64,000 nt of DNA. It comes from an uncultured Verrucomicrobiota bacterium. Lineage in GTDB: Bacteria > Verrucomicrobiota > Verrucomicrobiia > Opitutales > Seribacteraceae. A program made the position numbers and the translations under genes. A model generated the notes under the pieces. That model searched no databases. It was not told the DNA's origin and saw nothing but the letters and a program-made list of their open reading frames with translations. The stretch covers positions 1-64,000 of the forward strand of contig CACHJU010000009.1 in the NCBI GenBank assembly GCA_902580225.1, given 5' to 3'. Shown here piece after piece: positions 1-64,000 of this stretch (the stretch's first letter is position 1; the number at the start of each line of letters is the position of its first letter).

Positions 1-1
1 C

Positions 2-1102
2 ATGTTAGGAAGTGATGTACTTGCCGACTTAAACAAGTCTTCCTCATCTTCTTCACCCATCACCTTATCGATGCTTGCCCCTGAAGTTACTGCCAAGTTG
101 GAAAGAAATGCTACTCTAGCCGACGGTTCTATAACCGGGAATAAATTAGCAAATAAAACAATTACTACCAATCAACTCAGCGAACAGATTCTCAAATACC
201 TCATGCCTGATATTACTACCCAACCACAACCACAATCACAACTAGTGTATGCGGATAGTAATGCTTCCTTCTCAGTTACCGCCAAAGGTAAATATCTAGC
301 TTACCAATGGAAAAAGGATGGCAGTAATTTGACGGGTGAAACCAACTCAACGTTGAGCATTACGGATGCCAATGCCACCCTCCACGACGGCAACTACTCC
401 GTGGTGGTGAGCAATGATTTTGGGAGTGTGGAGTCCAGGTTGGTGGAAGTGTTGGTCAATAACACAACTCTTATGAACGGCTTAGTCGGTTGGTGGAAAT
501 TCGACGAGACCAATGGCACGGTGGCATACGATTCGAGCGGAAATGGAAATGATGGGAATTTAACGGGCGGACCAACTTGGACCGCAGGGAAAATTGGAGG
601 AGCGTTAAGTTTTGATGGGGTGGATGATTTTGTTGATGTGAGAAATTTTCAATGGGGAGGGGTTATATCAATTAGTTCTATGGTCAAATACAAAGCCTTT
701 CAGAAATATTCTAGGATAATCGATTTTGGAAATGGACAAGAATCTTACAATGTCATCATAGGTAACTACCACTACTCTGGAGATTTTTACTTTTCACTAC
801 ATGATACTGCGTCATTAAATTCATATTTTAAGGTATCAAACTTTTGGCCCTTAAATGAATGGGTGCATTTTGTTGCTACAATTGATGAAAACGGGGTAAT
901 GAAAGTATACAAAGATGCAATTCTTTCAGGTTCGAAAATAGATGCTTTTAAGCCAAGTACTATTTCAAGAACAAAACAGTACATTGGTAAAAGTAATTGG
1001 TCTGTCGATTCTTACTACAAAGGCCTAATCGACGACCTCCGTATCTACGAACGAGCCTTATCCGCCGCCGAAGTGCAGGCTATGTACAACTTGGGGCAGT
1101 AG
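2..1102 (+). CDS. LamG-fold surface protein with Ig-like domain, possibly 5'-truncated
   Basis: Probable exported adhesin or glycan-binding protein. Residues about 40-67 resemble a short repeat-like spacer (GSITGNKLANKTITTNQL). Residues about 70-152 look like an immunoglobulin-type domain (YQWKKDGSNLTG, then DGNYSVVVSNDFGSVES). From about 157 to the end there is a concanavalin/LamG fold: it opens with GLVGWWKFDET, has ALSFDGVDDFVDV in the middle and closes with IDDLRIYERALSAAEVQAMY. No signal peptide is visible and the ATG is at base 2, so the true start may lie outside the window. Recognition is from family motifs; the ligand is unknown. A truncated copy of the downstream TPR gene follows directly after its stop. 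Confidence 0.8.
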   Translation: MLGSDVLADLNKSSSSSSPITLSMLAPEVTAKLERNATLADGSITGNKLANKTITTNQLSEQILKYLMPDITTQPQPQSQLVYADSNASFSVTAKGKYLAYQWKKDGSNLTGETNSTLSITDANATLHDGNYSVVVSNDFGSVESRLVEVLVNNTTLMNGLVGWWKFDETNGTVAYDSSGNGNDGNLTGGPTWTAGKIGGALSFDGVDDFVDVRNFQWGGVISISSMVKYKAFQKYSRIIDFGNGQESYNVIIGNYHYSGDFYFSLHDTASLNSYFKVSNFWPLNEWVHFVATIDENGVMKVYKDAILSGSKIDAFKPSTISRTKQYIGKSNWSVDSYYKGLIDDLRIYERALSAAEVQAMYNLGQ

Positions 1103-1108
1103 TCCCCC

Positions 1109-1168
1109 ATGAACCTCCGCACCCGCCTCTCCCGCTCGAACAAATACCGTGAGTTGGGCATGTTGTAA
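1109..1168 (+). pseudogene. relic of the TPR gene 5' end
   Basis: Twenty codons beginning ATG AAC CTC CGC ACC and ending TAA reproduce the first 19 residues of the TPR gene at 2161 (MNLRTRLSRS then YRELGM) with only a few changes, and then stop. The copy sits six bases after the upstream LamG gene stop, just as the full TPR gene follows the second LamG gene. It is best read as the leftover of a tandem LamG-TPR duplication whose first TPR copy was deleted. Confidence 0.75.
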
Positions 1169-1234
1169 GCCTGCTAAATTCCTAATCTTTCCTCTTGGCT
1201 TGACTGGGTGGATCTAGTTAGGTTCGGTGAGTAT

Positions 1235-2149
1235 ATGAAATATGTCATCCTTTCCTCAGTTGTAATTTCTCTTTTCGGTTGTTTAGAGAAAGAAGAAAAA
1301 AAAGAAGCTCAGACCCTAGACCCTGTAGTAAAGGCTTTTGCGGAAGACACGAAACGTTTACTCAAAGAAATTGATAAGAAAGAAAAGAATAAAGATCCAT
1401 TTTCCCTTACCAAAGTAGCTGATGAAGCTCCCGAAGCTGCAAAGAAGAAATTTTCGCTTACACCAGTTGCGGATGCGGGAAAAACAATTAAAACTCTTCA
1501 ATCTGGATTAATCGGTTGGTGGCCGTTGAATGGATCTATGAATGACTTATCTAAGAATTCAAATCATGCCATTAACTACGGGACAACGCCCTCAAAGAAC
1601 AGGTGGGGGGTAGATAATAAGGCAATGTACTTTGATGGTAAGGATGACTATATTGACATTAATGCTTCCAAGCTTTTCGTAACTAATCAATTTAGTTGTT
1701 CCATTTTCATTTTTCAAAATCCACAACCTGAACAATCTTATTTATCGATATTAGATTGTGATGATGACTACCCATCAAGAGGCATTCGATTTAGACTCAA
1801 TCCTAAAAATGATGAAAAATTCGTAGAAGTTGTCGTCGGTGGTTACCCAGAAGCTGCACCTAGTTGGAATGTTGCACAGGGTAAAGTTCACCGAACCTCA
1901 GAATGGATATTTTATGCATTCACATATAATGGTGAAATTGTGAAATTTTATCAGGATTCAAAAAAAGTTGCAGAGGTCGCGGTAAACTTCCATCCAAACC
2001 TCAAAAGACCTCTTTCCCTTGGTTCGGCAGGGCCTCAATATGGTTGGGGAAGAGAAGGTTATTTTCACGGTGCAATGGATGATCTCAGAATATACGAACG
2101 CGAATTAAGTGGAACGGAAATTCTCCAATTAGGGCAGCTAAGAGACTAA
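1235..2149 (+). CDS. LamG-fold lipoprotein
   Basis: Predicted envelope lipoprotein of 304 residues. The chosen ATG gives a classical type II signal, MKYVILSSVVISLFGC, with the lipobox Cys at residue 16. A GTG 27 bases upstream would bury this signal, and GGTGAG lies just before the ATG. A charged Lys/Glu-rich spacer (about 17-90) leads to a LamG/concanavalin fold from about 95 (GLIGWWPLNGSMNDLSKNS, YFDGKDDYIDI) to the C terminus (MDDLRIYERELSGTEILQLGQ). Only the fold is shared with the gene at 2. It probably binds carbohydrate at the cell surface; no catalytic residues are recognised. It directly precedes the TPR gene. Confidence 0.78.
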   Translation: MKYVILSSVVISLFGCLEKEEKKEAQTLDPVVKAFAEDTKRLLKEIDKKEKNKDPFSLTKVADEAPEAAKKKFSLTPVADAGKTIKTLQSGLIGWWPLNGSMNDLSKNSNHAINYGTTPSKNRWGVDNKAMYFDGKDDYIDINASKLFVTNQFSCSIFIFQNPQPEQSYLSILDCDDDYPSRGIRFRLNPKNDEKFVEVVVGGYPEAAPSWNVAQGKVHRTSEWIFYAFTYNGEIVKFYQDSKKVAEVAVNFHPNLKRPLSLGSAGPQYGWGREGYFHGAMDDLRIYERELSGTEILQLGQLRD

Positions 2150-2160
2150 ATTTGCACCTC

Positions 2161-2631
2161 ATGAACCTCCGCACCCGCCTGTCCCGCTCGAATGGCTACC
2201 GTGAGTTGGGCATGTTTGATGAGTCGATCAATATCCTGGAGGACATTCCCTTTGGCGAGGATCGTTGGCATCCGCTTGTCGTGGAAGCTCGTTACAAGAC
2301 TTATCGAGATGCCAAGGAATGGGAATTGGCTATGACCATGGCAAAGCTCAAGCATGAGAGTAAACCTGACAGTCTGGAGTGGTTATTAAACTATGCAGAT
2401 GCACACCATCAGATGGGTGATACGGAGAAAGCGATTGCATGCTTAAAGGATGCGGAGGATCGGTTCTGCGAGGAGGCAGAGTATCTCTTTCGCTTGGGCA
2501 AGTACCATGCAATTCTGGGCAATGTGGAGGAGGCAAAGAATTTGGTTAGGCGAGTGTTTAAACTCAATGGTTCATTCAAGGCAGAGTTTCTTGATGATCC
2601 TGCGTTTGATTTGGTGTGGGAGAGTTTTTGA
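2161..2631 (+). CDS. small TPR-repeat protein
   Basis: Soluble 156-residue protein made of TPR-like helical pairs: ELGMFDESINILEDI, LLNYADAHHQMGDTEKAIACL and YLFRLGKYHAILGNVEEAKNLV. It has no signal peptide. The ATG at 2161 is chosen over an upstream in-frame TTG because the relic at 1109 begins at the equivalent ATG. Such proteins are protein-interaction scaffolds; the partner is unknown. Base composition looks richer in GC than the MORN gene next door, consistent with accessory origin. It starts 11 bases after the LamG lipoprotein stop and is probably cotranscribed with it. Confidence 0.75.
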   Translation: MNLRTRLSRSNGYRELGMFDESINILEDIPFGEDRWHPLVVEARYKTYRDAKEWELAMTMAKLKHESKPDSLEWLLNYADAHHQMGDTEKAIACLKDAEDRFCEEAEYLFRLGKYHAILGNVEEAKNLVRRVFKLNGSFKAEFLDDPAFDLVWESF

Positions 2632-2634
2632 GGG

Positions 2635-2805
2635 TTAGCAGTTACTTATCACTTTCTCTACAAGAATTGCATCGCAATCTCCGAAATTGTTATCTATTAA
2701 AACGATGCGTACATCTTATGTACTTTTAGATGCACCGATTGCTAACAGCATGGTGGATGCAAAAAGAAAACCAATTAGGGAGCTTTTAATCTCTAGATTT
2801 TTCAT
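2635..2805 (-). pseudogene. broken short secreted-protein ORF
   Basis: On the minus strand an ATG at 2803-2805 opens a convincing signal peptide, MKNLEIKSSLIGFLFASTM followed by LLAIGAS. The frame hits TAA at 2716-2718 after 29 codons and then stays open to a second stop at 2635-2637 (DVRIVLIDNNFGDCDAILVE). The leader resembles those of a family of short exported proteins in marine Verrucomicrobia, from memory and not checked. The nonsense codon suggests a pseudogene, though a 29-residue peptide is possible. The rest of the 2632-2977 gap holds only a weak 27-residue plus-strand ORF at 2850-2933 of unknown meaning. Confidence 0.4.
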
Positions 2806-2977
2806 TATGACAATAGAATTTCTCCTTTTATATAAGTCAAGCAACAGATATGCGATTGGCTCGACTATCTTGGGAGATTGCGGCGTTGGATAGAATCTTC
2901 CAAATTCTTAAAGATAAGACTGTGGAGGATTAATTGAATATGGCAATGTGCTCACTTTTTTTGGTAAACTTATAGAT

Positions 2978-5122
2978 TTACCTCAAATAAAGTAATGCTT
3001 TACGCCAAGAAAGTTGGATTCTTCTGTCAAATAAAGTCAATATTTCGTTACCATGCCCACCAATAGAAACATCTAAAATATAACTTGAAGGTGCATCTTT
3101 AGGAGATTCAATGATTTTATGAATGCGAAAACTTTCCATAATATTAAACATAACATATTTACTTTCTGTAACGATACCTCTTTGTTCGAAAACAAATTTT
3201 GTACCAACTAATTTTTTTGCAGAAACAAAACCAGATCTAGGTATGTTCACTTCTCCTTCTCCGCCAGTAACTCGCCACGATCTGTATAGAAAATCTATAA
3301 TTCTACCAAATTCTTCAACTGTTTCAACTCCTAAGGTTTCTACAGATTTATTGTTCCATGTATAACTGGATTTTTCAACTGGACTTTCGTTTTGAGATTT
3401 TTCATGCGGTTTTTCTTTTTTGGGATAAACAAGCTCATCTTTAGTGTAATCATATTTTCTTTCAATACTTCCATCGTCATTCCAGAAAGTCCAAGTTCCC
3501 ACTCTTGAGCCTTCAACATATTCACCCTCATCCAATTTTTGACCGTTAAAATGCCAGTAAGTCCATGATCCCTCTCTTAAGCCTTTAACATATTTACCCT
3601 CATTACTTTTTTGACCATCGTCATTCCAGACAGTCCAAGTTCCCTCTTCTAAGCCTTCATCCCATTCACCCTTATATTTTTTTTGACCGTTATCATGCCA
3701 ACCTTGCCAATATCCATCTTTTAAGCCTTTAACATATTCACCCTCCTCATATTTTCGACCTTTTCTATCCCAGTACGTCCAAGATCCCTCTTCTAAGCCT
3801 TCATCCCATTCACCTTTATATTTTTTTTGACCGTTATCATGCCAACCTTGCCAATATCCATCTTTCACTGATTTTGGGTTCATTCTATAATCCAAATCCC
3901 AAGAGAAAATATTCGGGTTTCCTATATTTTCTTCACCAAAAGTATAGAATGCAACTTTATCTTGGATATTATTAACATCCCTCCCATCATTACCTATGAC
4001 GAATTCAACATCATCATCATGAGGTAAGGGTATCGTATGCCAAAAACGATCACCCAATGTAATTTCCCCATCCAAATCTTGATCAACTAACACATGTATA
4101 TTACTTCCCCCCCAAGCATCTTTTAAGAAGCCTTCGTCTCCAAAATTATCTTCAGTGAATGAGTAGAATTTAATTTTTTTTCTATTTTGCATTGTTAATA
4201 GATCATCGAGCTCCTCCCAAGATTTTGAACGGCGATTCCATTTCATACCGTGAAGAGCAGCAATAAAGAAGTTAAGTGAATTATCTTCATTTAGTAGTGT
4301 AGGTACTCCTTCATCGTTTTCTAGTAAAAAGGGAGGATAATATTTATAATGTTCTTTGTATGCATTAATCGCATCAATTAAATCAAGAAACATCTTTTTT
4401 GTTTTGGAAATATTTTTTAAAGAAATTTCATCTTGCTCGATAAATTTTCCTTGGGATCGTATTTCTCCGTTCTCATAAAAACTTATTGCATAGCCATTTC
4501 GAATGCCATTTTCGAATTGCACTATACATTTTACACTTGCCTTGCCCCATATGTTTTCTTTTATCCACCCGTTAAAAGGTTCTCCTCCTAATAATTTAGT
4601 TCCATTAATCTGATGCCAAGTAGTGGAATTTTCTTCTACAGCTTCAGCAATTAACTTATCTATAGTTTCCTTTTTTAAATCGAAGTCATCTGAAGATGGC
4701 ATTAGTAACAGTGCAATCAATCCAACTCCTAAACTTATCCCCGATACACTCATTAAAAACATTTTATCTCCTTTATCTTTTTCTCGAATCGCTGAATAAC
4801 CACAAAAGCTCGCAACTAATACGCAAGGAATTATTATAAACCAAAGTATTATGCTGACTATTAATTTCCACCAATAAATAAGAAAGCCCAAAGCAAGAAG
4901 AGCTATAGAATATGGTATGATCTGCCTTTTAAGTTTTTGTTTTTTCTTAAAAAAGGAAATGAAATCCAATTTTGCGTTAACTTCACTTTCAGAAGATTCA
5001 GTGGTAGATGATTGTTTATCTTCTGATTTTTCTTGTGCTAACTTTTTTTTCTCAGATTCCGCACTATCAACAGACTTTTTAACATTATCATCTTTTTCTT
5101 TATCTTTATCATCAGTTGGCAT
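2978..5122 (-). CDS. membrane protein with pseudopilin-like region and MORN_2 repeats
   Basis: A 714-residue protein. The first 50 residues are highly charged and low in complexity (Asp/Lys/Ser). Two or three hydrophobic segments follow at about 68-150 (IPYSIALLALGFLIYWWKLI, IIPCVLVASFCGYSAI, GISLGVGLIALLLM). Residues about 235-380 recall the C-terminal part of type II secretion pseudopilins (LIDAINAYKEHYKYYPP, then DAWG and DQDLDGEITLGD). Residues about 415-560 carry 24-residue MORN/YwqK-like repeats (GYWQGWHDNGQKKYKGEWDE, GSWTYWDRKGRKYEEGEY, GTWTVWNDDGQKSNEGKY). An unassigned C-terminal domain of about 130 residues follows. The repeats probably bind protein or membrane at the periphery. Function is unknown. 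The gene is AT-rich and stands alone before the thermonuclease gene. Confidence 0.7.
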   Translation of the reverse strand: MPTDDKDKEKDDNVKKSVDSAESEKKKLAQEKSEDKQSSTTESSESEVNAKLDFISFFKKKQKLKRQIIPYSIALLALGFLIYWWKLIVSIILWFIIIPCVLVASFCGYSAIREKDKGDKMFLMSVSGISLGVGLIALLLMPSSDDFDLKKETIDKLIAEAVEENSTTWHQINGTKLLGGEPFNGWIKENIWGKASVKCIVQFENGIRNGYAISFYENGEIRSQGKFIEQDEISLKNISKTKKMFLDLIDAINAYKEHYKYYPPFLLENDEGVPTLLNEDNSLNFFIAALHGMKWNRRSKSWEELDDLLTMQNRKKIKFYSFTEDNFGDEGFLKDAWGGSNIHVLVDQDLDGEITLGDRFWHTIPLPHDDDVEFVIGNDGRDVNNIQDKVAFYTFGEENIGNPNIFSWDLDYRMNPKSVKDGYWQGWHDNGQKKYKGEWDEGLEEGSWTYWDRKGRKYEEGEYVKGLKDGYWQGWHDNGQKKYKGEWDEGLEEGTWTVWNDDGQKSNEGKYVKGLREGSWTYWHFNGQKLDEGEYVEGSRVGTWTFWNDDGSIERKYDYTKDELVYPKKEKPHEKSQNESPVEKSSYTWNNKSVETLGVETVEEFGRIIDFLYRSWRVTGGEGEVNIPRSGFVSAKKLVGTKFVFEQRGIVTESKYVMFNIMESFRIHKIIESPKDAPSSYILDVSIGGHGNEILTLFDRRIQLSWRKALLYLR
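3660..3880 (-). repeat. 144-bp internal duplication in the MORN gene
   Basis: The stretch around 3660-3717 recurs nearly unchanged about 144 bases further on (around 3804-3861); for example gccaaccttgccaatatcc occurs at 3697 and 3841. 144 bp equals two 24-codon MORN units, so the block arose by in-frame duplication of a unit pair. DNA-level identity is well above what protein conservation needs, implying a recent event. Confidence 0.8.
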
Positions 5123-5205
5123 GGATACAATTCATTTATAAATATACATAAAGTCAATATATCTTAAATTTATTTTTGTAGCATTAAAGCCTGTTAAACT
5201 ATAAC

Positions 5206-5916
5206 TCACCACTCTGGCCTCGCACCCTCACCATCATAGTCCTTCGCCAAGCCCTTTGCCTTAAGCTTCTCTGCAAGCGATTCTCCATCGATCCACACCT
5301 CGCTTATGATACGAAAATACTTCCCTCGCTGAGGATTCTTTAGTTCGATCTTACTTGCTCCTTTGAGAGCCTTTTCGGTCACTTGCTGGGCTTGCATGGC
5401 TAATGCTTTAACCTCATCTGAAGTACCCTTCATCTCAGGTGTATCCACTCCGAATAAGCGAATGGAAAGATCATCACCAAACAATGGATGCACGCTTGGT
5501 AAATCAATCTTGAAGGTGTCTCCATCGTACACATCAACGACTTGGTCAGGTGACAGAATAAATAGGTTCTCGTTACTCGTAACAGATGCAGTTGCTTCTC
5601 CTTCATCACCCGGCATCAAATTTATCAAGCCAAAGATTGAGAGTCCAATAAGCAAGAGAAACAGGAACACACAGATGGTTACAACTGCCAGCCTACCTTT
5701 GCGTATCTTTTTCTTTGGCTTTGCCTGAGTGACTGGTTTGGTTGTAGTTACAGGTTTGGTAGCAATGCCAGGTACTTGCGATAACTTGATCCAATTTGCA
5801 CCATCATGGCATGCATAATCATTGCCTGTAAAGTTACCCGCCTTCAGGTATTGGCGTACTTGCTCAAGAGTAAATGCCCCATAGGTCTTGCCGTCTTTGT
5901 GGATGTGGATCTGCAT
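5206..5916 (-). CDS. GYF_2-TM-thermonuclease (SNase-like) protein
   Basis: A 236-residue membrane-anchored nuclease-like protein. Residues 1-50 match the GYF_2 domain (MQIHIHKDGKTYGAFTLEQV, ANWIKLSQVPGI). A Lys/Arg stretch and one transmembrane helix (about 75-100) follow. Residues about 120-236 form a staphylococcal-nuclease fold. The catalytic signature appears intact: DGDT, then R-L-F-G-V-D-T-P-E (metal ligand Asp and general-base Glu), and the Arg in GKYFRIISEVWIDG aligned with Arg87 of SNase. The family hydrolyses DNA and RNA with calcium. Here the nuclease would sit outside the membrane, tethered by a cytoplasmic GYF domain. It is separate from the MORN gene by 83 bases and may be in the same transcript. 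Confidence 0.82.
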   Translation of the reverse strand: MQIHIHKDGKTYGAFTLEQVRQYLKAGNFTGNDYACHDGANWIKLSQVPGIATKPVTTTKPVTQAKPKKKIRKGRLAVVTICVFLFLLLIGLSIFGLINLMPGDEGEATASVTSNENLFILSPDQVVDVYDGDTFKIDLPSVHPLFGDDLSIRLFGVDTPEMKGTSDEVKALAMQAQQVTEKALKGASKIELKNPQRGKYFRIISEVWIDGESLAEKLKAKGLAKDYDGEGARPEW

Positions 5917-6250
5917 GCAAAATTAATGCTACAGGAGACTTTAGTTACCAGTCAATGCAATGGATTGTGCACGAATTACAAAAAAAAGATATTTTTTATA
6001 AAAAGCATTTAAACCTACATAAATAATTGATTAATAGAAGGATATGTTATTTTGCAAGGTGTCACTTATAGAATTATAAAATGCTACACCTTTAAGTTGT
6101 TGAATATCATATCTATATGAATTTATTGCTATTTTAATGCTGTATGTTAATGAATTTTAAAGTTTTTATTTTATCTCACAAAATATTCTTGTTCAGCTAC
6201 TTAAGTTTTATCTATTTGCTGATTATTTCGCAACATGGTATATTAATATC
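5917..6250. other. AT-rich gap, no gene seen
   Basis: Very AT-rich sequence between the thermonuclease start and the 40-bp repeat array. I find no convincing ORF, RNA gene or terminator. It may contain the left boundary of the mobile element, but no short direct repeat marking a junction was found. Confidence 0.5.
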
Positions 6251-6490
6251 ATAGTCAGGTTCTGAAGGTAGACTATAAATGCCTTCTGCAATAGTCAGGT
6301 TCTGAAGGTAGACTATAAATGACTTCTGCAATAGTCAGGTTCTGAAGGTAGACTATAAATGCCTTCTGCAATAGTCAGGTTCTGAAGGTAGACTATAAAT
6401 GCCTTCTGCAATAGTCAGGTTCTGAAGGTAGACTATAAATGCCTTCTGCAATAGTCAGGTTCTGAAGATAGACTATAAAAGTCTTCTGGT
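6251..6490. repeat. six tandem 40-bp structured repeats
   Basis: Six contiguous 40-bp units start at 6251, 6291, 6331, 6371, 6411 and 6451. Units 1, 3, 4 and 5 are identical, unit 2 has one change and unit 6 is diverged at its end. Each unit contains a perfect 6-bp dyad, ATAGTC (1-6) with GACTAT (21-26), and a second 5-bp dyad, GAAGG (14-18) with CCTTC (32-36), interlocked with the first. In unit 6 the second dyad is GAAGA with TCTTC, a compensatory change. Because 40 is not a multiple of three the array is non-coding. There are no spacers, so it is not CRISPR. It resembles an iteron, partition or excisionase-binding array upstream of the mobile-element genes. Confidence 0.9.
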
Positions 6491-6649
6491 GGCTCTTATT
6501 CAGGATGAGCAGATTAAACTAAATTCCTGTGAATTAACAAACGGTGCCTAGAAATCTCTTGGTTAATTGTTTTAGGTTTCGTTTTATTTTTAACGATCAA
6601 GTCACCGGGGATTGGCATGATTTATATAAAAAGGAAGGTCTAAATAGAC

Positions 6650-6847
6650 ATGAATAATAATATTAATACAGCAGGATATCACGACGATGATTTCCTTACA
6701 CAACAGCAGCTCGCAGGGCGCTTGAACAAGAGTGTCCGCACTCTACAAAACTGGAGGAATCAAGGATTACTACCTTACAAAAGAATGGGTAATTCGGTTC
6801 TTTTTCACTGGGGTTCATGCAAGAAAGCAATGGGGGTGCAGTCATGA
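6650..6847 (+). CDS. excisionase/MerR-type HTH protein
   Basis: A 65-residue DNA-binding protein. Residues about 14-60 form a winged helix-turn-helix of the HTH_17 excisionase class: FLTQQQLAGRLNKSVRTLQNW followed by the wing KRMGNSVLFHW. In mobile elements this class acts as recombination directionality factor or small repressor. AAGGAAGG lies about 9-16 bases before the ATG. Its stop overlaps the next start by four bases (ATGA), indicating translational coupling. The tandem 40-bp array lies 160 bases upstream and is a natural candidate binding site; that link is inference. Confidence 0.75.
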   Translation: MNNNINTAGYHDDDFLTQQQLAGRLNKSVRTLQNWRNQGLLPYKRMGNSVLFHWGSCKKAMGVQS

Positions 6848-7272
6848 GTAAATATAAATGTGCAATATCGTTAACCGGAAAAACATGGGCAGTTGATTTC
6901 ATTAGATCAAATATGAGTGAAATCATAAACGAAAAGTTTGATGCCTGTGGTAATCATGAAATTATTAATCAAAAAAAAGTACACGAGGCTTCTAATTGTG
7001 ATGATTCAGAAATATCCATTACTTTTACTTTTTACTACAAATCTTGTGCTCCATACGAAGAGTTCCCAGAGGATGCAATGAGTGACCTAGAAAGTATTCC
7101 TGGAGTAATGGAACTATTAGCTATTTCAAATCATTGGGATGGTTATTATATATGGTCTAGGGGAAGTTTATTTCAAACTGAATTCTACGGTTCAGGTATT
7201 CTCGAAAATATTCGTTCAGATATCCACGATGATATATTTGGAGTAAAAAAAAGTGAAAACAATCCGTATTAA
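6844..7272 (+). CDS. unknown element-borne protein
   Basis: A 142-residue acidic protein without signal or membrane segment. I do not recognise the family. The ATG inside the ATGA overlap is chosen because GGGGGT precedes it. An in-frame ATG 27 bases upstream is unlikely to be used. The sequence is rich in aromatic residues near its C terminus (NHWDGYYIWSRGSLFQTEFY). It is sandwiched between the HTH gene and the replication-like gene, with overlaps at both ends, so it belongs to the element operon. Possible roles are replication accessory or anti-defence; nothing in the sequence decides this. Confidence 0.6.
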   Translation: MSKYKCAISLTGKTWAVDFIRSNMSEIINEKFDACGNHEIINQKKVHEASNCDDSEISITFTFYYKSCAPYEEFPEDAMSDLESIPGVMELLAISNHWDGYYIWSRGSLFQTEFYGSGILENIRSDIHDDIFGVKKSENNPY

Positions 7273-7729
7273 ACTCTCTGATCAATCAGAAGAAGTTCTG
7301 GAGGAGATCCGTCTGCATCTTAACTGTAATTGGCAGACAGCGGCAAATATTGCCATTCTCAACGGCAGAAATGCCGTTGGGAGTGGCATTTCTGCCCCTA
7401 GGAGTGGCAAAAGTGGCACAGGGAATGCCAAAAGTGGTTCTGAAATGCCTTTAGCAGAGGCAAATCCCCTATATATATATAGTTATAATAATAATAATAG
7501 TAGTTCCTCTAAAGGAAAATTAATACCAAGTGATTTTGATCCACCTATTAGCATTACAGATGAAGCTGGTTTAGATAGGGATGGTGCTATTTTTCAGTTT
7601 AGGAAATGGGCTGATGCTAAAAAAAAGAAATTTCCCTGCTGGGATGAAGCGTTTCGGTATGCTTGTAATAATTGGTTAAAGGATGCAAATAAACATTTAA
7701 TCCTGAAAAATGCTGGTTTAAGGTTTTAA
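7253..7729 (+). CDS. small replication-initiator-like protein
   Basis: A 158-residue protein, GTG start, overlapping the previous gene by 20 bases. Residues 1-40 look like a small ribbon-helix-helix or helical DNA-binding module (MKTIRIKLSDQSEEVLEEI). Residues about 42-90 are a Gly/Ser/Asn-rich linker whose DNA is a cluster of palindromes and an A+T run. Residues about 100-158 resemble the C-terminal segment of phage replication organisers and DnaT-like proteins (FRKWADAKKKKFPCWDEAFR, then NNWLKD). The architecture of DNA-binding head, origin-encoding linker and partner-binding tail recalls lambda O. The family assignment is inference. A one-base slip near 7727 would extend the product by 19 acidic residues. 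Confidence 0.55.
   Translation: MKTIRIKLSDQSEEVLEEIRLHLNCNWQTAANIAILNGRNAVGSGISAPRSGKSGTGNAKSGSEMPLAEANPLYIYSYNNNNSSSSKGKLIPSDFDPPISITDEAGLDRDGAIFQFRKWADAKKKKFPCWDEAFRYACNNWLKDANKHLILKNAGLRF
7332..7510. promoter_or_regulatory. candidate replication origin inside the initiator gene
   Basis: Between 7332 and 7462 the tetramer GGCA or its complement TGCC occurs about a dozen times. Palindromes include GGCAA-ATA-TTGCC at 7342-7354 and a perfect 12-bp inverted repeat, GGCAGAAATGCC (7364-7375) with GGCATTTCTGCC (7385-7396), loop 9. A pure A+T stretch (TATATATATAGTTATAATAA) follows at about 7471-7498. Iterons followed by an A+T unwinding element within an initiator gene is the layout of the lambda origin in gene O. 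This is a structural analogy, not proof of function. Confidence 0.45.
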
Positions 7730-7779
7730 TGATGTTACAAGAAATCACCTTGAAGATGATGATTTAGATGCAGGATTTA

Positions 7780-9069
7780 CTAGCTAGTCTTGGGATCCGG
7801 AAATCCGGATCCCGTGCCTTGCGATATTGGTGGCGTAAAATTCCAAAATTCTTCTGCTTGGTCTACTAGATATTTTTCTTCTGCGACATAGTAGTCTAGT
7901 TCACTGTTATCAATGTGCCCCATTTGCTTTATTAATTCTCTTTCATCTTGATGCATTGCCCAATGCATCGATGCAAAGGTGTGGCGCATTATATCATTCA
8001 CCCAAATTGGACGGCCTACACCTGCCCTTTCTTTTAAAGAAAGTACTCTTTTATGATAATTCTTTTGTTTTACAACTAAGCCTTTTTTTTTGGCTACTTT
8101 TTTTAGAATTTTAACTGCACAATTTGGAATATCTACATGTCTACGTTTCCGAGTTTTCGATGAATATACCCAGACTCTGTTCTTGTAATCTAAATCAACA
8201 TCTTTCCAATCTAAAAGCCTCAATTCGGCATCAGGGCGTAGACCGCACCACAACCCAAGAGTTGCCCATGCAGTGAGCTCGTAAGCGTTTCCTTTTCTAT
8301 ATTCTTTATTCTCCGTAGTAATTGCAGTTAAAATAAGTTTTTGCCACTGATCTTGCTTTAAATACGCAGGATCTTTATCAGCAATTTCTTCTTTCTCTTG
8401 CGTAATCGGATTCTGCCCTTTCTTGATTACTTTTCCACCATGCTCTTTTATACATAGGTTAAAAATAGCATGGCAAACTTTTCGAAAATTTTCTCTATGT
8501 CCAAGTTGTTTGTAGATGGGAAAAAAATGCTCTTTATTTTTAAAGTCCACTGCTCGCATAGAACCGTGTTCTTTTTTTAATATTTTACCATAATACTCAT
8601 ATTCTATTAATGTTTTACTAGATCCACCCTTAACATTTTTTCCTTTGGCTCGCATCTCCACTCTCTCTTTTACTTTCTGGATTTTTTCATCCACGATTTG
8701 AGAAACTGTTATATCTGATTTTGCATCTTCTTTTGCTTTAAGATCCCGAAGATGCAAGATTGCTGAGTAAAGTTCATTAAAATCGGTTGCAGGTAATATT
8801 TTAAAAGCTCTGGCAGCATCCGCTCTTTGATTCGGGGTTAATTGTTTAAGTGAACTTGCACCATATTCACCTAATTCATCTGTGAGTGCATTAACATAAT
8901 CCTTGGCTATTGTTTGTGTTGCTTTGTAAAGCCTTTGCGGTTTGCCGGTGGGTGAATACTTTTTGCGTATGTATATCTCAAATTTGTTTTTGCCTTCCTT
9001 GTAAGGAACATGTGTAATGGTAGCTATGTTATCATGTGGATGTTTAATAGTTTTACGCTTTGCCTTCAT
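7780..9069 (-). CDS. tyrosine recombinase / integrase
   Basis: Site-specific integrase of 429 residues from the preferred ATG (MKAKRKTIKHPHDN); an upstream ATG would add 11 residues. It has an N-terminal arm-binding region, a core-binding SAM-like domain (about 95-210) and a catalytic domain (about 230-420). Catalytic positions visible are Arg in CGLRPDAEL, Lys in SSKTRKRR, Arg-His in IMRHTFAS, His in QMGHIDNS and the Tyr nucleophile in LDYYVAEEKY. The first His of the usual HxxR box is replaced (DIMR). The gene reads away from tRNA-Arg, whose 5' end is 119 bases from its start. It is convergent with the replication-like gene. It presumably recombines at the tRNA-Arg sequence. Confidence 0.9.
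   Translation of the reverse strand: MKAKRKTIKHPHDNIATITHVPYKEGKNKFEIYIRKKYSPTGKPQRLYKATQTIAKDYVNALTDELGEYGASSLKQLTPNQRADAARAFKILPATDFNELYSAILHLRDLKAKEDAKSDITVSQIVDEKIQKVKERVEMRAKGKNVKGGSSKTLIEYEYYGKILKKEHGSMRAVDFKNKEHFFPIYKQLGHRENFRKVCHAIFNLCIKEHGGKVIKKGQNPITQEKEEIADKDPAYLKQDQWQKLILTAITTENKEYRKGNAYELTAWATLGLWCGLRPDAELRLLDWKDVDLDYKNRVWVYSSKTRKRRHVDIPNCAVKILKKVAKKKGLVVKQKNYHKRVLSLKERAGVGRPIWVNDIMRHTFASMHWAMHQDERELIKQMGHIDNSELDYYVAEEKYLVDQAEEFWNFTPPISQGTGSGFPDPKTS
7792..7813. repeat. perfect 10-bp palindrome at the integrase 3' end
   Basis: GGGATCCGGA at 7792-7801 and TCCGGATCCC at 7804-7813 are exact reverse complements separated by AA. The hairpin lies over the last codons of the integrase gene, between two convergent genes. 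No T-run follows on either strand, so a standard intrinsic terminator is unlikely. It may still halt transcription or serve as a protein-binding dyad. Confidence 0.6.
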
Positions 9070-9083
9070 AAAGCTGAAATTAA
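9070..9083. repeat. 14-bp direct repeat, left copy (integrase arm-site candidate)
   Basis: AAAGCTGAAATTAA directly upstream of the integrase start recurs exactly at 9360-9373 on the other side of tRNA-Arg, in the same orientation. Further matching follows in both copies (CTAAATT...ATTCTCGAT at about 9128-9149 and 9386-9405). The pair may be arm-type integrase sites flanking the core, or the trace of a duplicated flank. Confidence 0.5.
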
Positions 9084-9187
9084 GCGAATATAGTATAATC
9101 ACACAAGAAAAATTACACCAATCTCACACTAAATTTTATTCTCGATTAACTTGTAATTTACTTAAGATTTTGCTTATTAACAATTTA

Positions 9188-9262
9188 GCTCCCGTAGTTC
9201 AATGGATAGAATATTGGTCTCCGGAACCGAAGATCTGGGTTCGACTCCCAGCGGGAGTGCCA
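9188..9262 (+). tRNA. tRNA-Arg (anticodon CCG)
   Basis: A 75-nt cloverleaf with encoded CCA. Acceptor GCTCCCG pairs with CGGGAGT (one G-T wobble). The anticodon stem TTGGT/ACCGA has loop CTCCGGA, giving anticodon CCG for codon CGG. The T arm is CTGGG-TTCGACT-CCCAG. The discriminator is G. The 3' 44 bases are duplicated at 12340-12383, marking this as an integration target. The wobble in the acceptor suggests its 3' part may have been supplied by an element. Confidence 0.93.
9219..9262 (+). mobile_element. attachment-site copy within tRNA-Arg
   Basis: Forty-four bases from the anticodon loop to CCA match 12340-12383 with two mismatches. Reconstruction of the tRNA 3' part is the standard outcome of tyrosine-integrase insertion. 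The bounded 3.1-kb island lies to the right, while the integrase lies to the left, so the history is probably more than one event. Confidence 0.8.
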
Positions 9263-9806
9263 GTTTCAATAGTGGTAGCAATGTTTTAATTTAATCGTAC
9301 CAAGAAATTTTTACGGTAATTGCCGAAAATCTGCGAAAAATGTTGGAACATCTTACAAAAAAGCTGAAATTAACTGTATACGAAACTAAATTCTAAAATT
9401 CTCGATATCCAAATCTTTGAATTTAGGCCGAGTACGAATGACCTACTTTTTTTTCGATAAATGTAAATGTACCAGTGAGGAGGTTTACCTTCTAAGTCTG
9501 ATACAAGGTTTTGTGAAAAAGTTTATTTTGCATGGAGAAATGGCTGGGTTATTCTGTAAAGAAACAGGACCGAAGGGTTTGGGCGGCTAAAGTTCGTCCC
9601 ACTGCTCAACCGCGGTTCATCATGTTATTATTTTCTTAAGCGAGGACATGAGAATCTCCGCCACTGCAGACTTGTTAGATGAATGTGTCGAATCCGGAAG
9701 AGAATTTGTTTCGAAAGTATACAATAATTCTCCGACTAAAACCGATAATATTGATTTGGACGAAAGTAAGAGGATTTATACCATCCCGTTCGGGCAAAGA
9801 TATTGG
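9263..9806. other. island left end, mostly non-coding
   Basis: Downstream of tRNA-Arg the DNA is AT-rich. It contains the second 14-bp repeat (9360-9373) with extra similarity to the integrase upstream region. A 35-codon ORF at 9532-9639 (begins MEKWLGYSVKKQDRRVW) has no recognised relatives. An open frame beginning at 9648 runs into the trpB relic, but its first 50 residues are not recognisable. Confidence 0.5.
9360..9373. repeat. 14-bp direct repeat, right copy
   Basis: Exact second copy of the sequence at 9070-9083. It lies 98 bases beyond the tRNA 3' end, while the left copy ends 104 bases before the tRNA 5' end, so the two lie almost symmetrically around the tRNA gene. Confidence 0.5.
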
Positions 9807-10007
9807 ACTTGCGGGTCAGTATGGATTGCAACTGCTTCAGTTTGTGTTCGTTTTGGAATGGAATGTGTAATTCATATGGGAGCGAAAGATATGTGCAGGC
9901 AAGCTTTTAATGTTTTTAAAATGAAATTAAGCAGTGTGTAAGTAAGGGGCGTGGAAGCGGATAGTAAAACCCTGAAGGAAGCCATTAATGAAGCATTGAG
10001 GGACTGA
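9807..10007 (+). pseudogene. trpB: relic of tryptophan synthase beta chain (trpB)
   Basis: The translated sequence matches the middle of Trp[20 protein letters not shown], then [15 protein letters not shown], then after an in-frame TAA (9939-9941) the segment SKTLKEAINEALRD, and a TGA (10005-10007) where the family has Trp. Upstream, the conserved TGAGQHG block is visible only by changing frame (AGQYG), implying small deletions near 9809 and 9825. Both ends of the roughly 400-residue enzyme are missing. The relic cannot encode activity. It lies within the island bounded by the tRNA-Arg repeats. Confidence 0.82.
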
Positions 10008-10085
10008 GTAAAAATTTACGTAAAATTTTAATCTTCAGATAGAAAAGTTTTTTGTTGATTGAGTAAGTCTTTATGTCGGATTAAA

Positions 10086-10949
10086 TCATTTTACTAAAGC
10101 AACATCTTTCTTTACTAAGGACTCAATAACAGTGGTTTTTATTGCATGTCCTTGATCATTTAACAGCCTAAAACCCATTTTTCTATATCGCTCGATTTGC
10201 TCAACTAACTTTTCAAGATGTTTGTGGTTCACTTCGAAAAATATGAATTTCACGAATTGACTAATGGTTTCATCTGTAAGATCAGATAAAACTCCTGCTT
10301 CAAAGCCTTGTATATCCATTTTGATACATGCCTTTTGGCCTAAGCCAAGTTCTGACTTGATTATGTCATTAGCTGATATGTTCTCGACTTCAAATGTTCT
10401 TGTAAAGTGTTCAGGCAATTCATCATTTCCCCAATCACCGACAGCTGTTCCACTACCAGAATTAAAAACTCTTTCCGTTAAAATTCCACTTCCTACTACA
10501 TTAGATAGTAAGTTTCCGTAAATTTTTACATGATTTACATCAAAATCTAAAAAAGTCTTTTGCAGAAGACCAATACATAGGGGATTGGGCTCGACGCAAA
10601 CAACTTTGCCTATATTAAATTTTTTTAAACAATACAAAGAGTATAATCCAATGTTGGCTCCAAAATCAAAAAAAACAGATTCTTTTGTATCCTTTTCTAT
10701 GTTTTGATCAAAAAATTTGAATGCAGAAAGTCCATACTGTAAGCCCATGGTTTGGGCAACATGAGAATAATCAAATATATTTATATATAAGGTACCCTGA
10801 ACACCATTACGTCTAATCGTCACTTTTTGGTATGGTTGATGTCTATCTGCAAATAAAAAATTTATAAAAAAATTACATATTCTTATACCTACTACAGGTA
10901 ATTTAGATAAAGTATTTATTTTATCTATAAAATTTGCATTAAATTTCAT
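10086..10949 (-). CDS. FkbM-family SAM methyltransferase
   Basis: A 287-residue methyltransferase. The start at 10949 (MKFNANFIDK) is chosen because GAGGAAATTTA lies just before it; a 16-codon extension upstream lacks such a site. The Rossmann SAM-binding core shows VFFDFGANIGLYSLY, VVCVEPNPLC and the acidic KMDIQGFEAGV motif typical of FkbM enzymes, which methylate sugar hydroxyls in polysaccharides or natural products. The AT-rich gene stands alone in the island. It could decorate surface glycan, for instance altering phage receptors; the substrate is not shown by the sequence. Confidence 0.85.
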   Translation of the reverse strand: MKFNANFIDKINTLSKLPVVGIRICNFFINFLFADRHQPYQKVTIRRNGVQGTLYINIFDYSHVAQTMGLQYGLSAFKFFDQNIEKDTKESVFFDFGANIGLYSLYCLKKFNIGKVVCVEPNPLCIGLLQKTFLDFDVNHVKIYGNLLSNVVGSGILTERVFNSGSGTAVGDWGNDELPEHFTRTFEVENISANDIIKSELGLGQKACIKMDIQGFEAGVLSDLTDETISQFVKFIFFEVNHKHLEKLVEQIERYRKMGFRLLNDQGHAIKTTVIESLVKKDVALVK

Positions 10950-11075
10950 TAAATTTCCTCGATAGTAAATGTAATTTAAGAAAATATTAAAATGCAAATG
11001 TCTCTACAGCAACTTTAAAAAAGGCAGAAGTGTGACTGTGTTTTGTAACCCCAAGAAGCCATAAGGAAAGCCCGA

Positions 11076-11369
11076 TTAGACACACTTGTCCCTTTTCCTA
11101 AGACCGAAGTTTTTATAGAACTGAAGTTCAATATAACTGAGTAACCTAACAGGGCGTTTCCAATCATCACAAAGCTCACATGATGGACTGAGTTTTATGG
11201 AATTGATGAGATATCGAGCTTCTTTTTTCCAAGTAGCTTTATTAATTCCTTCAGCAAGGAATATTTTGCTTACCTCTTCTTTTGTCATTCCAGACTTTAT
11301 CCCTCGCCACTCGAATGCGTTGGCAACGCTCGTTAAAAACAATGCTATCAGCAAAATTAAACTTTTCAC
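11076..11369 (-). CDS. small secreted protein of unknown function
   Basis: A 97-residue protein with a clear signal peptide when read from the GTG at 11367-11369: VKSLILLIALFLTSVANA, cleavage after ANA. An upstream TTG would spoil the signal shape. The mature part begins FEWRGIKSGMTKEEVSKIF, reminiscent of the BamE/SmpA-type GMTKEEV motif, and has a Cys pair (CELCDDW). The basic end RKRDKCV is abrupt and may be truncated. Function unknown. Confidence 0.55.
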   Translation of the reverse strand: MKSLILLIALFLTSVANAFEWRGIKSGMTKEEVSKIFLAEGINKATWKKEARYLINSIKLSPSCELCDDWKRPVRLLSYIELQFYKNFGLRKRDKCV

Positions 11370-11484
11370 TTTGAAATAAACAATCAATCAAAAACTTGAG
11401 TCAATCGAAATGAGCATTCCGCTGTTCGATAAATTATTAATTGAGGCGGAAAGTATAACAAGATACTAAGCAACCAATCCTTCT

Positions 11485-11598
11485 TTAAATGTTCCAATTA
11501 GGTCTGTGTTTTTGTTTGAACTTCCAATATTCCAAAAACCTTTTTGCATCGTTAAGATTTACATGGTTTTTGTAATGTCGTTCACGAACGATTACCAA
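11485..11598 (-). CDS. possible 37-residue ORF
   Basis: A short minus-strand frame from TTG at 11596-11598 to TAA, with a plausible helical, basic composition (NLNDAKRFLEYWKFKQKHRP). It lies just downstream of the 88-residue gene and may be an orphan gene or the end of a decayed one. No ribosome-binding site is evident. The remaining sequence of 11370-11622 shows nothing else. Confidence 0.22.
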   Translation of the reverse strand: MVIVRERHYKNHVNLNDAKRFLEYWKFKQKHRPNWNI

Positions 11599-11622
11599 AT
11601 TGTTTATCTATAATTGATTCAT

Positions 11623-11889
11623 TTATCGGTTCTTTATTTGTAAAAAGGTTGGAAATTCGTCTGGATTAAATGGTGGGAATAATATTGTTAAACCATTATC
11701 AAGAGATATCGTAACTTGTATTCCATGTAATTCATCTTCGGTCATATCCATGAAGTCTTTATTCATCTCATCTATTCCGTTATATGTATAGACAATGTCG
11801 CAAACCTTATTGCTAAAAAAGTGGTTAAATGCATCGCTTAGCATCCAATGTTCGAAGTAACTATCTAGTCGTTCTATAATTTGATTCAT
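11623..11889 (-). CDS. small hypothetical protein
   Basis: An acidic 88-residue cytoplasmic protein, no signal or membrane segment (opens MNQIIERLDSYFEHWML, ends FPPFNPDEFPTFLQIKNR). The family is not recognised. Its ATG overlaps by four bases the stop of a 48-residue ORF upstream, suggesting coupled translation. Such acidic small pairs in islands can be immunity or toxin-antitoxin components, but nothing here proves that. Confidence 0.45.
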   Translation of the reverse strand: MNQIIERLDSYFEHWMLSDAFNHFFSNKVCDIVYTYNGIDEMNKDFMDMTEDELHGIQVTISLDNGLTILFPPFNPDEFPTFLQIKNR

Positions 11890-12032
11890 ATAACCATTAT
11901 GCCCAATAACCTGCTACTTGAGGGATCATAAATAACCTTATGTGTGAGTGTCTGAACCGATTGAAGGCGTTGGGACACAGGAAAGCCTAGATGAACACCT
12001 ATCCAATGCACTCTGCCCAACTCATTATCCAT
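11886..12032 (-). CDS. 48-residue ORF coupled to the next gene
   Basis: Starts at ATG 12030-12032 with AAGAG directly before it and ends in TGA that overlaps the next ATG (ATGA). The product begins MDNELGRVHWIGVHLG and ends RLLGIMVI. No family is recognised. The overlap and ribosome-binding-like sequence are the only support. Confidence 0.33.
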   Translation of the reverse strand: MDNELGRVHWIGVHLGFPVSQRLQSVQTLTHKVIYDPSSSRLLGIMVI

Positions 12033-12339
12033 CTCTTTTTTCTATTCTTCATTTTGTCTTAATTGTATAATGTATAGTATGCCAAAAAACACAGACAAAG
12101 TCAAGCAAAAAATGTGAATAAATTGTATCATAAAACCTTTATTAACAATTATTTACAAAATAATTATAGAAAAACATATAAACCTATAAAATTGTACAAA
12201 GATACTAACACAAAAGGAGTTGTATTTGTTTTTATTTGTGGAAAAATTGTGGAAAAATTTCCGTCGATTTAGGCTTATCTTTTCGCATTTCACTTGATCT
12301 TAATAGTTTATGACTTTTATTTTATAAAGTGTCATCAAA
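12033..12339. other. AT-rich gap at the island right end
   Basis: No gene seen. The tract is strongly AT-rich with short repeated words (TTGTGGAAAAATTGTGGAAA around 12235-12260) and runs directly into the partial tRNA-Arg copy. It may hold promoter or integrase-binding sequence. Confidence 0.5.
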
Positions 12340-12383
12340 CTCCGGAACCGAAGATCTGGGTTCGACTCCAAGCGGGAGCGCCA
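12340..12383 (+). mobile_element. partial tRNA-Arg copy (second attachment site)
   Basis: The 3' 44 bases of tRNA-Arg without any 5' half. Its acceptor strand CGGGAGC would pair perfectly with the GCTCCCG of the complete gene, while its T arm has a mismatch (CCAAG). It is therefore likely the original chromosomal 3' end displaced by insertion and now free to drift. The terminal CCA shares its A with the ATG of the next gene. Confidence 0.82.
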
Positions 12384-13207
12384 TGTTTACATATTCTAAC
12401 TTTGAATATTCCCAAAAAGCGTATAAATATATACTAATGAATTTATCCCAAACTGTACCATTGTCGAAAAGACTAGAATCTCATTCTATTTTTTCTCAAT
12501 TAAACACAATTGATGAGTTAAGATTGTTTATGGAGCATCATGTCTTTGCAGTTTGGGATTTTATGTCTCTTTTAAAAAGACTCCAAGAAATCTATGTCCC
12601 CCATGGTTCTCCATGGATTCCTCATAAAGATGGAAATGTGGTTCGATTTATAAATGAAATCGTAATGGAGGAGGAATCAGACCAAGCTTATAATTCCAAC
12701 GGGGAAAACTATACGAGCCACTTTGAGATTTACTTGCAGGCTATGAAAGAAGTGGGTGCTTCTACTGAATCAGTAAACCGTTTTATCAGTGAAATTCAAA
12801 ATTCGGATTTAAATAGTGCCATGAATCTTTCCTGCATTCCTAGTCCCTCGCTTGAGTTCATGAAACATACATTTGAACTCATCGAAAAAGGAAAAGGTCA
12901 CGAAATCGCTGCATCTTTTGCGATTGGAAGGGAAAGCATTGTTCCGGTCATGTTTAAGCGAATTCTGGAACTAACTAAAATAGGTGCTGATGATGCCCCT
13001 GTTTTTCATTATTACTTGGAAAGACATGCTTTATTGGACGGTGACCATCATGGTCCAATGGCGTTAAAGTTGCTTGATGATTTATGTGCCAACGATAGTC
13101 AAAAAGAAAACGAGGTTATTCTTCAGGTTGAATTAAGTTTGAAAGCCAGAATAAAACTATGGGACGGTGTAATGGAGGCAACAAGTCCTCAACTGGTTCC
13201 CCGTTAA
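12383..13207 (+). CDS. DUF3050 family protein (heme-oxygenase-like fold)
   Basis: A 274-residue protein with DUF3050 hallmarks: LRLFMEHHVFAVWDFMSLLK, RFINEIVMEEESD, YTSHFEIYLQAMKEVGA and, near the end, YYLERHALLDGDHHGPMAL. The spacing of His and Glu residues suggests a helical di-metal or heme-oxygenase-like fold; the reaction is unknown. The first in-frame ATG begins in the CCA of the tRNA fragment. A second ATG at 12437 (MNLSQTVPLSKRL) after TATAAAT-like sequence is an equally good start. Its stop overlaps the convergent epimerase gene by four bases. Confidence 0.85.
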   Translation: MFTYSNFEYSQKAYKYILMNLSQTVPLSKRLESHSIFSQLNTIDELRLFMEHHVFAVWDFMSLLKRLQEIYVPHGSPWIPHKDGNVVRFINEIVMEEESDQAYNSNGENYTSHFEIYLQAMKEVGASTESVNRFISEIQNSDLNSAMNLSCIPSPSLEFMKHTFELIEKGKGHEIAASFAIGRESIVPVMFKRILELTKIGADDAPVFHYYLERHALLDGDHHGPMALKLLDDLCANDSQKENEVILQVELSLKARIKLWDGVMEATSPQLVPR

Positions 13208-14115
13208 GCTAATTCTATTTCCACAGTAAATTCATCTCGCCCGCCAGGTGGAACTAAACGAATGGTTTTGTTCTCAGGTGCATTGGGTGGAGACATCCAA
13301 GGCTCCACGCAATAGTAAGGAGAATTTTCTTTTTTCCAGGTTACAAAGGTTAACCGCGATCCTTTTTCGGATCCTCCAACCTCTGAAATTCTGATCGGTT
13401 CTTCTTCATTGCGAAGGGATATTTCTGCACAAGATTCCCTTAGTTCATAATGAACTCGATTGACTAAATCGGGTTCTTCCAAGCCACAAATTATTTCCGG
13501 GTTTGGAGTCTTTTTCATAATTCCACCAGAGTCGTATTGAAAGACTTGCCTTGCATCGATTTTTAACTGGTGATCTTTGAGGCTTAAGTCTTTTCTCCAT
13601 GGAATTTGAAAATAAGGATGTAAACCGGCGGACCATGGGATTGCTTCTCTGCCTTCATTTTCTAGTACAAGGCTAATTTGCAAAGCCAAATCCAGAAAAT
13701 GAAAAATAACTGTAAATGAAAAATCGAAAGGATAAAAAACCTTACTTTCTTCGGTGGGTTCAAGGACTACTTCAAATCCGTGCTGATCCATTGATCGGAT
13801 TCGAAAATTTGAATGACGGGCAAATCCATGCATAGGCATCGGAAGAACGGATTGTCCAAATCTCCAATGATTTTCATTGCCGGCATCATAGCACTTTCCG
13901 GCAAAAGGAAATAAAATGGGAATTCCGCCGTGGGTTTGCTCGAAATTTTCCGACTCATTCTCCTCGGGCCAGTGAATAATGTCACGAACCGATCCATCGC
14001 TCATATTAATATGCCAATTAAGAAGTCTCGCCCCCCGCTCCGGTAGGGCGAGAAAAGTGGAGGGGCCAACATCCCACCGCCTTATTTCCTGATTTTGATA
14101 AATAACGCTTTCCAT
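13204..14115 (-). CDS. aldose 1-epimerase (galactose mutarotase) family protein
   Basis: A 303-residue cytoplasmic enzyme of the GalM/hexose-6-phosphate epimerase superfamily, which interconverts alpha and beta anomers of sugars. Visible motifs are HGGIPILFPFAG, PMHGFARHSNF (substrate His), WSAGLHPYFQIP (catalytic His) and CVEPWMSPPNAPEN (catalytic Glu region). Length is usual for the family. It is convergent with the DUF3050 gene and divergent from nfeD. The exact sugar is uncertain, and a role with the polysaccharide-degradation genes further right is possible. Confidence 0.82.
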   Translation of the reverse strand: MESVIYQNQEIRRWDVGPSTFLALPERGARLLNWHINMSDGSVRDIIHWPEENESENFEQTHGGIPILFPFAGKCYDAGNENHWRFGQSVLPMPMHGFARHSNFRIRSMDQHGFEVVLEPTEESKVFYPFDFSFTVIFHFLDLALQISLVLENEGREAIPWSAGLHPYFQIPWRKDLSLKDHQLKIDARQVFQYDSGGIMKKTPNPEIICGLEEPDLVNRVHYELRESCAEISLRNEEEPIRISEVGGSEKGSRLTFVTWKKENSPYYCVEPWMSPPNAPENKTIRLVPPGGRDEFTVEIELA

Positions 14116-14198
14116 AAGATATCAATTGCCCGTTATTTGAGCTTTGCGCAATGTATTTGTGTGAATAGGATGAGCTTTTTAAAAATATACTAATCTTC

Positions 14199-15677
14199 AT
14201 GCATAATATTCCCCGATTTATTATCACCCTCTTGTTTGCAATCTTTTTTTCCAATACGGTATGGGCGGAGCTTGACATTAATAAAACCGAAGACACCTCC
14301 CCCAAATCTTTTGCTTTAACCGCAGATAAAATTGCTTATCAAATACCCATTCGTGATCAAATTGGTCCACCGATATTGGATATTTTACGGCGGGGCCTGA
14401 AGAGTGCAATCGAAGCGAAAGCGGATATTGTAATCCTTGATATGGACACTCCCGGTGGTGAGCTTGGGGTAACGCTTGAGATTATGCAGGAGATCATTGA
14501 ATCATTTGACCGCTTTGATGGACCGATTATTACCTATGTGAACACGGAGGCAATTTCCGCCGGTGCTTATATCGCCATTGCAACCAATGAAATCGCGTTT
14601 GCACCCTTTGCCCAAATTGGGGCGGCAGAAGCGGTGAGTGGAGGTGGTGCCAATATTGATTCGTCCATGAAGCGGAAGATTAATTCTTATTTGAAAGCAA
14701 AGATTAGAAGTTATTCCGGGAAGCACCGGTACCGCTCGCGTGTGATGGCTTCCATGATGGATGCCAATGAGACACTTTTAATTGAAGGCGATCCACCTCT
14801 TGCAACTGACGGCACAGTGATACAAAAAAAAGGTGAACTTTTAACCCTAACTGCCGAAGAAGCGGTAAAACAGTACGGTGATCCACCCCAGCCATTATTG
14901 GGAACCGGTGTATTTGAAAGTGCGGAAAAAATACTTGATGAAAAGTGGGGAGCAGGGAATTATGAATTAATTAAGATGGAAATCAATTGGGCGGAAAGAG
15001 CGGGATTATGGCTTAATTCTGTCGGACCGATTATAATAGGTATTGGATTACTGGGACTATTTATTGAGTTTAAAACACCGGGTTTTGGTTTTTTTGGAAT
15101 CGCTGGAATTTTATTCGTACTGATCTTTTTTGGTTCCAAGTATGTGTCCGGTCTGGCGGGACAGGAAGAGGTGCTGGTTTTTTTACTGGGTGTATCCTTG
15201 GTTATTTTGGAACTCTTTGTACTTCCCGGTCTAATCTTCCCGGCCATTATCGGTTTGGTTATGATTTTTGGATCCATTCTTTGGGCAATGGTGGATGTGT
15301 GGCCGAACACCGATTTTTCCTGGAGTTTCGAAACATTTGAAAATCCCGTCAAAGAACTGTTGCTCGCGGTGATAATTACTCTGGCATTAGTTTTGGCACT
15401 CACCCGCATCCTGCCCAAATCCTCCATTTGGAATAGCTTAATTCTCTCTTCCGCGGTCGGAGGGCTTAATTCTAATTTATCTGGCGATGTGACGGGTGAG
15501 GAAGACGGATTGATTGGAGCGGTGGGAAAGAGTGTTTCCGAGCTTTTTCCCACCGGTCAGGTTGAAATTAATGGAATTCGTCACGATGCAAGGGCAAGTT
15601 TGGGAAAAATTGAAAAAGGATCTGCTGTTGAGGTCATTGGTTTCAATGATTACGGATTAATTGTAACTAAATTATAA
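14199..15677 (+). CDS. NfeD1-type membrane serine protease
   Basis: A 492-residue membrane protein. A signal peptide (about 1-24) is followed by a ClpP-like serine protease domain with the substrate-binding DMDTPGGE loop (about 82) and the nucleophile region TEAISAGAYIAIAT (about 118). Four or five transmembrane helices occupy about 265-410 and a C-terminal OB-fold about 440-492. NfeD proteins act with flotillin/stomatin proteins on membrane-protein turnover. The gene starts the operon nfeD, short nfeD, floA with only 4-40 base gaps, which supports that assignment. Confidence 0.87.
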   Translation: MHNIPRFIITLLFAIFFSNTVWAELDINKTEDTSPKSFALTADKIAYQIPIRDQIGPPILDILRRGLKSAIEAKADIVILDMDTPGGELGVTLEIMQEIIESFDRFDGPIITYVNTEAISAGAYIAIATNEIAFAPFAQIGAAEAVSGGGANIDSSMKRKINSYLKAKIRSYSGKHRYRSRVMASMMDANETLLIEGDPPLATDGTVIQKKGELLTLTAEEAVKQYGDPPQPLLGTGVFESAEKILDEKWGAGNYELIKMEINWAERAGLWLNSVGPIIIGIGLLGLFIEFKTPGFGFFGIAGILFVLIFFGSKYVSGLAGQEEVLVFLLGVSLVILELFVLPGLIFPAIIGLVMIFGSILWAMVDVWPNTDFSWSFETFENPVKELLLAVIITLALVLALTRILPKSSIWNSLILSSAVGGLNSNLSGDVTGEEDGLIGAVGKSVSELFPTGQVEINGIRHDARASLGKIEKGSAVEVIGFNDYGLIVTKL

Positions 15678-15681
15678 AATC

Positions 15682-16149
15682 ATGGAATCAATATTACTGG
15701 CGATTGTTTTTGCTTACGCACTGATTTTGGTGGAGGGATTTATGCCAGGTGGGCTTTTTGGTTTGGCCGGTGCTGCCTGTATAGTCCTTGCGACCTATTT
15801 TGCTTATGAGGAGTATTCCGGGATACTCGCACCGACACTCACTTTCGTTCTCGGTGCATTTGGGGGGTTGTGGATCGTGTTTCTTGAGTTCAGGTGGCTT
15901 TCGAAAAGTAAGTTCGGGCAATATCTCTTCCTCTCCTCAACCACGGATGGGGTTAGTAACGATAAACTGCCAGGAGAGGAGATCATTGGATGTCAGGGAA
16001 AAACTTTGACTGAACACAAGCCCGAAGGAATAGTTTTGCTCAATGGTAAAAACTATGATGCTTATTGTGAGGATGGTCTTTTGCCAGTTGACGAGCACAT
16101 TATCGTTACTGGTGTAGATGATTTTCGGATTCGGATAAGAAAACTTTAA
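15682..16149 (+). CDS. short NfeD-like membrane protein
   Basis: A 155-residue protein with two or three N-terminal membrane helices (ILLAIVFAYALILVEGFMP, GLAGAACIVLATYFAY, LTFVLGAFGGLWIVFLEF) and a small soluble C-terminal OB-like domain (GCQGKTLTEHKPEGIVLLNG). It lacks the protease domain of its neighbour. It begins four bases after nfeD and precedes floA, so it is probably the partner NfeD form acting with flotillin. Confidence 0.75.
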   Translation: MESILLAIVFAYALILVEGFMPGGLFGLAGAACIVLATYFAYEEYSGILAPTLTFVLGAFGGLWIVFLEFRWLSKSKFGQYLFLSSTTDGVSNDKLPGEEIIGCQGKTLTEHKPEGIVLLNGKNYDAYCEDGLLPVDEHIIVTGVDDFRIRIRKL

Positions 16150-16185
16150 CATAAATTTATTTATAAAATTGAACTCTAAAATATT

Positions 16186-17181
16186 ATGACAGATATAATT
16201 TGGTATATTGGTATAGGCTTAGCTTTAATTGCCGGCCTTGTTGTTGCTTTAATTGTTATATCATTTTTCAGCACCTGGTTGAAGGCACTTTTGGCAAATG
16301 CATATGTGGGATTTGGAACGCTTGTGGCAATGCGTTTGAGAGGAGTTCCGGTTGGATTGATTGTTGATGCCCGAATCACAGCCGAAAAAGCGAGCCTTCC
16401 CCTCACAACGGATCAGCTTGAAGCTCATTATTTAGCTGAAGGTAATGTGGTTCAAACAGTTCAGGCAATCATAGCTGCATCAAAAGCTAACATAACCCTT
16501 AGCTGGGATCGTGCCTGTGCAATTGACTTGGCCACGCGGGGGACTTCAAAGTCTGTGCTCGAAGCCGTAAGAACTTCCATTAATCCGAAAGTGATTGATT
16601 GTGTGATTGAGGGGCGGGAAACCATTGACGGAGTGGCCAAGGACGGTATTCAGGTTAAAGTCCGTGCCCGTGTGACTGTGCGAAGCAACTTGGACCGTTA
16701 TGTTGGCAGTGCCCAGGAGGAGACCGTGATTGCTCGGGTAGGTGAAAGTATAGTTTCCACCATTGGATCATCTGAAAACTATAAAGTCGTGCTGGAAAAT
16801 CCGAATTCAATTACAGAAAAAGTGTTGGACCGTGGATTGGATCAGGGTACCGCTTTTGAAATTTTATCTATCGATATTGCAGATGTTGATTTAGGGGAGA
16901 ACCGGGGGGCAGCCCTTCGTTCTTCGCAAGCTTCCGCGGACAAGGAAGTGGCACAGGCACAGGCAGAAATTCGCCGGGCGGCGGCGGTCGCTCTGGAACA
17001 GGAAAATGTGGCCAAGGTTCAGGAAATGCAGGCAAAACTTGTCGAGGCCCAGTCCCAAATTCCTTTGGCAATGGCGGAGGCTTTTCGAAGCGGTAATCTG
17101 GGAGTGATGGATTATTACCGATTGAAGAATGTCGAGGCTGACACCGAAATGCGCTCTAGTATATCAAAGGATACTGAATAA
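16186..17181 (+). CDS. floA: flotillin-like protein FloA
   Basis: A 331-residue SPFH/band-7 protein of the FloA (YqfA) family that organises membrane microdomains. It has an N-terminal hydrophobic hairpin ([20 protein letters not shown]), a conserved [20 protein letters not shown] block, the SPFH domain, and an Ala/Glu/Gln-rich coiled coil ([20 protein letters not shown]) that drives oligomerisation. Length is normal. Its place after two nfeD-type genes is the usual association. Confidence 0.92.
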
Positions 17182-17192
17182 TTCTCCCTGAT

Positions 17193-17672
17193 ATGCCGGA
17201 TATCAACTTAGACAGTCTTTTCATAGTCGGTTTAATTCTGGCTTCATTATTGGGGAAAATTTTTAAGAAAAAAGAACCTGCAGAAAAAGAGAAACCAATA
17301 CAGAAAGAAGAGTCCTCAGAATCTTTGGAAGATGTCCTTAAAGAAGCGTGGCAAAAAGTTACCAATCCCAAAGAAGAATTCAGCGAAGGTCCTCCCCCCC
17401 TGAATTACGATTCAGAATTACCGGAAAGTACAGTTACAACCGAAGAAGTAACGGATATTGTTCCGATCCCTGCAGTAATTGATACTACGGTTCAAACTTC
17501 CGTTAAAGATTCCGACTCAAAGGGATTTTGGCAACCTTCCGCAAAAAAGGTAAATTCCCGTCAGGTAGAAAGTTACAGGAAAATGCTTTCTTCCAAATCC
17601 TCATTGAAACATGCCTTTGTTCTTAAGGAAATCCTGGGTGAGCCAGTTTCAATAAGACGGGAAGGTCAATAG
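17193..17672 (+). CDS. single-pass membrane protein, unknown
   Basis: A 159-residue protein with one N-terminal helix (LDSLFIVGLILASLLGKIF), a long acidic/lysine low-complexity middle and a conserved-looking C-terminal segment (RQVESYRKMLSS, then HAFVLKEILGEPVS). It starts 12 bases after floA and is likely in the same operon. No family is recognised; the topology suggests a cytoplasmic tail anchored near flotillin domains. Confidence 0.65.
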   Translation: MPDINLDSLFIVGLILASLLGKIFKKKEPAEKEKPIQKEESSESLEDVLKEAWQKVTNPKEEFSEGPPPLNYDSELPESTVTTEEVTDIVPIPAVIDTTVQTSVKDSDSKGFWQPSAKKVNSRQVESYRKMLSSKSSLKHAFVLKEILGEPVSIRREGQ

Positions 17673-17674
17673 GA

Positions 17675-17758
17675 TTATTTTTTTTTCCGCTTTGCGGTAC
17701 GGTTACCTGGCCGAGAGGTTTTCTTACTGCCCACACTTAAAATCAAGCCTTCCTGCAT
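17675..17758 (-). CDS. possible 27-residue basic ORF
   Basis: A minus-strand frame starting MQEGLILSVGSKKTS and ending RTAKRKKK. Its composition is like a ribosomal-type tail, but there is no strong ribosome-binding site and I do not recognise it. The rest of the 17673-17901 gap shows no feature. Confidence 0.18.
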   Translation of the reverse strand: MQEGLILSVGSKKTSRPGNRTAKRKKK

Positions 17759-17901
17759 ACATCTCGAATTCCAGCTACAGGTTTGCACAAACTTGCATTT
17801 TTTCACTACGCATTTTATCTTACTCTTCGTCTGCTCAAATTTCTTCAATTAAAGTAAGAAAATATTGATTAAAGGATTATTCAATCCTTATCCTATGTAA
17901 G

Positions 17902-18267
17902 ATGTTACAGAAATTACCGAACCATTCCCTTACCACCGAAGAAGATAGAGTGAGGTATACAGATGGATCAATTTCAGTTACCATATGGTTCGACGAAGAT
18001 CATTCAATTTTCGCATTTGAGATTATTTTTGATCTATTGATGAATGAGGTGGCTTTGCTTTATTCCAAAAAATCTTCTCCAAGGTTTGTTAATGTTGATA
18101 ATGAAGTGTCCAAACCCGGACGAAATCTCAAGCAGTCGATAGGGCACGAGGGTATCAAGTTAACTTCTGCCCGGGTAAAAGAATTTAAAAGAGCCTCTGA
18201 AACTCTTCCGCCTGACCAAAGGGCATTCATACTGAAAATTATGGATTCAATGGAACACCCGGAGTAA
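17902..18267 (+). CDS. small hypothetical protein
   Basis: A 121-residue cytoplasmic protein with no signal peptide. The N-terminal half looks beta-rich (RYTDGSISVTIWFDEDHSIF) and the C-terminal half helical and charged (RVKEFKRASETLPPDQRAFIL). The family is not recognised. It stands alone between the floA operon and the convergent sulfatase cluster. Confidence 0.55.
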   Translation: MLQKLPNHSLTTEEDRVRYTDGSISVTIWFDEDHSIFAFEIIFDLLMNEVALLYSKKSSPRFVNVDNEVSKPGRNLKQSIGHEGIKLTSARVKEFKRASETLPPDQRAFILKIMDSMEHPE

Positions 18268-18355
18268 AAGACTCATATCACAGGCATTTTTAATGGCGAA
18301 TCTGCATTTGAATCTACCATTTGAAAACAGATCGGTAGGATTACGAATTTCCTGT

Positions 18356-19909
18356 TCAATCTTCTAACTGATCGGAAGTATCCCGGCGAAAGGAAATCTG
18401 TTTCACCTCTTCCTTTACCGGGCCTAGCCCTTTCTGATTTAGCCTTTCTTTGTTTCTTGCAATGTCGAACCATTTACCTGCCATTTTTGTTACGCGTTGA
18501 GGAAACTTTTCGGACAGGTCATTGAGTTCAGTGCGATCATTGTCCAAATTGTAAAGCTCCCATTTTCCGCCTTTTGCCGAAACTAACTTCCATTTTCCCT
18601 GTCGGAGGGCACGGTCTGTCCCAAAATGAAAATAAAGAGTTTCATGACCTTCTCTTTGTTTGCCTTTTAAAATAGGCACAAGAGAAAGACCTTCAAGGTT
18701 TTCTATAGAACGACTGCCAATTTTTTCAGGGTATTTACCATTTGAAAGTTCGAGAAAAGTGGCCATAAAGTCGATTAGATGAGCAGGTTGTCTTGTAATA
18801 CTGCCAGCTTTCGCTTTGAGCCCTTCCGGCCAGTGAGCAATAAGTGGTGAAGAAATTCCCCCCTCATGCTGGTTTTGTTTATACAGCCTGAAGGGAGTGT
18901 TACTTGCTTGTGCCCATGAAGCGTCATAGGTCCAATAGGATTTTGGATCCCAAGGTTTAAGGTTTCTTCCACGGGTTCTTTCGAAAGGACACCCGCCATT
19001 GTCAGCGCAAAAAAGAAAAAGCGTATTATCGAAGGCATCCCGGGCTTTTAATTCATTGATGAGTCGACCGATATTTTGGTCAATAAGGTCGACCATCGCG
19101 GCAAATACTTCCATTCGATCCGCTTCCCATTCCTTTTCGGATTGTTTGATTGATTCCCATGAAGGAACATGGGGAGCCCTTGGCGACAGTTTGAATTTTC
19201 TGGGCAACAGGCCGCTCTCTAGTTGCTTCGTATATCTCGTTTTTCTTAAATGGTCCCATCCGTTGTCATATTTTCCATCGTATTTGAGAACGGCATCCCT
19301 CGGTGCATGCAGTGGATAGTGTGGTGCATTGTAGGCAACATAGAGAAAAAAGGGGTCTGATGATTTTCCTACCTTGCCTTCCTTCATAAAGTCTAGGGCG
19401 AAGTCAGTGATTGCATGGGTGGTGTAGAAAGGTTGGCCATTAAGGTTTTTGGGAACCGTCCATTTTTCACCATTTAGTCGAAAAGAATTATCCCCAGTAA
19501 AAAAGTTACAGGCACCAGAAAGATGACCCCAATATCTCTGAAACCCAAAGTCAGTCGGTTGTTTGTCAAGATGCCATTTTCCGGACATCCAAGTGGAATA
19601 CCCGGCAGGTTTAAGAACTTCGGCAATGGTTGCACCGCGGCTGAGGCTTTTTGAACCTGCTTGATCACAGTACAATCCAGTCAGTAATGATACACGGGAT
19701 GAATGACATTTTGAGGTATTATAAAACTGTGAAAATCGAAGACCATTATTTGCGAGCCGGTCAAGATTGGGTGTCTCGATTTCAGAACCATAACAGCCTA
19801 GGTCTGAAAAGCCCAGATCATCAGCCATGATGAGCACGATGTTCGGTCTTTTACCTTGAAGGGGTAGGAAACTTAAAAGAAAAACAATAAATAAAATGGC
19901 AGTATTCAT
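18356..19909 (-). CDS. arylsulfatase with variant active-site motif
   Basis: Secreted sulfatase of 517 residues (signal peptide about 1-19). The alkaline-phosphatase-like fold opens RPNIVLIMADDLGFSDLGCYG with the metal-binding Asp pair. The formylglycine motif is C-H-S-S-R (SKCHSSRVSLLTG, about 66), where Pro or Ala at the third position is usual. Other sulfatase marks are SGKWHLDKQPTDFGF, YNAPHYPLHAPRD and LFLFCADNGG. It would hydrolyse sulfate esters on polysaccharide or small aryl substrates after maturation by a formylglycine-generating enzyme, which is not in this window. It is the last gene of a three-gene minus-strand cluster. Confidence 0.88.
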   Translation of the reverse strand: MNTAILFIVFLLSFLPLQGKRPNIVLIMADDLGFSDLGCYGSEIETPNLDRLANNGLRFSQFYNTSKCHSSRVSLLTGLYCDQAGSKSLSRGATIAEVLKPAGYSTWMSGKWHLDKQPTDFGFQRYWGHLSGACNFFTGDNSFRLNGEKWTVPKNLNGQPFYTTHAITDFALDFMKEGKVGKSSDPFFLYVAYNAPHYPLHAPRDAVLKYDGKYDNGWDHLRKTRYTKQLESGLLPRKFKLSPRAPHVPSWESIKQSEKEWEADRMEVFAAMVDLIDQNIGRLINELKARDAFDNTLFLFCADNGGCPFERTRGRNLKPWDPKSYWTYDASWAQASNTPFRLYKQNQHEGGISSPLIAHWPEGLKAKAGSITRQPAHLIDFMATFLELSNGKYPEKIGSRSIENLEGLSLVPILKGKQREGHETLYFHFGTDRALRQGKWKLVSAKGGKWELYNLDNDRTELNDLSEKFPQRVTKMAGKWFDIARNKERLNQKGLGPVKEEVKQISFRRDTSDQLED

Positions 19910-19927
19910 AAATTTATTTAAATTTAT

Positions 19928-21337
19928 TTAAAATTTCTTAAGTCTTGATTCATATTCGGGTCGAGTCTTCCATTGTTGAAAATATTTTTGATATTGAGGT
20001 AACTCTGTCCAAAAAATTCTCGGTGGTTGTGGGAGGACTGTTCCATTAGAGTAGTCTTGTCCGCTTACACTTTTCTCAATAGATTTGCGTGCATCAAACA
20101 GAAATTCTCTCAGTCGGATTACCTGAGGATGCTTGGGCCGAAATTCATTCATAGATTCGCCGGGGTCGGAAGAAAGGTTAAAAAGCTCTATTTTTCTGCC
20201 TTGGTTTTTGGGCTGGGAAATCATTTTCCACTCATTGTCAATGATTGCCATTCGTCCTCGGCTACTAAAAATTAATGGCTTATTTCTTTTGGAGAGAACT
20301 GAACTGAAAAGAGGGGTCAGACTTAATCCATCCATTGGTTTGAGCATGGCAGAATCTGACAATTCTGCGATCTCTGCGATGGTGGGAAATATATCCACTG
20401 CCCCAGCTGGGTAGTTGCTAATTTTTGGCTTCTTTATTTTATTGGGCCATTCTATTATTGCTGGCACTCGAATTCCACCCTCATACAAACTGCCTTTATA
20501 ATCTCTGAGCCCACCGGTTGTAGAGGGATTAATTTTAGGAAGGCCTCCATTATCACTGGTAAACCAGACAAGTGTATTCTGATCAATTTTCATTTTCTTA
20601 AGACCGTTTCGCAGCGTGCCCACGCTCCGATCCATTGCCTTTAGTTCTGCATAGTGAGCCTGAGAGCTTTGATTTAGTCCGCTGAATTCTTTCATGTCTG
20701 ATTCCAGGGCCATGAATGGTGAGTGGGGTGTACCGTACCAAATTACGCAGAAAAAGGGTTTCCCCTTTCTAGTTTCCGTTTGCATAAATTTAAGGGCTTC
20801 CTCGACAATGATTTCTGAAGAATCTCCTTTAAACTCCTCAATTATTCCCTGTCGGCTCATAATTGGATTGAGATCAAAAAAATTAGTCACTGAGAGCCAT
20901 TTCTCAAATCCAAATGCTTTGGGTCCATGTGCATCCGTTTTTAAGATCGGAACGCCTGGACCCCGTAGACCGCATAGATGCCATTTCCCGAAATGCCCGG
21001 TGGCATACCCTGCCCTCTTAAGTACTTGGGGAAGTGTTACCTCCTGTTTTCTTAATGCATAGCCGTGATCGAACACTCCGGTTCGGTCGTGGGTTCTACC
21101 CGTTAAAACGGTCGCACGCGTAGGAGAACATACTGGCCCACCAGCATAGAATTGATCAAATCGTATTCCATTGGAAGCCATTCTATCCAAATTGGGAGTT
21201 TTAAGAATGGGATGATTGTAATATCCGGTTTGCCCCCAGCCCTGATCATCGGTCATGACCAAAACAAAATTTGTTTGGGCAAATAAAACCTGCAGTAGGG
21301 CAAGAAATAGAATAAAAGTGGTTACGATCAGCTTCAT
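19928..21337 (-). CDS. sulfatase (CSPTR type)
   Basis: Secreted sulfatase of 469 residues with signal peptide MKLIVTTFILFLALLQVLFA. Metal-binding start FVLVMTDDQGWGQTGYY; canonical formylglycine motif VCSPTRATVLTGR at about 70; GKWHLCGL; WYGTPHSPF; WFTSDNGGLP. It desulfates an unknown glycan or sulfate ester in the periplasm or outside. It lies 18 bases upstream of the other sulfatase and 24 bases downstream of the 1069-residue protein, on the same strand, so the three form one operon. Confidence 0.9.
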   Translation of the reverse strand: MKLIVTTFILFLALLQVLFAQTNFVLVMTDDQGWGQTGYYNHPILKTPNLDRMASNGIRFDQFYAGGPVCSPTRATVLTGRTHDRTGVFDHGYALRKQEVTLPQVLKRAGYATGHFGKWHLCGLRGPGVPILKTDAHGPKAFGFEKWLSVTNFFDLNPIMSRQGIIEEFKGDSSEIIVEEALKFMQTETRKGKPFFCVIWYGTPHSPFMALESDMKEFSGLNQSSQAHYAELKAMDRSVGTLRNGLKKMKIDQNTLVWFTSDNGGLPKINPSTTGGLRDYKGSLYEGGIRVPAIIEWPNKIKKPKISNYPAGAVDIFPTIAEIAELSDSAMLKPMDGLSLTPLFSSVLSKRNKPLIFSSRGRMAIIDNEWKMISQPKNQGRKIELFNLSSDPGESMNEFRPKHPQVIRLREFLFDARKSIEKSVSGQDYSNGTVLPQPPRIFWTELPQYQKYFQQWKTRPEYESRLKKF

Positions 21338-21361
21338 TTATCGATTTTGTGAAATGGAATT

Positions 21362-24300
21362 TTATTTGACGATTAGATTTCCCTTCATGATTGTCCAGTG
21401 TCCCGGGAAACTGCAAAGATAAGGATAAATTCCGGGTTTTTTAGGTGCCTTAAAACGTAAGAATTCTTTTTCACCTTGCTTGAGCATTTTTGTGTGAGCA
21501 ATTATTTTATTTGATCGTGGAATAAACTGTCCATTTTTAGCTGCAATTGGATCTTTGGCCATATCATTTGCGGCAAGTCCCACTTCTTCGAGTGAGTCTG
21601 GTTGTACGAGAACAAAATTGTGTGGCGTAGCATCCGGATTATTGAATTCTATACGAATCGGTTGGTTGGTTTTTGCGGTGATGTCACCGTCCGAAGACTT
21701 TTTATATTCCCCGAGATTTGGTTTCGCCATCAATTCGACGGAAAAGAGCATTCTTTCTTTCATGCAGGAAACTTTGACCTTAAGCAGACTTTTTTGGCGA
21801 TCAAATTTACTATCTGCCTTAGATTTTTCGGCCATTTTTTCAGCCATTTTCTGTTTGTTTAAAAAAGCATAAAGAAGCGGCTGATTTTTTTCTAAAGCAT
21901 CTGGGTTCCAGAACTTTCTCATCGGAGCAGAACCGAGAGAAGTTTTAATCGCGTAGCTCAGGTGCTTATCATTGGGTAGAGAACACACTATTTTAAGTGC
22001 CTCAAATGCATTTTTGGAGCCGATATAACTGCAGGCAATAGCCGCTTCCAGTCTCACCAGGCCATTTTTATCCCGTGCCGCTTCCCTAAGCATGGCATCT
22101 CCTTTATTAGTTAGTGAATGCCAATATCTAAGTTGCCTAACTGCTGCCGCCCGGGCGTTGTGATTTCCGCAACGGAGTAACTCCGAGAGAAGGGGAATAT
22201 TGGACTGTTCTACATTTCGATAAGCCCACATTGCCTCCACCTGGTGATGTCTATGGCGCGGATCATTGGGGTCAAGATTTTTGACCCATTGATCGAGTGC
22301 CTTTTTGACCTTAATAGGTTTCATTTCCCGAATTTCCCTCTTTGCCCAGTAGCGATAGCGATACTCATGTCGTTTGAGCAGATTCAGTAGTTGCGGAAGG
22401 GAAGCTCCAGTGATTTTCGGTGGATTTACCGGCTTCGCTTCTTTGGGCATAATTCGCCATATTCTGCCGGATTTTCGATCTCTTCTTTCATCGCGCAAAG
22501 AATACTGGGCGTGACCTTTTACCGGGTTGTACCAATCGCATACATACATTGCACCCCCCGGACCGTATCTCAGATCAACGGGAATAAAGCTGAGGTTTGT
22601 GGAAAATATAATGTCTGAAACATATTCCTCTTCATAGCCATACTCGTATTCTTTCCACTTTAACAATTCCACCCGGTTGGTAGACTTGTATCGAACCTTT
22701 ACCATCATACCCTGCATTTCTTTAGGCCAGTTTGGGAAGTCTATGAACTCCTGCCCGCATACTCCGGAATAGGCTTGTAGTCCGCTCGGCCTGGGGTGTT
22801 GCTCGGGGTAAGGGGGGTCGAGTGCATGATGGGCAGAGGCAAAAATCGGATAACTTGCAACATGCTGACCCCAGTCATCAAAGGTTACGCCCCACGGATT
22901 GGTGCTTGGATGAGTTCCAAATGCAGTGAGTCGGTGAAGTTTAGGTTCCCAGGCGAACCAACCGCTATTCTGCTGCCTGACCGGACCGTAGGGTGTTTCC
23001 ACCTGAGTATGGTGAAAAACAGATTCCCTGAAAATTAGGTCTCCATCCGGAGTCCATGCAAAATCATGAAGTGCATGGTGGGAATCTTCACACCCAAATC
23101 CTGTGAGTGGAATTTCACGAAGGTCTGCTTTTCCATCCCCGTTGGTATCCTTGAGAAAAGTCATGTGTGGCTCCTCGGAGACATAAACCCCTCCATTCCC
23201 AAATTCGAATGATAGAGGCACATTCAAACCTTCCGCCCAGACCGAACATTGATCTGCTTTTCCGTCTTTGTCTAAATCTTCAAGGATTACTATTTTATCA
23301 TTGGGAGCCTGTCCCGGATAAACATGAGGATATGTGGTTGAGCAGGATACCCACATTCTTCCTTGCCCGTCCCATCTCATTTGAATGGGGCAGGCAATAT
23401 CAGGAAATTGTTCTTCACTCGCAAAGAGAGAAACTTCGAATCTGGGATCAATTTTAAAAGCTGCTTTTTCATCCTGAGCAGACATCCACTTATTTGCCCC
23501 TCTACTCTGCTTGGTGATGGGTAAGGGCGGGACATTTGAGTCGTCAATGATAGGTGACGGTCTTTTTCCCTGAGAGAGTCGATGAATTTGTTTGTCTCTG
23601 TTCTCAGTCATCCGGTCAAAATTTCTCATCGCAGGAAGGAAATCAAGGTATCCATAACTACCTTTTCTTCCCCCGGTGTAATAAAATGTGTTCAGAGGAC
23701 GGTACCGGTAGAAGTGTTGCCTGTTTTTCTCAATCACCGCGGCCCGAATATCTTCGCTTATAATGGGAGCCTTTTTATCGAATAATCCGGTGAAAAGAAT
23801 TTTAGCAAACTTGGAATAACCTGATGCGTTTAAATGGACCCCGTTTATAGTTAAGTTATCGCGATTCATGAGCATTTCTGCAGCCGTTTGATTAAATACA
23901 TTGACGAACCCGACTTCTTGAAAAATCGCCACTTTTTTCATGGACCTACAATAAGCCTTAATGTTGGGGTTATTTCGGTCGGCAGCCTGCACTCCCCGTA
24001 CATTTTCGTTTGCGATTGGCGAGACCAGAATCACGGAGGGGGCGGATTTTCCATTATACGATTTTGATCGTAAATTTAACAAGTAATTAGCGAGGCGAGT
24101 TTCAAATGATGAAAGTTCTTTTTTTCCGTCAAAGGATTCGTTGAAACCGAAAGCCGCGATAATGATGTCTGCTTTCATTGCAGTTAGGTGTTGCTCGGTG
24201 TCAGCAAAATTATCGGGACGGGGCTGAAGATCAATTTCGTCAGCGGACCAAGCCAGATTTCTGACAATCAAATTCAAATCTGGGTGTGCTTGTTGCAGCA

Positions 24301-24571
24301 TTGCCTCGAAGTGACCAAAATCCCTCATACGATCGAAAAGAGTGTTGCCAATCAAAGCAATGCGATCCCTTTCCTCTAGCTTTAAGGGTAGTTTGGATGA
24401 GATAGGAGTGGCAAATTGAGGCCTTTCCGCATTGGACGCAAACATTGCGTATTTCAATAAGTCCTCCTCTTCTGAGTGGAGGTTAATTGAGAGGAAAAAT
24501 GCAAGTAGCCCAAAAAAAGAAACGCCTTTGCTTTTGAATATGGGAAAAATTTTGGTCTTAATAAATTTCAT
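21362..24571 (-). CDS. multidomain SGNH hydrolase / PVC propeller / HEAT / cupredoxin protein
   Basis: A 1069-residue exported protein. After a signal segment (about 16-32), an SGNH/GDSL-like domain spans about 70-270 (IALIGNTLFDRM; FGFNESFDG; NGVHLNASGY with the catalytic Asp/His region replaced or unclear). A beta-propeller of the PVC membrane-bound dehydrogenase type spans about 375-700 (FEVSLFASEEQFPDI, WVSCSTTYPHVYPG, DLRYGPGGAMYVCDW). HEAT-like helices follow (about 735-870). The C terminus (about 960-1069) is a cupredoxin with His in TPHNFVLVQP and Cys, His and Met in YLCSFPGHWTIM, the type-1 copper set. It probably oxidises sugars and passes electrons to copper. It heads the sulfatase operon. 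Confidence 0.82.
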   Translation of the reverse strand: MKFIKTKIFPIFKSKGVSFFGLLAFFLSINLHSEEEDLLKYAMFASNAERPQFATPISSKLPLKLEERDRIALIGNTLFDRMRDFGHFEAMLQQAHPDLNLIVRNLAWSADEIDLQPRPDNFADTEQHLTAMKADIIIAAFGFNESFDGKKELSSFETRLANYLLNLRSKSYNGKSAPSVILVSPIANENVRGVQAADRNNPNIKAYCRSMKKVAIFQEVGFVNVFNQTAAEMLMNRDNLTINGVHLNASGYSKFAKILFTGLFDKKAPIISEDIRAAVIEKNRQHFYRYRPLNTFYYTGGRKGSYGYLDFLPAMRNFDRMTENRDKQIHRLSQGKRPSPIIDDSNVPPLPITKQSRGANKWMSAQDEKAAFKIDPRFEVSLFASEEQFPDIACPIQMRWDGQGRMWVSCSTTYPHVYPGQAPNDKIVILEDLDKDGKADQCSVWAEGLNVPLSFEFGNGGVYVSEEPHMTFLKDTNGDGKADLREIPLTGFGCEDSHHALHDFAWTPDGDLIFRESVFHHTQVETPYGPVRQQNSGWFAWEPKLHRLTAFGTHPSTNPWGVTFDDWGQHVASYPIFASAHHALDPPYPEQHPRPSGLQAYSGVCGQEFIDFPNWPKEMQGMMVKVRYKSTNRVELLKWKEYEYGYEEEYVSDIIFSTNLSFIPVDLRYGPGGAMYVCDWYNPVKGHAQYSLRDERRDRKSGRIWRIMPKEAKPVNPPKITGASLPQLLNLLKRHEYRYRYWAKREIREMKPIKVKKALDQWVKNLDPNDPRHRHHQVEAMWAYRNVEQSNIPLLSELLRCGNHNARAAAVRQLRYWHSLTNKGDAMLREAARDKNGLVRLEAAIACSYIGSKNAFEALKIVCSLPNDKHLSYAIKTSLGSAPMRKFWNPDALEKNQPLLYAFLNKQKMAEKMAEKSKADSKFDRQKSLLKVKVSCMKERMLFSVELMAKPNLGEYKKSSDGDITAKTNQPIRIEFNNPDATPHNFVLVQPDSLEEVGLAANDMAKDPIAAKNGQFIPRSNKIIAHTKMLKQGEKEFLRFKAPKKPGIYPYLCSFPGHWTIMKGNLIVK

Positions 24572-24833
24572 TTAATTTTTTAATTCAAGTTATCTGATCA
24601 AGTTTGGGCACGCCGAAGGTTTATTTCCTAATTTTTTACATTTCATCGGAAGTTAAATCACTTTAATTTAATTCAAGCGATTAAGGGCAATTACAATATA
24701 TGTTTCAACCGTCAAAACCCATTCATTGAAGATTAAAAAAGAAAACCGATTTCAAGAAAACCTCAAAAATTCAACTACAAAGCCAAATTTAAAAGGTCTT
24801 AGCGAGACACTAAATCGTACGAAATCAAGTTCG

Positions 24834-25631
24834 TTATCGATTTATTTGAATCGAGATTCCCCTTCCCCGTGTATGAGACCGTGTCATACCTGAATATCCT
24901 CCGTTTGTTAGCCCAAATCCATCTATGCTGATTCCTCCCATGTAGGAATTGACAAAAACGGGAGCGGGACCTCGGGGCAAAACAATCACTGGATTTGGAT
25001 TTTGGTTTTTGCCCAAGACTACAATTCTTTGGGGTTGTTGGTAAAGAATAGGTCCTCCAACGCTGGGCAGACCGTACAAATTCCCGGGGGAAACGAACGC
25101 AACACCATCATTTCGACTGACGGACTGAGCGGTTTGAAAGGATATGCTTGCACGCCAATTGTCCTCGATTAAATCAAAATTCACTCTCGTTGCGTTAAAA
25201 CGGCTAAATGCTCGGTCTAATTTGTCATACCCGTTCACCCAGGCAAGAAAAGGGGTTGGCCCATTTCCTGTAATAAACGGAGGCAGTCCGGGCTGATATA
25301 AAACCGTTTGACCATACCCTACCCCACCGGAGTTTAAGATTTTAAGAAACATCTGAAGGTGACCAGGGTATTCCTTGCCCACATAAAGATAGTTTTCATT
25401 GGCACCTTCAAGCCACTTTAAAGCATAAGCCTGATCTTCCGCGCTAAAGGAAGAAAGCTTACTGTTGAATGATTTTCCATCTTTCCGGATAATACTAATG
25501 ATGCCTGTTTTTTTATCATAGGCAGTAATGGAAGCCTCGATCTTACGAACTCCGTCCGAACTCGTGAATGTGCGGGCATCCACAACCGAAAAAACTAGAA
25601 GTAGGCAAAGTATATGCTTAAATAAAGGCAT
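24834..25631 (-). CDS. SLA1-domain secreted protein
   Basis: A 265-residue protein. The start MPLFKHILCLLLVFSVVDA, 15 codons inside the longest frame, gives a normal signal peptide. Residues about 20-75 form an SLA1 homology-like domain (RTFTSSDGVRKIEASITAYD, then SFSAEDQAYALKWL), common in PVC exported proteins. The remainder is Gly/Pro/Asn-rich without recognised motifs. Function is unknown. Intergenic sequence 24572-24833 shows no feature. Confidence 0.68.
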   Translation of the reverse strand: MPLFKHILCLLLVFSVVDARTFTSSDGVRKIEASITAYDKKTGIISIIRKDGKSFNSKLSSFSAEDQAYALKWLEGANENYLYVGKEYPGHLQMFLKILNSGGVGYGQTVLYQPGLPPFITGNGPTPFLAWVNGYDKLDRAFSRFNATRVNFDLIEDNWRASISFQTAQSVSRNDGVAFVSPGNLYGLPSVGGPILYQQPQRIVVLGKNQNPNPVIVLPRGPAPVFVNSYMGGISIDGFGLTNGGYSGMTRSHTRGRGISIQINR

Positions 25632-25757
25632 CACAAAATATTCTAATCCCAAACCTGATAAATCGTCAAACCGCAAGCGTGTTTTTTAAGCTTGTGCAAT
25701 TCTAAGGCAAGACTTCGAATGTCGATTCTAACTTCCTATTAAACTAAGCGATCATCC

Positions 25758-27251
25758 ATGAAAGTAACTTTATTCTTCTCCTTTATCCTCTCTGTTTTTA
25801 CCGCCAATCAGAATTTAATATCCCGGGAACTACCCTTTGGGACCAAGCCTAACATCGTTCTCATGATCACGGATGACCAGGGTTATGGTCCCATTGGAAA
25901 GCATGGTAATCCTTGGATCAAGACTCCTAATCTGGATAAACTGCATGGCCAAAGCACCCGCTTTGAGAGGTTTCTGGTCAGTCCGACCTGTTCGCCTACC
26001 CGTGCCGCCCTTATGTCTGGTCGACACCCGATGAAAAATGGAATTACGCATACTATCCTGGAACGGGAAAGGATGGCATTAAGTACGGTGACCCTCCCGC
26101 AGGTACTGTCGAAGGCGGGTTATGTTTCAGGGATATTTGGTAAGTGGCATTTAGGTGATGAAGAGCCCTACCAACCACACAAACGCGGTTTTGATGAAGC
26201 CTTTATCCATGGAGCGGGTGGAATTGGACAGAAATTTAATTGCTCCTGTGCCGATGTCCCGGGAAACAAATATTTTGATCCGACGATCAGGCACAATGGT
26301 TCCTTCGTGAAGACCAAGGGTTATTGCACTGACTTATTTTTCACGGCGGGAATGGGATGGATCAAAAAGATCAAGGATGAAGGAAAGCCATTCTTTGCCT
26401 ACATCAACACCAATGCACCTCATGGCCCTTTCATCGCTCCGCCTCATAATGCCAAGCGATTCAAAGATCTTGGTTTCTCTGAAAGAGATGCCGGTTTTTA
26501 TGGTATGATCGAAAATATTGACGAGAATATGGGGAGACTCATGACCAAGCTTGATCAATGGGGCCTAAGTAAAAACACCATGTTGATTTTTATGTCTGAT
26601 AATGGCTCGGTTGGCTCGATGGTGCGAGAAGGAGCTAAATTGGGTACATCCGAGGACGAGAAACCCATGGAAGGATTCAACGCCGGTATGAGGGGCTCCA
26701 AGGGTTCACCTGACGAGGGTGGAGTCCGCGTTCCATTCTTCGTTCGCTGGTCAGGTAAATTTGAATCGGATCAAGCGGTCGAAAAGATTTCCGCACATAT
26801 TGATCTTTTACCCACCCTTGCGGATATAGCAGGAATTGATAAGTTGCCCAAGGGTCAAGTCGAAGGACGCAGTCTTGTTCCCCTACTTAAAAATCCACAG
26901 GCTAAATGGAAGGACCGCTATCTTTTTACGCAAGGTGCCCGTTGGAAGACCGGTTCCGAACCCACGGATCATATGTGGAAGCGTTTCGCAGTCAGGAATG
27001 AGCGTTACCGCCTTGTGGAGAACAAGCTCTACGATATGAAAAAAGATCCCTCACAACTAGTGGATATAGCGGATAAGCATCCTAAATTGGTTCAGTCGAT
27101 GCGAAGGGAATATGAGAAGTTCTGGAAAGAAGCCCGTCCACTAATGGTGAATGAAGATGTGCCCATGTCCCCTACCCAGCCCTACCATCTCTTGCATGCT
27201 AGGCAGTTGAAGAACGGCGGTATTCCGAAATGGAAAACTCCGCAACTCTAA
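25758..27251 (+). CDS. sulfatase (CSPTR type)
   Basis: Secreted sulfatase of 497 residues with signal peptide (about 1-17). Metal site TKPNIVLMITDDQGYG; formylglycine motif TCSPTRAALMSGRHP at about 78; GKWHLGDEEPYQPHKRGFDEA; NTNAPHGPFIAPP; LIFMSDNGSVGS. The sequence is close to the family acting on anionic polysaccharides, but the substrate cannot be read from it. A later GGVRVPFFVRW element is typical. It is divergent from the SLA1 gene and 68 bases ahead of the DUF1549 gene. Confidence 0.9.
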   Translation: MKVTLFFSFILSVFTANQNLISRELPFGTKPNIVLMITDDQGYGPIGKHGNPWIKTPNLDKLHGQSTRFERFLVSPTCSPTRAALMSGRHPMKNGITHTILERERMALSTVTLPQVLSKAGYVSGIFGKWHLGDEEPYQPHKRGFDEAFIHGAGGIGQKFNCSCADVPGNKYFDPTIRHNGSFVKTKGYCTDLFFTAGMGWIKKIKDEGKPFFAYINTNAPHGPFIAPPHNAKRFKDLGFSERDAGFYGMIENIDENMGRLMTKLDQWGLSKNTMLIFMSDNGSVGSMVREGAKLGTSEDEKPMEGFNAGMRGSKGSPDEGGVRVPFFVRWSGKFESDQAVEKISAHIDLLPTLADIAGIDKLPKGQVEGRSLVPLLKNPQAKWKDRYLFTQGARWKTGSEPTDHMWKRFAVRNERYRLVENKLYDMKKDPSQLVDIADKHPKLVQSMRREYEKFWKEARPLMVNEDVPMSPTQPYHLLHARQLKNGGIPKWKTPQL

Positions 27252-27319
27252 AGGTTCAACCACCAACCAAAAAATTAGCACAACCGTAGGTGTGAATTTG
27301 ACTTTAATATCTGTTTTTG

Positions 27320-29824
27320 ATGGTTAGATTTAAATCTGCTATGTATTTTCTTTCTCGAATAGTCATTCTTTTTTGGATTTTCCGGTTTGTATGTTTGAAT
27401 TTTAATTTGGAAGCTGAAGTTAAAGAACGGAATTTCTGGGCTTTTAAACCAATTAAACATCATATGGTTCCGACAGTTGAGGATGAAACATGGTCCACTG
27501 ATCCAATTGACTCTTTCATTTTAGCAAAATTGGAGGCAAAAAAAATAAATCCTGCTCCAGTTGCGGATAAACACACATTATTAAGAAGAGTTTATTTTGA
27601 CCTTATCGGACTGCCTCCAAGTCCGAGTCAAATTGATGAATTTATATCAGATCACTCTTCGAATGCTTATTCAAAAGTGGTGGAAAAATTACTTGCATCT
27701 CGAAGGTTTGGGGAAAGATGGGGACGGCATTGGCTCGATGTTGCCCGCTATGCAGATACTACTGGTGGAGGCCGAAACAATCCTTTTCCGAATGCAAGCC
27801 GGTATCGTGATTATGTGATAAACAGTTTTAACCAAGACAAACCATTTGATCGTTTTATCATGGAGCAAATTGCGGGCGATTTATTGCCTTCAAAATCTGA
27901 ACTGGAATACAATGAAAATCTTACCGGTACGGGTTTTTTAGCTCTTGGACCACATAATTATGAACTTCAGGATAAGGAGCTTTTACGGATGGAAGTTGTG
28001 GATGAGCAACTCAGTACTGTGGGTCAGGCATTTCTTGGAGTTACCATAGGGTGTGCCCGGTGTCACGATCACCCTTTTGACCCTATTTCCATTCAGGACT
28101 ACTATTCAATGGCGGGTATTTTTCGGAGCACGAACAGCTTGGTTCCGGGAAATGTGGCCAGTTTTCATGAACGAGAATTGCGTGACGGTTATAAAGTAGC
28201 CCGTGAAAAACATGATGAAACCCTTACTTCTCTTCAGGAGGACTTAAAGAAAGCAATGGCAGTAATTAAGGCTGCAGGTGGTGAAATTAACCGTAAGCAA
28301 AGGTCTGTGGACCCCCTCACACTTAAAGGAATTGTAATCGATGATACCCAAGCCATACTAGAAGGAGAATGGGTATCTTCAAGCCATACCAGTGGATTTG
28401 TTGGTAAACAATATTTGCACGACAACGCTAAAGAAAAAGGAAGTAAATCGATTTCTTTCAAAGCAAACATTCCTGTAAAGGGAGAATATGAGGTTCAAGT
28501 CTCCTACAGTCATGGAAAAAACCGGTCGATGAAAGTACCCGTTACCGTGATGCATGCAAATGGTGAACAAAAAGTCTACATCGATCAAACGAAACCACCC
28601 TCCATTCTAGGTGTATTTACCTCCCTGGGTATTTTTACTTTTGATCAAAGGGAAAGTGATGTGGTTCAAATCACTACTGAAGGAACAATTCGCCATGTGA
28701 TTGCGGATGCAGTTCGTTTGGTTTCCATAAAAGAGCAAAAACAAACTAATGTAATTTCACTTGACCAATACATTGATCCTGAGAAAGGGCTACTTTCCAA
28801 AGAACGGCTAAAAAATGCTGAAAGACAGGTAAAGAAATTAAAACAGGAAATGGAAGACCTCAAAAAGAACGCTCCTCCCAAAGTACAAAAAGTAATGTCC
28901 GTACGGGAGCATAAAAATACGAGCGATTCTATGGTCCATCTTCGTGGGGAAATACGATCTCCGGGTTCAGTTGTTCCAAGAGGATTTTTAGTTGTTGCCA
29001 CCCCTAAAAACAGATCTTCATTCGCGAAAATTCCAGATGGCGCAAGTGGGCGCCTGCAACTTGCTAAATGGGTTGCTTCTTCTGACAATCCACTCACTGC
29101 ACGGGTTTTTGTAAATCGTATCTGGCATCATCTATTCGGTCAGGGAATCGTTCGGAGCACGGATAACTTTGGTAAAATGGGAGATCGTCCTTCTCATCCA
29201 AAACTGTTGGATTATCTTGCCCAATTTTTTATCCAAAATAAATGGTCTGTGAAATTACTAATTCAAAAGGTTGTCCTCACCAAGACTTACAAAATGTCTT
29301 CGTCTCAATACTCGAAAAAAGATTCCAATAATGAGCTGTTTTCCAGGCAGAACCGGCGTCGTTTGCAAGCCGAAGCAATAAGGGATGCGATACTCTTAAC
29401 TACGGGAAAAATTTCTTTTGAAAATTCTGAAATCAATGAAAATCGCTCGTTATTTAAAAAAATTGACCGTAATGAAATTCCTGAAATCTTTGATGTTTTT
29501 GACTATCCAAATCCAGGATTAGTGACTGGTAAACGCAACACAAGTATTGTCCCTACCCAGGCGTTGTTTATGATGAACAATGAATTTGTTATAAAACATG
29601 CAGGGTTGGTGGGAGAAAAAATTCACGCAGATAAAAATTTGGGAACTGAACAGAAAATAAAATTGGCTTTTTTAACCTGCTTAGGTCGGGAACCTCATGA
29701 AAAGGAGAGGAAGCTTGCAGTAGAATATTTGAAACGAAGCACAAATAAAAAAGAAGGCAGTATCGCAATAGATGGACTTGTACATTCCCTATTTGCATGC
29801 TTGGATTTTCGCTATTTGAATTGA
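27320..29824 (+). CDS. DUF1549/DUF1553 (PSCyt2/PSD1) protein with golvesin-like domain
   Basis: An 834-residue exported protein. After a signal segment (FLSRIVILFWIFRFVCLNFN) comes WAFKPIKHHMVP, then the PSCyt2 domain (LLRRVYFDLIGLPPSPSQID, RFGERWGRHWLDVARYADT) containing GCARCHDHPFDPI at about 243. A golvesin/xanthan-lyase-type binding domain is inserted at about 340-470 (GFVGKQYLHDNAKEKGSKSI). A coiled coil and the PSD1 domain follow (about 575-834: RVFVNRIWHHLFGQGIVRST, NRRRLQAEAIRDAIL). The usual N-terminal PSCyt1 haem domain is missing. The family always pairs with DUF1501, as here, and probably handles polysaccharide oxidation. Start ATG preferred over the adjacent TTG. Confidence 0.88.
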   Translation: MVRFKSAMYFLSRIVILFWIFRFVCLNFNLEAEVKERNFWAFKPIKHHMVPTVEDETWSTDPIDSFILAKLEAKKINPAPVADKHTLLRRVYFDLIGLPPSPSQIDEFISDHSSNAYSKVVEKLLASRRFGERWGRHWLDVARYADTTGGGRNNPFPNASRYRDYVINSFNQDKPFDRFIMEQIAGDLLPSKSELEYNENLTGTGFLALGPHNYELQDKELLRMEVVDEQLSTVGQAFLGVTIGCARCHDHPFDPISIQDYYSMAGIFRSTNSLVPGNVASFHERELRDGYKVAREKHDETLTSLQEDLKKAMAVIKAAGGEINRKQRSVDPLTLKGIVIDDTQAILEGEWVSSSHTSGFVGKQYLHDNAKEKGSKSISFKANIPVKGEYEVQVSYSHGKNRSMKVPVTVMHANGEQKVYIDQTKPPSILGVFTSLGIFTFDQRESDVVQITTEGTIRHVIADAVRLVSIKEQKQTNVISLDQYIDPEKGLLSKERLKNAERQVKKLKQEMEDLKKNAPPKVQKVMSVREHKNTSDSMVHLRGEIRSPGSVVPRGFLVVATPKNRSSFAKIPDGASGRLQLAKWVASSDNPLTARVFVNRIWHHLFGQGIVRSTDNFGKMGDRPSHPKLLDYLAQFFIQNKWSVKLLIQKVVLTKTYKMSSSQYSKKDSNNELFSRQNRRRLQAEAIRDAILLTTGKISFENSEINENRSLFKKIDRNEIPEIFDVFDYPNPGLVTGKRNTSIVPTQALFMMNNEFVIKHAGLVGEKIHADKNLGTEQKIKLAFLTCLGREPHEKERKLAVEYLKRSTNKKEGSIAIDGLVHSLFACLDFRYLN

Positions 29825-29840
29825 TGTACTTCTATTCAAG

Positions 29841-31256
29841 ATGAATAAATATGCTAGTGATTTATCCCGCAGGAATTTACTGAAATCAGTTGCCTGTGGG
29901 TTCGGATCCCTTGCCCTGAGCGGACTTCAGCAGGCGAATGCCTTATACTCAAACTCTTTGCTTGCAAGGACAGCATTGTTTCCCCAAAGGGCGAAGCGGG
30001 TAATTTTTATTTTTATGGCCGGCGGACCCAGTCATGTTGATACATTTGATTATAAACCAGAACTTCTTGCGAATGACGGAAAGAAGATCGATTTTGTCGG
30101 GGTTCGCACCAACACCTTTGGAAAAGCGAGTAAACGAACATTAATGAAACCGCTCTGGGATTTTAAGCAGTACGGAGAGTGTGGTAAGCATGTTTCGTCT
30201 TTATTTCCCAATATTGCCAAACATGTTGATGATTTGGCTTTCGTTCACTCTATGCATACCGAGGGAGTTGCTCACGGTCCTTCCACCCTGTTTATGCATA
30301 CCGGTGCAACTAACTTGGTTCGGCCATCGATGGGGAGTTGGATTTCATACGGACTGGGAACGGAGAATCAAAACCTCCCCGCATTTGTCACGATTTCTCC
30401 ATCCTCAAGTAAAGGAGGTCCCCGAAATTATGGGAATGCTTTTTTACCATCCATTCATCAGGGAACAGCATTAGGGAGAGCAGGTAATGTAGCTGACGCC
30501 AAAATAAGAAATGTTGAAAATCCGATGCTCAATAGCGAACAGAAAAAAAACAGATTTAATCTTTTACAGGGCCTGAACGCCGTCCAGTCCGATTCACTTT
30601 CCAATGATGATAACTTTGAGGCAACTATTCAGAATTACGAGCTTGCTTGGCGAATGCAAATGGAAGCGCCCGAATTAACGGATCTAACGCAAGAATCAAA
30701 GTTGACTCAAAGAATTTATGGAATCGATCAGAAAGAGACTGAAGATTTCGGCAAGCAATGCTTGCTTGCGAGAAGAATGGTTGAACGGGGGGTCCGATTT
30801 GTGAGTATCAATTACTCCGATGAATCCGCAAATCCCCGTTGGGACCAACATAGTAATCTTCCAAAGCATTCAGTTCACGCAAGAGCTACGGATAAACCCG
30901 TTGCCGGCTTATTGCAGGATCTTAAGGCAAGAGGTCTACTCGAGGATACCTTGGTCTGGTGGGGTGGAGAATTCGGACGGACTTCCTTTTCACAAAATAA
31001 GGATGGCCGGGATCATAATCCACGTGGATTTACTATTTTTCTCGCCGGTGGCGGTATCACACCAGGAGTTTCGCATGGCTCAACCGATGAAATTGGTGGA
31101 GTTGCTGTCGATAAGTGCGTGCACATGCATGATTTACATGCGACCATTCTTCATGCCTTAGGGCTTGACCATGAAAAACTAACCTATCGTCATTCTGGGC
31201 GTGATTTCCGCCTAACGGATGTACATGGTCGTGTAATCAAAGAATTATTTTCTTAA
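29841..31256 (+). CDS. DUF1501 family Tat-exported protein
   Basis: A 471-residue protein with a twin-arginine leader (SRRNLLKSVACGFGSLALSG), so it is exported folded. The alkaline-phosphatase-like DUF1501 fold shows VIFIFMAGGPSHVDTFDYKP, MHTEGVAHGPSTLFMHTG, WWGGEFGRTSFSQNKDGRDH and HMHDLHATILHALGLDH, giving several metal-ligand candidates. It lies 16 bases after the DUF1549/1553 gene, the constant pairing in Planctomycetota and Verrucomicrobiota. The biochemical role of the pair is not established. Confidence 0.9.
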   Translation: MNKYASDLSRRNLLKSVACGFGSLALSGLQQANALYSNSLLARTALFPQRAKRVIFIFMAGGPSHVDTFDYKPELLANDGKKIDFVGVRTNTFGKASKRTLMKPLWDFKQYGECGKHVSSLFPNIAKHVDDLAFVHSMHTEGVAHGPSTLFMHTGATNLVRPSMGSWISYGLGTENQNLPAFVTISPSSSKGGPRNYGNAFLPSIHQGTALGRAGNVADAKIRNVENPMLNSEQKKNRFNLLQGLNAVQSDSLSNDDNFEATIQNYELAWRMQMEAPELTDLTQESKLTQRIYGIDQKETEDFGKQCLLARRMVERGVRFVSINYSDESANPRWDQHSNLPKHSVHARATDKPVAGLLQDLKARGLLEDTLVWWGGEFGRTSFSQNKDGRDHNPRGFTIFLAGGGITPGVSHGSTDEIGGVAVDKCVHMHDLHATILHALGLDHEKLTYRHSGRDFRLTDVHGRVIKELFS

Positions 31257-31434
31257 AATTTTCTTCATGAACCTCTTTGAAATTAAATTTATTAGAAAAA
31301 TTGAAAGAGTTGGTAGGTAATTCTGATTTATCATTTGATTTTCGGTATGAATTGTAATTGTAAAGTGCTTGCAAGATTTCTTTGATGGTGTTATCTCTGA
31401 TCGCTTTCTTTAATTTTTGTACCCCTATAATATC
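31257..31434. other. gap before the housekeeping run
   Basis: AT-rich non-coding stretch between DUF1501 and rplY. It contains a weak dyad (CTCTTT with AAAGAG at about 31273-31308) and presumably the promoter for the ribosomal genes. TTGCAAGATTTC...TAATAT-like elements are too degenerate to assign. Confidence 0.3.
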
Positions 31435-32100
31435 ATGTCCGAATTAAGTGATTTAACTATTGAGGTCACGCCTCGTCAGCAAACTGGGCGACAAGCTAGT
31501 AACAAACTTCGTGCTTCCGGCAGGATACCCGCTGTACTTTATGGCAAAGAATTAAACAAATCTCTCTCTCTCGAGGATCGATCTATGAGAATTTTGCTTC
31601 GTAAAGCTTCAGGAACTTCTTCATTGCTTCGATTACTTGGTAGCAAAGGAGAAGATGAACTTGTTTTGATAAAAGATATGCAAATCGATCCGATTAAAAA
31701 TAGCATACTCCATATTGATTTTATACAAGTCAATCGAGGGGAAAATTTACAAACTAAGATTCCTCTCTCTCTGATTGGGGAGGCTGAGGGTGTCAAAACT
31801 GAGGGTGGTATTTTGGAGGTTTTGGTGAACGAGGTTGAAATTCGCTGTCGTCCAAGTAACCTACCCTCTCAAATTGAACTTGATATATCTAGTCTCGCAT
31901 TAGGTGAAAATCTTCAAATCAAAGATTTACCTAATTTGGATGGTGTGGAATATGTTGCAGAATTAGACGGAATGTTAGTTTCATGTGTTGGAAGTGCCGG
32001 TGGTAGATCATCTGCTGAAGATGAAGATGAACCAAATGAATTGGACTCAACAGAAACAGAATCTTCGGATTCTGCTTCGGATGAAACCCCTAAGGATTAG
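31435..32100 (+). CDS. rplY: 50S ribosomal protein L25, CTC form
   Basis: A 221-residue long-form (CTC/TL5) bL25 that binds 5S rRNA. The ATG at 31435 (MSELSDLTIEVTPRQQTGR) is chosen over an upstream in-frame TTG. The N-terminal L25 domain contains SNKLRASGRIPAVLYGKE. The C-terminal beta domain (about 95-185) is followed by an acidic Ser/Glu/Asp tail. It begins a co-directional run through to the HtrA gene, with pth next. Confidence 0.93.
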   Translation: MSELSDLTIEVTPRQQTGRQASNKLRASGRIPAVLYGKELNKSLSLEDRSMRILLRKASGTSSLLRLLGSKGEDELVLIKDMQIDPIKNSILHIDFIQVNRGENLQTKIPLSLIGEAEGVKTEGGILEVLVNEVEIRCRPSNLPSQIELDISSLALGENLQIKDLPNLDGVEYVAELDGMLVSCVGSAGGRSSAEDEDEPNELDSTETESSDSASDETPKD

Positions 32101-32122
32101 CTATTTTCAATTTGAATGAATC

Positions 32123-32716
32123 GTGGAAAATTTTGCAATTATTGGTCTCGGGAATCCTGGACAGGTTTATAATAAAACTCGTCATAACTTGGGTTTTTGG
32201 TTGGTTGATGCAATTGCTGAGAGAGAAAATTTATCATTTCAGACTAGTAAAAGTATGTGTGCAGAACTTCTAATCATGAAACGAGAAGATAATCGAATTC
32301 TTTTACTTAAACCGAAAACATTCATGAACGAAAGTGGTAAATACCTTTCGAAAATATTTTCTTACTTTCGATGCATTCCTGACAACATTGTGGTTATACA
32401 TGATGAATTTACTTTACCTTTTGGAGAAATAAAAATTTCGAAGAGAAAAAGTGCCGGTGGACACAATGGTGTTGCCAGTGTTATAAATTTTATTGGCAAT
32501 TCATTCATACGATTCCGTTTGGGAATTGGCAATAAGCCCCATCCCCAGATGAAATTATCTGATTTTGTTCTTTCTAATTTAACTCTAGAAGAAAATAAAA
32601 TTTTGGAAAATAGAAAAGAAAAACTAATCGATACTTTATATGGTCTCATTGATAATGGCATAGATGTAACAATGAATTTAATTAATCAAACTAAACCTTC
32701 CCAAATATCCTCATGA
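32123..32716 (+). CDS. pth: peptidyl-tRNA hydrolase
   Basis: A 197-residue Pth that frees tRNA from prematurely released peptidyl-tRNA. Motifs: IIGLGNPGQVYNKTRHNLGF with the catalytic His, LLKPKTFMNESG, VIHDEFTLPFGEIKISK and SAGGHNGVASVINFIG. A GTG start is used, immediately matching the family N terminus. Its stop overlaps the rpsF start by four bases (ATGA). rplY-pth adjacency is common. Confidence 0.95.
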   Translation: MENFAIIGLGNPGQVYNKTRHNLGFWLVDAIAERENLSFQTSKSMCAELLIMKREDNRILLLKPKTFMNESGKYLSKIFSYFRCIPDNIVVIHDEFTLPFGEIKISKRKSAGGHNGVASVINFIGNSFIRFRLGIGNKPHPQMKLSDFVLSNLTLEENKILENRKEKLIDTLYGLIDNGIDVTMNLINQTKPSQISS

Positions 32717-33003
32717 ATAAGAGAAACTATTTAGCCACTATTGTCTACGACGCACATGGTGCAGATGGATCCGCCGACGAAATGATTTCTAAACTTAGTG
32801 AAATTATACGCAAAATCGAAGGCGAAGTAACCAAAGTTGACAACCAAGGTTCTCACGATTTCATTTATCCACAAAGCAAGAGTAGAACTTCGGGAACTTT
32901 TCTTCAATTTGAAATCGAGTCAGATCCAGAATTGCCAACTCGCTTAAAAGAAAAGTTAAAGTTAGAGAAAAAGGTTGATCGTATTCTGATCGAGCGCAAA
33001 TAA
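32713..33003 (+). CDS. rpsF: 30S ribosomal protein S6
   Basis: A 96-residue bS6, a component of the small-subunit platform. Family features are NYLATIVYDAHG at the first strand, the central helix ADEMISKLSEIIRKIEGEV, and the C-terminal LKEKLKLEKKVDRILIERK. It overlaps pth by four bases and is followed by ssb, the classical order. Its usual partner rpsR is absent between ssb and rplI. Confidence 0.92.
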   Translation: MNKRNYLATIVYDAHGADGSADEMISKLSEIIRKIEGEVTKVDNQGSHDFIYPQSKSRTSGTFLQFEIESDPELPTRLKEKLKLEKKVDRILIERK

Positions 33004-33033
33004 TATTATTTTTTCAGAAGATTTACTTTTTAA

Positions 33034-33480
33034 ATGGCCTCTCTAAATAAAGTTTTGCTTATTGGTAATCTGACTCGTGACCCAGATGTCAGGTTGATGT
33101 CAAACGGACGACCGGTCTGTAATTTTGGTTTAGCTTTAAACAGATCCTACAAAGATGCGGACGGAAACAGAAAAGAAGAGACAACCTTTGTAGAAGTTGA
33201 ATCCTTTGGCCCAAGAGCAGAGGCAGTTGGAAGGTTTTTTACAAAAGGGCGTGCTATTTTCATTGAAGGTCGACTGAAACTTGATCAATGGGAATCAAAG
33301 GAGGGAGAAAAGAGAAGTGCATTGCGCGTTGTTTTAGATAGTTTTGAATTTGTTGATTCCAAGCAAGACGGACCTTCTTCTAACTCTCGTATTGTCGAAT
33401 CTGCTTCATCTAATGAAGATTCAAAAAATTCTCCTTCTGTCAGCAAAGAAGTAGATTTGGACGACGATGTTCCTTTTTAA
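33034..33480 (+). CDS. ssb: single-stranded DNA-binding protein
   Basis: A 148-residue SSB with an N-terminal OB fold (MASLNKVLLIGNLTRDPDVR, FVEVESFGPRAEAVGRFF, GRAIFIEGRLKLDQWESKEG), a Ser/Asn-rich linker and the acidic tip DLDDDVPF that recruits repair and replication partners. Position between rpsF and rplI is conserved. Confidence 0.96.
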   Translation: MASLNKVLLIGNLTRDPDVRLMSNGRPVCNFGLALNRSYKDADGNRKEETTFVEVESFGPRAEAVGRFFTKGRAIFIEGRLKLDQWESKEGEKRSALRVVLDSFEFVDSKQDGPSSNSRIVESASSNEDSKNSPSVSKEVDLDDDVPF

Positions 33481-33500
33481 TCATTTAAAAATTAATTATT

Positions 33501-33974
33501 ATGGCCACTATTGAAATACTACTCGTAGAACACATTCATAATCTAGGATCTGAAGGAGATGTTGTTAAAGTTCGTCCTGGATATGCTCGTAATTATCTTT
33601 TACCACAAAAGAAGGCTGTTCCATTGAATTTAGCTAATAAAAAACGCTTAGATGCACTTAAGGTTGCCCGAGCAGCTAGAGAGACAGATGAACTTCAAAA
33701 ATCTCAAGAAATAGCTGCGAAAATCAAAGAAACTAAAATCGCTGTCGCTGTTAAGACGGGTGCAGGTGGGAAACTTTTTGGATCAGTTACCGCTAGTCAT
33801 ATACTTGAAAAACTCAGTGAAAAGGGCTTCATTTTTGACAAGAAGCATTTCAAGTCTTTTTCACCAATTAAAGAGCTTGGTATTAGTAAAGTTGCCTTGA
33901 CTTTGCACAATGATGTTGAAACAGAAGTTGAAGTCGAAGTAGTTTCAGAAAATCCAATTGAGGATAGTGCCTAA
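33501..33974 (+). CDS. rplI: 50S ribosomal protein L9
   Basis: A 157-residue bL9. The N-terminal domain binds 23S rRNA (HIHNLGSEGDVVKVRPGYAR, NYLLPQKKAVP), then a long connecting helix and the C-terminal domain (GAGGKLFGSVTASHILEKL). Begins 20 bases after ssb with no space for rpsR. dnaB follows 37 bases later, the common rplI-dnaB pairing. Confidence 0.96.
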   Translation: MATIEILLVEHIHNLGSEGDVVKVRPGYARNYLLPQKKAVPLNLANKKRLDALKVARAARETDELQKSQEIAAKIKETKIAVAVKTGAGGKLFGSVTASHILEKLSEKGFIFDKKHFKSFSPIKELGISKVALTLHNDVETEVEVEVVSENPIEDSA

Positions 33975-34011
33975 ATTTAACCCCTTTAGGAAATAAATAA
34001 ATTTTAATCAA

Positions 34012-35493
34012 ATGCCAACTTTGGGACCTTCTTCTTCAAAGGAAAAATCGGCAAACCGGTATGCGGGCAAGGATACCAAAGAGCAATCATCCCTAAAGGA
34101 TACAATTGAAGGAAAACCCTTACCAAGTAACTTGGATGCAGAGCAAGGTTTATTGGCAGCATGCATTATGGATACTTCTGGTGAAGTTATGGGCAGGTGT
34201 GCCGAGCAAGCAATTGGTGCAGATCATTTTTACCATTTAAATCATCAGATTATTTTTGAAGCTTTACTTGAACTTAATCGAGATAATAAAGCTGCTGATG
34301 AAATTCTTCTTGCAGAAAAACTTGAATCAAGAAAGCAGCTTGATCAAGTAGGTGGACAGAATGCCTTATTTGATCTTACTTCTAGAATCGATACAACCGC
34401 TCACGCGACTTATTGGTTGGAGATTGTAAAGGAAAAAGCACTTTTGAGAAGATGTATTTATGTTGCCTTTGAGATAATCGATGGAGCCAATAATTTACAG
34501 GGTGAAGTAGATGATTTTCTTTCAGGAATGGAACAACGGGTTTGTGAGCTTGGTGATGATCAGAATAGTCGTTCATCTCTACATTTTCGTGAACCTATCC
34601 AAAAGGCAATGGGTGAAATTCAAAAGATGCTTTCGAAAGAGGAATCTGATGGTTTGCTAACCGGGTACAAGGATTTAGATAATTTAACCAATGGCCTAAA
34701 GTCTGCTGAAATGATTGTGATAGCAGCTCGTCCCTCAGTGGGGAAAACTAGCTTGGCGATGAACATAGTTGAAAATATTGCCTTCTCTCGTAAGTATCTC
34801 AACAAACCTAAAAACACATTAATTTTTAGTTTGGAGATGAGCGCACCTTCTTTGGCCATGCGATTGATATGTGGAAAAGCGAAGGTTAATATGAATGATT
34901 TAAGAAAAGGGTTTGTGGCCAAAAACTATGCTGAAAAGCTAAATGAAATCAGTCAGCAATTTCAACAGGCACCCATTTGGGTTGATGACACAAGCGGTCT
35001 TAGCATAAACCAAATTCGGGCAAAAGCACGAAGAGTTAAATCGAGAAATGGATTGTCCTTAATTGTTGTTGATTATTTGCAGTTGATTTCAGGCGATCGA
35101 TTCTCTTCATCTCGCGAAAATGAAATTTCAGTCATTTCAAGAGGTTTGAAGTCGATGGCAAAAGAATTAGAAGTTCCTGTTATTGTTCTGAGTCAACTCA
35201 ACCGTGACTCTGAAAAGGAAAAAAGAGATCCTCGCCTTTCTGATTTAAGAGAATCTGGATCGATTGAGCAGGACGCTGATATTGTAATGTTGTTAGGTAA
35301 ACAGAGAAAAGGAGAAGATATCAGAGAAAGTGATATCGCTCAAGGTGGAGGAGATAGTCAAAGTGAGGACTTTGAACCTATAAAGCTCATTCTTGCCAAA
35401 CAAAGAAATGGACCTACTGGGTATGTAAATCTTGCCTTTGTTCGAAAATATACAAAGTTTGAAAGTGCACAATATGACCCTCGGCTTAATTAA
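34012..35493 (+). CDS. dnaB: replicative DNA helicase DnaB
   Basis: A 493-residue hexameric helicase. An N-terminal hydrophilic extension of about 35 residues precedes the helical DnaB_N domain (PSNLDAEQGLLAACIMD). The RecA-like motor has Walker A AARPSVGKTSLAMNI at about 240, FSLEMSAPSLAMRL, Walker B LSLIVVDYLQLISG, the arginine-finger region and LRESGSIEQDADIVMLL. No intein is present. Acts at the replication fork with SSB encoded two genes upstream. Confidence 0.96.
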   Translation: MPTLGPSSSKEKSANRYAGKDTKEQSSLKDTIEGKPLPSNLDAEQGLLAACIMDTSGEVMGRCAEQAIGADHFYHLNHQIIFEALLELNRDNKAADEILLAEKLESRKQLDQVGGQNALFDLTSRIDTTAHATYWLEIVKEKALLRRCIYVAFEIIDGANNLQGEVDDFLSGMEQRVCELGDDQNSRSSLHFREPIQKAMGEIQKMLSKEESDGLLTGYKDLDNLTNGLKSAEMIVIAARPSVGKTSLAMNIVENIAFSRKYLNKPKNTLIFSLEMSAPSLAMRLICGKAKVNMNDLRKGFVAKNYAEKLNEISQQFQQAPIWVDDTSGLSINQIRAKARRVKSRNGLSLIVVDYLQLISGDRFSSSRENEISVISRGLKSMAKELEVPVIVLSQLNRDSEKEKRDPRLSDLRESGSIEQDADIVMLLGKQRKGEDIRESDIAQGGGDSQSEDFEPIKLILAKQRNGPTGYVNLAFVRKYTKFESAQYDPRLN

Positions 35494-35500
35494 AATTTAG

Positions 35501-37900
35501 ATGAATAAAATCCGTTCGCTTTATCCAATTATATTTTTGTTTTCTGGAATGGTGATTTTGTGGTCTCAGGTAGTTCCGAATGGTAAAATAATCTCTTCTA
35601 TTTCCATCGAATTAGAAGGTCCAAACACCATAGGAAAATCTTTTATCTTACAAAATTTGCAAATTGAAACTGGAATTCCATACAAATCAATCGCCATTGA
35701 TAAATCAATTACAAACTTAATGGCAACTGGTGCGATTGATGATGTTAAAGTATTTTTGGATCCTGATGAAACTACCGACAACCAAGTAGCTCTGGTTTTT
35801 AAAGTTTTCACAAAAGCCCGGATTGGAAAAATAATTTTTGAAGGTAATAAAAATATTTCAAAGAGGAAGCTGGAAAAATCGATAGAGATTAGTATTGGTG
35901 AACTTTTGGATGAATCAGAGATAAAAGCCGATCAAAGAGCTCTTGCGAAATTATATTTAGAGAAAGGCTATTGGAATTCCCAAGTGGATAGTCAAATAAT
36001 CAGAAAAGAAGGTGAGCGAAGTGTAACGGTAATTTTTACAATTGTTGAAAATGAAAAGCGTAAAATTAGTAAAATAATTTTTGAAGGTAATAAAAATATT
36101 TCTAATAAGAAATTATCTAAAGAGATGGAAACGGCACCTTGGAGATTTTGGCGTTTTTGGTCTAAAAGATCCCGGTATCGTCCATCAGTGCTAGAAGAAG
36201 ATTTGAATAATCTTCGAACTGCCTATCGGGATGAAGGTTTCTTGGATGTGGCTATCGATCAAAGTGGAGTTAAAATTATACCTCAGGGAACTGCCTCCCT
36301 CAATATTATTGTTACCATAAATGAAGGAGAGAGGTCATATTTTGGTGAAATTACTATGGTTGGAAATTCAGTTATTACCTCCGAAGATTTAAAAAGATTA
36401 GACAATCGAGAAGATAAGGAACTTAAAACCGGTGATTCTTATTCCCCCACTCTCCTTGCAGAAGAGAGAAACCGTTTAAGAAAAAAGTATGGAGAGAAGG
36501 GATATTTGGACGCTCGCGTTATCTCCATTAGAAAGCCAAATTTAGAAACAGGTCAAATTGACCTGCGTTTTGAAATTACCGAAAACAATAAATTTTCCGT
36601 TAATTCCATTCAAGTCCGAGGTAATGATAAAACCAAAACAACTGTAATTGTAAGAGAACTTGCCCTTGCTCCCGGCGAAACTTTTGATTTAGTTAGAATG
36701 GAAACGAGTGAAGCCCGTCTTAGCAATACCCGTTTTTTCGAAAAAGTGACGTTAGACGATGAACCTATTGCCTCGCAAGATCCTGAACTACAAAGTAGCC
36801 GACGAAATCTTGTAGTTAATGTTGAGGAAGGTCGTACGGGTCATGTTTCATTTGGTGTTGGTTTCAGTACTTTAGAAAAAGCCATGATGTTTGCTGAATT
36901 TCGTCAGGGAAATTTTGACATTATGAAATGGAGGAGCCCGCATCGATTGCAAGGAGATGGCCAAAAATTTCGACTTCGTTTAAAGCTTGGTGCTCGCAGC
37001 AATGAAGCCAGACTTGCATTAGAGGAACCTTGGTTCATGAATAGGCGGGTAGCTGCAGGATTTGAATTATTCCGAGAAAAATCAGATTATTATAGTTCTT
37101 ATTATGACGAAATGAGAGCCGGTTTTGAAGTGTATTTCCGAAAAAGGCTATTTGAACTTGTTGAAGGCCGTTTATTTTATCGTTTAGAGGATGTGGTTAT
37201 AAGCGATATCTCTCCTTCTGTTCCTTCATTTATAACGAATGATGCAAAATATGATCCAAATAAAAGAGAAATTGACAGAACCATTTCTAAAGTTGGATTG
37301 AGTTTAACTAGAGATACAAGAAATAAAATTTTGTTTCCATCCGAGGGTAGTATTGTCACGGTTCGCAAAGAGTTTGCTGGTGGTCCCTTTGGGGGTGATG
37401 CTGATTATGGTCGATTTGAAGTTCAAGGTGCAAAATTTATTGAAACTTTCGATCCTATGGAGCAAGTTTTATCGGTTGTTGGGAGAACTGGTACACTTGG
37501 TCGTTTTGATGGAGAGGACGCAGATGTGCCTTTCTTTGAAAAATTCTTCTTAGGGGGTCCATACAATTTAAGGGGCTGGGATTACCGAGAGGCTGGTCCT
37601 CAAGCAGCTAATGAACCTAAAGGAGGTAATTCTTATAGTTATATAAGTGCTGATTACACATTTAAAATTGCTGATCCATTACGTTTTGCATTATTTTATG
37701 ATGGTGGTTTTTTGAGAACAGGTGATTTTAAATTTTTACCAGGAGATGATACGCAGGGTTGGCATGATAATTGGGGACTTGGGGTTCGAATAATGGTCAT
37801 GGGAATGCCGCTTCGATTAGACCTAGGATTCCCTATAACTGATCCTACAAAGACCGGTGGATCACCTCAGTTTCACTTTTCCGGAGGTACTCGATTTTAA
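35501..37900 (+). CDS. bamA: outer-membrane assembly factor BamA
   Basis: A 799-residue Omp85 protein with an N-terminal signal (about 1-24), five POTRA repeats across about 30-420 (for example IGKIIFEGNKNISKRKLEKS, repeated as ISKIIFEGNKNISNKKLSKE) and a C-terminal 16-strand barrel with the family VRGN/LRG region FFLGGPYNLRGWDYREAG and final FHFSGGTRF. It inserts beta-barrel proteins into the outer membrane. The two near-identical POTRA starts show internal repetition. It is followed by the Skp-like chaperone and lpxD, a classic order. Confidence 0.95.
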   Translation: MNKIRSLYPIIFLFSGMVILWSQVVPNGKIISSISIELEGPNTIGKSFILQNLQIETGIPYKSIAIDKSITNLMATGAIDDVKVFLDPDETTDNQVALVFKVFTKARIGKIIFEGNKNISKRKLEKSIEISIGELLDESEIKADQRALAKLYLEKGYWNSQVDSQIIRKEGERSVTVIFTIVENEKRKISKIIFEGNKNISNKKLSKEMETAPWRFWRFWSKRSRYRPSVLEEDLNNLRTAYRDEGFLDVAIDQSGVKIIPQGTASLNIIVTINEGERSYFGEITMVGNSVITSEDLKRLDNREDKELKTGDSYSPTLLAEERNRLRKKYGEKGYLDARVISIRKPNLETGQIDLRFEITENNKFSVNSIQVRGNDKTKTTVIVRELALAPGETFDLVRMETSEARLSNTRFFEKVTLDDEPIASQDPELQSSRRNLVVNVEEGRTGHVSFGVGFSTLEKAMMFAEFRQGNFDIMKWRSPHRLQGDGQKFRLRLKLGARSNEARLALEEPWFMNRRVAAGFELFREKSDYYSSYYDEMRAGFEVYFRKRLFELVEGRLFYRLEDVVISDISPSVPSFITNDAKYDPNKREIDRTISKVGLSLTRDTRNKILFPSEGSIVTVRKEFAGGPFGGDADYGRFEVQGAKFIETFDPMEQVLSVVGRTGTLGRFDGEDADVPFFEKFFLGGPYNLRGWDYREAGPQAANEPKGGNSYSYISADYTFKIADPLRFALFYDGGFLRTGDFKFLPGDDTQGWHDNWGLGVRIMVMGMPLRLDLGFPITDPTKTGGSPQFHFSGGTRF

Positions 37901-37937
37901 TTCACATGCATCTTAAACCAATCAAATAACTCATACC

Positions 37938-38489
37938 ATGTATTCGTTTTTTCGTTTCTTTTTAATTTTAGCTCTCACATTTTCAATTTCTTATTCATAT
38001 GCCCAAAAGGTTGCTGTAGTTGATGTACAAAAAGTTTTTGATGGCTATCAAAAAGTTAAGGATGCGAGAGAGAGACTGGATAAATCCAAAAAAATTGCCA
38101 TGGAAGAACTTGAGATTTTTCGGGCCGAAATGGAAAAAATCGTCAAAGAGTTGAAAGAAATGGAAGAAAAAATAAAAAATCCAAATATTGATAGCACTAC
38201 TCTAAGAAAACAATATCAGGAAAAAGTTGAAAAGGCTAAGGTTAAGCAGGATGATATGGTCTCTTACGATAAGAGAGCTAAGGCAACTATTGCCCAAAGA
38301 CAGAGAAACCTTCTTGTTGAGCACCTTGCTGACATAAGAAAGGCTGTAGAACAGGTTTCAAAAGCCAAGGGTTTTGATTTAATCTTGAATTCTTCTGAAA
38401 CCCAATTGGGTGTTTTTTATGCAGGGGATAAGTTTGATGTAACTGAAGATGTAATTGTTACCCTTAACGCAAGTTCAGGAAAAAAATAG
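37938..38489 (+). CDS. OmpH/Skp-family periplasmic chaperone
   Basis: A 183-residue exported protein with signal peptide (ending ISYSYA), an OmpH domain starting KVAVVDVQKVFDGYQKVKDA, and a long charged coiled coil (about 45-130) forming the tentacles that hold unfolded outer-membrane proteins. C-terminal VEQVSKAKGFDLILNSS is typical. It lies between bamA and lpxD, as Skp does in many Gram-negatives. Confidence 0.9.
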   Translation: MYSFFRFFLILALTFSISYSYAQKVAVVDVQKVFDGYQKVKDARERLDKSKKIAMEELEIFRAEMEKIVKELKEMEEKIKNPNIDSTTLRKQYQEKVEKAKVKQDDMVSYDKRAKATIAQRQRNLLVEHLADIRKAVEQVSKAKGFDLILNSSETQLGVFYAGDKFDVTEDVIVTLNASSGKK

Positions 38490-38527
38490 ATGTGGTAATT
38501 CTTTGACTCATGGGAGTTTAAGAGTTT

Positions 38528-39559
38528 ATGGATTTTAAGATAACTTTAGAATGTTTGATGGGGGTCTTGCCGGATTCACTGGTAGAAGGTTCTTCTAAGA
38601 ATAAAGAGTTCAAAGGAATATCTTCATTGAATAAAGCGGTTCAAGGAGATATTTCTTTTTTAGGGAATCCAAAATATAAGAATTTAGTACAATCTTCTAA
38701 AGCCTCGATTATTTTATTGCCAAAAAATTATTCCGGAAAACCTGAAGATGGGCAGATTTTTCTTCGAATGAAAGATCCATCCCGAGGTTTGGCTTCGCTT
38801 TGCAGTTTTTTGGAAAATGAACTATTCCCTCCCCCTGAAAAAGCGATACATCCTACCGCATGGTTGGACGAGACTGCTAAACTTGAAAAGGGAGTAACTG
38901 TCGGTGCCTTTGGTTTTATTGGAAGAGATGCATGCATTGGCGAGAATGTTTCAGTTGGGACTCATTGTCATGTGGGAGATCAATGTGTAATCGGAAATAA
39001 TACAATTCTCAATCCTGGGGTTAAACTTTTATCGAGATGTGAACTTGGAAAAAATGTAATCCTAAATGCAGGCGTGGTTATTGGTTCAGAGGGATATGGT
39101 TTCGATCAAGTTGATGGCTCTCATCATAAAATACCCCATCTTGGAAAAGTTGTAGTCGAAGACAATGTTGAGATTGGAGCTAATACCTGTATCGATCGAG
39201 CACGATTTGAAGAAACAAGAATTGGTTCAGGAACAAAAATTGATAATCTAGTACAAATTGGTCATAATGTTAGAATCGGCGATGGATGTCTCATTGTTGC
39301 ACAAGTCGGAATATCCGGAAGCACTGAGTTTGAAGATGGAGTTATTGTTGGAGGACAAGCAGGTTTTGCAGGTCATTTAAAAATAGGTAAAGGAGCTAAA
39401 ATTGCTGGACAAGCTGGAATTACAAAAGATGTTGAAGCCGGAGCTTTTCTTAAAGGTAACCCTGCATTACCATTTCAATTAGCCCAAAGAATTTCAATTT
39501 TACAAAAAAAATTACCAGAGTTGTTCAAAAGATTTGATGAGACTCTTGGTAAAGAGTAA
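38528..39559 (+). CDS. lpxD: UDP-3-O-acylglucosamine N-acyltransferase LpxD
   Basis: A 343-residue lipid A biosynthesis enzyme adding the N-linked acyl chain. The N-terminal uridine-binding domain ([11 protein letters not shown]) is followed by left-handed beta-helix hexapeptide repeats ([20 protein letters not shown]) and the catalytic-His neighbourhood [21 protein letters not shown]. The presence of lpxD shows an LPS-bearing outer membrane. Near-normal length. Confidence 0.94.
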
Positions 39560-39568
39560 TTTTCTCCC

Positions 39569-40519
39569 ATGCAAAACGGAAATAAATTAAAAATATTCAC
39601 TGGCAATTCAAATAAGCCATTAGCAAGAGAAATATGTGATTATCTAGAAATTCCACTAGGGGATGCCATTGTAACTTCTTTTCCTGATAATGAAAGTTTT
39701 GTTCGTTTTAATGAAAATATTCGGGGAATGGATGTATTTTTAGTTCAGTCAACTTGTTCACCCGCAAATCATAATGTTATGGAATTGCTTATTATGATTG
39801 ATGCAGCGAAAAGAGCTTCGGCTGCTAGGGTTACAGCAGTTCTTCCCTTTTTTGGTTATTCTAGGCAAGACCGAAAAGATCAACCTAGGGTACCTATTAC
39901 TTCAAAATTAGTTGCTAACCTTTTAGTAGCCGCAGGTGCTAACCGTATTTTGACTATGGATTTACACGCCCAGCAAATTCAGGGTTTTTTTGACATCCCT
40001 GTCGATCATCTTTATGCATCACCCGTTTTCTTCGAAGATCTCAAAAGCCGAGATTCAGATAATATGACAATTTTTTCTCCTGATGTGGGAGGGATGAAAA
40101 TGGCTAGTGCTTACGCTGAAGTTCTTGGTTGTCCGCTGGGTTTTGTTGCAAAGAGAAGAACGGGAGCAAGTACAGTTGAGGCAATGAATCTAGTTGGAGA
40201 AGTTGAAGGAAGGGATATTCTTTTAATAGATGACATGACAGAAACTGCAGGTACTTTATCTGCAGCGGCTAAACTTTTAAAGGAAAGAGGAGCCGAAAAA
40301 GTAAGTGCAATTGTAAGTCATTGCGTTTTGAATTCAACGGGCAGAGAAAGATTGAATCAGGCTTTTTTAGATGAGTTGATTACGACTAATACAGTTGATA
40401 TGGACATTGATGGTCTTCCAATAAAAAAATTAAGTGTTGCTCCGCTTTTAGGTGAGGCAATTCGTCGAACTAATACAGACAGCAGTATTTCAAGCCTTTT
40501 TCAAATTAAAGGATTTTAG
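39569..40519 (+). CDS. prs: ribose-phosphate pyrophosphokinase
   Basis: A 316-residue PRPP synthetase converting ribose 5-phosphate and ATP to PRPP for nucleotide, His and Trp synthesis. Motifs: FPDNESFVRFNENIRG, the flexible loop FFGYSRQDRKDQPR, TMDLHAQQIQGFFDIPVDHL and the PRPP loop LLIDDMTETAGTL. It starts nine bases after lpxD. pyrE, which consumes PRPP, lies 1.5 kb downstream on the other strand. Confidence 0.96.
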   Translation: MQNGNKLKIFTGNSNKPLAREICDYLEIPLGDAIVTSFPDNESFVRFNENIRGMDVFLVQSTCSPANHNVMELLIMIDAAKRASAARVTAVLPFFGYSRQDRKDQPRVPITSKLVANLLVAAGANRILTMDLHAQQIQGFFDIPVDHLYASPVFFEDLKSRDSDNMTIFSPDVGGMKMASAYAEVLGCPLGFVAKRRTGASTVEAMNLVGEVEGRDILLIDDMTETAGTLSAAAKLLKERGAEKVSAIVSHCVLNSTGRERLNQAFLDELITTNTVDMDIDGLPIKKLSVAPLLGEAIRRTNTDSSISSLFQIKGF

Positions 40520-40567
40520 TATTAAAAATTCTAAACAAAAGATTAAACTGAACACGCTTATGCGGTT

Positions 40568-41971
40568 ATGTCATTAATTTCTTCCCTCTTATTCAGTCTT
40601 GTACTTTTTTTATGGGTAGGATTTTTGTCTGCTCAAAATACAACTTTTACTCTTAGTATTGATGATGCTGAAATAGATCGATCTTTGATTAGTGCCTCAC
40701 CCAGTTACTCTTCTGCTCTTAAAAAAGCAACTCCTGCAGTTGTTGCAGTAACTACTCAGCAGGTAGTTAGAAGGCTATATCCGGGTGCGTCATCCAATCC
40801 ACGAGAAGAATTTTTGCGTAGATATTTAGGAATACCCAATCTCAATAATTCCCGAATCGAAGAAGAAATGGTCCCTACAGGAATTGGTTCTGGTGTGATT
40901 GTAAGCCCTGAGGGCCATACGATTACAAATGCTCATGTAATAACTGACCCAAGAACTGGAGAAATAGTTAAGGAAGTAACAGTTCTTCTATCAGATAAAA
41001 GAGAATTCATATCTAGAATAATTGGATTTGATCGATCAACTGATGTTGCTGTTCTTAAGATAGAATCTGAGGAACCATTGCCCCATGTATCACTTGCAAA
41101 CAGTGATTTACTAGAAGTGGGTGATGTTGTATTCGCTGCTGGTAATCCCCTCGGAATTGGTATGACAGTAACGATGGGTATTATTTCAGCGACCAAAAGA
41201 ACTGAACTCGGAGTACTTGAACAAGAAGGCTCCTACGAAAACTTTATTCAAACCGATGCAGCGATTAATCAAGGTAATTCAGGCGGTGCGTTGCTCGATG
41301 CAAGGGGTCGATTAATTGGTATTAATACCGCAATCATTTCACAGACTGGTTCAAGTATTGGGATCGGATTGGCAATACCCGTTAATATGGTTAGAAAGGT
41401 TTTGACAGACTTAGTTCAAGAAGGAAGTATTCGTCGCGGTTTCCTTGGCGTTGAATTAGCTTCATCGAATGATAAAACAGGTGCAATTGTAGAAAAAATT
41501 GTACCGGGTAGTCCTGCTGATTTGGCTGGATTTATGCCAAAAGATAAAATTATAAAGGTCGGTGATCGAAAAGTTGATTCTATAAATCAATCTAGACTGG
41601 TAATTTCTCAAACTGCCCCAGGAACTAAAATTCCGATTGATGTGGTTCGCAACGGCAAGAAAATTACATTATTTGTAACTCTTGATTTAATGGGGAGTAA
41701 AAATAGAGTTTCGATCCCAGGAATTATGATGGAACCATTAACAACTCAAAATCGACTCCGATTTCAGATACCTGTAAATACTAGGGGAGTTGTAGTAACA
41801 AATTCTACTGGTGATGCGGAGACATTTAAAGAGGGAGTTGTGATTGTAGAGATAAATGGATACCAAGTTAATTCAGTTCAAGAAGTTGAGGAACAAATTA
41901 AAAGGGGTATTAACCGTTTTTATGTATGGTATCGTAACAAGTATCGCTTCTTAGCCTATCGCGTTCCTTAG
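40568..41971 (+). CDS. HtrA/Deg-family periplasmic serine protease
   Basis: A 467-residue exported protease. Signal peptide ends about FLSAQ. Catalytic triad: His in ITNAHVI (about 125), Asp in STDVAVLKIES (about 159), Ser in GNSGGALLDARG (about 239). One clear PDZ domain spans about 285-375 (GFLGVELAS, PGSPADLAGFMPKDKIIKVG), and a second, shorter PDZ-like module ends the protein. It degrades or refolds misfolded envelope proteins, fitting the bamA-skp-lpxD neighbourhood. Confidence 0.93.
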   Translation: MSLISSLLFSLVLFLWVGFLSAQNTTFTLSIDDAEIDRSLISASPSYSSALKKATPAVVAVTTQQVVRRLYPGASSNPREEFLRRYLGIPNLNNSRIEEEMVPTGIGSGVIVSPEGHTITNAHVITDPRTGEIVKEVTVLLSDKREFISRIIGFDRSTDVAVLKIESEEPLPHVSLANSDLLEVGDVVFAAGNPLGIGMTVTMGIISATKRTELGVLEQEGSYENFIQTDAAINQGNSGGALLDARGRLIGINTAIISQTGSSIGIGLAIPVNMVRKVLTDLVQEGSIRRGFLGVELASSNDKTGAIVEKIVPGSPADLAGFMPKDKIIKVGDRKVDSINQSRLVISQTAPGTKIPIDVVRNGKKITLFVTLDLMGSKNRVSIPGIMMEPLTTQNRLRFQIPVNTRGVVVTNSTGDAETFKEGVVIVEINGYQVNSVQEVEEQIKRGINRFYVWYRNKYRFLAYRVP

Positions 41972-41986
41972 TTTAAAAATTACATT

Positions 41987-42559
41987 TTAGCTTCCAGGCT
42001 TGGTAGGTTTTAAAGTCGATAATTCTTGTGGTATTTCATGAGGCAAGTAGGTAGGAAAGTTCAATTTTAATAAAGGTTTGTAGGGCACCTTGAAATTTAA
42101 GGTTTCTGTACTACGGTCCACTAGTGAGGTGACTGCCAAAATTGAACATTGAGTCGACCTTAAAATCGCAAGAGCTTCTGCCACTCTTCCTCCTTTGGTC
42201 ACAACATCTTCGACAAGCAAAACCTTGTCAGATTCTGAAAGTACGAAATTTCTTCTTAGGGCAAGTTTATCATCTACTTTCTCTAGAAAAATGAATCTAC
42301 AATTTAACTGCCTTGCAACTTCTTGCCCTAAAACAAGCCCCCCCATTGCAGGTGAAACAACCGTGTTAGGCTTGAAGGTTTTTAACTTGTTTATTAAAAG
42401 TTCAGCCAGTCTGGTTACTTTATCCATGTATTGGCAGACTTGAGCACATTGAAAAAAATGACCGCTTCTAAGACCGGATCGTAGTATAAAATGACCTGTT
42501 AACAAAGCATTCGTTTCCTTGAAAATAGAGATCACCTCATTATCGGATTTATCTATCAT
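41987..42559 (-). CDS. pyrE: orotate phosphoribosyltransferase
   Basis: A 190-residue enzyme joining orotate and PRPP to orotidine 5'-phosphate. It shows the active-site start LTGHFILRSGLRSGHFFQCA, AMGGLVLGQEVARQL and the PRPP-binding motif VLLVEDVVTKGGRVAEAL. Length and start agree with the family. It is convergent with the HtrA gene, 15 bases apart. The region 42560-42778 upstream is AT-rich with no feature seen. Confidence 0.92.
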   Translation of the reverse strand: MIDKSDNEVISIFKETNALLTGHFILRSGLRSGHFFQCAQVCQYMDKVTRLAELLINKLKTFKPNTVVSPAMGGLVLGQEVARQLNCRFIFLEKVDDKLALRRNFVLSESDKVLLVEDVVTKGGRVAEALAILRSTQCSILAVTSLVDRSTETLNFKVPYKPLLKLNFPTYLPHEIPQELSTLKPTKPGS

Positions 42560-42778
42560 GAGTTTATTTTTTGATGTCTGATATTTTTGGAAAATTGAAT
42601 TCCTATTACGAAATATAATTATCAGTAAAGATTAGAAAAGGGGTATTTTTATAAAAAGTTATCTAAAAGTCATAACATTTCGACTAAAGAGACTTTTACC
42701 AAATCTGATTATTACCAACTAACACCTTGCTTAACTAAATAGTTTTGCTGATGTTTATAATTAGAAACTTCCATTAAA

Positions 42779-44203
42779 CTAATTGCTTGCAATGGGTTTT
42801 TCCCAACCAAGGTTAACTTCTGGTCCCATGCTATTAAGTTTTATGGTGACTATTCTAAGCTTTTCTTGAATTTTTTCAATTTTATCATCCATTGAGTCTT
42901 GGCTTATTTGCCAATTTTGGTTGGCCTCAACAAATTTTTCAGATGCTGAAAAATCCTTTATTTTAGATCGGAAAACTGCACCATCTGCATCAAACTTTAT
43001 TTTACACTTATTACAGCAAAACCCCAATTTTCGTCCTTCAAAAATAGATTTAATTGAAATATCTATGGTCTTATTTGTTACAGGACATTTGGTGTTTATG
43101 GCTTCTAAATCAGATGATTTAGCTCCAAATCGATTTTTAATTATCTCTAACTTTTGAATTTTTAATTGCTCAGATTTAATGAGTTTTGATAATGAATTTT
43201 GTATGGCATGTTTTTCATTTAGCAGATTATCATAAACCTCTCCATCAACAAAATGCCTCTTAAGTTTTTCAGCACCCTTTTGGGTCATTTTTGTTTGCCA
43301 TAAAAATATTTTATCTAAATTAATAAGTTTTTTTAGATTAGATATGGAATCATCAGAAATTTCTGTTCCGTAAAGATTTAAATATTCAAGGTTCGATAAT
43401 TTGGATAGGTGAATTGATGCCTCGTCTGTTATTGCTGTATTCTCAAGGTGTAATCGAGAAAGTAGTTTGAATTTGGGAAGTATGGAAATAGATTTATTAG
43501 AAATATTTGTTCTAGCTAGATTAAGCCATATGATTTGCTCGGCAATGGGCTCTAGCAATTGAAAATGTTCATCATCGAACGAATTTCCTACATAAGAAGC
43601 ATTTACATAAATGGCATTTGTATTTTGGGCTACAGGTATAGCCAGGATTCCTTCCTTATTAATTTTTTCTAGATATTCTGGTTTAGCTTTTGGCACATTT
43701 GGCAGTTTAAGTTGCAAAGCAGCCGTTTCAGAAACCAATTTTTTAGGCATATTTTGAAAAACCTGAAGAGCGTTTTCTTGGGACGCGGGTTCCAAATCCG
43801 AAACAAGGAGATCAAAGGAAGCCCCCAATGAGATCCAAGCTTTTATTACATCAAGTTCTTGTTTTGTTACAGGGTTGTAGTGATTTTTATCTTCCATAGG
43901 AGGCATGGCTTCATCATCATCCGGGGGAAGAGTAATTCGAAAAATCAATTCACTGTCTGCAGAGTTTCCCTTAATCACAATGTCTTCTCCTGCACTGCTA
44001 CCCCCTTTTAGAAAGTCTTTTTTGGTATGAAGCTTTAGCTTACCTTTACTTTTATTTGAGCCGTGGCATTCTTGACATTTGGCAGCAAATACGGGCTGAA
44101 TTAAACTGTTATAGATATTTTTTGACAATGATTCATTTTCCCCGTAAAGCGGGAATAAATTAAGAAAAATTACTGTTAGTAATGAAATAAATTTGAGCTT
44201 CAT
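42779..44203 (-). CDS. PSCyt1 cytochrome / LRR / TRASH-like protein
   Basis: A 474-residue exported protein with signal peptide (LTVIFLNLFPLYG). Residues about 28-135 form a PSCyt1 domain with haem c motif CQECH and PPDDDEAMPPMEDKNHYNP. Residues about 215-320 are leucine-rich repeats (LSRLHLENTAITDEASIHL, LEYLNLYGTEISDDSISNL). Residues about 370-420 have a metal-binding YHS/TRASH-like set (CPVTNKTIDI, then FCCNKCKIKFD). The combination suggests a periplasmic electron-carrier or metal-sensing protein; the partner is unknown. Confidence 0.78.
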   Translation of the reverse strand: MKLKFISLLTVIFLNLFPLYGENESLSKNIYNSLIQPVFAAKCQECHGSNKSKGKLKLHTKKDFLKGGSSAGEDIVIKGNSADSELIFRITLPPDDDEAMPPMEDKNHYNPVTKQELDVIKAWISLGASFDLLVSDLEPASQENALQVFQNMPKKLVSETAALQLKLPNVPKAKPEYLEKINKEGILAIPVAQNTNAIYVNASYVGNSFDDEHFQLLEPIAEQIIWLNLARTNISNKSISILPKFKLLSRLHLENTAITDEASIHLSKLSNLEYLNLYGTEISDDSISNLKKLINLDKIFLWQTKMTQKGAEKLKRHFVDGEVYDNLLNEKHAIQNSLSKLIKSEQLKIQKLEIIKNRFGAKSSDLEAINTKCPVTNKTIDISIKSIFEGRKLGFCCNKCKIKFDADGAVFRSKIKDFSASEKFVEANQNWQISQDSMDDKIEKIQEKLRIVTIKLNSMGPEVNLGWEKPIASN

Positions 44204-44281
44204 AATTCGATTGGGAAATCGTTGATAATAACTATCATACTAAATGAACTATTAAATCCAAAGCAAGATAACGATTATACA

Positions 44282-44557
44282 ATGAAAAAAAAAATTGATT
44301 GGAGTAAGGAACTTTGGCACTTTCTTTTTTTTGTATGTATAGGATTCACGGTATGGCCCCTAATAGTTTATTATTTGGGAAGAGTATTAAATGTAAATTA
44401 CTTCGTTAATCTCCCCTTACGAACTTGGGCAGAACAAATAGTATATGGCCCACTTGGGCATTTAAATTTACGATCATTATTAAGTTTAATTTTTTTGTTT
44501 TTTCCATTCCTTTTCTTTCTAACAATAAGATATCTGTTATTAATTGCTCGTAAATAA
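44282..44557 (+). CDS. small two-helix membrane protein
   Basis: A 91-residue protein from the ATG giving MKKKIDWSKELWHFLFF. A frame extension 20 codons upstream is possible but lacks support. It has hydrophobic segments at about 12-32 and 65-88. The family is not recognised. It lies divergently beside the cytochrome/LRR gene and convergent with the ABC exporter. Confidence 0.5.
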   Translation: MKKKIDWSKELWHFLFFVCIGFTVWPLIVYYLGRVLNVNYFVNLPLRTWAEQIVYGPLGHLNLRSLLSLIFLFFPFLFFLTIRYLLLIARK

Positions 44558-44583
44558 TACTGTTTATGGTAATTAGTAAAAAT

Positions 44584-46341
44584 TTATCGATTCTTAAAGA
44601 AATTTGCATAAGACCCATCCAAGTCAATTAATTCGTTATGGCTGCCCTGCTCAATAATTTCTCCATGATCGAGAAATATTATTTGATCGGCTTCTCGAAT
44701 TGTACTAAGTCTGTGAGCAATAATAAGAGTGGTTCTATTTTTAATTAATTGATTTAGAGCCAGTTGAATTTTTCTTTCGGTTTCAACATCAACGCTGGAA
44801 GTAGCCTCATCTAAAATTACAATTGGAGGGGATTTTAATATTGCCCGAGCAAGGGTGAGTCTTTGTTTTTCTCCCATACTTAATCGTATACCTCTTTCAC
44901 CGATTAATGTATCCAGTTCATTAGGGAGCTTTTTTACAAAGTCCCATGCCCGAGCCATTTTTAGTGAGTTGATAATTCCAGTTTCGTTAGCATGAGGTAA
45001 CGCAAGGAGAAGGTTCTCTCTGATCGTTGTATCAAATAAAAAAGGGTCTTGTGACACGATACCAATTTTACTTCTTAGGGAACTAAGTGTTAGTTTTCTT
45101 ACATCAATTCCACCTAAACTTACTTGACCTTCTTCAACATCATAATAGCGAAGGAGGAGGTTTGCTATGGTGCTTTTCCCCGCACCCGTAGGACCAACTA
45201 GAGCTGTTGTTGAACCCGCAGGTAAATGAAAATTCAAGTCTCTGACAATCGACTGCCTTTCATCATAGGCAAAGGTCACATTTGAAAATTTTATAGAATG
45301 GTTTTCTTGGGGGAATAACATAGGATTTTCAGGACTCTTGATTAATACCTCTTCATCAAGAATCTCAAAAACCCTTTCTCCTGAAGCTTTTCCAGCACTT
45401 ATTAAATTGTTTATTGATACCAATTGCCTAACCGGTTCGTAAAACATATTTGCATAAAGGAGAAAAGCAAAGAATTGACCTTTGGAAAAAGAGGGGTCTG
45501 TTTGCAATAAATATGCCCCCATACCAACTACGGCTAAGATACCGAGCGATGATGTGAAACTTGCAGTTGGACCTTGAATAGACCACCTATACATTGCTTT
45601 TAGCGATGCATTTTCCAATATTTTACTACTCTCATGAAAGCGTTTTTTCTCTCTTTCTCTTAATTCGAAGGAGTGGACTAAGCGATTACCTTGAATATCT
45701 TCTATCAACAAAGCATTTAAATTTCCGGAAGCTTCCCTAACTTCTTTCCAATTCTTTTTGGAAATTTTTGAATATTTGAAAGCCATAATTAACAAAATGG
45801 GAAGGGGCAAAAAAACAAATGCAGCTAGGCGGGGTTCCTGAAGAAACATCATTACAGTAACTCCAGATAAGGTAAGAATTGCTATTATACCTTGCTCGGT
45901 GCCGTCCAAAATTGCCCTTTCTACATTTTGAACATCTTCTACAACTCGTGATGCAATATCACCACTTTTTCTTCGGTCATAAAAATTGATTGGTAAATTA
46001 AGTAATTTGTCGTGAAGAGCTTTTCTAATTCTTAAAATAACTTTCTGTTCTAATTTGTTATTCACTCTTATTCTAAGGCAATTAAAAATCTCCTTTGCTA
46101 AAAAAAGCCCTCCAATAAATAGAATACCTCTTAAAAAAATTGAATTTTGACTGATTTCTTCTGCAAAAATTTGATCCAGGACTTGCTGAATTGCAGATGG
46201 AACCATAACCGATAGCGTGGTCATTATAAAAGCTAATGACAAGGTGGTGGCAAAGAGTATTTTGTATTCAAAAATATAAGAAGAAATTCGACTTATAATT
46301 TTTTTGTTTTTGCTTTGTTTCATGTTTGGTATTGAAAACAT
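44584..46341 (-). CDS. ABC transporter, MsbA-type fused exporter
   Basis: A half-transporter of about 585 residues: six membrane helices (about 20-310) plus an ATPase. Walker A VGPTGAGKSTIANLLL, Q-loop GIVSQDPFLFD, signature variant LSMGEKQRLTLARAIL (LSMGE instead of LSGGQ), Walker B PPIVILDEATSSVD and the H-loop IAHRLSTI. It probably flips lipid A or another lipid as a homodimer, judging by MsbA-like order. Start ATG at 46341 is chosen; TTG at 46347 and ATG at 46323 are possible, as none has a good ribosome-binding site. Confidence 0.87.
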   Translation of the reverse strand: MFSIPNMKQSKNKKIISRISSYIFEYKILFATTLSLAFIMTTLSVMVPSAIQQVLDQIFAEEISQNSIFLRGILFIGGLFLAKEIFNCLRIRVNNKLEQKVILRIRKALHDKLLNLPINFYDRRKSGDIASRVVEDVQNVERAILDGTEQGIIAILTLSGVTVMMFLQEPRLAAFVFLPLPILLIMAFKYSKISKKNWKEVREASGNLNALLIEDIQGNRLVHSFELREREKKRFHESSKILENASLKAMYRWSIQGPTASFTSSLGILAVVGMGAYLLQTDPSFSKGQFFAFLLYANMFYEPVRQLVSINNLISAGKASGERVFEILDEEVLIKSPENPMLFPQENHSIKFSNVTFAYDERQSIVRDLNFHLPAGSTTALVGPTGAGKSTIANLLLRYYDVEEGQVSLGGIDVRKLTLSSLRSKIGIVSQDPFLFDTTIRENLLLALPHANETGIINSLKMARAWDFVKKLPNELDTLIGERGIRLSMGEKQRLTLARAILKSPPIVILDEATSSVDVETERKIQLALNQLIKNRTTLIIAHRLSTIREADQIIFLDHGEIIEQGSHNELIDLDGSYANFFKNR

Positions 46342-46362
46342 AGACAAAACATTTTTTTCATT

Positions 46363-46824
46363 TTGACAAACATCGACAATAAATTAGACGAGGGACCAAC
46401 AGGGTCTATTCTTCGTGACCTACCCTCTCCATATCAATCTCACTCACTTGGATTGTTACATCTTCCTCGTTTTATAGCAAAAATCAGAAAACATTTAAAT
46501 AATGAACTGCCAAAGAGTTATCAGCGCAATTTTACCAAAGGGTTCGATGGATTTTTATGCCTTCATTTAGGTATTGATCCACAAGATGTGATTGAATGTG
46601 TTAAAAATACTGCCAACGATCAAGAGTTAGAAATTAAATTGAAAGAGCTTTTTCCTGCAAAGCTAAATTCCCATATTTGGAATCGGAAAGTAGTGCAAAT
46701 GGGAATGTCCGATATGGCATTAGAAAAACTAGAAGAAGTAAAGCTAGACTTAGGAGCTGAAAATCGTTCCGATTTATTATCTTTTGCAGATGTCATTGAA
46801 TTTGATGAAGGTCGAATACAATAA
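46363..46824 (+). CDS. DUF5069 protein
   Basis: A 153-residue protein of the DUF5069 family known from Verrucomicrobiota and Planctomycetota: GLLHLPRFIAKIRKHLNNEL, FTKGFDGFLCLHLGID and HIWNRKVVQMGMS. There is no ATG in the N-terminal part, so a TTG start at 46363 is assumed. The function is unknown. It is divergent from the ABC gene and convergent with the phosphatase gene. Confidence 0.78.
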   Translation: MTNIDNKLDEGPTGSILRDLPSPYQSHSLGLLHLPRFIAKIRKHLNNELPKSYQRNFTKGFDGFLCLHLGIDPQDVIECVKNTANDQELEIKLKELFPAKLNSHIWNRKVVQMGMSDMALEKLEEVKLDLGAENRSDLLSFADVIEFDEGRIQ

Positions 46825-46831
46825 TTCTATG

Positions 46832-48274
46832 CTACATTCTTTTTACAGTTAGGAGAGTTAAATCGTCTTTTTCACTGGATATAGAAGAAAATTCTTCAAG
46901 ACTTTTCATCAGTGAAGAATTAAAGGAAAGAGGATTTTTATCTTTGGCATTTTTTAGTTTTTCGCAAAGACGATCCAATCCAAATTCTTCCTTTGAGTGG
47001 TCTTGAGATTCCGTTACCCCATCCGTGTACAGAACAAGCATATCTCCTTTTTTAAATGAACAAGTTTGATCTTCAATAATTTCTTCAAATAGATCTGAAG
47101 GAACCATTCCAAGAGCCATTCCATTTCCGTGGAGTTTCTCCACTTTTAAATTTTGCTGGTTTATTTTGCCTAAGAGTGCAGGTTCATGGCCTGCCCGGGC
47201 ATAAGTTATCGTATTCGAATGGGTGTCTATGATCGCTAATATAAGAGTAATAAACATATCTTCACGAATTCTTTCTTCAAGGTCATGATTGAGTTGAATT
47301 AAAATTTCACGAGGAGTTTTAGATCTTTTAACATAATGCCTTAAGTTTGTTTGGCATAGAGCCATAAGAAGAGATGCGGGTACGCCTTTACCTGAAACAT
47401 CTGCAACGGAGACAGCAAATTTCGTAGTGGATAATTTATAAAAATCATAAAAGTCACCGCTGACTTGGGATGAGGGAACATATTGAGTATCAATTTCTAG
47501 GCCTTTAAATTCCGGTGATTCTTTGGCAAGGAATAATTCTTGAACATCCCGAGCCAATGTGAGATCAGAATCCATTCGCGTTTTTTCTAACCTTAAATTC
47601 ATCGCATCTGAATTTTTAATTGCAAGTGCAGCTTGTTCAGCAAGTGAATTAACAAGGGATAAGTCTGTTTCACTAAAAGGTAAGCCGTTTGTCGGGTTTG
47701 CAACCACTAGCACCCCTAAAATTTGATCGTCATGTATCAGAGGAGAATAAATGAGAGACCGAAGGACTAATGATGGATCATCATGTTTTACGACTCTGGG
47801 ATCAATGCTAGCTTGCGGAACATAAACTGCCTTTCCTGTTTTTGCTACTTCGCCGATAATACCCTCACCATCTTCTAAAATTTCAGAAGCCAGAATTTTT
47901 TCTAAAAATCGAGCCCTTGTCGAACTGGGATCTTCAAGTGAAGTTTTAAATTTTCTTTGGGGAGGAAAGAGTCCTTCGGAGGCAATGCTTTGAAGTTTTC
48001 CATTTTTCAATTTTTCGTATACACAAGCACTAAGAGCGCCTGTAGTCATAACCGCAGTATGTGCAATTCTTTGATAAAGATCCTTTCTTTCCACTCCTTC
48101 TCCAATTGCAACAGCTAAATTATGCATGAAATTAACAACAATTTCCTTCTCTTGCTGAAGTAGAATTTTTTGATCCTTTAGTTTAGATTTTTCTGTATTA
48201 GATTTTTTTCTGGAGAGATTCCAGGCGAATAATCCAAGAACTAATCCAGCAAAGAAATAGATTAATGGATTCAT
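46832..48274 (-). CDS. GAF-SpoIIE/PP2C serine phosphatase
   Basis: A 480-residue regulatory phosphatase of RsbU type. One N-terminal membrane helix (about 2-18), a GAF sensor domain (about 60-215) and a PP2C/SpoIIE domain (about 250-480) with SQVSGDFYDFYKLS, VSVADVSGKGVPASLLMALC, ITYARAGHEPALLG and DMLVLYTDGVTESQD. It dephosphorylates a STAS antagonist, probably the neighbour 14 bases upstream. The anti-sigma kinase is not in the window. Confidence 0.88.
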   Translation of the reverse strand: MNPLIYFFAGLVLGLFAWNLSRKKSNTEKSKLKDQKILLQQEKEIVVNFMHNLAVAIGEGVERKDLYQRIAHTAVMTTGALSACVYEKLKNGKLQSIASEGLFPPQRKFKTSLEDPSSTRARFLEKILASEILEDGEGIIGEVAKTGKAVYVPQASIDPRVVKHDDPSLVLRSLIYSPLIHDDQILGVLVVANPTNGLPFSETDLSLVNSLAEQAALAIKNSDAMNLRLEKTRMDSDLTLARDVQELFLAKESPEFKGLEIDTQYVPSSQVSGDFYDFYKLSTTKFAVSVADVSGKGVPASLLMALCQTNLRHYVKRSKTPREILIQLNHDLEERIREDMFITLILAIIDTHSNTITYARAGHEPALLGKINQQNLKVEKLHGNGMALGMVPSDLFEEIIEDQTCSFKKGDMLVLYTDGVTESQDHSKEEFGLDRLCEKLKNAKDKNPLSFNSSLMKSLEEFSSISSEKDDLTLLTVKRM

Positions 48275-48288
48275 AAAGACATCAGATT

Positions 48289-48789
48289 TTAAAGCGAATC
48301 TTCTACTTTCTGTTCTAAGAAATTGACTACATCCTTAAAAATTTTTGAGTTCTTTTCATTAAGGTCTAATAAAGTTTTATGAGCTTTATAAATCAACTCA
48401 GGACAAGCTTTGTCAGAATTATTTTTTATTTTAAGTACCTCAAGCTCGCTTGAATTTGAAACAAATTCTGAACTAACGATTGCTATTTTATGTATACCAA
48501 GATTCTCAACAGTTTCTCGATTTCTTCCCACTAGATTGAGAAGGGTAAGCCCCCCTCCTCCTGAAGATTTTCTTAATTGCAGTGCAAGTCCTACTAAAAT
48601 TCCAAGAAAGGTGCTGTCCATACTAGAGCAATTTTGAAAATCTATTACAAAAACCTTATTTCCCTCATCAACCATTTCATTGAGGAAAGATCGCAAAGGA
48701 GCACAATTTAAATAAGAGGCTTTGTTTTTGATTTGTACATAAACCTCATTATTTGTGGTGCAAACTTTATATGTAGAATCTTTGTTCAC
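48289..48789 (-). CDS. STAS-domain anti-sigma factor antagonist
   Basis: A 166-residue protein, GTG start. Residues 1-110 form a STAS domain with the phosphorylatable Ser region VIDFQNCSSMDSTFLGILVG. A C-terminal helical extension of about 55 residues is unusual. It sits directly upstream of the PP2C gene in the same orientation, giving a partner-switching module that probably controls a general-stress sigma factor. Confidence 0.85.
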   Translation of the reverse strand: MNKDSTYKVCTTNNEVYVQIKNKASYLNCAPLRSFLNEMVDEGNKVFVIDFQNCSSMDSTFLGILVGLALQLRKSSGGGGLTLLNLVGRNRETVENLGIHKIAIVSSEFVSNSSELEVLKIKNNSDKACPELIYKAHKTLLDLNEKNSKIFKDVVNFLEQKVEDSL

Positions 48790-48854
48790 GCTGAAAAGTT
48801 CGGCAACCCTGATTGGTTTACCTATTAAAGAAAAACATTGAGCGTTTTTTTGAT

Positions 48855-49322
48855 TTATAAAACTTCTTTAATCGCATTAAAGTCGGGCAATTGTTTTGGA
48901 TCATCTGAAGACCAAGAAAATGCAACATCACCGTTTTTTGAGATTACAAAAGCTGACCTTTTGGAAACGCCTTTAAACCCAATAAAATCTTCGTATAGAA
49001 CACCGTATTTGCTGGATACCTCCTTGTTAAAATCGCTTAGTAGAGGGAAATTCAGTTCTTCTTTGATGGACATTGCTTCTTGAGCGAATGGACTGTCCAC
49101 ACTTATTCCAAAAACTTTAGCATTTAGGTTTTCATAGGAAGAGAGATCGTCCCGTACTGAACAAGTTTCTTCAGTGCACACTCCAGTGAAAGCAAAAGGA
49201 AAGAAAAGCAGGACAACTGAGGATTCTTCTTTGTAAGAACTTAGCGTAATGTCTGATAAACCTTCCGGCGTTTTAGTTTTAAGGGTGAAATCTGGTGCAG
49301 ATGAGCCTACTGTTAATATCAT
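48855..49322 (-). CDS. peroxiredoxin (AhpE/Bcp-like)
   Basis: A 155-residue thiol peroxidase. The peroxidatic Cys lies in FPFAFTGVCTEETCSVRDDL, and a second Cys five residues later is a likely resolving residue. APDFTLKTKTPEG marks the N-terminal thioredoxin fold. It reduces hydrogen or organic peroxide. It stands alone between the STAS gene and tyrS. Confidence 0.9.
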   Translation of the reverse strand: MILTVGSSAPDFTLKTKTPEGLSDITLSSYKEESSVVLLFFPFAFTGVCTEETCSVRDDLSSYENLNAKVFGISVDSPFAQEAMSIKEELNFPLLSDFNKEVSSKYGVLYEDFIGFKGVSKRSAFVISKNGDVAFSWSSDDPKQLPDFNAIKEVL

Positions 49323-49479
49323 ATCAAGGATTGTTCAAAATTAGGGTTATTAAATATAAATTAGGTAACGCACTATACACCGAAAGCAAGCGGAATTCTT
49401 ATTGCACCCTAAAGAATTAGAATTCTACGCTCGAAGAATGCCACTCTCTTCTTTAAGAAGGATATAATAAAGGCATAAA

Positions 49480-50661
49480 ATGAATAAACACGAATTGTTA
49501 TCAAACACCGAAATTGTAATTGGTGAAGAAGAATTAAAGGAAAAATTATCTAAAGGAAAAAAGTTAAAAATTAAATTTGGGGTTGATCCTACAAGGCCTG
49601 ATTTAACTTTTGGTCATTTGGTTGTTTTTAATAAATTGAAGCAATTTCAGGATGCTGGTCATAAGGCAATTTTGTTGATTGGAGATTACACTGCAAGAAT
49701 CGGAGATCCGAGTGGTCGTTCCGATTTAAGACCTGAATTGACAGAAGCAGAAGTAAATGAAAACGCGAAGACATATCTCGAACAAGCGTTTAAAATAATT
49801 GATTCACAAAAAACAATTGTTCGGAGAAATAGCGAATGGTTCGCGAAAATGTCATTTGCTGATGCTCTTGCTCTATCCAGAAAAATGACAGTTGCAAGAA
49901 TGTTAGAAAGGGATGATTTTAAAAACCGCTTTAAAAGAAACCAACCTATTTCGATGGTAGAATTTATGTATCCTTTGATTCAGGGATACGATTCTATAGT
50001 CCTTGAATCTGATGTTGAGATTGGCGGTTCTGATCAATTGTTTAATATGCTGGTTGGAAGAACATTGCAAAAGGATGAGGGCTTACAAACTCAGGCCGTT
50101 TTAACAATGCCATTACTCCTTGGTTTGGACGGTAGAAAAAAAATGTCTAAAAGCTTCAATAATTATATAGCTTTTAATGATAGTCCGAGAGATATTTTTG
50201 GAAAAATAATGTCAATTTCGGACGAGACGATGTGGAATTATTACAAATTACTGCTTCTCAAAAATGAAAAAACTATCCTAAATTTGAAAATGAATCACCC
50301 TATGGAAATGAAGAAAAATTTATCCATGGAATTAACAAGTTTGTTTTACGGGAAGAAGGTTGGAGAGAAAGAAAGGATTTATTTCGAAAATGTCTTTACT
50401 CAAAGGGAAAATCCTGAAGAAATGGAATCTTTTTCTATAAAAGAAATTATTTCAGATGGAGAATCATCTAATATTTTAAATATTTTAAATAATACGAAAA
50501 AATTTGATTCAAAAGGTCAAATTCGCAGACTAATTCAACAAGGAGCGATAAAATTGAATGGCCAAAAAGTTGAAAAAGCTGAGGAATTGATTACCTTAAA
50601 CCAAAAAGGGGATAATGTTATAAAAGCGGGAAAAAAAATCTTTTTTAACTTAATTCCTTAG
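49480..50661 (+). CDS. tyrS: tyrosyl-tRNA synthetase
   Basis: A 393-residue class I aminoacyl-tRNA synthetase. The active-site start is KFGVDPTRPDLTFGHL (the HIGH-equivalent is FGHL), followed by GDYTARIGDPSGRS, the tyrosine pocket QGYDSIVLESDVEIGGSDQL and the signature GRKKMSKSFNN. A C-terminal S4 RNA-binding domain is seen (IRRLIQQGAIKLNGQKV). Its 3' end overlaps the convergent uvrA by 17 bases. Confidence 0.95.
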   Translation: MNKHELLSNTEIVIGEEELKEKLSKGKKLKIKFGVDPTRPDLTFGHLVVFNKLKQFQDAGHKAILLIGDYTARIGDPSGRSDLRPELTEAEVNENAKTYLEQAFKIIDSQKTIVRRNSEWFAKMSFADALALSRKMTVARMLERDDFKNRFKRNQPISMVEFMYPLIQGYDSIVLESDVEIGGSDQLFNMLVGRTLQKDEGLQTQAVLTMPLLLGLDGRKKMSKSFNNYIAFNDSPRDIFGKIMSISDETMWNYYKLLLLKNEKTILNLKMNHPMEMKKNLSMELTSLFYGKKVGEKERIYFENVFTQRENPEEMESFSIKEIISDGESSNILNILNNTKKFDSKGQIRRLIQQGAIKLNGQKVEKAEELITLNQKGDNVIKAGKKIFFNLIP

Positions 50662-53600
50662 GCAAGACTTTCCTAATGAAGGGACCAGTATGGCTATTTT
50701 TATTCGTTAAAATTTTTGAAGTCGTGCCGTTAAAAGTTATTTTACCACCTTTTTCTCCACCTACTGGCCCCAATTCGAATAAAAAATCTGCTTCTGCAAT
50801 AATATCCGAATCATGCTCTATTACGATAACAGTATTTCCTTCGTCTACTAATCGGTGTAGCAAAAAAATTAATTTTTTACAATCATCTGTGTGCAATCCA
50901 ATTGTAGGTTCTTCCAGGATATAAAGGGTTGGTTTTATTTTACGGAGTTTTTTGTGTTTTTGTTTATCCACTCCTTGGGCTAATTCAGACGATAATTTAA
51001 GCCTTTGAGCTTCACCGCCCGAAAGGGTTGGAGAAATCTGACCAAGTTTGATATAGCCCAACCCTGTTTCAATCATGATTGAAAAAGTTTCTGAAAGAAA
51101 GTGGTCGAATTTAAAAAAATAGAATGCTTCTTCAAAAGTTAATTCGAGAATTTCAGAAATATTTTTACCATTCCATTTTAATCCTAGGATTTCCTCTCGA
51201 TATCTGGCCCCGTTGCATTCTGAACAGGAAATATATGAATTTGGTAGAAAATTCATTTCGACCTTTATTCGACCTGCTCCCTTGCAAACTTCGCATCTTC
51301 CACCCGGGACATTAAATGAAAAATGGCTTGGAGAAAAACCTTTAGCTTTTGCTTCCGGTAAAGATGAGATCATTGTTCTAATTTTATCCCAAATGCCTAA
51401 ATATGTAGCAGGGGTTGACCGAGGAGTTTTTCCAATTGGACTTTGGGTTACCTCTATTGATTTATTGAAAATATTACCGTTTATAACGGTTCCATTTTTT
51501 AATTTTAAACTTCCAGAATTTTGTTTGATAGCCTCCTTAATAGCTTTATGGATAAAACCTCGAACTAAGCTAGATTTTCCAGAGCCAGAAACCCCGCAGC
51601 ATACTGACAGTCGGCTCATTGGAATATCCAGATTTATGTTCTTAAGATTTCTAAACTTAACTTTCCTAACCCCGATCCAATCAGAGTCTTCGAACATCTT
51701 TTTTTTAACTGGTAAATCCCGCCAATTTCCAAGTATTGGATGGGAAATACCATTTTCCATATATTTTGCCGTCGAAGATTTTTTAATTTTGAGAAGTTCT
51801 TCAGGTTTTCCTGAACCAACCAACCTCCCTCCCGCACTACCAGCAAGAGGACCTACATCGATGACATAGTCTGCTTGCAAAATAGTTTCGGGATCATGTT
51901 CCACTACTAACAATGAATTGCCTTTCTTTTGTAAGTCCCTAAGAGAAGTAAGTAATTTTTGATTATCTTTTGGGTGAAGGCCTATTGATGGTTCATCGAG
52001 AACATATAAAACTCCAGAAAGATTCGAACCCAGTTGACCTGCAAGCCTTATTCTTTGAGCTTCCCCACCGGATAGAGAAGAAGTTTCTCGATCCATAGAT
52101 AAATAATCAAGTCCAACTTTTTTCATGAATTGAAGCCTTTCGATAATTTCTGGAACAACTGCATCTGTCACGGACTTGAGCCTCTCATCCAAATCTATTT
52201 TTTTGAGAAAAAAGATAATTTCATCTGGTGTTTTTTTCAATAATTGAGGCATGGAAATTTTATTATTTTTATTATCATATAAAACTATATTTCGACTTTC
52301 TGGGTTAAGTCTTTCGCCTAAGCATTCTGGACAAGTTTCCCCTTCTTCCATTTGCCACCATTTACCTGAGGCAGGTAAATCATCTTTCATCCACTGATAA
52401 ATCTTACCATATCCACGGCAAAAAGAACACCATCCTCTAGAAGAGTTCCAAGACAATAAACTGGGTTCTAATTCTTGATAAGAATCGCCATTACTAGCGT
52501 CAACTTTTGAAGTTGAATACCATTGATTAGTTTTGCCGTCAGTGGAAGCGAGTAGAAATCTGCCATTTCCAATCTGCAGAGAATGTTGAATACTTTGGAT
52601 AATATATTTTCGAGTAGGAATTGTACTCCAACTCTCTAAAATCACTTCAATATTGTGTAAACGATATCTATCTAAACCCTCAAAACCTTGTGTATGGAAA
52701 ATTTTCCCATCACACCTTACTTTTTCATATCCCTTCTCTCTCGCCCAATTAACGGCTGGTTTGTGATGCCCTTTTCTATTGGCCACGATTGGAGCTAGGA
52801 GTAGAAGAGGTTTTCTTTTTGTAGGTTTAAGTTTTGACAATATTTTTTCAACTTGGAGTGCAATTTCGTTTTCTGTAGCTTTTGATAATGGCTTTCCGCT
52901 TTTAACACTTAATTGAACCCCTACTCTTGCGTATAAGAGACGGAGATGTTGAGCCACCTCAGTGATTGAGCCAACTGTTGATTTTTTGGTGCCCCTTGTC
53001 GCTCTTTGCTCAATAGCAACCGTTGGAGATATTCCTGATATTCGATCGACAGCAGGTTTTCCAAGCTGTTCTACAAATTGCCGAGCATATGACGACATCG
53101 ATTCCATGAACCTCCTTTGTCCTTCTGCGAAGATCACATCAAAAGCAAGAGACGATTTTCCTGATCCGGAAGGACCGGTGATGACCACAAATTGGTCTTT
53201 AGGAATTTTAGTGGAAATGTTTTGTAAGTTGTTTTCTCGAGCTCCTCTAATTTCAAGGTAATTGGTTGATGTTTTAACGCTTACATTTTTTTTCTTTATC
53301 TTTTTTAATGTTGTATTCTTGTTTGTATTGAAAATTATTGAGGTGGAAGTTTTGAGTGTGGCAATTTTAGAAGGTGGTCCGGAAGCAATTAATTTACCTC
53401 CGTGCTTACCAGATTTCGGTCCCATTTCCAAAATCCAGTCTGCTTGAGCAAGAACATGAGGGTGGTGCTCGATAACTAAAAGACTGTGTCCTGCATCGAC
53501 TATGCTTTGAAGACTCTCTATCAATTGACTTATATCTTCAAGATGTAAGCCGGTCGTAGGTTCATCAATAATAAGAAGAGATGGCGAAATCCCCATCTTT

Positions 53601-56080
53601 ATATTAGTCATGTATTTGACTAGTTTTAATCTTTGGGATTCTCCTCCCGATAGGGTATTAAGTGGTTGTCCCAAGGTCAAATACCCAAGTCCAATTTTTT
53701 TTAATAATTGAAGTTTACGAATTGTCTTTGGAAATTGCTTAAAACGGGGAATAGCTTCTTCTATGGTTAGACTTAGTACCTCCAAAACATTCAGTCCGTC
53801 CAAATGAATTGAAAGAATGTCCTCTTTGAATCTCTTGCCATGGCAAAGATTGCAGGGAATTTGAATATCAGACAGAAATTGCATCTCAACAATTTCATAA
53901 CCTAGTCCGTTGCAAGCATCACATCTCCCATTCCCAGAGTTAAATGAGAAGTCGCTTGCTGTAAAACCAAGACGTTTTGCAGACTCTGTTCTCCCAAAAG
54001 CTTCTCGGATTGGACCCCATGCATCTGAATAAAGAATAGGATTTGATCTCGGAGAACGAACCACGGAGCCTTGATCTATTAATACAATATCTTCAAACTT
54101 AATATCAGATTTTACTTTCTTTAAACTTTCAGAGTTGGTTAACCCAGAATAAACAATATCGTATGCAAGAGTAGACTTGCCAGAGCCAGAAACCCCTGCA
54201 ATGCAAACGAGTTTTTCCAAAGGTATATGTGCAGATAAATTGTTTATGTTATGGCAAGATGCTTTGCTTATTTTCAAAAAATTATCTTTTTTAAAAACTT
54301 TTCTTTTCGGAATATTCAGATATTCAGGAATAAAATTTTTCGAAAGCCACTTGCCTGTTGCTGATTGTGCTGATTGACACAACTGCTTCAAAGTACCATC
54401 AAAAGAGATTTTACCGCCCTGAACTCCTGGTAAGGGTCCAATTTCTATAATTTTATCTGCAGCTTTGATTATCTGCTCGTCATGCTCGACAACACAAACG
54501 CAATTTCCTGCGTCTGCAAGAGCACGAAGTATGGATGATAGTTTGTTAATATCGCTCCCATGCAAACCGATCGTAGGTTCATCCAAGGCAAACAGGGTAT
54601 CCGTCAAGGAGGCACCAAGGCATGCAGTCAAATTAACTCGCTGAGTTTCTCCACCGCTTAAAGATTTGGCAGATCGGTCTAAGCTTAGGTATCCCAGACC
54701 GACATCTTGCAAGTACGACAATCTTGCTTTAATATTTTCAATTGCTAGATCATTCCTAGGATCGCCAATCAACTTGCAACTCGAAATTAAGCTGTAGAGT
54801 TCGTCAATGGGTAGACCGTAGAGATCGGGTAAGGTGTGTGTCTGCCATTTCCAATTTAAAGATTCAGTTTTCAGTCGATTCCCGTAACATTCTGGACAAT
54901 CGAAATATCCACGAAATTTTGAAAGATAAACTCGAACATGCATTTTGTAAGCTTTTTTCTCAATCCATTTAAAAAAGGTCCGAATACCATACCATTTTTG
55001 ATTGTCTTTTTGGTATCCTGGATCACCTTGCCAAATAAAATCTTTATCTTTGGCATGCAGTTTTTTCCACGGTGTGTTGATCGATATATTATTTTGTAAG
55101 CAGGCGTTAACAAGTTCGGTTTGGCAATTGCCGTAAATTTTTCCAGAAAAGGCTTTTACAGCTCCTTCGTTAATAGTTAATTTCGGATCAGGTATGACGA
55201 GTGTTGGATCTATTTCTATAATTCGCCCAAAACCTTTACATTTCGGGCATGCTCCCACAGGAGAATTAAACGAAAATGCCGATGGGTGTGCGGGTGAAAA
55301 TTTCAGGCCACTCGAAGGTGATCTGAGACCCTCAAACAGTAAGCGAATAACCTTACCTTTTTCATTGCGAACTTCACCAATTCCATGTCCATGCTTAATA
55401 GCAAGTGAGATGGCCTCAACCATTCGCCCTTTATTTTCCTTTTTTGATGGAATACGATCTACTACCACAAAGATTTCTTTTTCATTCCAACCCAAATGAA
55501 TGAGTTCTTCGAGGTGTGAATATTTTTTCTTGTAGTAACCGCGAGCATGACCTGCCTGTATTAAAAAAGAAAGGAAATCCTTGGGTTTTAGGTTGTTTGG
55601 TCTTTTGGCTATAAATCCAAAAATATTGTTTAGATTTTCCTTAATGCATTTATCAGCTTGTGATTCATTGGTTTCATGCCGTAATTCCTTTCCGGAACTC
55701 GGGTCATAAAAGCGAGCAACTTGTGAAAACCAAACTTTAAAATAATCACAAAGTTCTGTCATAGTACCCACCGTTGACCTAGAGTTTCGAACAGTATTTT
55801 TTTGTTCCACAGCAATAGAAGGGCGAATATTTTTGATTTCCTCAACATTTGGCCTTTGAAGAGTTTCGAGGAATTGCCTAACATAGGGGCTAAATGTTTC
55901 GACATATCTTCTTTGTCCTTCAGCGTGAAGAACATCAAATAACAAAGTCGACTTTCCTGCTCCGCTTAATCCTGTAAAAACAATTAATTGTCCGGGATGT
56001 AATTCTAAATTTATGTCCTTTAGGTTATTTTCTTTTGCACCAATAATCCTAACTGGGGAAAGACGATTTGCCATTCTCAT
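50645..56080 (-). CDS. uvrA: double-length UvrA excinuclease subunit
   Basis: An 1811-residue protein containing two complete UvrA units head to tail, versus about 940 for ordinary UvrA. Each has two ATPase sites: Walker A at about 37 (GLSGAGKST), 628, 967 and 1497 (GVSGSGKSS). Signatures are [24 protein letters not shown] and LSGGEAQR at about 477, 812, 1337 and 1687. Zinc modules are [26 protein letters not shown] and CEVCKGAGR. The junction is about residue 920-950, with a Lys-rich linker. It detects bulky DNA lesions with UvrB. Fused UvrA is known from Chlamydia and supports PVC affiliation. The start ATG at 56080 is likely; ATG at 56074 is an alternative. Confidence 0.94.
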
Positions 56081-56121
56081 TATTTATGCATGGTTTAAAA
56101 ACAGACAAACCAAGAGAATGA

Positions 56122-56198
<77 letters not shown>

Positions 56199-56309
56199 AA
56201 AGAATATAATAATGTTGCTTAATTAATTTTTCGCAAGATCAAATGATTCATAACTTGTTATTGTGAAGGTTTGACTTTGATAACCATTCCTATATCGTTT
56301 TTTTTTCTA

Positions 56310-56465
56310 ATGAAACCTACTTATAACCCATCTAAATTACGTAGAGCACGTAAATTTGGTTTTCGTAAACGCAACCAGACAAGTTCTGGGCGTAAAGTAT
56401 TACGCAATCGCCGTCGCAAAGGTAGAGCTAATTTAACGGCATCTGTCCCACGCAGATTTCGCTAG
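56310..56465 (+). CDS. rpmH: 50S ribosomal protein L34
   Basis: A 51-residue bL34. It begins [20 protein letters not shown]; the upstream in-frame extension is rejected because the family starts at this Met. It is extremely rich in Arg and Lys, with [19 protein letters not shown] near the end, slightly longer than the usual 44-46. The order rpmH-rnpA-yidC is typical of the origin region in many bacteria, but dnaA is not adjacent. Confidence 0.94.
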
Positions 56466-56521
56466 TTCATAATCCACATTCATTTTCTTTGAACCGACTG
56501 AACTACTGTTATTCGCGATCC

Positions 56522-56848
56522 ATGAGATTGCGGAAATCATGGGAGTACCAATCTGTTAAAAAGAAGGGAAAGTGCTTCAGAGATGATGCATTTTGGTTCC
56601 AAATTTTGTTAAATTCGAATTCGAATGCTTTACCCAGGTTAGGAGTAATTGCTTCACGAAGATTCGGTGGTGCGATTCAAAGAAATAAAGCTAAGAGAAA
56701 ATTCAGGGAAATTTTTCGTAAAAATATAGGCCATTTTCCAAAAGGTTCTCAAACTGTTTTTTTACCCAGGCCGGCTCTTTTTTTCCTTTCTTTTGAAGAA
56801 GTCGAAAAAAGAATTTTGGCAGCGATCTTAAAAACAAATCTTAATTAA
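56522..56848 (+). CDS. rnpA: ribonuclease P protein component
   Basis: A 108-residue protein from MRLRKSWEYQSVKKKGKCF, the usual RnpA opening; a TTG 33 bases upstream would add a non-conserved leader. The RNA-binding RNR motif is RFGGAIQRNKAKRKFREIFR. It binds the catalytic RNA of RNase P. Its stop shares one base with the yidC start (TAATG), so translation is coupled. No yidD ORF lies between. Confidence 0.9.
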   Translation: MRLRKSWEYQSVKKKGKCFRDDAFWFQILLNSNSNALPRLGVIASRRFGGAIQRNKAKRKFREIFRKNIGHFPKGSQTVFLPRPALFFLSFEEVEKRILAAILKTNLN

Positions 56849-58911
56849 TGAAAAACATATTAATTGGTGTAGGAATGCTCATTCTCGCGTTTTACATGTT
56901 GTGGGAACAAGGGAAACAAAGCCAAGAATTTTTGGAACAAAATCGATTGGCAGATGATAAGGAAATTGGAAGCCCTGTAGAGGCCAATAGAACATACAAC
57001 TCATCTCAGCAGGCCTTATCGAATAATTCTTCGGGGTTGGATTTTAATCAAAGTGAATCAATATCGATTCACTCTTCAATTGATTCACTCGAGAAAGAAG
57101 AATTGTATGAAGGATTATCTAATAGTTTCTCTTCACTGATATTCACCAATCATTCTGGAGGAGTTCGTGAAGTTAACTTAAAACAATTTTCCAGACTGAG
57201 TCGTGATTACAATATGACACATCCAGATGAACCATTGCTTTCACTCTCTTTTGTGGATGAATCCGGAAGAACTTTATCCAGCGATCTTTCATTTCCTAAG
57301 AAATACAAGAGAATTGTAACTGGAGACCAATCTATTGTATATGAGTGGGAGTTACCTAATAAATTAAGAATTCAAAGGAAATACACTCGAGAAAATGATA
57401 ATACCTATGTATTCAATCATAAATTAATACTTACAAATCTCAGTTCTGACCCTTTGCCCTTGGGTCGAGTAAAGATTAATTTAGGCTGTGCATTTAGAAT
57501 GCCACGTCTTTATAATCCATTTGATAATGCAGCAACCTATCTAAATGTTGGCTATTACAATGCAGGCTTGCCTTTGGCAGAAGGATGTTCTTGTGCAGAA
57601 TGCAGTGGTAGAATAGATGGAGAAAAGGAAGAATTTTTTCAACTTAATGAAATGGGTGCGACAGGCGAAATGGAAACAAAAAAACTGTCTCAAGCAAAGT
57701 GGGCTTGTGTAAATAATCAGTTTTTTATCAACATCATTCGCCCCCTTGATAATTTTGCAAATTATTGGATTGAAGGAAGATCCATTCAAAAGTCAGAAAG
57801 CGAGCAAGAGGACCTACAGGGGGTTAGTGGAACAATTTCGTTTCCGCTTGCCTACCTTTCGCCTAATAGTTCAAAAGAATTTGCTTTTAGTATATATGCG
57901 GGTCCAAAAGACTACGCTGGCCTTTCTGAATTAGGCCATGAACAAAAGAAAGTGATGCAATTTGGTGTTTTTTGGTGGATATCTGAACCACTTAGTTGGC
58001 TACTCAACAAATTGCACGGCTTTCTGGGTAGTTACGGATTGGCAATTATTGTTTTAACAATTTTAATTAAACTCATCCTTTGGCCTTTGACCGCCCAAGC
58101 CACGAGGTCGCAGAAAAAGATGCAATCCTTGCAAAAGCCAATGTCTAAGTTAAGGGAAAAACACAAAGGCAATTCACAAAAGCTTAATCAGGAAATGATG
58201 AAGTTTTATAAAGAACACAAGGTTAACCCTTTTGCAGGTTGCTGGCCTATTTTGATTCAAATACCTATTTTTCTTGGTATGTTTTGGATGCTTCGTTCCG
58301 CAGCAGAACTTTATGGACAAAGCTTTTTGTGGGCTTCTGATCTTTCGGAACAAGATCATGTTTCACAGGTGCAAGGGTTTTCATTGAATGTGTTACCAAT
58401 TTTAATGGTCATAACCCAATGGTTTCAGATGAAATTGAATCCGATGCAAATGGGCCCAGAATTAAGTGATGCTCAGAGAATTAATGCAAAGATGATGCGC
58501 TTTATGCCTTTTATGTTTTTAATTTTTTTGTATTTTTTCTCTTCCGCCTTAGTGCTTTATTGGACCATTCAGAATTTAATGACGATTCTTCAAACCCTTA
58601 TCACTAAAAAAGCACCGGACCCACAGAAGGATCTTAAAACCGAACTCGAAACTGAACATGATACCGAAGATAACTCAAGGGTTCTTAGTGAGGTTTCTGA
58701 GAAAGAAAAAAGCTACAGAAATTTACTTGGGCTAAAAAGCAAAGGAAATATTGACCCCAAACTTTTAGAAAATAATTACCAAGAAAGGGCTAAGAATTAC
58801 AGTGATTCCAGATTAAAGGAAATGAATTCCGGTAAAAGACGACTTGCATTGGATAAAAAACAAAGATTAGAACAAGCCTATCAATTTCTCTTGGATATTT
58901 TAAAGAAGTGA
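56848..58911 (+). CDS. yidC: membrane insertase YidC with degenerate J-domain-like tail
   Basis: A 687-residue Gram-negative-type YidC: N-terminal helix (about 3-17), periplasmic beta domain (about 90-365), and the insertase core (about 370-590) with WLLNKLHGFLGSYGLAIIVL, PFAGCWPILIQIPIFLGMFW and LYWTIQNLMTILQTL. Residues about 620-687 align with a J domain (YRNLLGLKSKGNIDPKLLEN, then QRLEQAYQFLLDILKK). The essential HPD is replaced by YSD, so it cannot stimulate Hsp70 in the normal way. A four-Cys cluster (CSCAEC and others) lies in the periplasmic domain. It works with Sec on membrane proteins. Confidence 0.93.
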   Translation: MKNILIGVGMLILAFYMLWEQGKQSQEFLEQNRLADDKEIGSPVEANRTYNSSQQALSNNSSGLDFNQSESISIHSSIDSLEKEELYEGLSNSFSSLIFTNHSGGVREVNLKQFSRLSRDYNMTHPDEPLLSLSFVDESGRTLSSDLSFPKKYKRIVTGDQSIVYEWELPNKLRIQRKYTRENDNTYVFNHKLILTNLSSDPLPLGRVKINLGCAFRMPRLYNPFDNAATYLNVGYYNAGLPLAEGCSCAECSGRIDGEKEEFFQLNEMGATGEMETKKLSQAKWACVNNQFFINIIRPLDNFANYWIEGRSIQKSESEQEDLQGVSGTISFPLAYLSPNSSKEFAFSIYAGPKDYAGLSELGHEQKKVMQFGVFWWISEPLSWLLNKLHGFLGSYGLAIIVLTILIKLILWPLTAQATRSQKKMQSLQKPMSKLREKHKGNSQKLNQEMMKFYKEHKVNPFAGCWPILIQIPIFLGMFWMLRSAAELYGQSFLWASDLSEQDHVSQVQGFSLNVLPILMVITQWFQMKLNPMQMGPELSDAQRINAKMMRFMPFMFLIFLYFFSSALVLYWTIQNLMTILQTLITKKAPDPQKDLKTELETEHDTEDNSRVLSEVSEKEKSYRNLLGLKSKGNIDPKLLENNYQERAKNYSDSRLKEMNSGKRRLALDKKQRLEQAYQFLLDILKK

Positions 58912-58954
58912 TCTTGACGGACAAAGCCTAGAATTCTTATTTTCTAAGTTGATC

Positions 58955-59704
58955 ATGTCAGGACACAGCAAATGGGCGACTACTAAAAGACACAAGGCCT
59001 CCGTAGATGCAAAGCGCGGAAAAATATTTAGTGTAGTAAGCAAAGAAATTACTCTAGCAGCAAGAGACGGTGGGAAGGACCCTGAGTTTAATCCTAGGTT
59101 GAGAACTCTCATTACAAAAGCAAAACAAGCAAACATGCCCGCAGAAAATATTGATCGTGCCATCAAAAAGGGAACAGGCGAACTGGGGGGGGTAATTATT
59201 GAGGAACTACTTTATGAGGGTTATGGACCGGGTGGAGTAGGTTTGATTGTTGAGGTAACTACTGATAACAAAAATCGTTCAGCATCAGAAGTTAGAAGTA
59301 CTTTTTCCAAAGGGGGTGGGAATTTAGCGGGTACCGGTGCCCTCGCGTTTAATTTTAAAAGAAAAGGTCAAATTCTTATAGCCAAAGAAAAAATTGATGA
59401 AGATAGTCTGACTGAATTAGCATTGGAGAATGATGCTGAAGATGTAATTGTGGAAAAGGATCATTATGAGGTCATTTGTGAAACCTCTAACTATGACAGG
59501 ATTGTTGAGTCTTTATCGAATGCAGAAGTTTTACCTGATTCTTCCGAACTTGCGTATATTCCTGATAATTTGGTTCCTGTAACCGCAGAAGATGCGGCTA
59601 GAAAAATTTTAAAATTAGTTGATAATTTAGAGGAACTTGAGGATGTCAAAGCGGTTCATGGTAATTATGACATAGATGATGCTTTGCTTGAATCCTTGAA
59701 TTGA
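58955..59704 (+). CDS. YebC/PmpR-family protein
   Basis: A 249-residue protein beginning MSGHSKWATTKRHKASVDAK at the family start; a TTG six bases upstream is ignored. Family marks: MPAENIDRAIKKGTGE, YEGYGPGGVGLIVEVTTDNK, NRSASEVRSTFSKGGGNLAGTG kept in shorter blocks. YebC proteins act as regulators or as translation factors at polyproline stalls. Near-normal length. It follows yidC by 43 bases. Confidence 0.93.
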   Translation: MSGHSKWATTKRHKASVDAKRGKIFSVVSKEITLAARDGGKDPEFNPRLRTLITKAKQANMPAENIDRAIKKGTGELGGVIIEELLYEGYGPGGVGLIVEVTTDNKNRSASEVRSTFSKGGGNLAGTGALAFNFKRKGQILIAKEKIDEDSLTELALENDAEDVIVEKDHYEVICETSNYDRIVESLSNAEVLPDSSELAYIPDNLVPVTAEDAARKILKLVDNLEELEDVKAVHGNYDIDDALLESLN

Positions 59705-59748
59705 TAGTCTATATTTGAGTGTCAGATGAAAGTTTGTGCACTTATTTT

Positions 59749-61587
59749 ATGAATTCCCCCAAAGATAAAGTTAAAGAAAGTACAGATTCAGAAATAGGTT
59801 TAGTTTCTCCCCGCATCTTTGAATATAAAAAAAGATTCGTCATGACTCATGGGGAGTTACCAAGCTTCTGTATAAAGTATGAAACCTATGGAAAATTAAA
59901 CAAAGAGGGTACCAATGCAATTTTAGTCTGTCATGCCCTCACTGGAGATCATCATGTGGCAGGAATTGATAAAGAGAATAAAAGAAAGGGGTGGTGGGAC
60001 CATGCTGTTGGTCCCGGAAAGGCTATTGATACGGATAAATATTTTGTAATTTGTTCAAATTGTCTTGGGGCTTGCCAAGGATCGACCGGACCAACATCAA
60101 TTAATCCATTGACTGGCGAACCATATGGCATGTCCTTTCCTGATCTTTCGATTAAAGACATGGTTTGTGCCCAGAAACATTTATTAGATCATTTGAAAAT
60201 TAATTCACTTTATTCGGTTGTTGGCGGCAGTATGGGTGGCATGCAGGCTTTGCAATGGGTTGTTGAATTTCCTACTTTTGTTGAAAGTGCCATAATTATT
60301 GCAGCGACACCCCAACATAGTGCCCAAACAATTGCATTTAATGAAGTTGGGCGAACTTCAATTAAGCGTGACCTTCATTGGAATAACGGAGACTATGATA
60401 ATAACAGCCGTCCTGAGGCGGGGTTAGCGGTAGCAAGAATGATGGCTCATATAACATATCTTTCTGATAAAGTAATGTCTGAAAAGTTTGGGCGAGAGCA
60501 AATGATTGCGAATGATGAACAAGATGAAGATTTAGATAAAAATCAGTTTAAAGTCGAAAGCTATTTACACTACCAAGGGCTCAAGTTTGTGGATCGTTTT
60601 GATGCTAATACATACTTAAAGCTTACCAAGGCATTGGATCGTTTCGATCTGGTTGGGGATCTTGGCTTGGATCATAATCTAATCAATGTGAGTGCAAAAA
60701 TAATGGTTGTAGGCTTTACCTCGGATTGGCTTTACACTCCTGCTCAAAATAGAAGAATTGCTGAATCCTTACAAAGATTAAGTAAAAACGCATCTTATTT
60801 GGAAATAGATCATGATTATGGACATGATTCTTTTTTGCTTAAATCCTATGATTTTTTACGATTAATAAATTTATTTTTGGGGGGAGAAAATCAGGATGAA
60901 ATTACTCGTTTAGATGAAAAAAAATCTACTCGAGTTAATAATAGGTCTGAAGTAAATCGAGTTAATAATAGGTCTGAAGTAAAAAAAGAAGCGGACCTTA
61001 AAGTAATAAGTGATTGGGTAAAAAAAGGAGAAAAAGTACTAGATTTAGGTTGTGGAAGAGGTATTCTGCTCGAGCATCTTCGTGAGACTAAAAATGTTAA
61101 TGGCCTAGGCGTTGACTACGATTCCAATAAGGCAGCCGCTTGTATTTCAAGAGGTGTAGATGTTTACCAAGGCGATATCCGCAATGCCTTGTCAATGCTC
61201 GAAGATAATTCATTTGATTGGGTTGTCTTTTCAAGAATGGTGGAAGAATTACCTGAACCTGGTCAAATAATCCTGGACGCATTAAGAGTTGGAAAGCGAG
61301 TCGCAGTTAGTTTTGTAAATCATGGCTATTGGAGGAATCGCTTACATTTTTCAAAATATGGCTCTCGAATAACCAATGATGTTTATCGTCAAAATTGGCA
61401 GAAAAGCTACCCGCGCAACCATCTTTCAGTCAAAGAGTTTGAATCCTTTTGTGTTTCTTTGAAAGTTCAGGAAAAATCCTTCCGAGTCGGAAGAAAAGTA
61501 TTTCATCGTGGAAATTGGCGAACTGAATGTAGTTTGCTTCCCAATTTGAGAGCAGGTTTAGCTATTTATGAATTAGTTGGAGATTAA
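59749..61587 (+). CDS. MetX-MetW fusion: homoserine O-acetyltransferase with MetW domain
   Basis: A 612-residue fusion. Residues about 20-385 are MetX, an alpha/beta hydrolase: LVCHALTGDHHVAG, CLGACQGSTGPTSINP, VVGGSMGGMQALQW with the nucleophile Ser (about 160), and late Asp and His in the family order (FTSDWLYTP; YGHDSFLL). Residues about 420-612 are MetW, a methyltransferase-like fold: KVLDLGCGRGILLEHL, FDWVVFSRMVEELPEPG and YPRNHLSVKEFESFC. A tandem 27-bp repeat lies in the linker. It makes O-acetyl- (or O-succinyl-) homoserine for methionine. ATG at 59749 is chosen; GTG at 59719 is possible. Confidence 0.93.
   Translation: MNSPKDKVKESTDSEIGLVSPRIFEYKKRFVMTHGELPSFCIKYETYGKLNKEGTNAILVCHALTGDHHVAGIDKENKRKGWWDHAVGPGKAIDTDKYFVICSNCLGACQGSTGPTSINPLTGEPYGMSFPDLSIKDMVCAQKHLLDHLKINSLYSVVGGSMGGMQALQWVVEFPTFVESAIIIAATPQHSAQTIAFNEVGRTSIKRDLHWNNGDYDNNSRPEAGLAVARMMAHITYLSDKVMSEKFGREQMIANDEQDEDLDKNQFKVESYLHYQGLKFVDRFDANTYLKLTKALDRFDLVGDLGLDHNLINVSAKIMVVGFTSDWLYTPAQNRRIAESLQRLSKNASYLEIDHDYGHDSFLLKSYDFLRLINLFLGGENQDEITRLDEKKSTRVNNRSEVNRVNNRSEVKKEADLKVISDWVKKGEKVLDLGCGRGILLEHLRETKNVNGLGVDYDSNKAAACISRGVDVYQGDIRNALSMLEDNSFDWVVFSRMVEELPEPGQIILDALRVGKRVAVSFVNHGYWRNRLHFSKYGSRITNDVYRQNWQKSYPRNHLSVKEFESFCVSLKVQEKSFRVGRKVFHRGNWRTECSLLPNLRAGLAIYELVGD
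60931..60984 (+). repeat. two tandem 27-bp units in the MetX-MetW linker
   Basis: The 27-bp unit CGAGTTAATAATAGGTCTGA plus seven more bases occurs twice in a row (60931-60957 and 60958-60984, last bases slightly different). It encodes a duplicated nine-residue segment (RVNNRSEVN) between the two enzyme domains, a likely variable-length linker that does not shift frame. Confidence 0.88.
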
Positions 61588-61603
61588 AATACTGAATCTT
61601 TAC

Positions 61604-62488
61604 CTAATTCCTGTTCCATCGAACTGCAGAAATATATCCCCATGCTGAACCTGTGACCAATCCCCCAGCGTGTGCCCAGTTGGCAATACCAAAATCCTTA
61701 ATTGCAAAACAAAGAAAAAACCAGCCTAACATAATTACTGCAGTAGTTTGATGAATAAATAATCCATCACCAGGATCAAACTTACATTTAATCCAAACGT
61801 ATCCGAATAAACCATAGACTACGCCTGACATACCACCAAATCCGGGACCGCCAAATTTGAACTGAGTTAAATTTGATATGATTGAAGTTACTAAGACAAA
61901 AAGTAAAAGAAAACCTGAGCCTTTTCTTTTTTCAATCTGACCACCAAGATCATGAACCCAAAACATGTTAAATAGGATATGCCATAGGGAGAAATGTAAA
62001 AAAATAGGTGTTATTATTCGCCAAACTTCACCATTTAGAATTTCTGAAAGAGACCCATTTAATTTTTCTGATATGAGAAATTTATTTACGATTTCAATAT
62101 TTTTCCCCATACCGGAAAGAAGAAAAACTGCTACTGAAGTAATGATGAGGGAAAGCGAAAACAGTCCTGGCATTCTCTCTTTTTTTTTCCAATTTTCTCT
62201 CAAATTATAATTTCTAAAACGCGAAATTTGGTTAACATTGGCTTTGTTTATATCCTTTGATTTAGGCTCAATTTTCTGAATGGAATTAAATTTCAGATCA
62301 TCTGGTGCGACCTTAAATTCTTCGTAAGATTTTATTGCTTGCGGAATTTTTTCTTCGTCTAAAACCCAAATTAGCCATTCATGATTCGAATCATCTTCCT
62401 CAAGTGAAGATTCAATATCTTCTGCTTGGAGAAAATTCCAAAATCGAAGGGCAGTCTTTTCTTCCCTAAAAGTAGCTATGCTTCGCAT
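61604..62488 (-). CDS. rhomboid intramembrane serine protease
   Basis: A 294-residue GlpG-like protease. A cytoplasmic N-terminal domain (about 1-65, FREEKTALRFWNFLQAEDIE) and a charged linker precede six membrane helices. The catalytic Ser is in GGMSGVVYGLFGY and the His in GIANWAHAGGLVTG. HFSLWHILFNMFWVHDLGG is the conserved first loop. It cleaves single-pass proteins within the membrane. Convergent with the metX-metW gene by a 16-base gap. Confidence 0.92.
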   Translation of the reverse strand: MRSIATFREEKTALRFWNFLQAEDIESSLEEDDSNHEWLIWVLDEEKIPQAIKSYEEFKVAPDDLKFNSIQKIEPKSKDINKANVNQISRFRNYNLRENWKKKERMPGLFSLSLIITSVAVFLLSGMGKNIEIVNKFLISEKLNGSLSEILNGEVWRIITPIFLHFSLWHILFNMFWVHDLGGQIEKRKGSGFLLLFVLVTSIISNLTQFKFGGPGFGGMSGVVYGLFGYVWIKCKFDPGDGLFIHQTTAVIMLGWFFLCFAIKDFGIANWAHAGGLVTGSAWGYISAVRWNRN

Positions 62489-62667
62489 ATAATAAGTTGT
62501 AAATATTTAATTGATAATTTGCGAGAAAATGCGGAAGAAAAAATCCTTTTAATTTAGTGATTGATACAATTCTGAAATTATAAAGAAGGAGAAATGTAGG
62601 TGAATACATTGGTAATTCCATTCGATTTTGGACTTTTGGGGTCAGTGAATGTAATTTCACAAAAAAT

Positions 62668-63762
62668 TTAGCGAGCCTTTGTAATTTGTATTTGTATTTC
62701 TCCAGATTGATTAAAGTTTGCTTTGATCGCATCAACTTTTAAGTCACTCAACATCTTCTCTTCCACTAAACGATTGGTTAATTTTCTCAATCTTTCTAGG
62801 TGGGGATCGCTCGGAAGAAAGTGTTTATGATTTGGTTCAAAAAAGCTTTGTTTTTTATTATTCAATTTATTATTAAGATTTTGGCTAGCTTCTTTCTGAT
62901 CTCCTCTAACTTGTATGAGTAATGCTTCTTTTACCTCCTTTAAGGAATTTGATGAAACTGTATGAATTAAGTTGGAGGCATCCTTTTGTCGATTAAGTTC
63001 CAATAGTACCCTAGCTCGGCAGAGACGAAAATAATCTTGCTCCAATTTAGATTTTTCGGGGAAATCCACTCCGATTTTTTCCCATGTTTTGAGTGCATCT
63101 TCTTTATTGGATTCAGGAAAATCGAAAAAGCTTTGTGCAAAACGAAGTTGAAAGTCAAAGTTTTTTGGATTTAGACGGCTAGCTTCCTTGAAAGAACGAT
63201 GAATGAATGATTGAACTGAAGTTTTATTAAGGATTCCATTGTCAATCAGTTCCTTTTGAAAGAGAAAGAGAAAATTACCTAGATGGAAATGATAAACTGC
63301 TTCCTTGGGATCCAATTCAACGGTCAAAATGAAATAGGGAAAAGCGTCAACGGGTTTCCCTTTCTCGATTAAGTAGTTGGCAAGTTGTTGCTTTACTACA
63401 GCTAGTTTAGGGTTGATTTTGTCCGCTTGCATGAAAAATTCAACCGCATGCTCCTTTTGTCCGACTTTTCTTAAAAATTTTCCAAATAGAATTAGTGCAT
63501 TAACATCTTGAGGGTTATCACTAAGATAACTTTCATAAGCGGCAACGATATCCTGTGCATGTCGGGTCAACTCTTGCTCGTTTGATTTTTTAGCTGAATT
63601 TGAGATTGCAAAAAATTTGTGTTGTCTATCAATGATTTGGGTTAGAATTTTTTCAGAAAGCGTGATTTCAGATGTCACTTGTGGAAATAATGTAAAACTA
63701 CTAAGAGGAATTATGAAAAGTATAAAACTTTTGATAAAAATTGTTTTGAGACAAACATTCAC
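62668..63762 (-). CDS. secreted TPR protein
   Basis: A 364-residue protein with signal peptide (IFIKSFILFIIPLSSFTLF), GTG start. TPR units span about 65-230 (VNALILFGKFLRKVGQKEHA, AVVKQQLANYLIEKGKPVDA, EAVYHFHLGNFLFLFQKELI), followed by a helical region and a Lys/Asn-rich stretch. It probably scaffolds proteins in the periplasm. The gap 62489-62667 before the rhomboid gene shows no feature. Confidence 0.78.
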   Translation of the reverse strand: MNVCLKTIFIKSFILFIIPLSSFTLFPQVTSEITLSEKILTQIIDRQHKFFAISNSAKKSNEQELTRHAQDIVAAYESYLSDNPQDVNALILFGKFLRKVGQKEHAVEFFMQADKINPKLAVVKQQLANYLIEKGKPVDAFPYFILTVELDPKEAVYHFHLGNFLFLFQKELIDNGILNKTSVQSFIHRSFKEASRLNPKNFDFQLRFAQSFFDFPESNKEDALKTWEKIGVDFPEKSKLEQDYFRLCRARVLLELNRQKDASNLIHTVSSNSLKEVKEALLIQVRGDQKEASQNLNNKLNNKKQSFFEPNHKHFLPSDPHLERLRKLTNRLVEEKMLSDLKVDAIKANFNQSGEIQIQITKAR

Positions 63763-63836
63763 GGCTTAATATACTCAATTATTTAAACCTATTTTTCAAG
63801 CTTGGAAGGCTCGGTTAAAATAATTAGCATTAAAAG

Positions 63837-64000
63837 ATGTTAATAAATTTAAACCCAATATGGATAATTCTTGTGGCAAGCTGCCATTTTATTTACGCAA
63901 AAACGGATCGTTGGGATGGAAATATTACCTACGAGCAAATTATAGAACATGCAAAAAACGGATCTCCCTATTATCAAGGTTTGTTAGGGATCTATTTAAG
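63837..64000 (+). CDS. start of a secreted Sel1-like protein (partial, runs off the window)
   Basis: Fifty-four codons open to the window end. An ATG starts a probable signal peptide (PIWIILVASCHFIYA). YEQIIEHAKNGSPYYQGLLG then looks like the beginning of a Sel1-type repeat. It is divergent from the TPR gene with 74 bases between them. The evidence is short, so family is tentative. Confidence 0.5.
   Translation, partial: MLINLNPIWIILVASCHFIYAKTDRWDGNITYEQIIEHAKNGSPYYQGLLGIYL

Follow-up and report, generated by a model that had tools for sequence, protein, structure and literature searches.

What is the array of six 40-bp tandem units that occupies positions 6251-6490, on the forward strand, of a 64,000-nucleotide stretch of DNA (the window) from an uncultured Verrucomicrobiota bacterium? 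The array was delimited by TRF and by direct reading and was then examined with a pseudoknot scan and pair counts. TRF returned a period of 40, 5.9 copies, and 97% matches, and the six units at 6251-6490 that an earlier note on this DNA had described were confirmed. ATAGTC (unit positions 1-6) and GACTAT (21-26) are present in 6/6 units, as had been claimed, and this first dyad is invariant. Variation among the units is confined to positions 18, 30, and 32 and to the two final bases of the copy at the end. The units are near-identical by descent, and the dyads common to them are therefore not independent evidence.

The array is single-copy in its own genome and was missing from 91 of the 91 related genomes searched. 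Rfam covariance models gave no match to it, and blastn against phages and plasmids returned a 21-base match and nothing else. No viral contig scanned contained the unit patterns of this array or of a second array described below. Unit 17-mers also matched 16 genomes and a single viral contig; each was a lone match, the total was about the chance count for 257 Gb, and these were rejected as further occurrences.

Three genes with overlapping ends lie downstream, on the same strand as the array. The first (6650-6847) encodes a 65-aa HTH_17 protein that is excisionase/AlpA-like (Pfam HTH_17, 29.7 bits, above cut-off; PHROG excisionase families), with TIGR01764 excise scoring below its cut-off. The second (6844-7272), whose start overlaps the HTH stop, encodes a 142-aa orphan, for which no relatives were found among phages, viral contigs, and 353 genomes. 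Its AF2 model is of low confidence (pLDDT 58), and Foldseek pointed to a ferredoxin-like fold, not to a Kid/ToxN fold. The third gene (7253-7729) was taken from the list of open reading frames and encodes a 158-aa orphan without a family match, the structure model of which was uninformative (pLDDT 33). From its position, which matches that of the replication protein in related elements, we infer a role in replication. The gene itself contains GTGGCA/TGCCAC motifs and then an AT-rich run at 7343-7500 (TATATATATAGTTATAATAATAATAATAG), which resembles an in-gene origin as in lambda O. Short repeats are also found inside the replication genes of two related elements, in genomes G020 and G038. Convergent to this operon is a tyrosine integrase gene (7780-9069, reverse strand; Pfam PF00589, 39.2 bits; PHROG integrase).

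The integrase start faces the 5' end of an intact tRNA-Arg(CCG) gene at 9188-9262 (forward strand; ARAGORN, Rfam), which marks the integrase end of the element. A displaced 3' half of the same tRNA gene was located at 12340-12383 (forward strand), and the 5' half is on contig C17 (G000:C17:36946-36985). Relatives have the order TonB receptor - tRNA-Arg - DUF3050-like gene (the latter named by eye), which is ancestral. On C17 the 5' half has the TonB gene next to it, and in the window the 3' half has the DUF3050-like gene next to it. Set against the order in relatives, these split flanks show that the foreign DNA between the halves was inserted at tRNA-Arg. C17 and C9 may be neighbors, since C17 ends and C9 begins within what is apparently one LamG-type gene family. 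As in tRNA-targeting integrative elements, the integrase lies beside a tRNA and tRNA halves lie at the borders; on these sequence grounds, the array belongs to an integrative element or island at tRNA-Arg. Known elements of this kind carry a tyrosine integrase, an HTH_17 excisionase, and a replication module. The integrase-tRNA arrangement and the HTH gene are the same here, and a replication protein is present in relatives. Unlike most such elements examined, this one has an array upstream of its HTH gene, a feature seen in only two. The array was also considered as an arm-type or att region and rejected as such: att is at the tRNA, 2.7 kb off, and the window contig has no tRNA half to the left of the array.

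The earlier note had proposed a second dyad, at unit positions 14-18 with 32-36, and had argued for it from a compensatory change. The dyad is intact as GAAGG/CCTTC in units 1, 3, 4, and 5, and in unit 6 it is GAAGA/TCTTC, a compensated change from G-C to A-T at 18/32. Unit 2 was overlooked; it reads GAAGG/ACTTC, and its pair 18-32 is broken (G/A). On the RNA strand, the second stem lengthens to GAAGGUA/UGCCUUC, which is 7 bp including one G-U, and the outermost added pair, 20-30, is broken in unit 6. Among the distinct units, one pair has changed in both partners, and pairing is lost in two cells. Covariation within the array is at chance, being equalled in 164 of 500 shuffles, and so the compensatory change alone proves nothing. 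With the pair broken in unit 2 as well, that argument is unsupported.

To look for interlocking stems, we used our own simple energy model of two crossing stems, in which stacking values followed the Turner set and G-U stacks were approximated. In each unit, the scan predicted a first stem (S1) of 1-6 with 21-26 and a second stem (S2) of 14-20 with 30-36. The predicted loops measure 7 and 3 nt and the linker 4 nt. There is no gap between the 5' strand of S2 and the 3' strand of S1 (junction 0), and the layout is AUAGUC - 7 nt - GAAGGUA - 0 - GACUAU - 3 nt - UGCCUUC - 4-nt linker. At a scan energy of -21, the two stems beat chance with p ~0.006 against dinucleotide shuffles and, by column permutation over all six units, with p 0.002, although the window p value is biased because the unit was picked for its dyads. 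L3 is tight, with 3 nt spanning a 6-bp stem. When folded as nested RNA structures, neither the array nor single units did better than shuffles.

A promoter-like site, found in the sequence and scored, lies at 6216-6244 on the forward strand. It consists of TTGCTG, 17 nt, and TATATT, with a TG one base before the second hexamer (an extended -10), and its predicted start is 6251. TATATT follows TGG, and its end is 6 nt upstream of unit 1; a -10 with TG at that spot occurred in ~1.2% of shuffles (chance ~0.012). The site is missing from the list of the consensus tool because its -35 is weak, with only 3/6 matches in the first hexamer. In the E. coli toxI control, the -10 is at nearly the same distance from the array. 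A Rho-independent terminator was looked for in 5900-6700, and none was found after the array or elsewhere in this interval.

An integrase search across the phylum yielded ~40 loci, ~21 of them with an HTH gene. A tRNA adjoins the integrase start in many of the related loci, and in several relatives the HTH gene is followed by replication genes (BT4734-like domains; DnaB- or initiator-like proteins, by eye). Pairs of 11-bp direct repeats (TTTGTAGCCAC, TGCTGTCATTT) were seen just upstream of related integrases (L010, L012, L033) and are possible arm-type sites. When the 900 bp upstream of 22 HTH genes (21 loci) were scanned, arrays were present only in the window and in G038 (G038:C109), which comes from the same host family and shares ~34% integrase identity with the window element. 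A third close element, in G020, had no array, and a family-wide integrase search gave no further close element.

The G038 array was located by position and not by dyads. It has four 36-bp units (L031:4582-4726), preceded by a 10-of-12 promoter; two HTH_17 genes and a gene for a BT4734-type replication protein lie downstream. Its sequence has no similarity to that of the window array. The predicted layout is nevertheless the same: GCAGU - 6 - UCGGG - 0 - GCUGU - 6 - CCCGA - 4, with the unit starting at S1 as in the window. S1, L1, S2, junction, L3, and linker measure 5, 6, 5, 0, 6, and 4 in G038 and 6, 7, 7, 0, 3, and 4 in the window. The scan energy was -18. Column permutation gave p 0.0007, and dinucleotide shuffles gave p 0.003 to 0.035 for the units and 0.035 for the consensus. 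The G038 value is scoring-dependent, as an earlier, cruder count of paired bases had given 0.33 for G038 and p 0.0075 for the window. All 40 of its 40 pair cells form, and one pair varies among A-U, G-U, and G-C. G-U pairs fit RNA and not DNA dyads. In both arrays the predicted pseudoknot is on the same strand as the HTH operon, and the reverse strands gave p = 1 and 0.05.

The array could be a neutral minisatellite, in which a 40-bp intergenic stretch was expanded by slippage and the chance dyads of the founding unit were copied six times. Such an origin would suit the near-identical units with their few variable positions, the chance level of covariation within the array, and the absence of the array from all the relatives' genomes searched. 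We regard it as unlikely given the pseudoknot propensity (p 0.002-0.006), the promoter placed at unit 1, and the recurrence of layout and location in an array that was found independently (p 0.0007).

Alternatively, function could reside in the DNA. The units would then be operators or iterons to which either the HTH_17 protein or the replication protein of the element binds. They would regulate the HTH-replication operon or else belong to an origin next to the AT-rich stretch at 6000-6199 (22.5% G+C in the composition profile), which is directly upstream of the array. The setting recalls the iteron and operator arrays of plasmids and integrative elements, where tandem repeats likewise stand upstream of a regulator-replication operon with an AT-rich neighbor. 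In both elements the array directly precedes the HTH gene, replication modules follow that gene in relatives, and ATAGTC-N14-GACTAT is a plausible dimer site in every unit. Compared with typical iterons, however, the units are longer, off helical phase, and strand-asymmetric in their pairing. The claim that the repeats lie on nearly the same face of the helix is weak: 40/10.5 is 3.81 turns, so that each unit drifts by ~70 degrees. The 36-bp repeat of G038 makes 3.43 turns, and neither unit is a whole number of turns. As DNA, the dyads of G038 are imperfect (G-T), but as RNA they pair fully. Furthermore, 20 of the 22 HTH genes had no array in the 900-bp scan, and another iteron-like, AT-rich candidate origin exists in the 158-aa gene (7343-7500). 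A DNA site array is possible but, in our judgment, not the probable answer.

Repeats of this size are known from type III toxin-antitoxin systems. The antitoxin RNAs of these systems consist of tandem units of 34-45 nt, and Pectobacterium ToxI has 5.5 units of 36 nt (PMC5086642, PMC4627078). At 40 nt x 5.9, the window array falls within the type III limits of ~34-45 nt and ~2-6 copies (PMC5086642, PMC4627078). A promoter followed by tandem 34-45-nt pseudoknot repeats is the type III antitoxin design (PMC5086642, PMC4627078), and the opinion that the array matched no named repeat family was thus mistaken, although toxin and terminator are missing from this locus.

As positive controls, we used toxI arrays beside annotated toxN on four plasmids, which were reached via the pseudo-ToxI of phage phiTE. 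The scan recovered the control pseudoknots with the same topology (AGGUG - 1/2 - 4/5 - 0 - UACCU - 5/6 - 4/5). The controls had p values of 0.025 to 0.14 and energies of -15 to -18, and the window and G038 arrays score at least as well. The suggestion of an H-type pseudoknot in the earlier note thus gains from these controls and from a second array of unrelated sequence but the same layout, while its original argument from compensatory change is not supported.

Like ToxI, AntiQ, and CptI (ToxIN/AbiQ/CptIN/TenpIN), the window array has tandem units of 34-45 nt, a promoter of its own (here predicted), and the potential for an H-type pseudoknot with adjoining stems. Unlike ToxI, it has no ToxN-family toxin and no Rho-independent terminator, and an HTH_17/replication operon lies downstream instead. 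L1 is 6-7 nt in the window and G038 arrays compared with 1-2 nt in ToxI, the linker is 4 nt compared with 10, and there is no sequence similarity. A terminator was seen by eye in both of the printed toxI controls. The toxN profile, which found the control, had no match in the window, the examined part of C17, or the G038 and G020 regions. PF13958 matched 0 of 92 genomes, in a weak search that also returned 0 for the control genomes. Since neither a ToxN-type toxin nor a terminator was found, the locus is not a type III toxin-antitoxin as defined. In function, the array may nevertheless resemble the RNA component of such a locus.

One could suppose a true type III system with a toxin too divergent to recognize, such as the 142-aa protein. 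This orphan is downstream, and the array and promoter geometry is like that of the toxI controls. However, the HTH gene intervenes between the array and the 142-aa gene, no counterpart of this protein was seen in G038, the low-confidence model of the protein is ferredoxin-like and not Kid/ToxN, and no terminator was found. We consider a divergent toxin highly improbable. Phage phiTE provides a precedent for toxin-less ToxI-like repeats on a mobile genome in its pseudo-ToxI (PMC3475682). The window array is similar in that it consists of repeats without a toxin on mobile DNA. It differs in that the phiTE repeats closely resemble ToxI, whereas the window array is unlike any known antitoxin and the relatives yielded no ToxN (in the weak PF13958 search).

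Taken together, our tentative preference, held at a little under an even chance, is that the array is transcribed into ToxI-like pseudoknot repeats whose partner is not a recognizable ToxN. The sample consists of two arrays. The array would be a short transcription unit, with the promoter starting the RNA at unit 1. This RNA would contain six tandem repeats in a ToxI-type architecture, in which each repeat could fold compactly as an H-type pseudoknot (S1a-L1-S2a-S1b-L3-S2b) and linkers of 4 nt would connect the repeats. The array heads the excision/replication operon of the tRNA-Arg integrative element. The pseudoknots would most likely bind protein, acting as inhibitor or decoy against a protein that binds or cuts RNA and is not a recognizable ToxN.

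To our knowledge, tandem pseudoknot repeat RNAs of such a build are known only as type III toxin partners or phage mimics. A broader and decidedly doubtful idea is that a family of toxin-less ToxI-like pseudoknot arrays serves integrative elements, binding a protein of the element or host and controlling excision or replication rather than neutralizing ToxN. If this were true, toxin-less arrays on the excision/replication operon of mobile elements would represent a new class of RNA inhibitor, or decoys against host or rival nucleases. Two arrays and their layout make this idea directly testable.

Several other features were observed in the course of this work. tRNA-Arg(CCG) is an insertion hotspot in the genus (9188-12383; L086, L085): G021 has a second 5' half ~2.1 kb upstream of the intact tRNA, and G001 has a second 3' half ~1.3 kb downstream. 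A Cas9-type CRISPR locus (G000:C17; L058:7275-12351) encodes a Cas9 of 1042 aa (cas_Csn1, 205.6 bits) and has apparent Cas1 and Cas2 frames. Its 11 repeats of ~36 bp are separated by spacers of ~30 bp, which had no match in the DNA examined here. The locus adjoins the displaced 5' half of tRNA-Arg and appears to be inside the same tRNA island. Elsewhere in the window, 72/144-bp tandem repeats at 3471-3865, MORN-like by eye, fall within a 714-aa frame (2978-5122, reverse strand), and 60930-60983 is an exact 27-bp tandem duplication.
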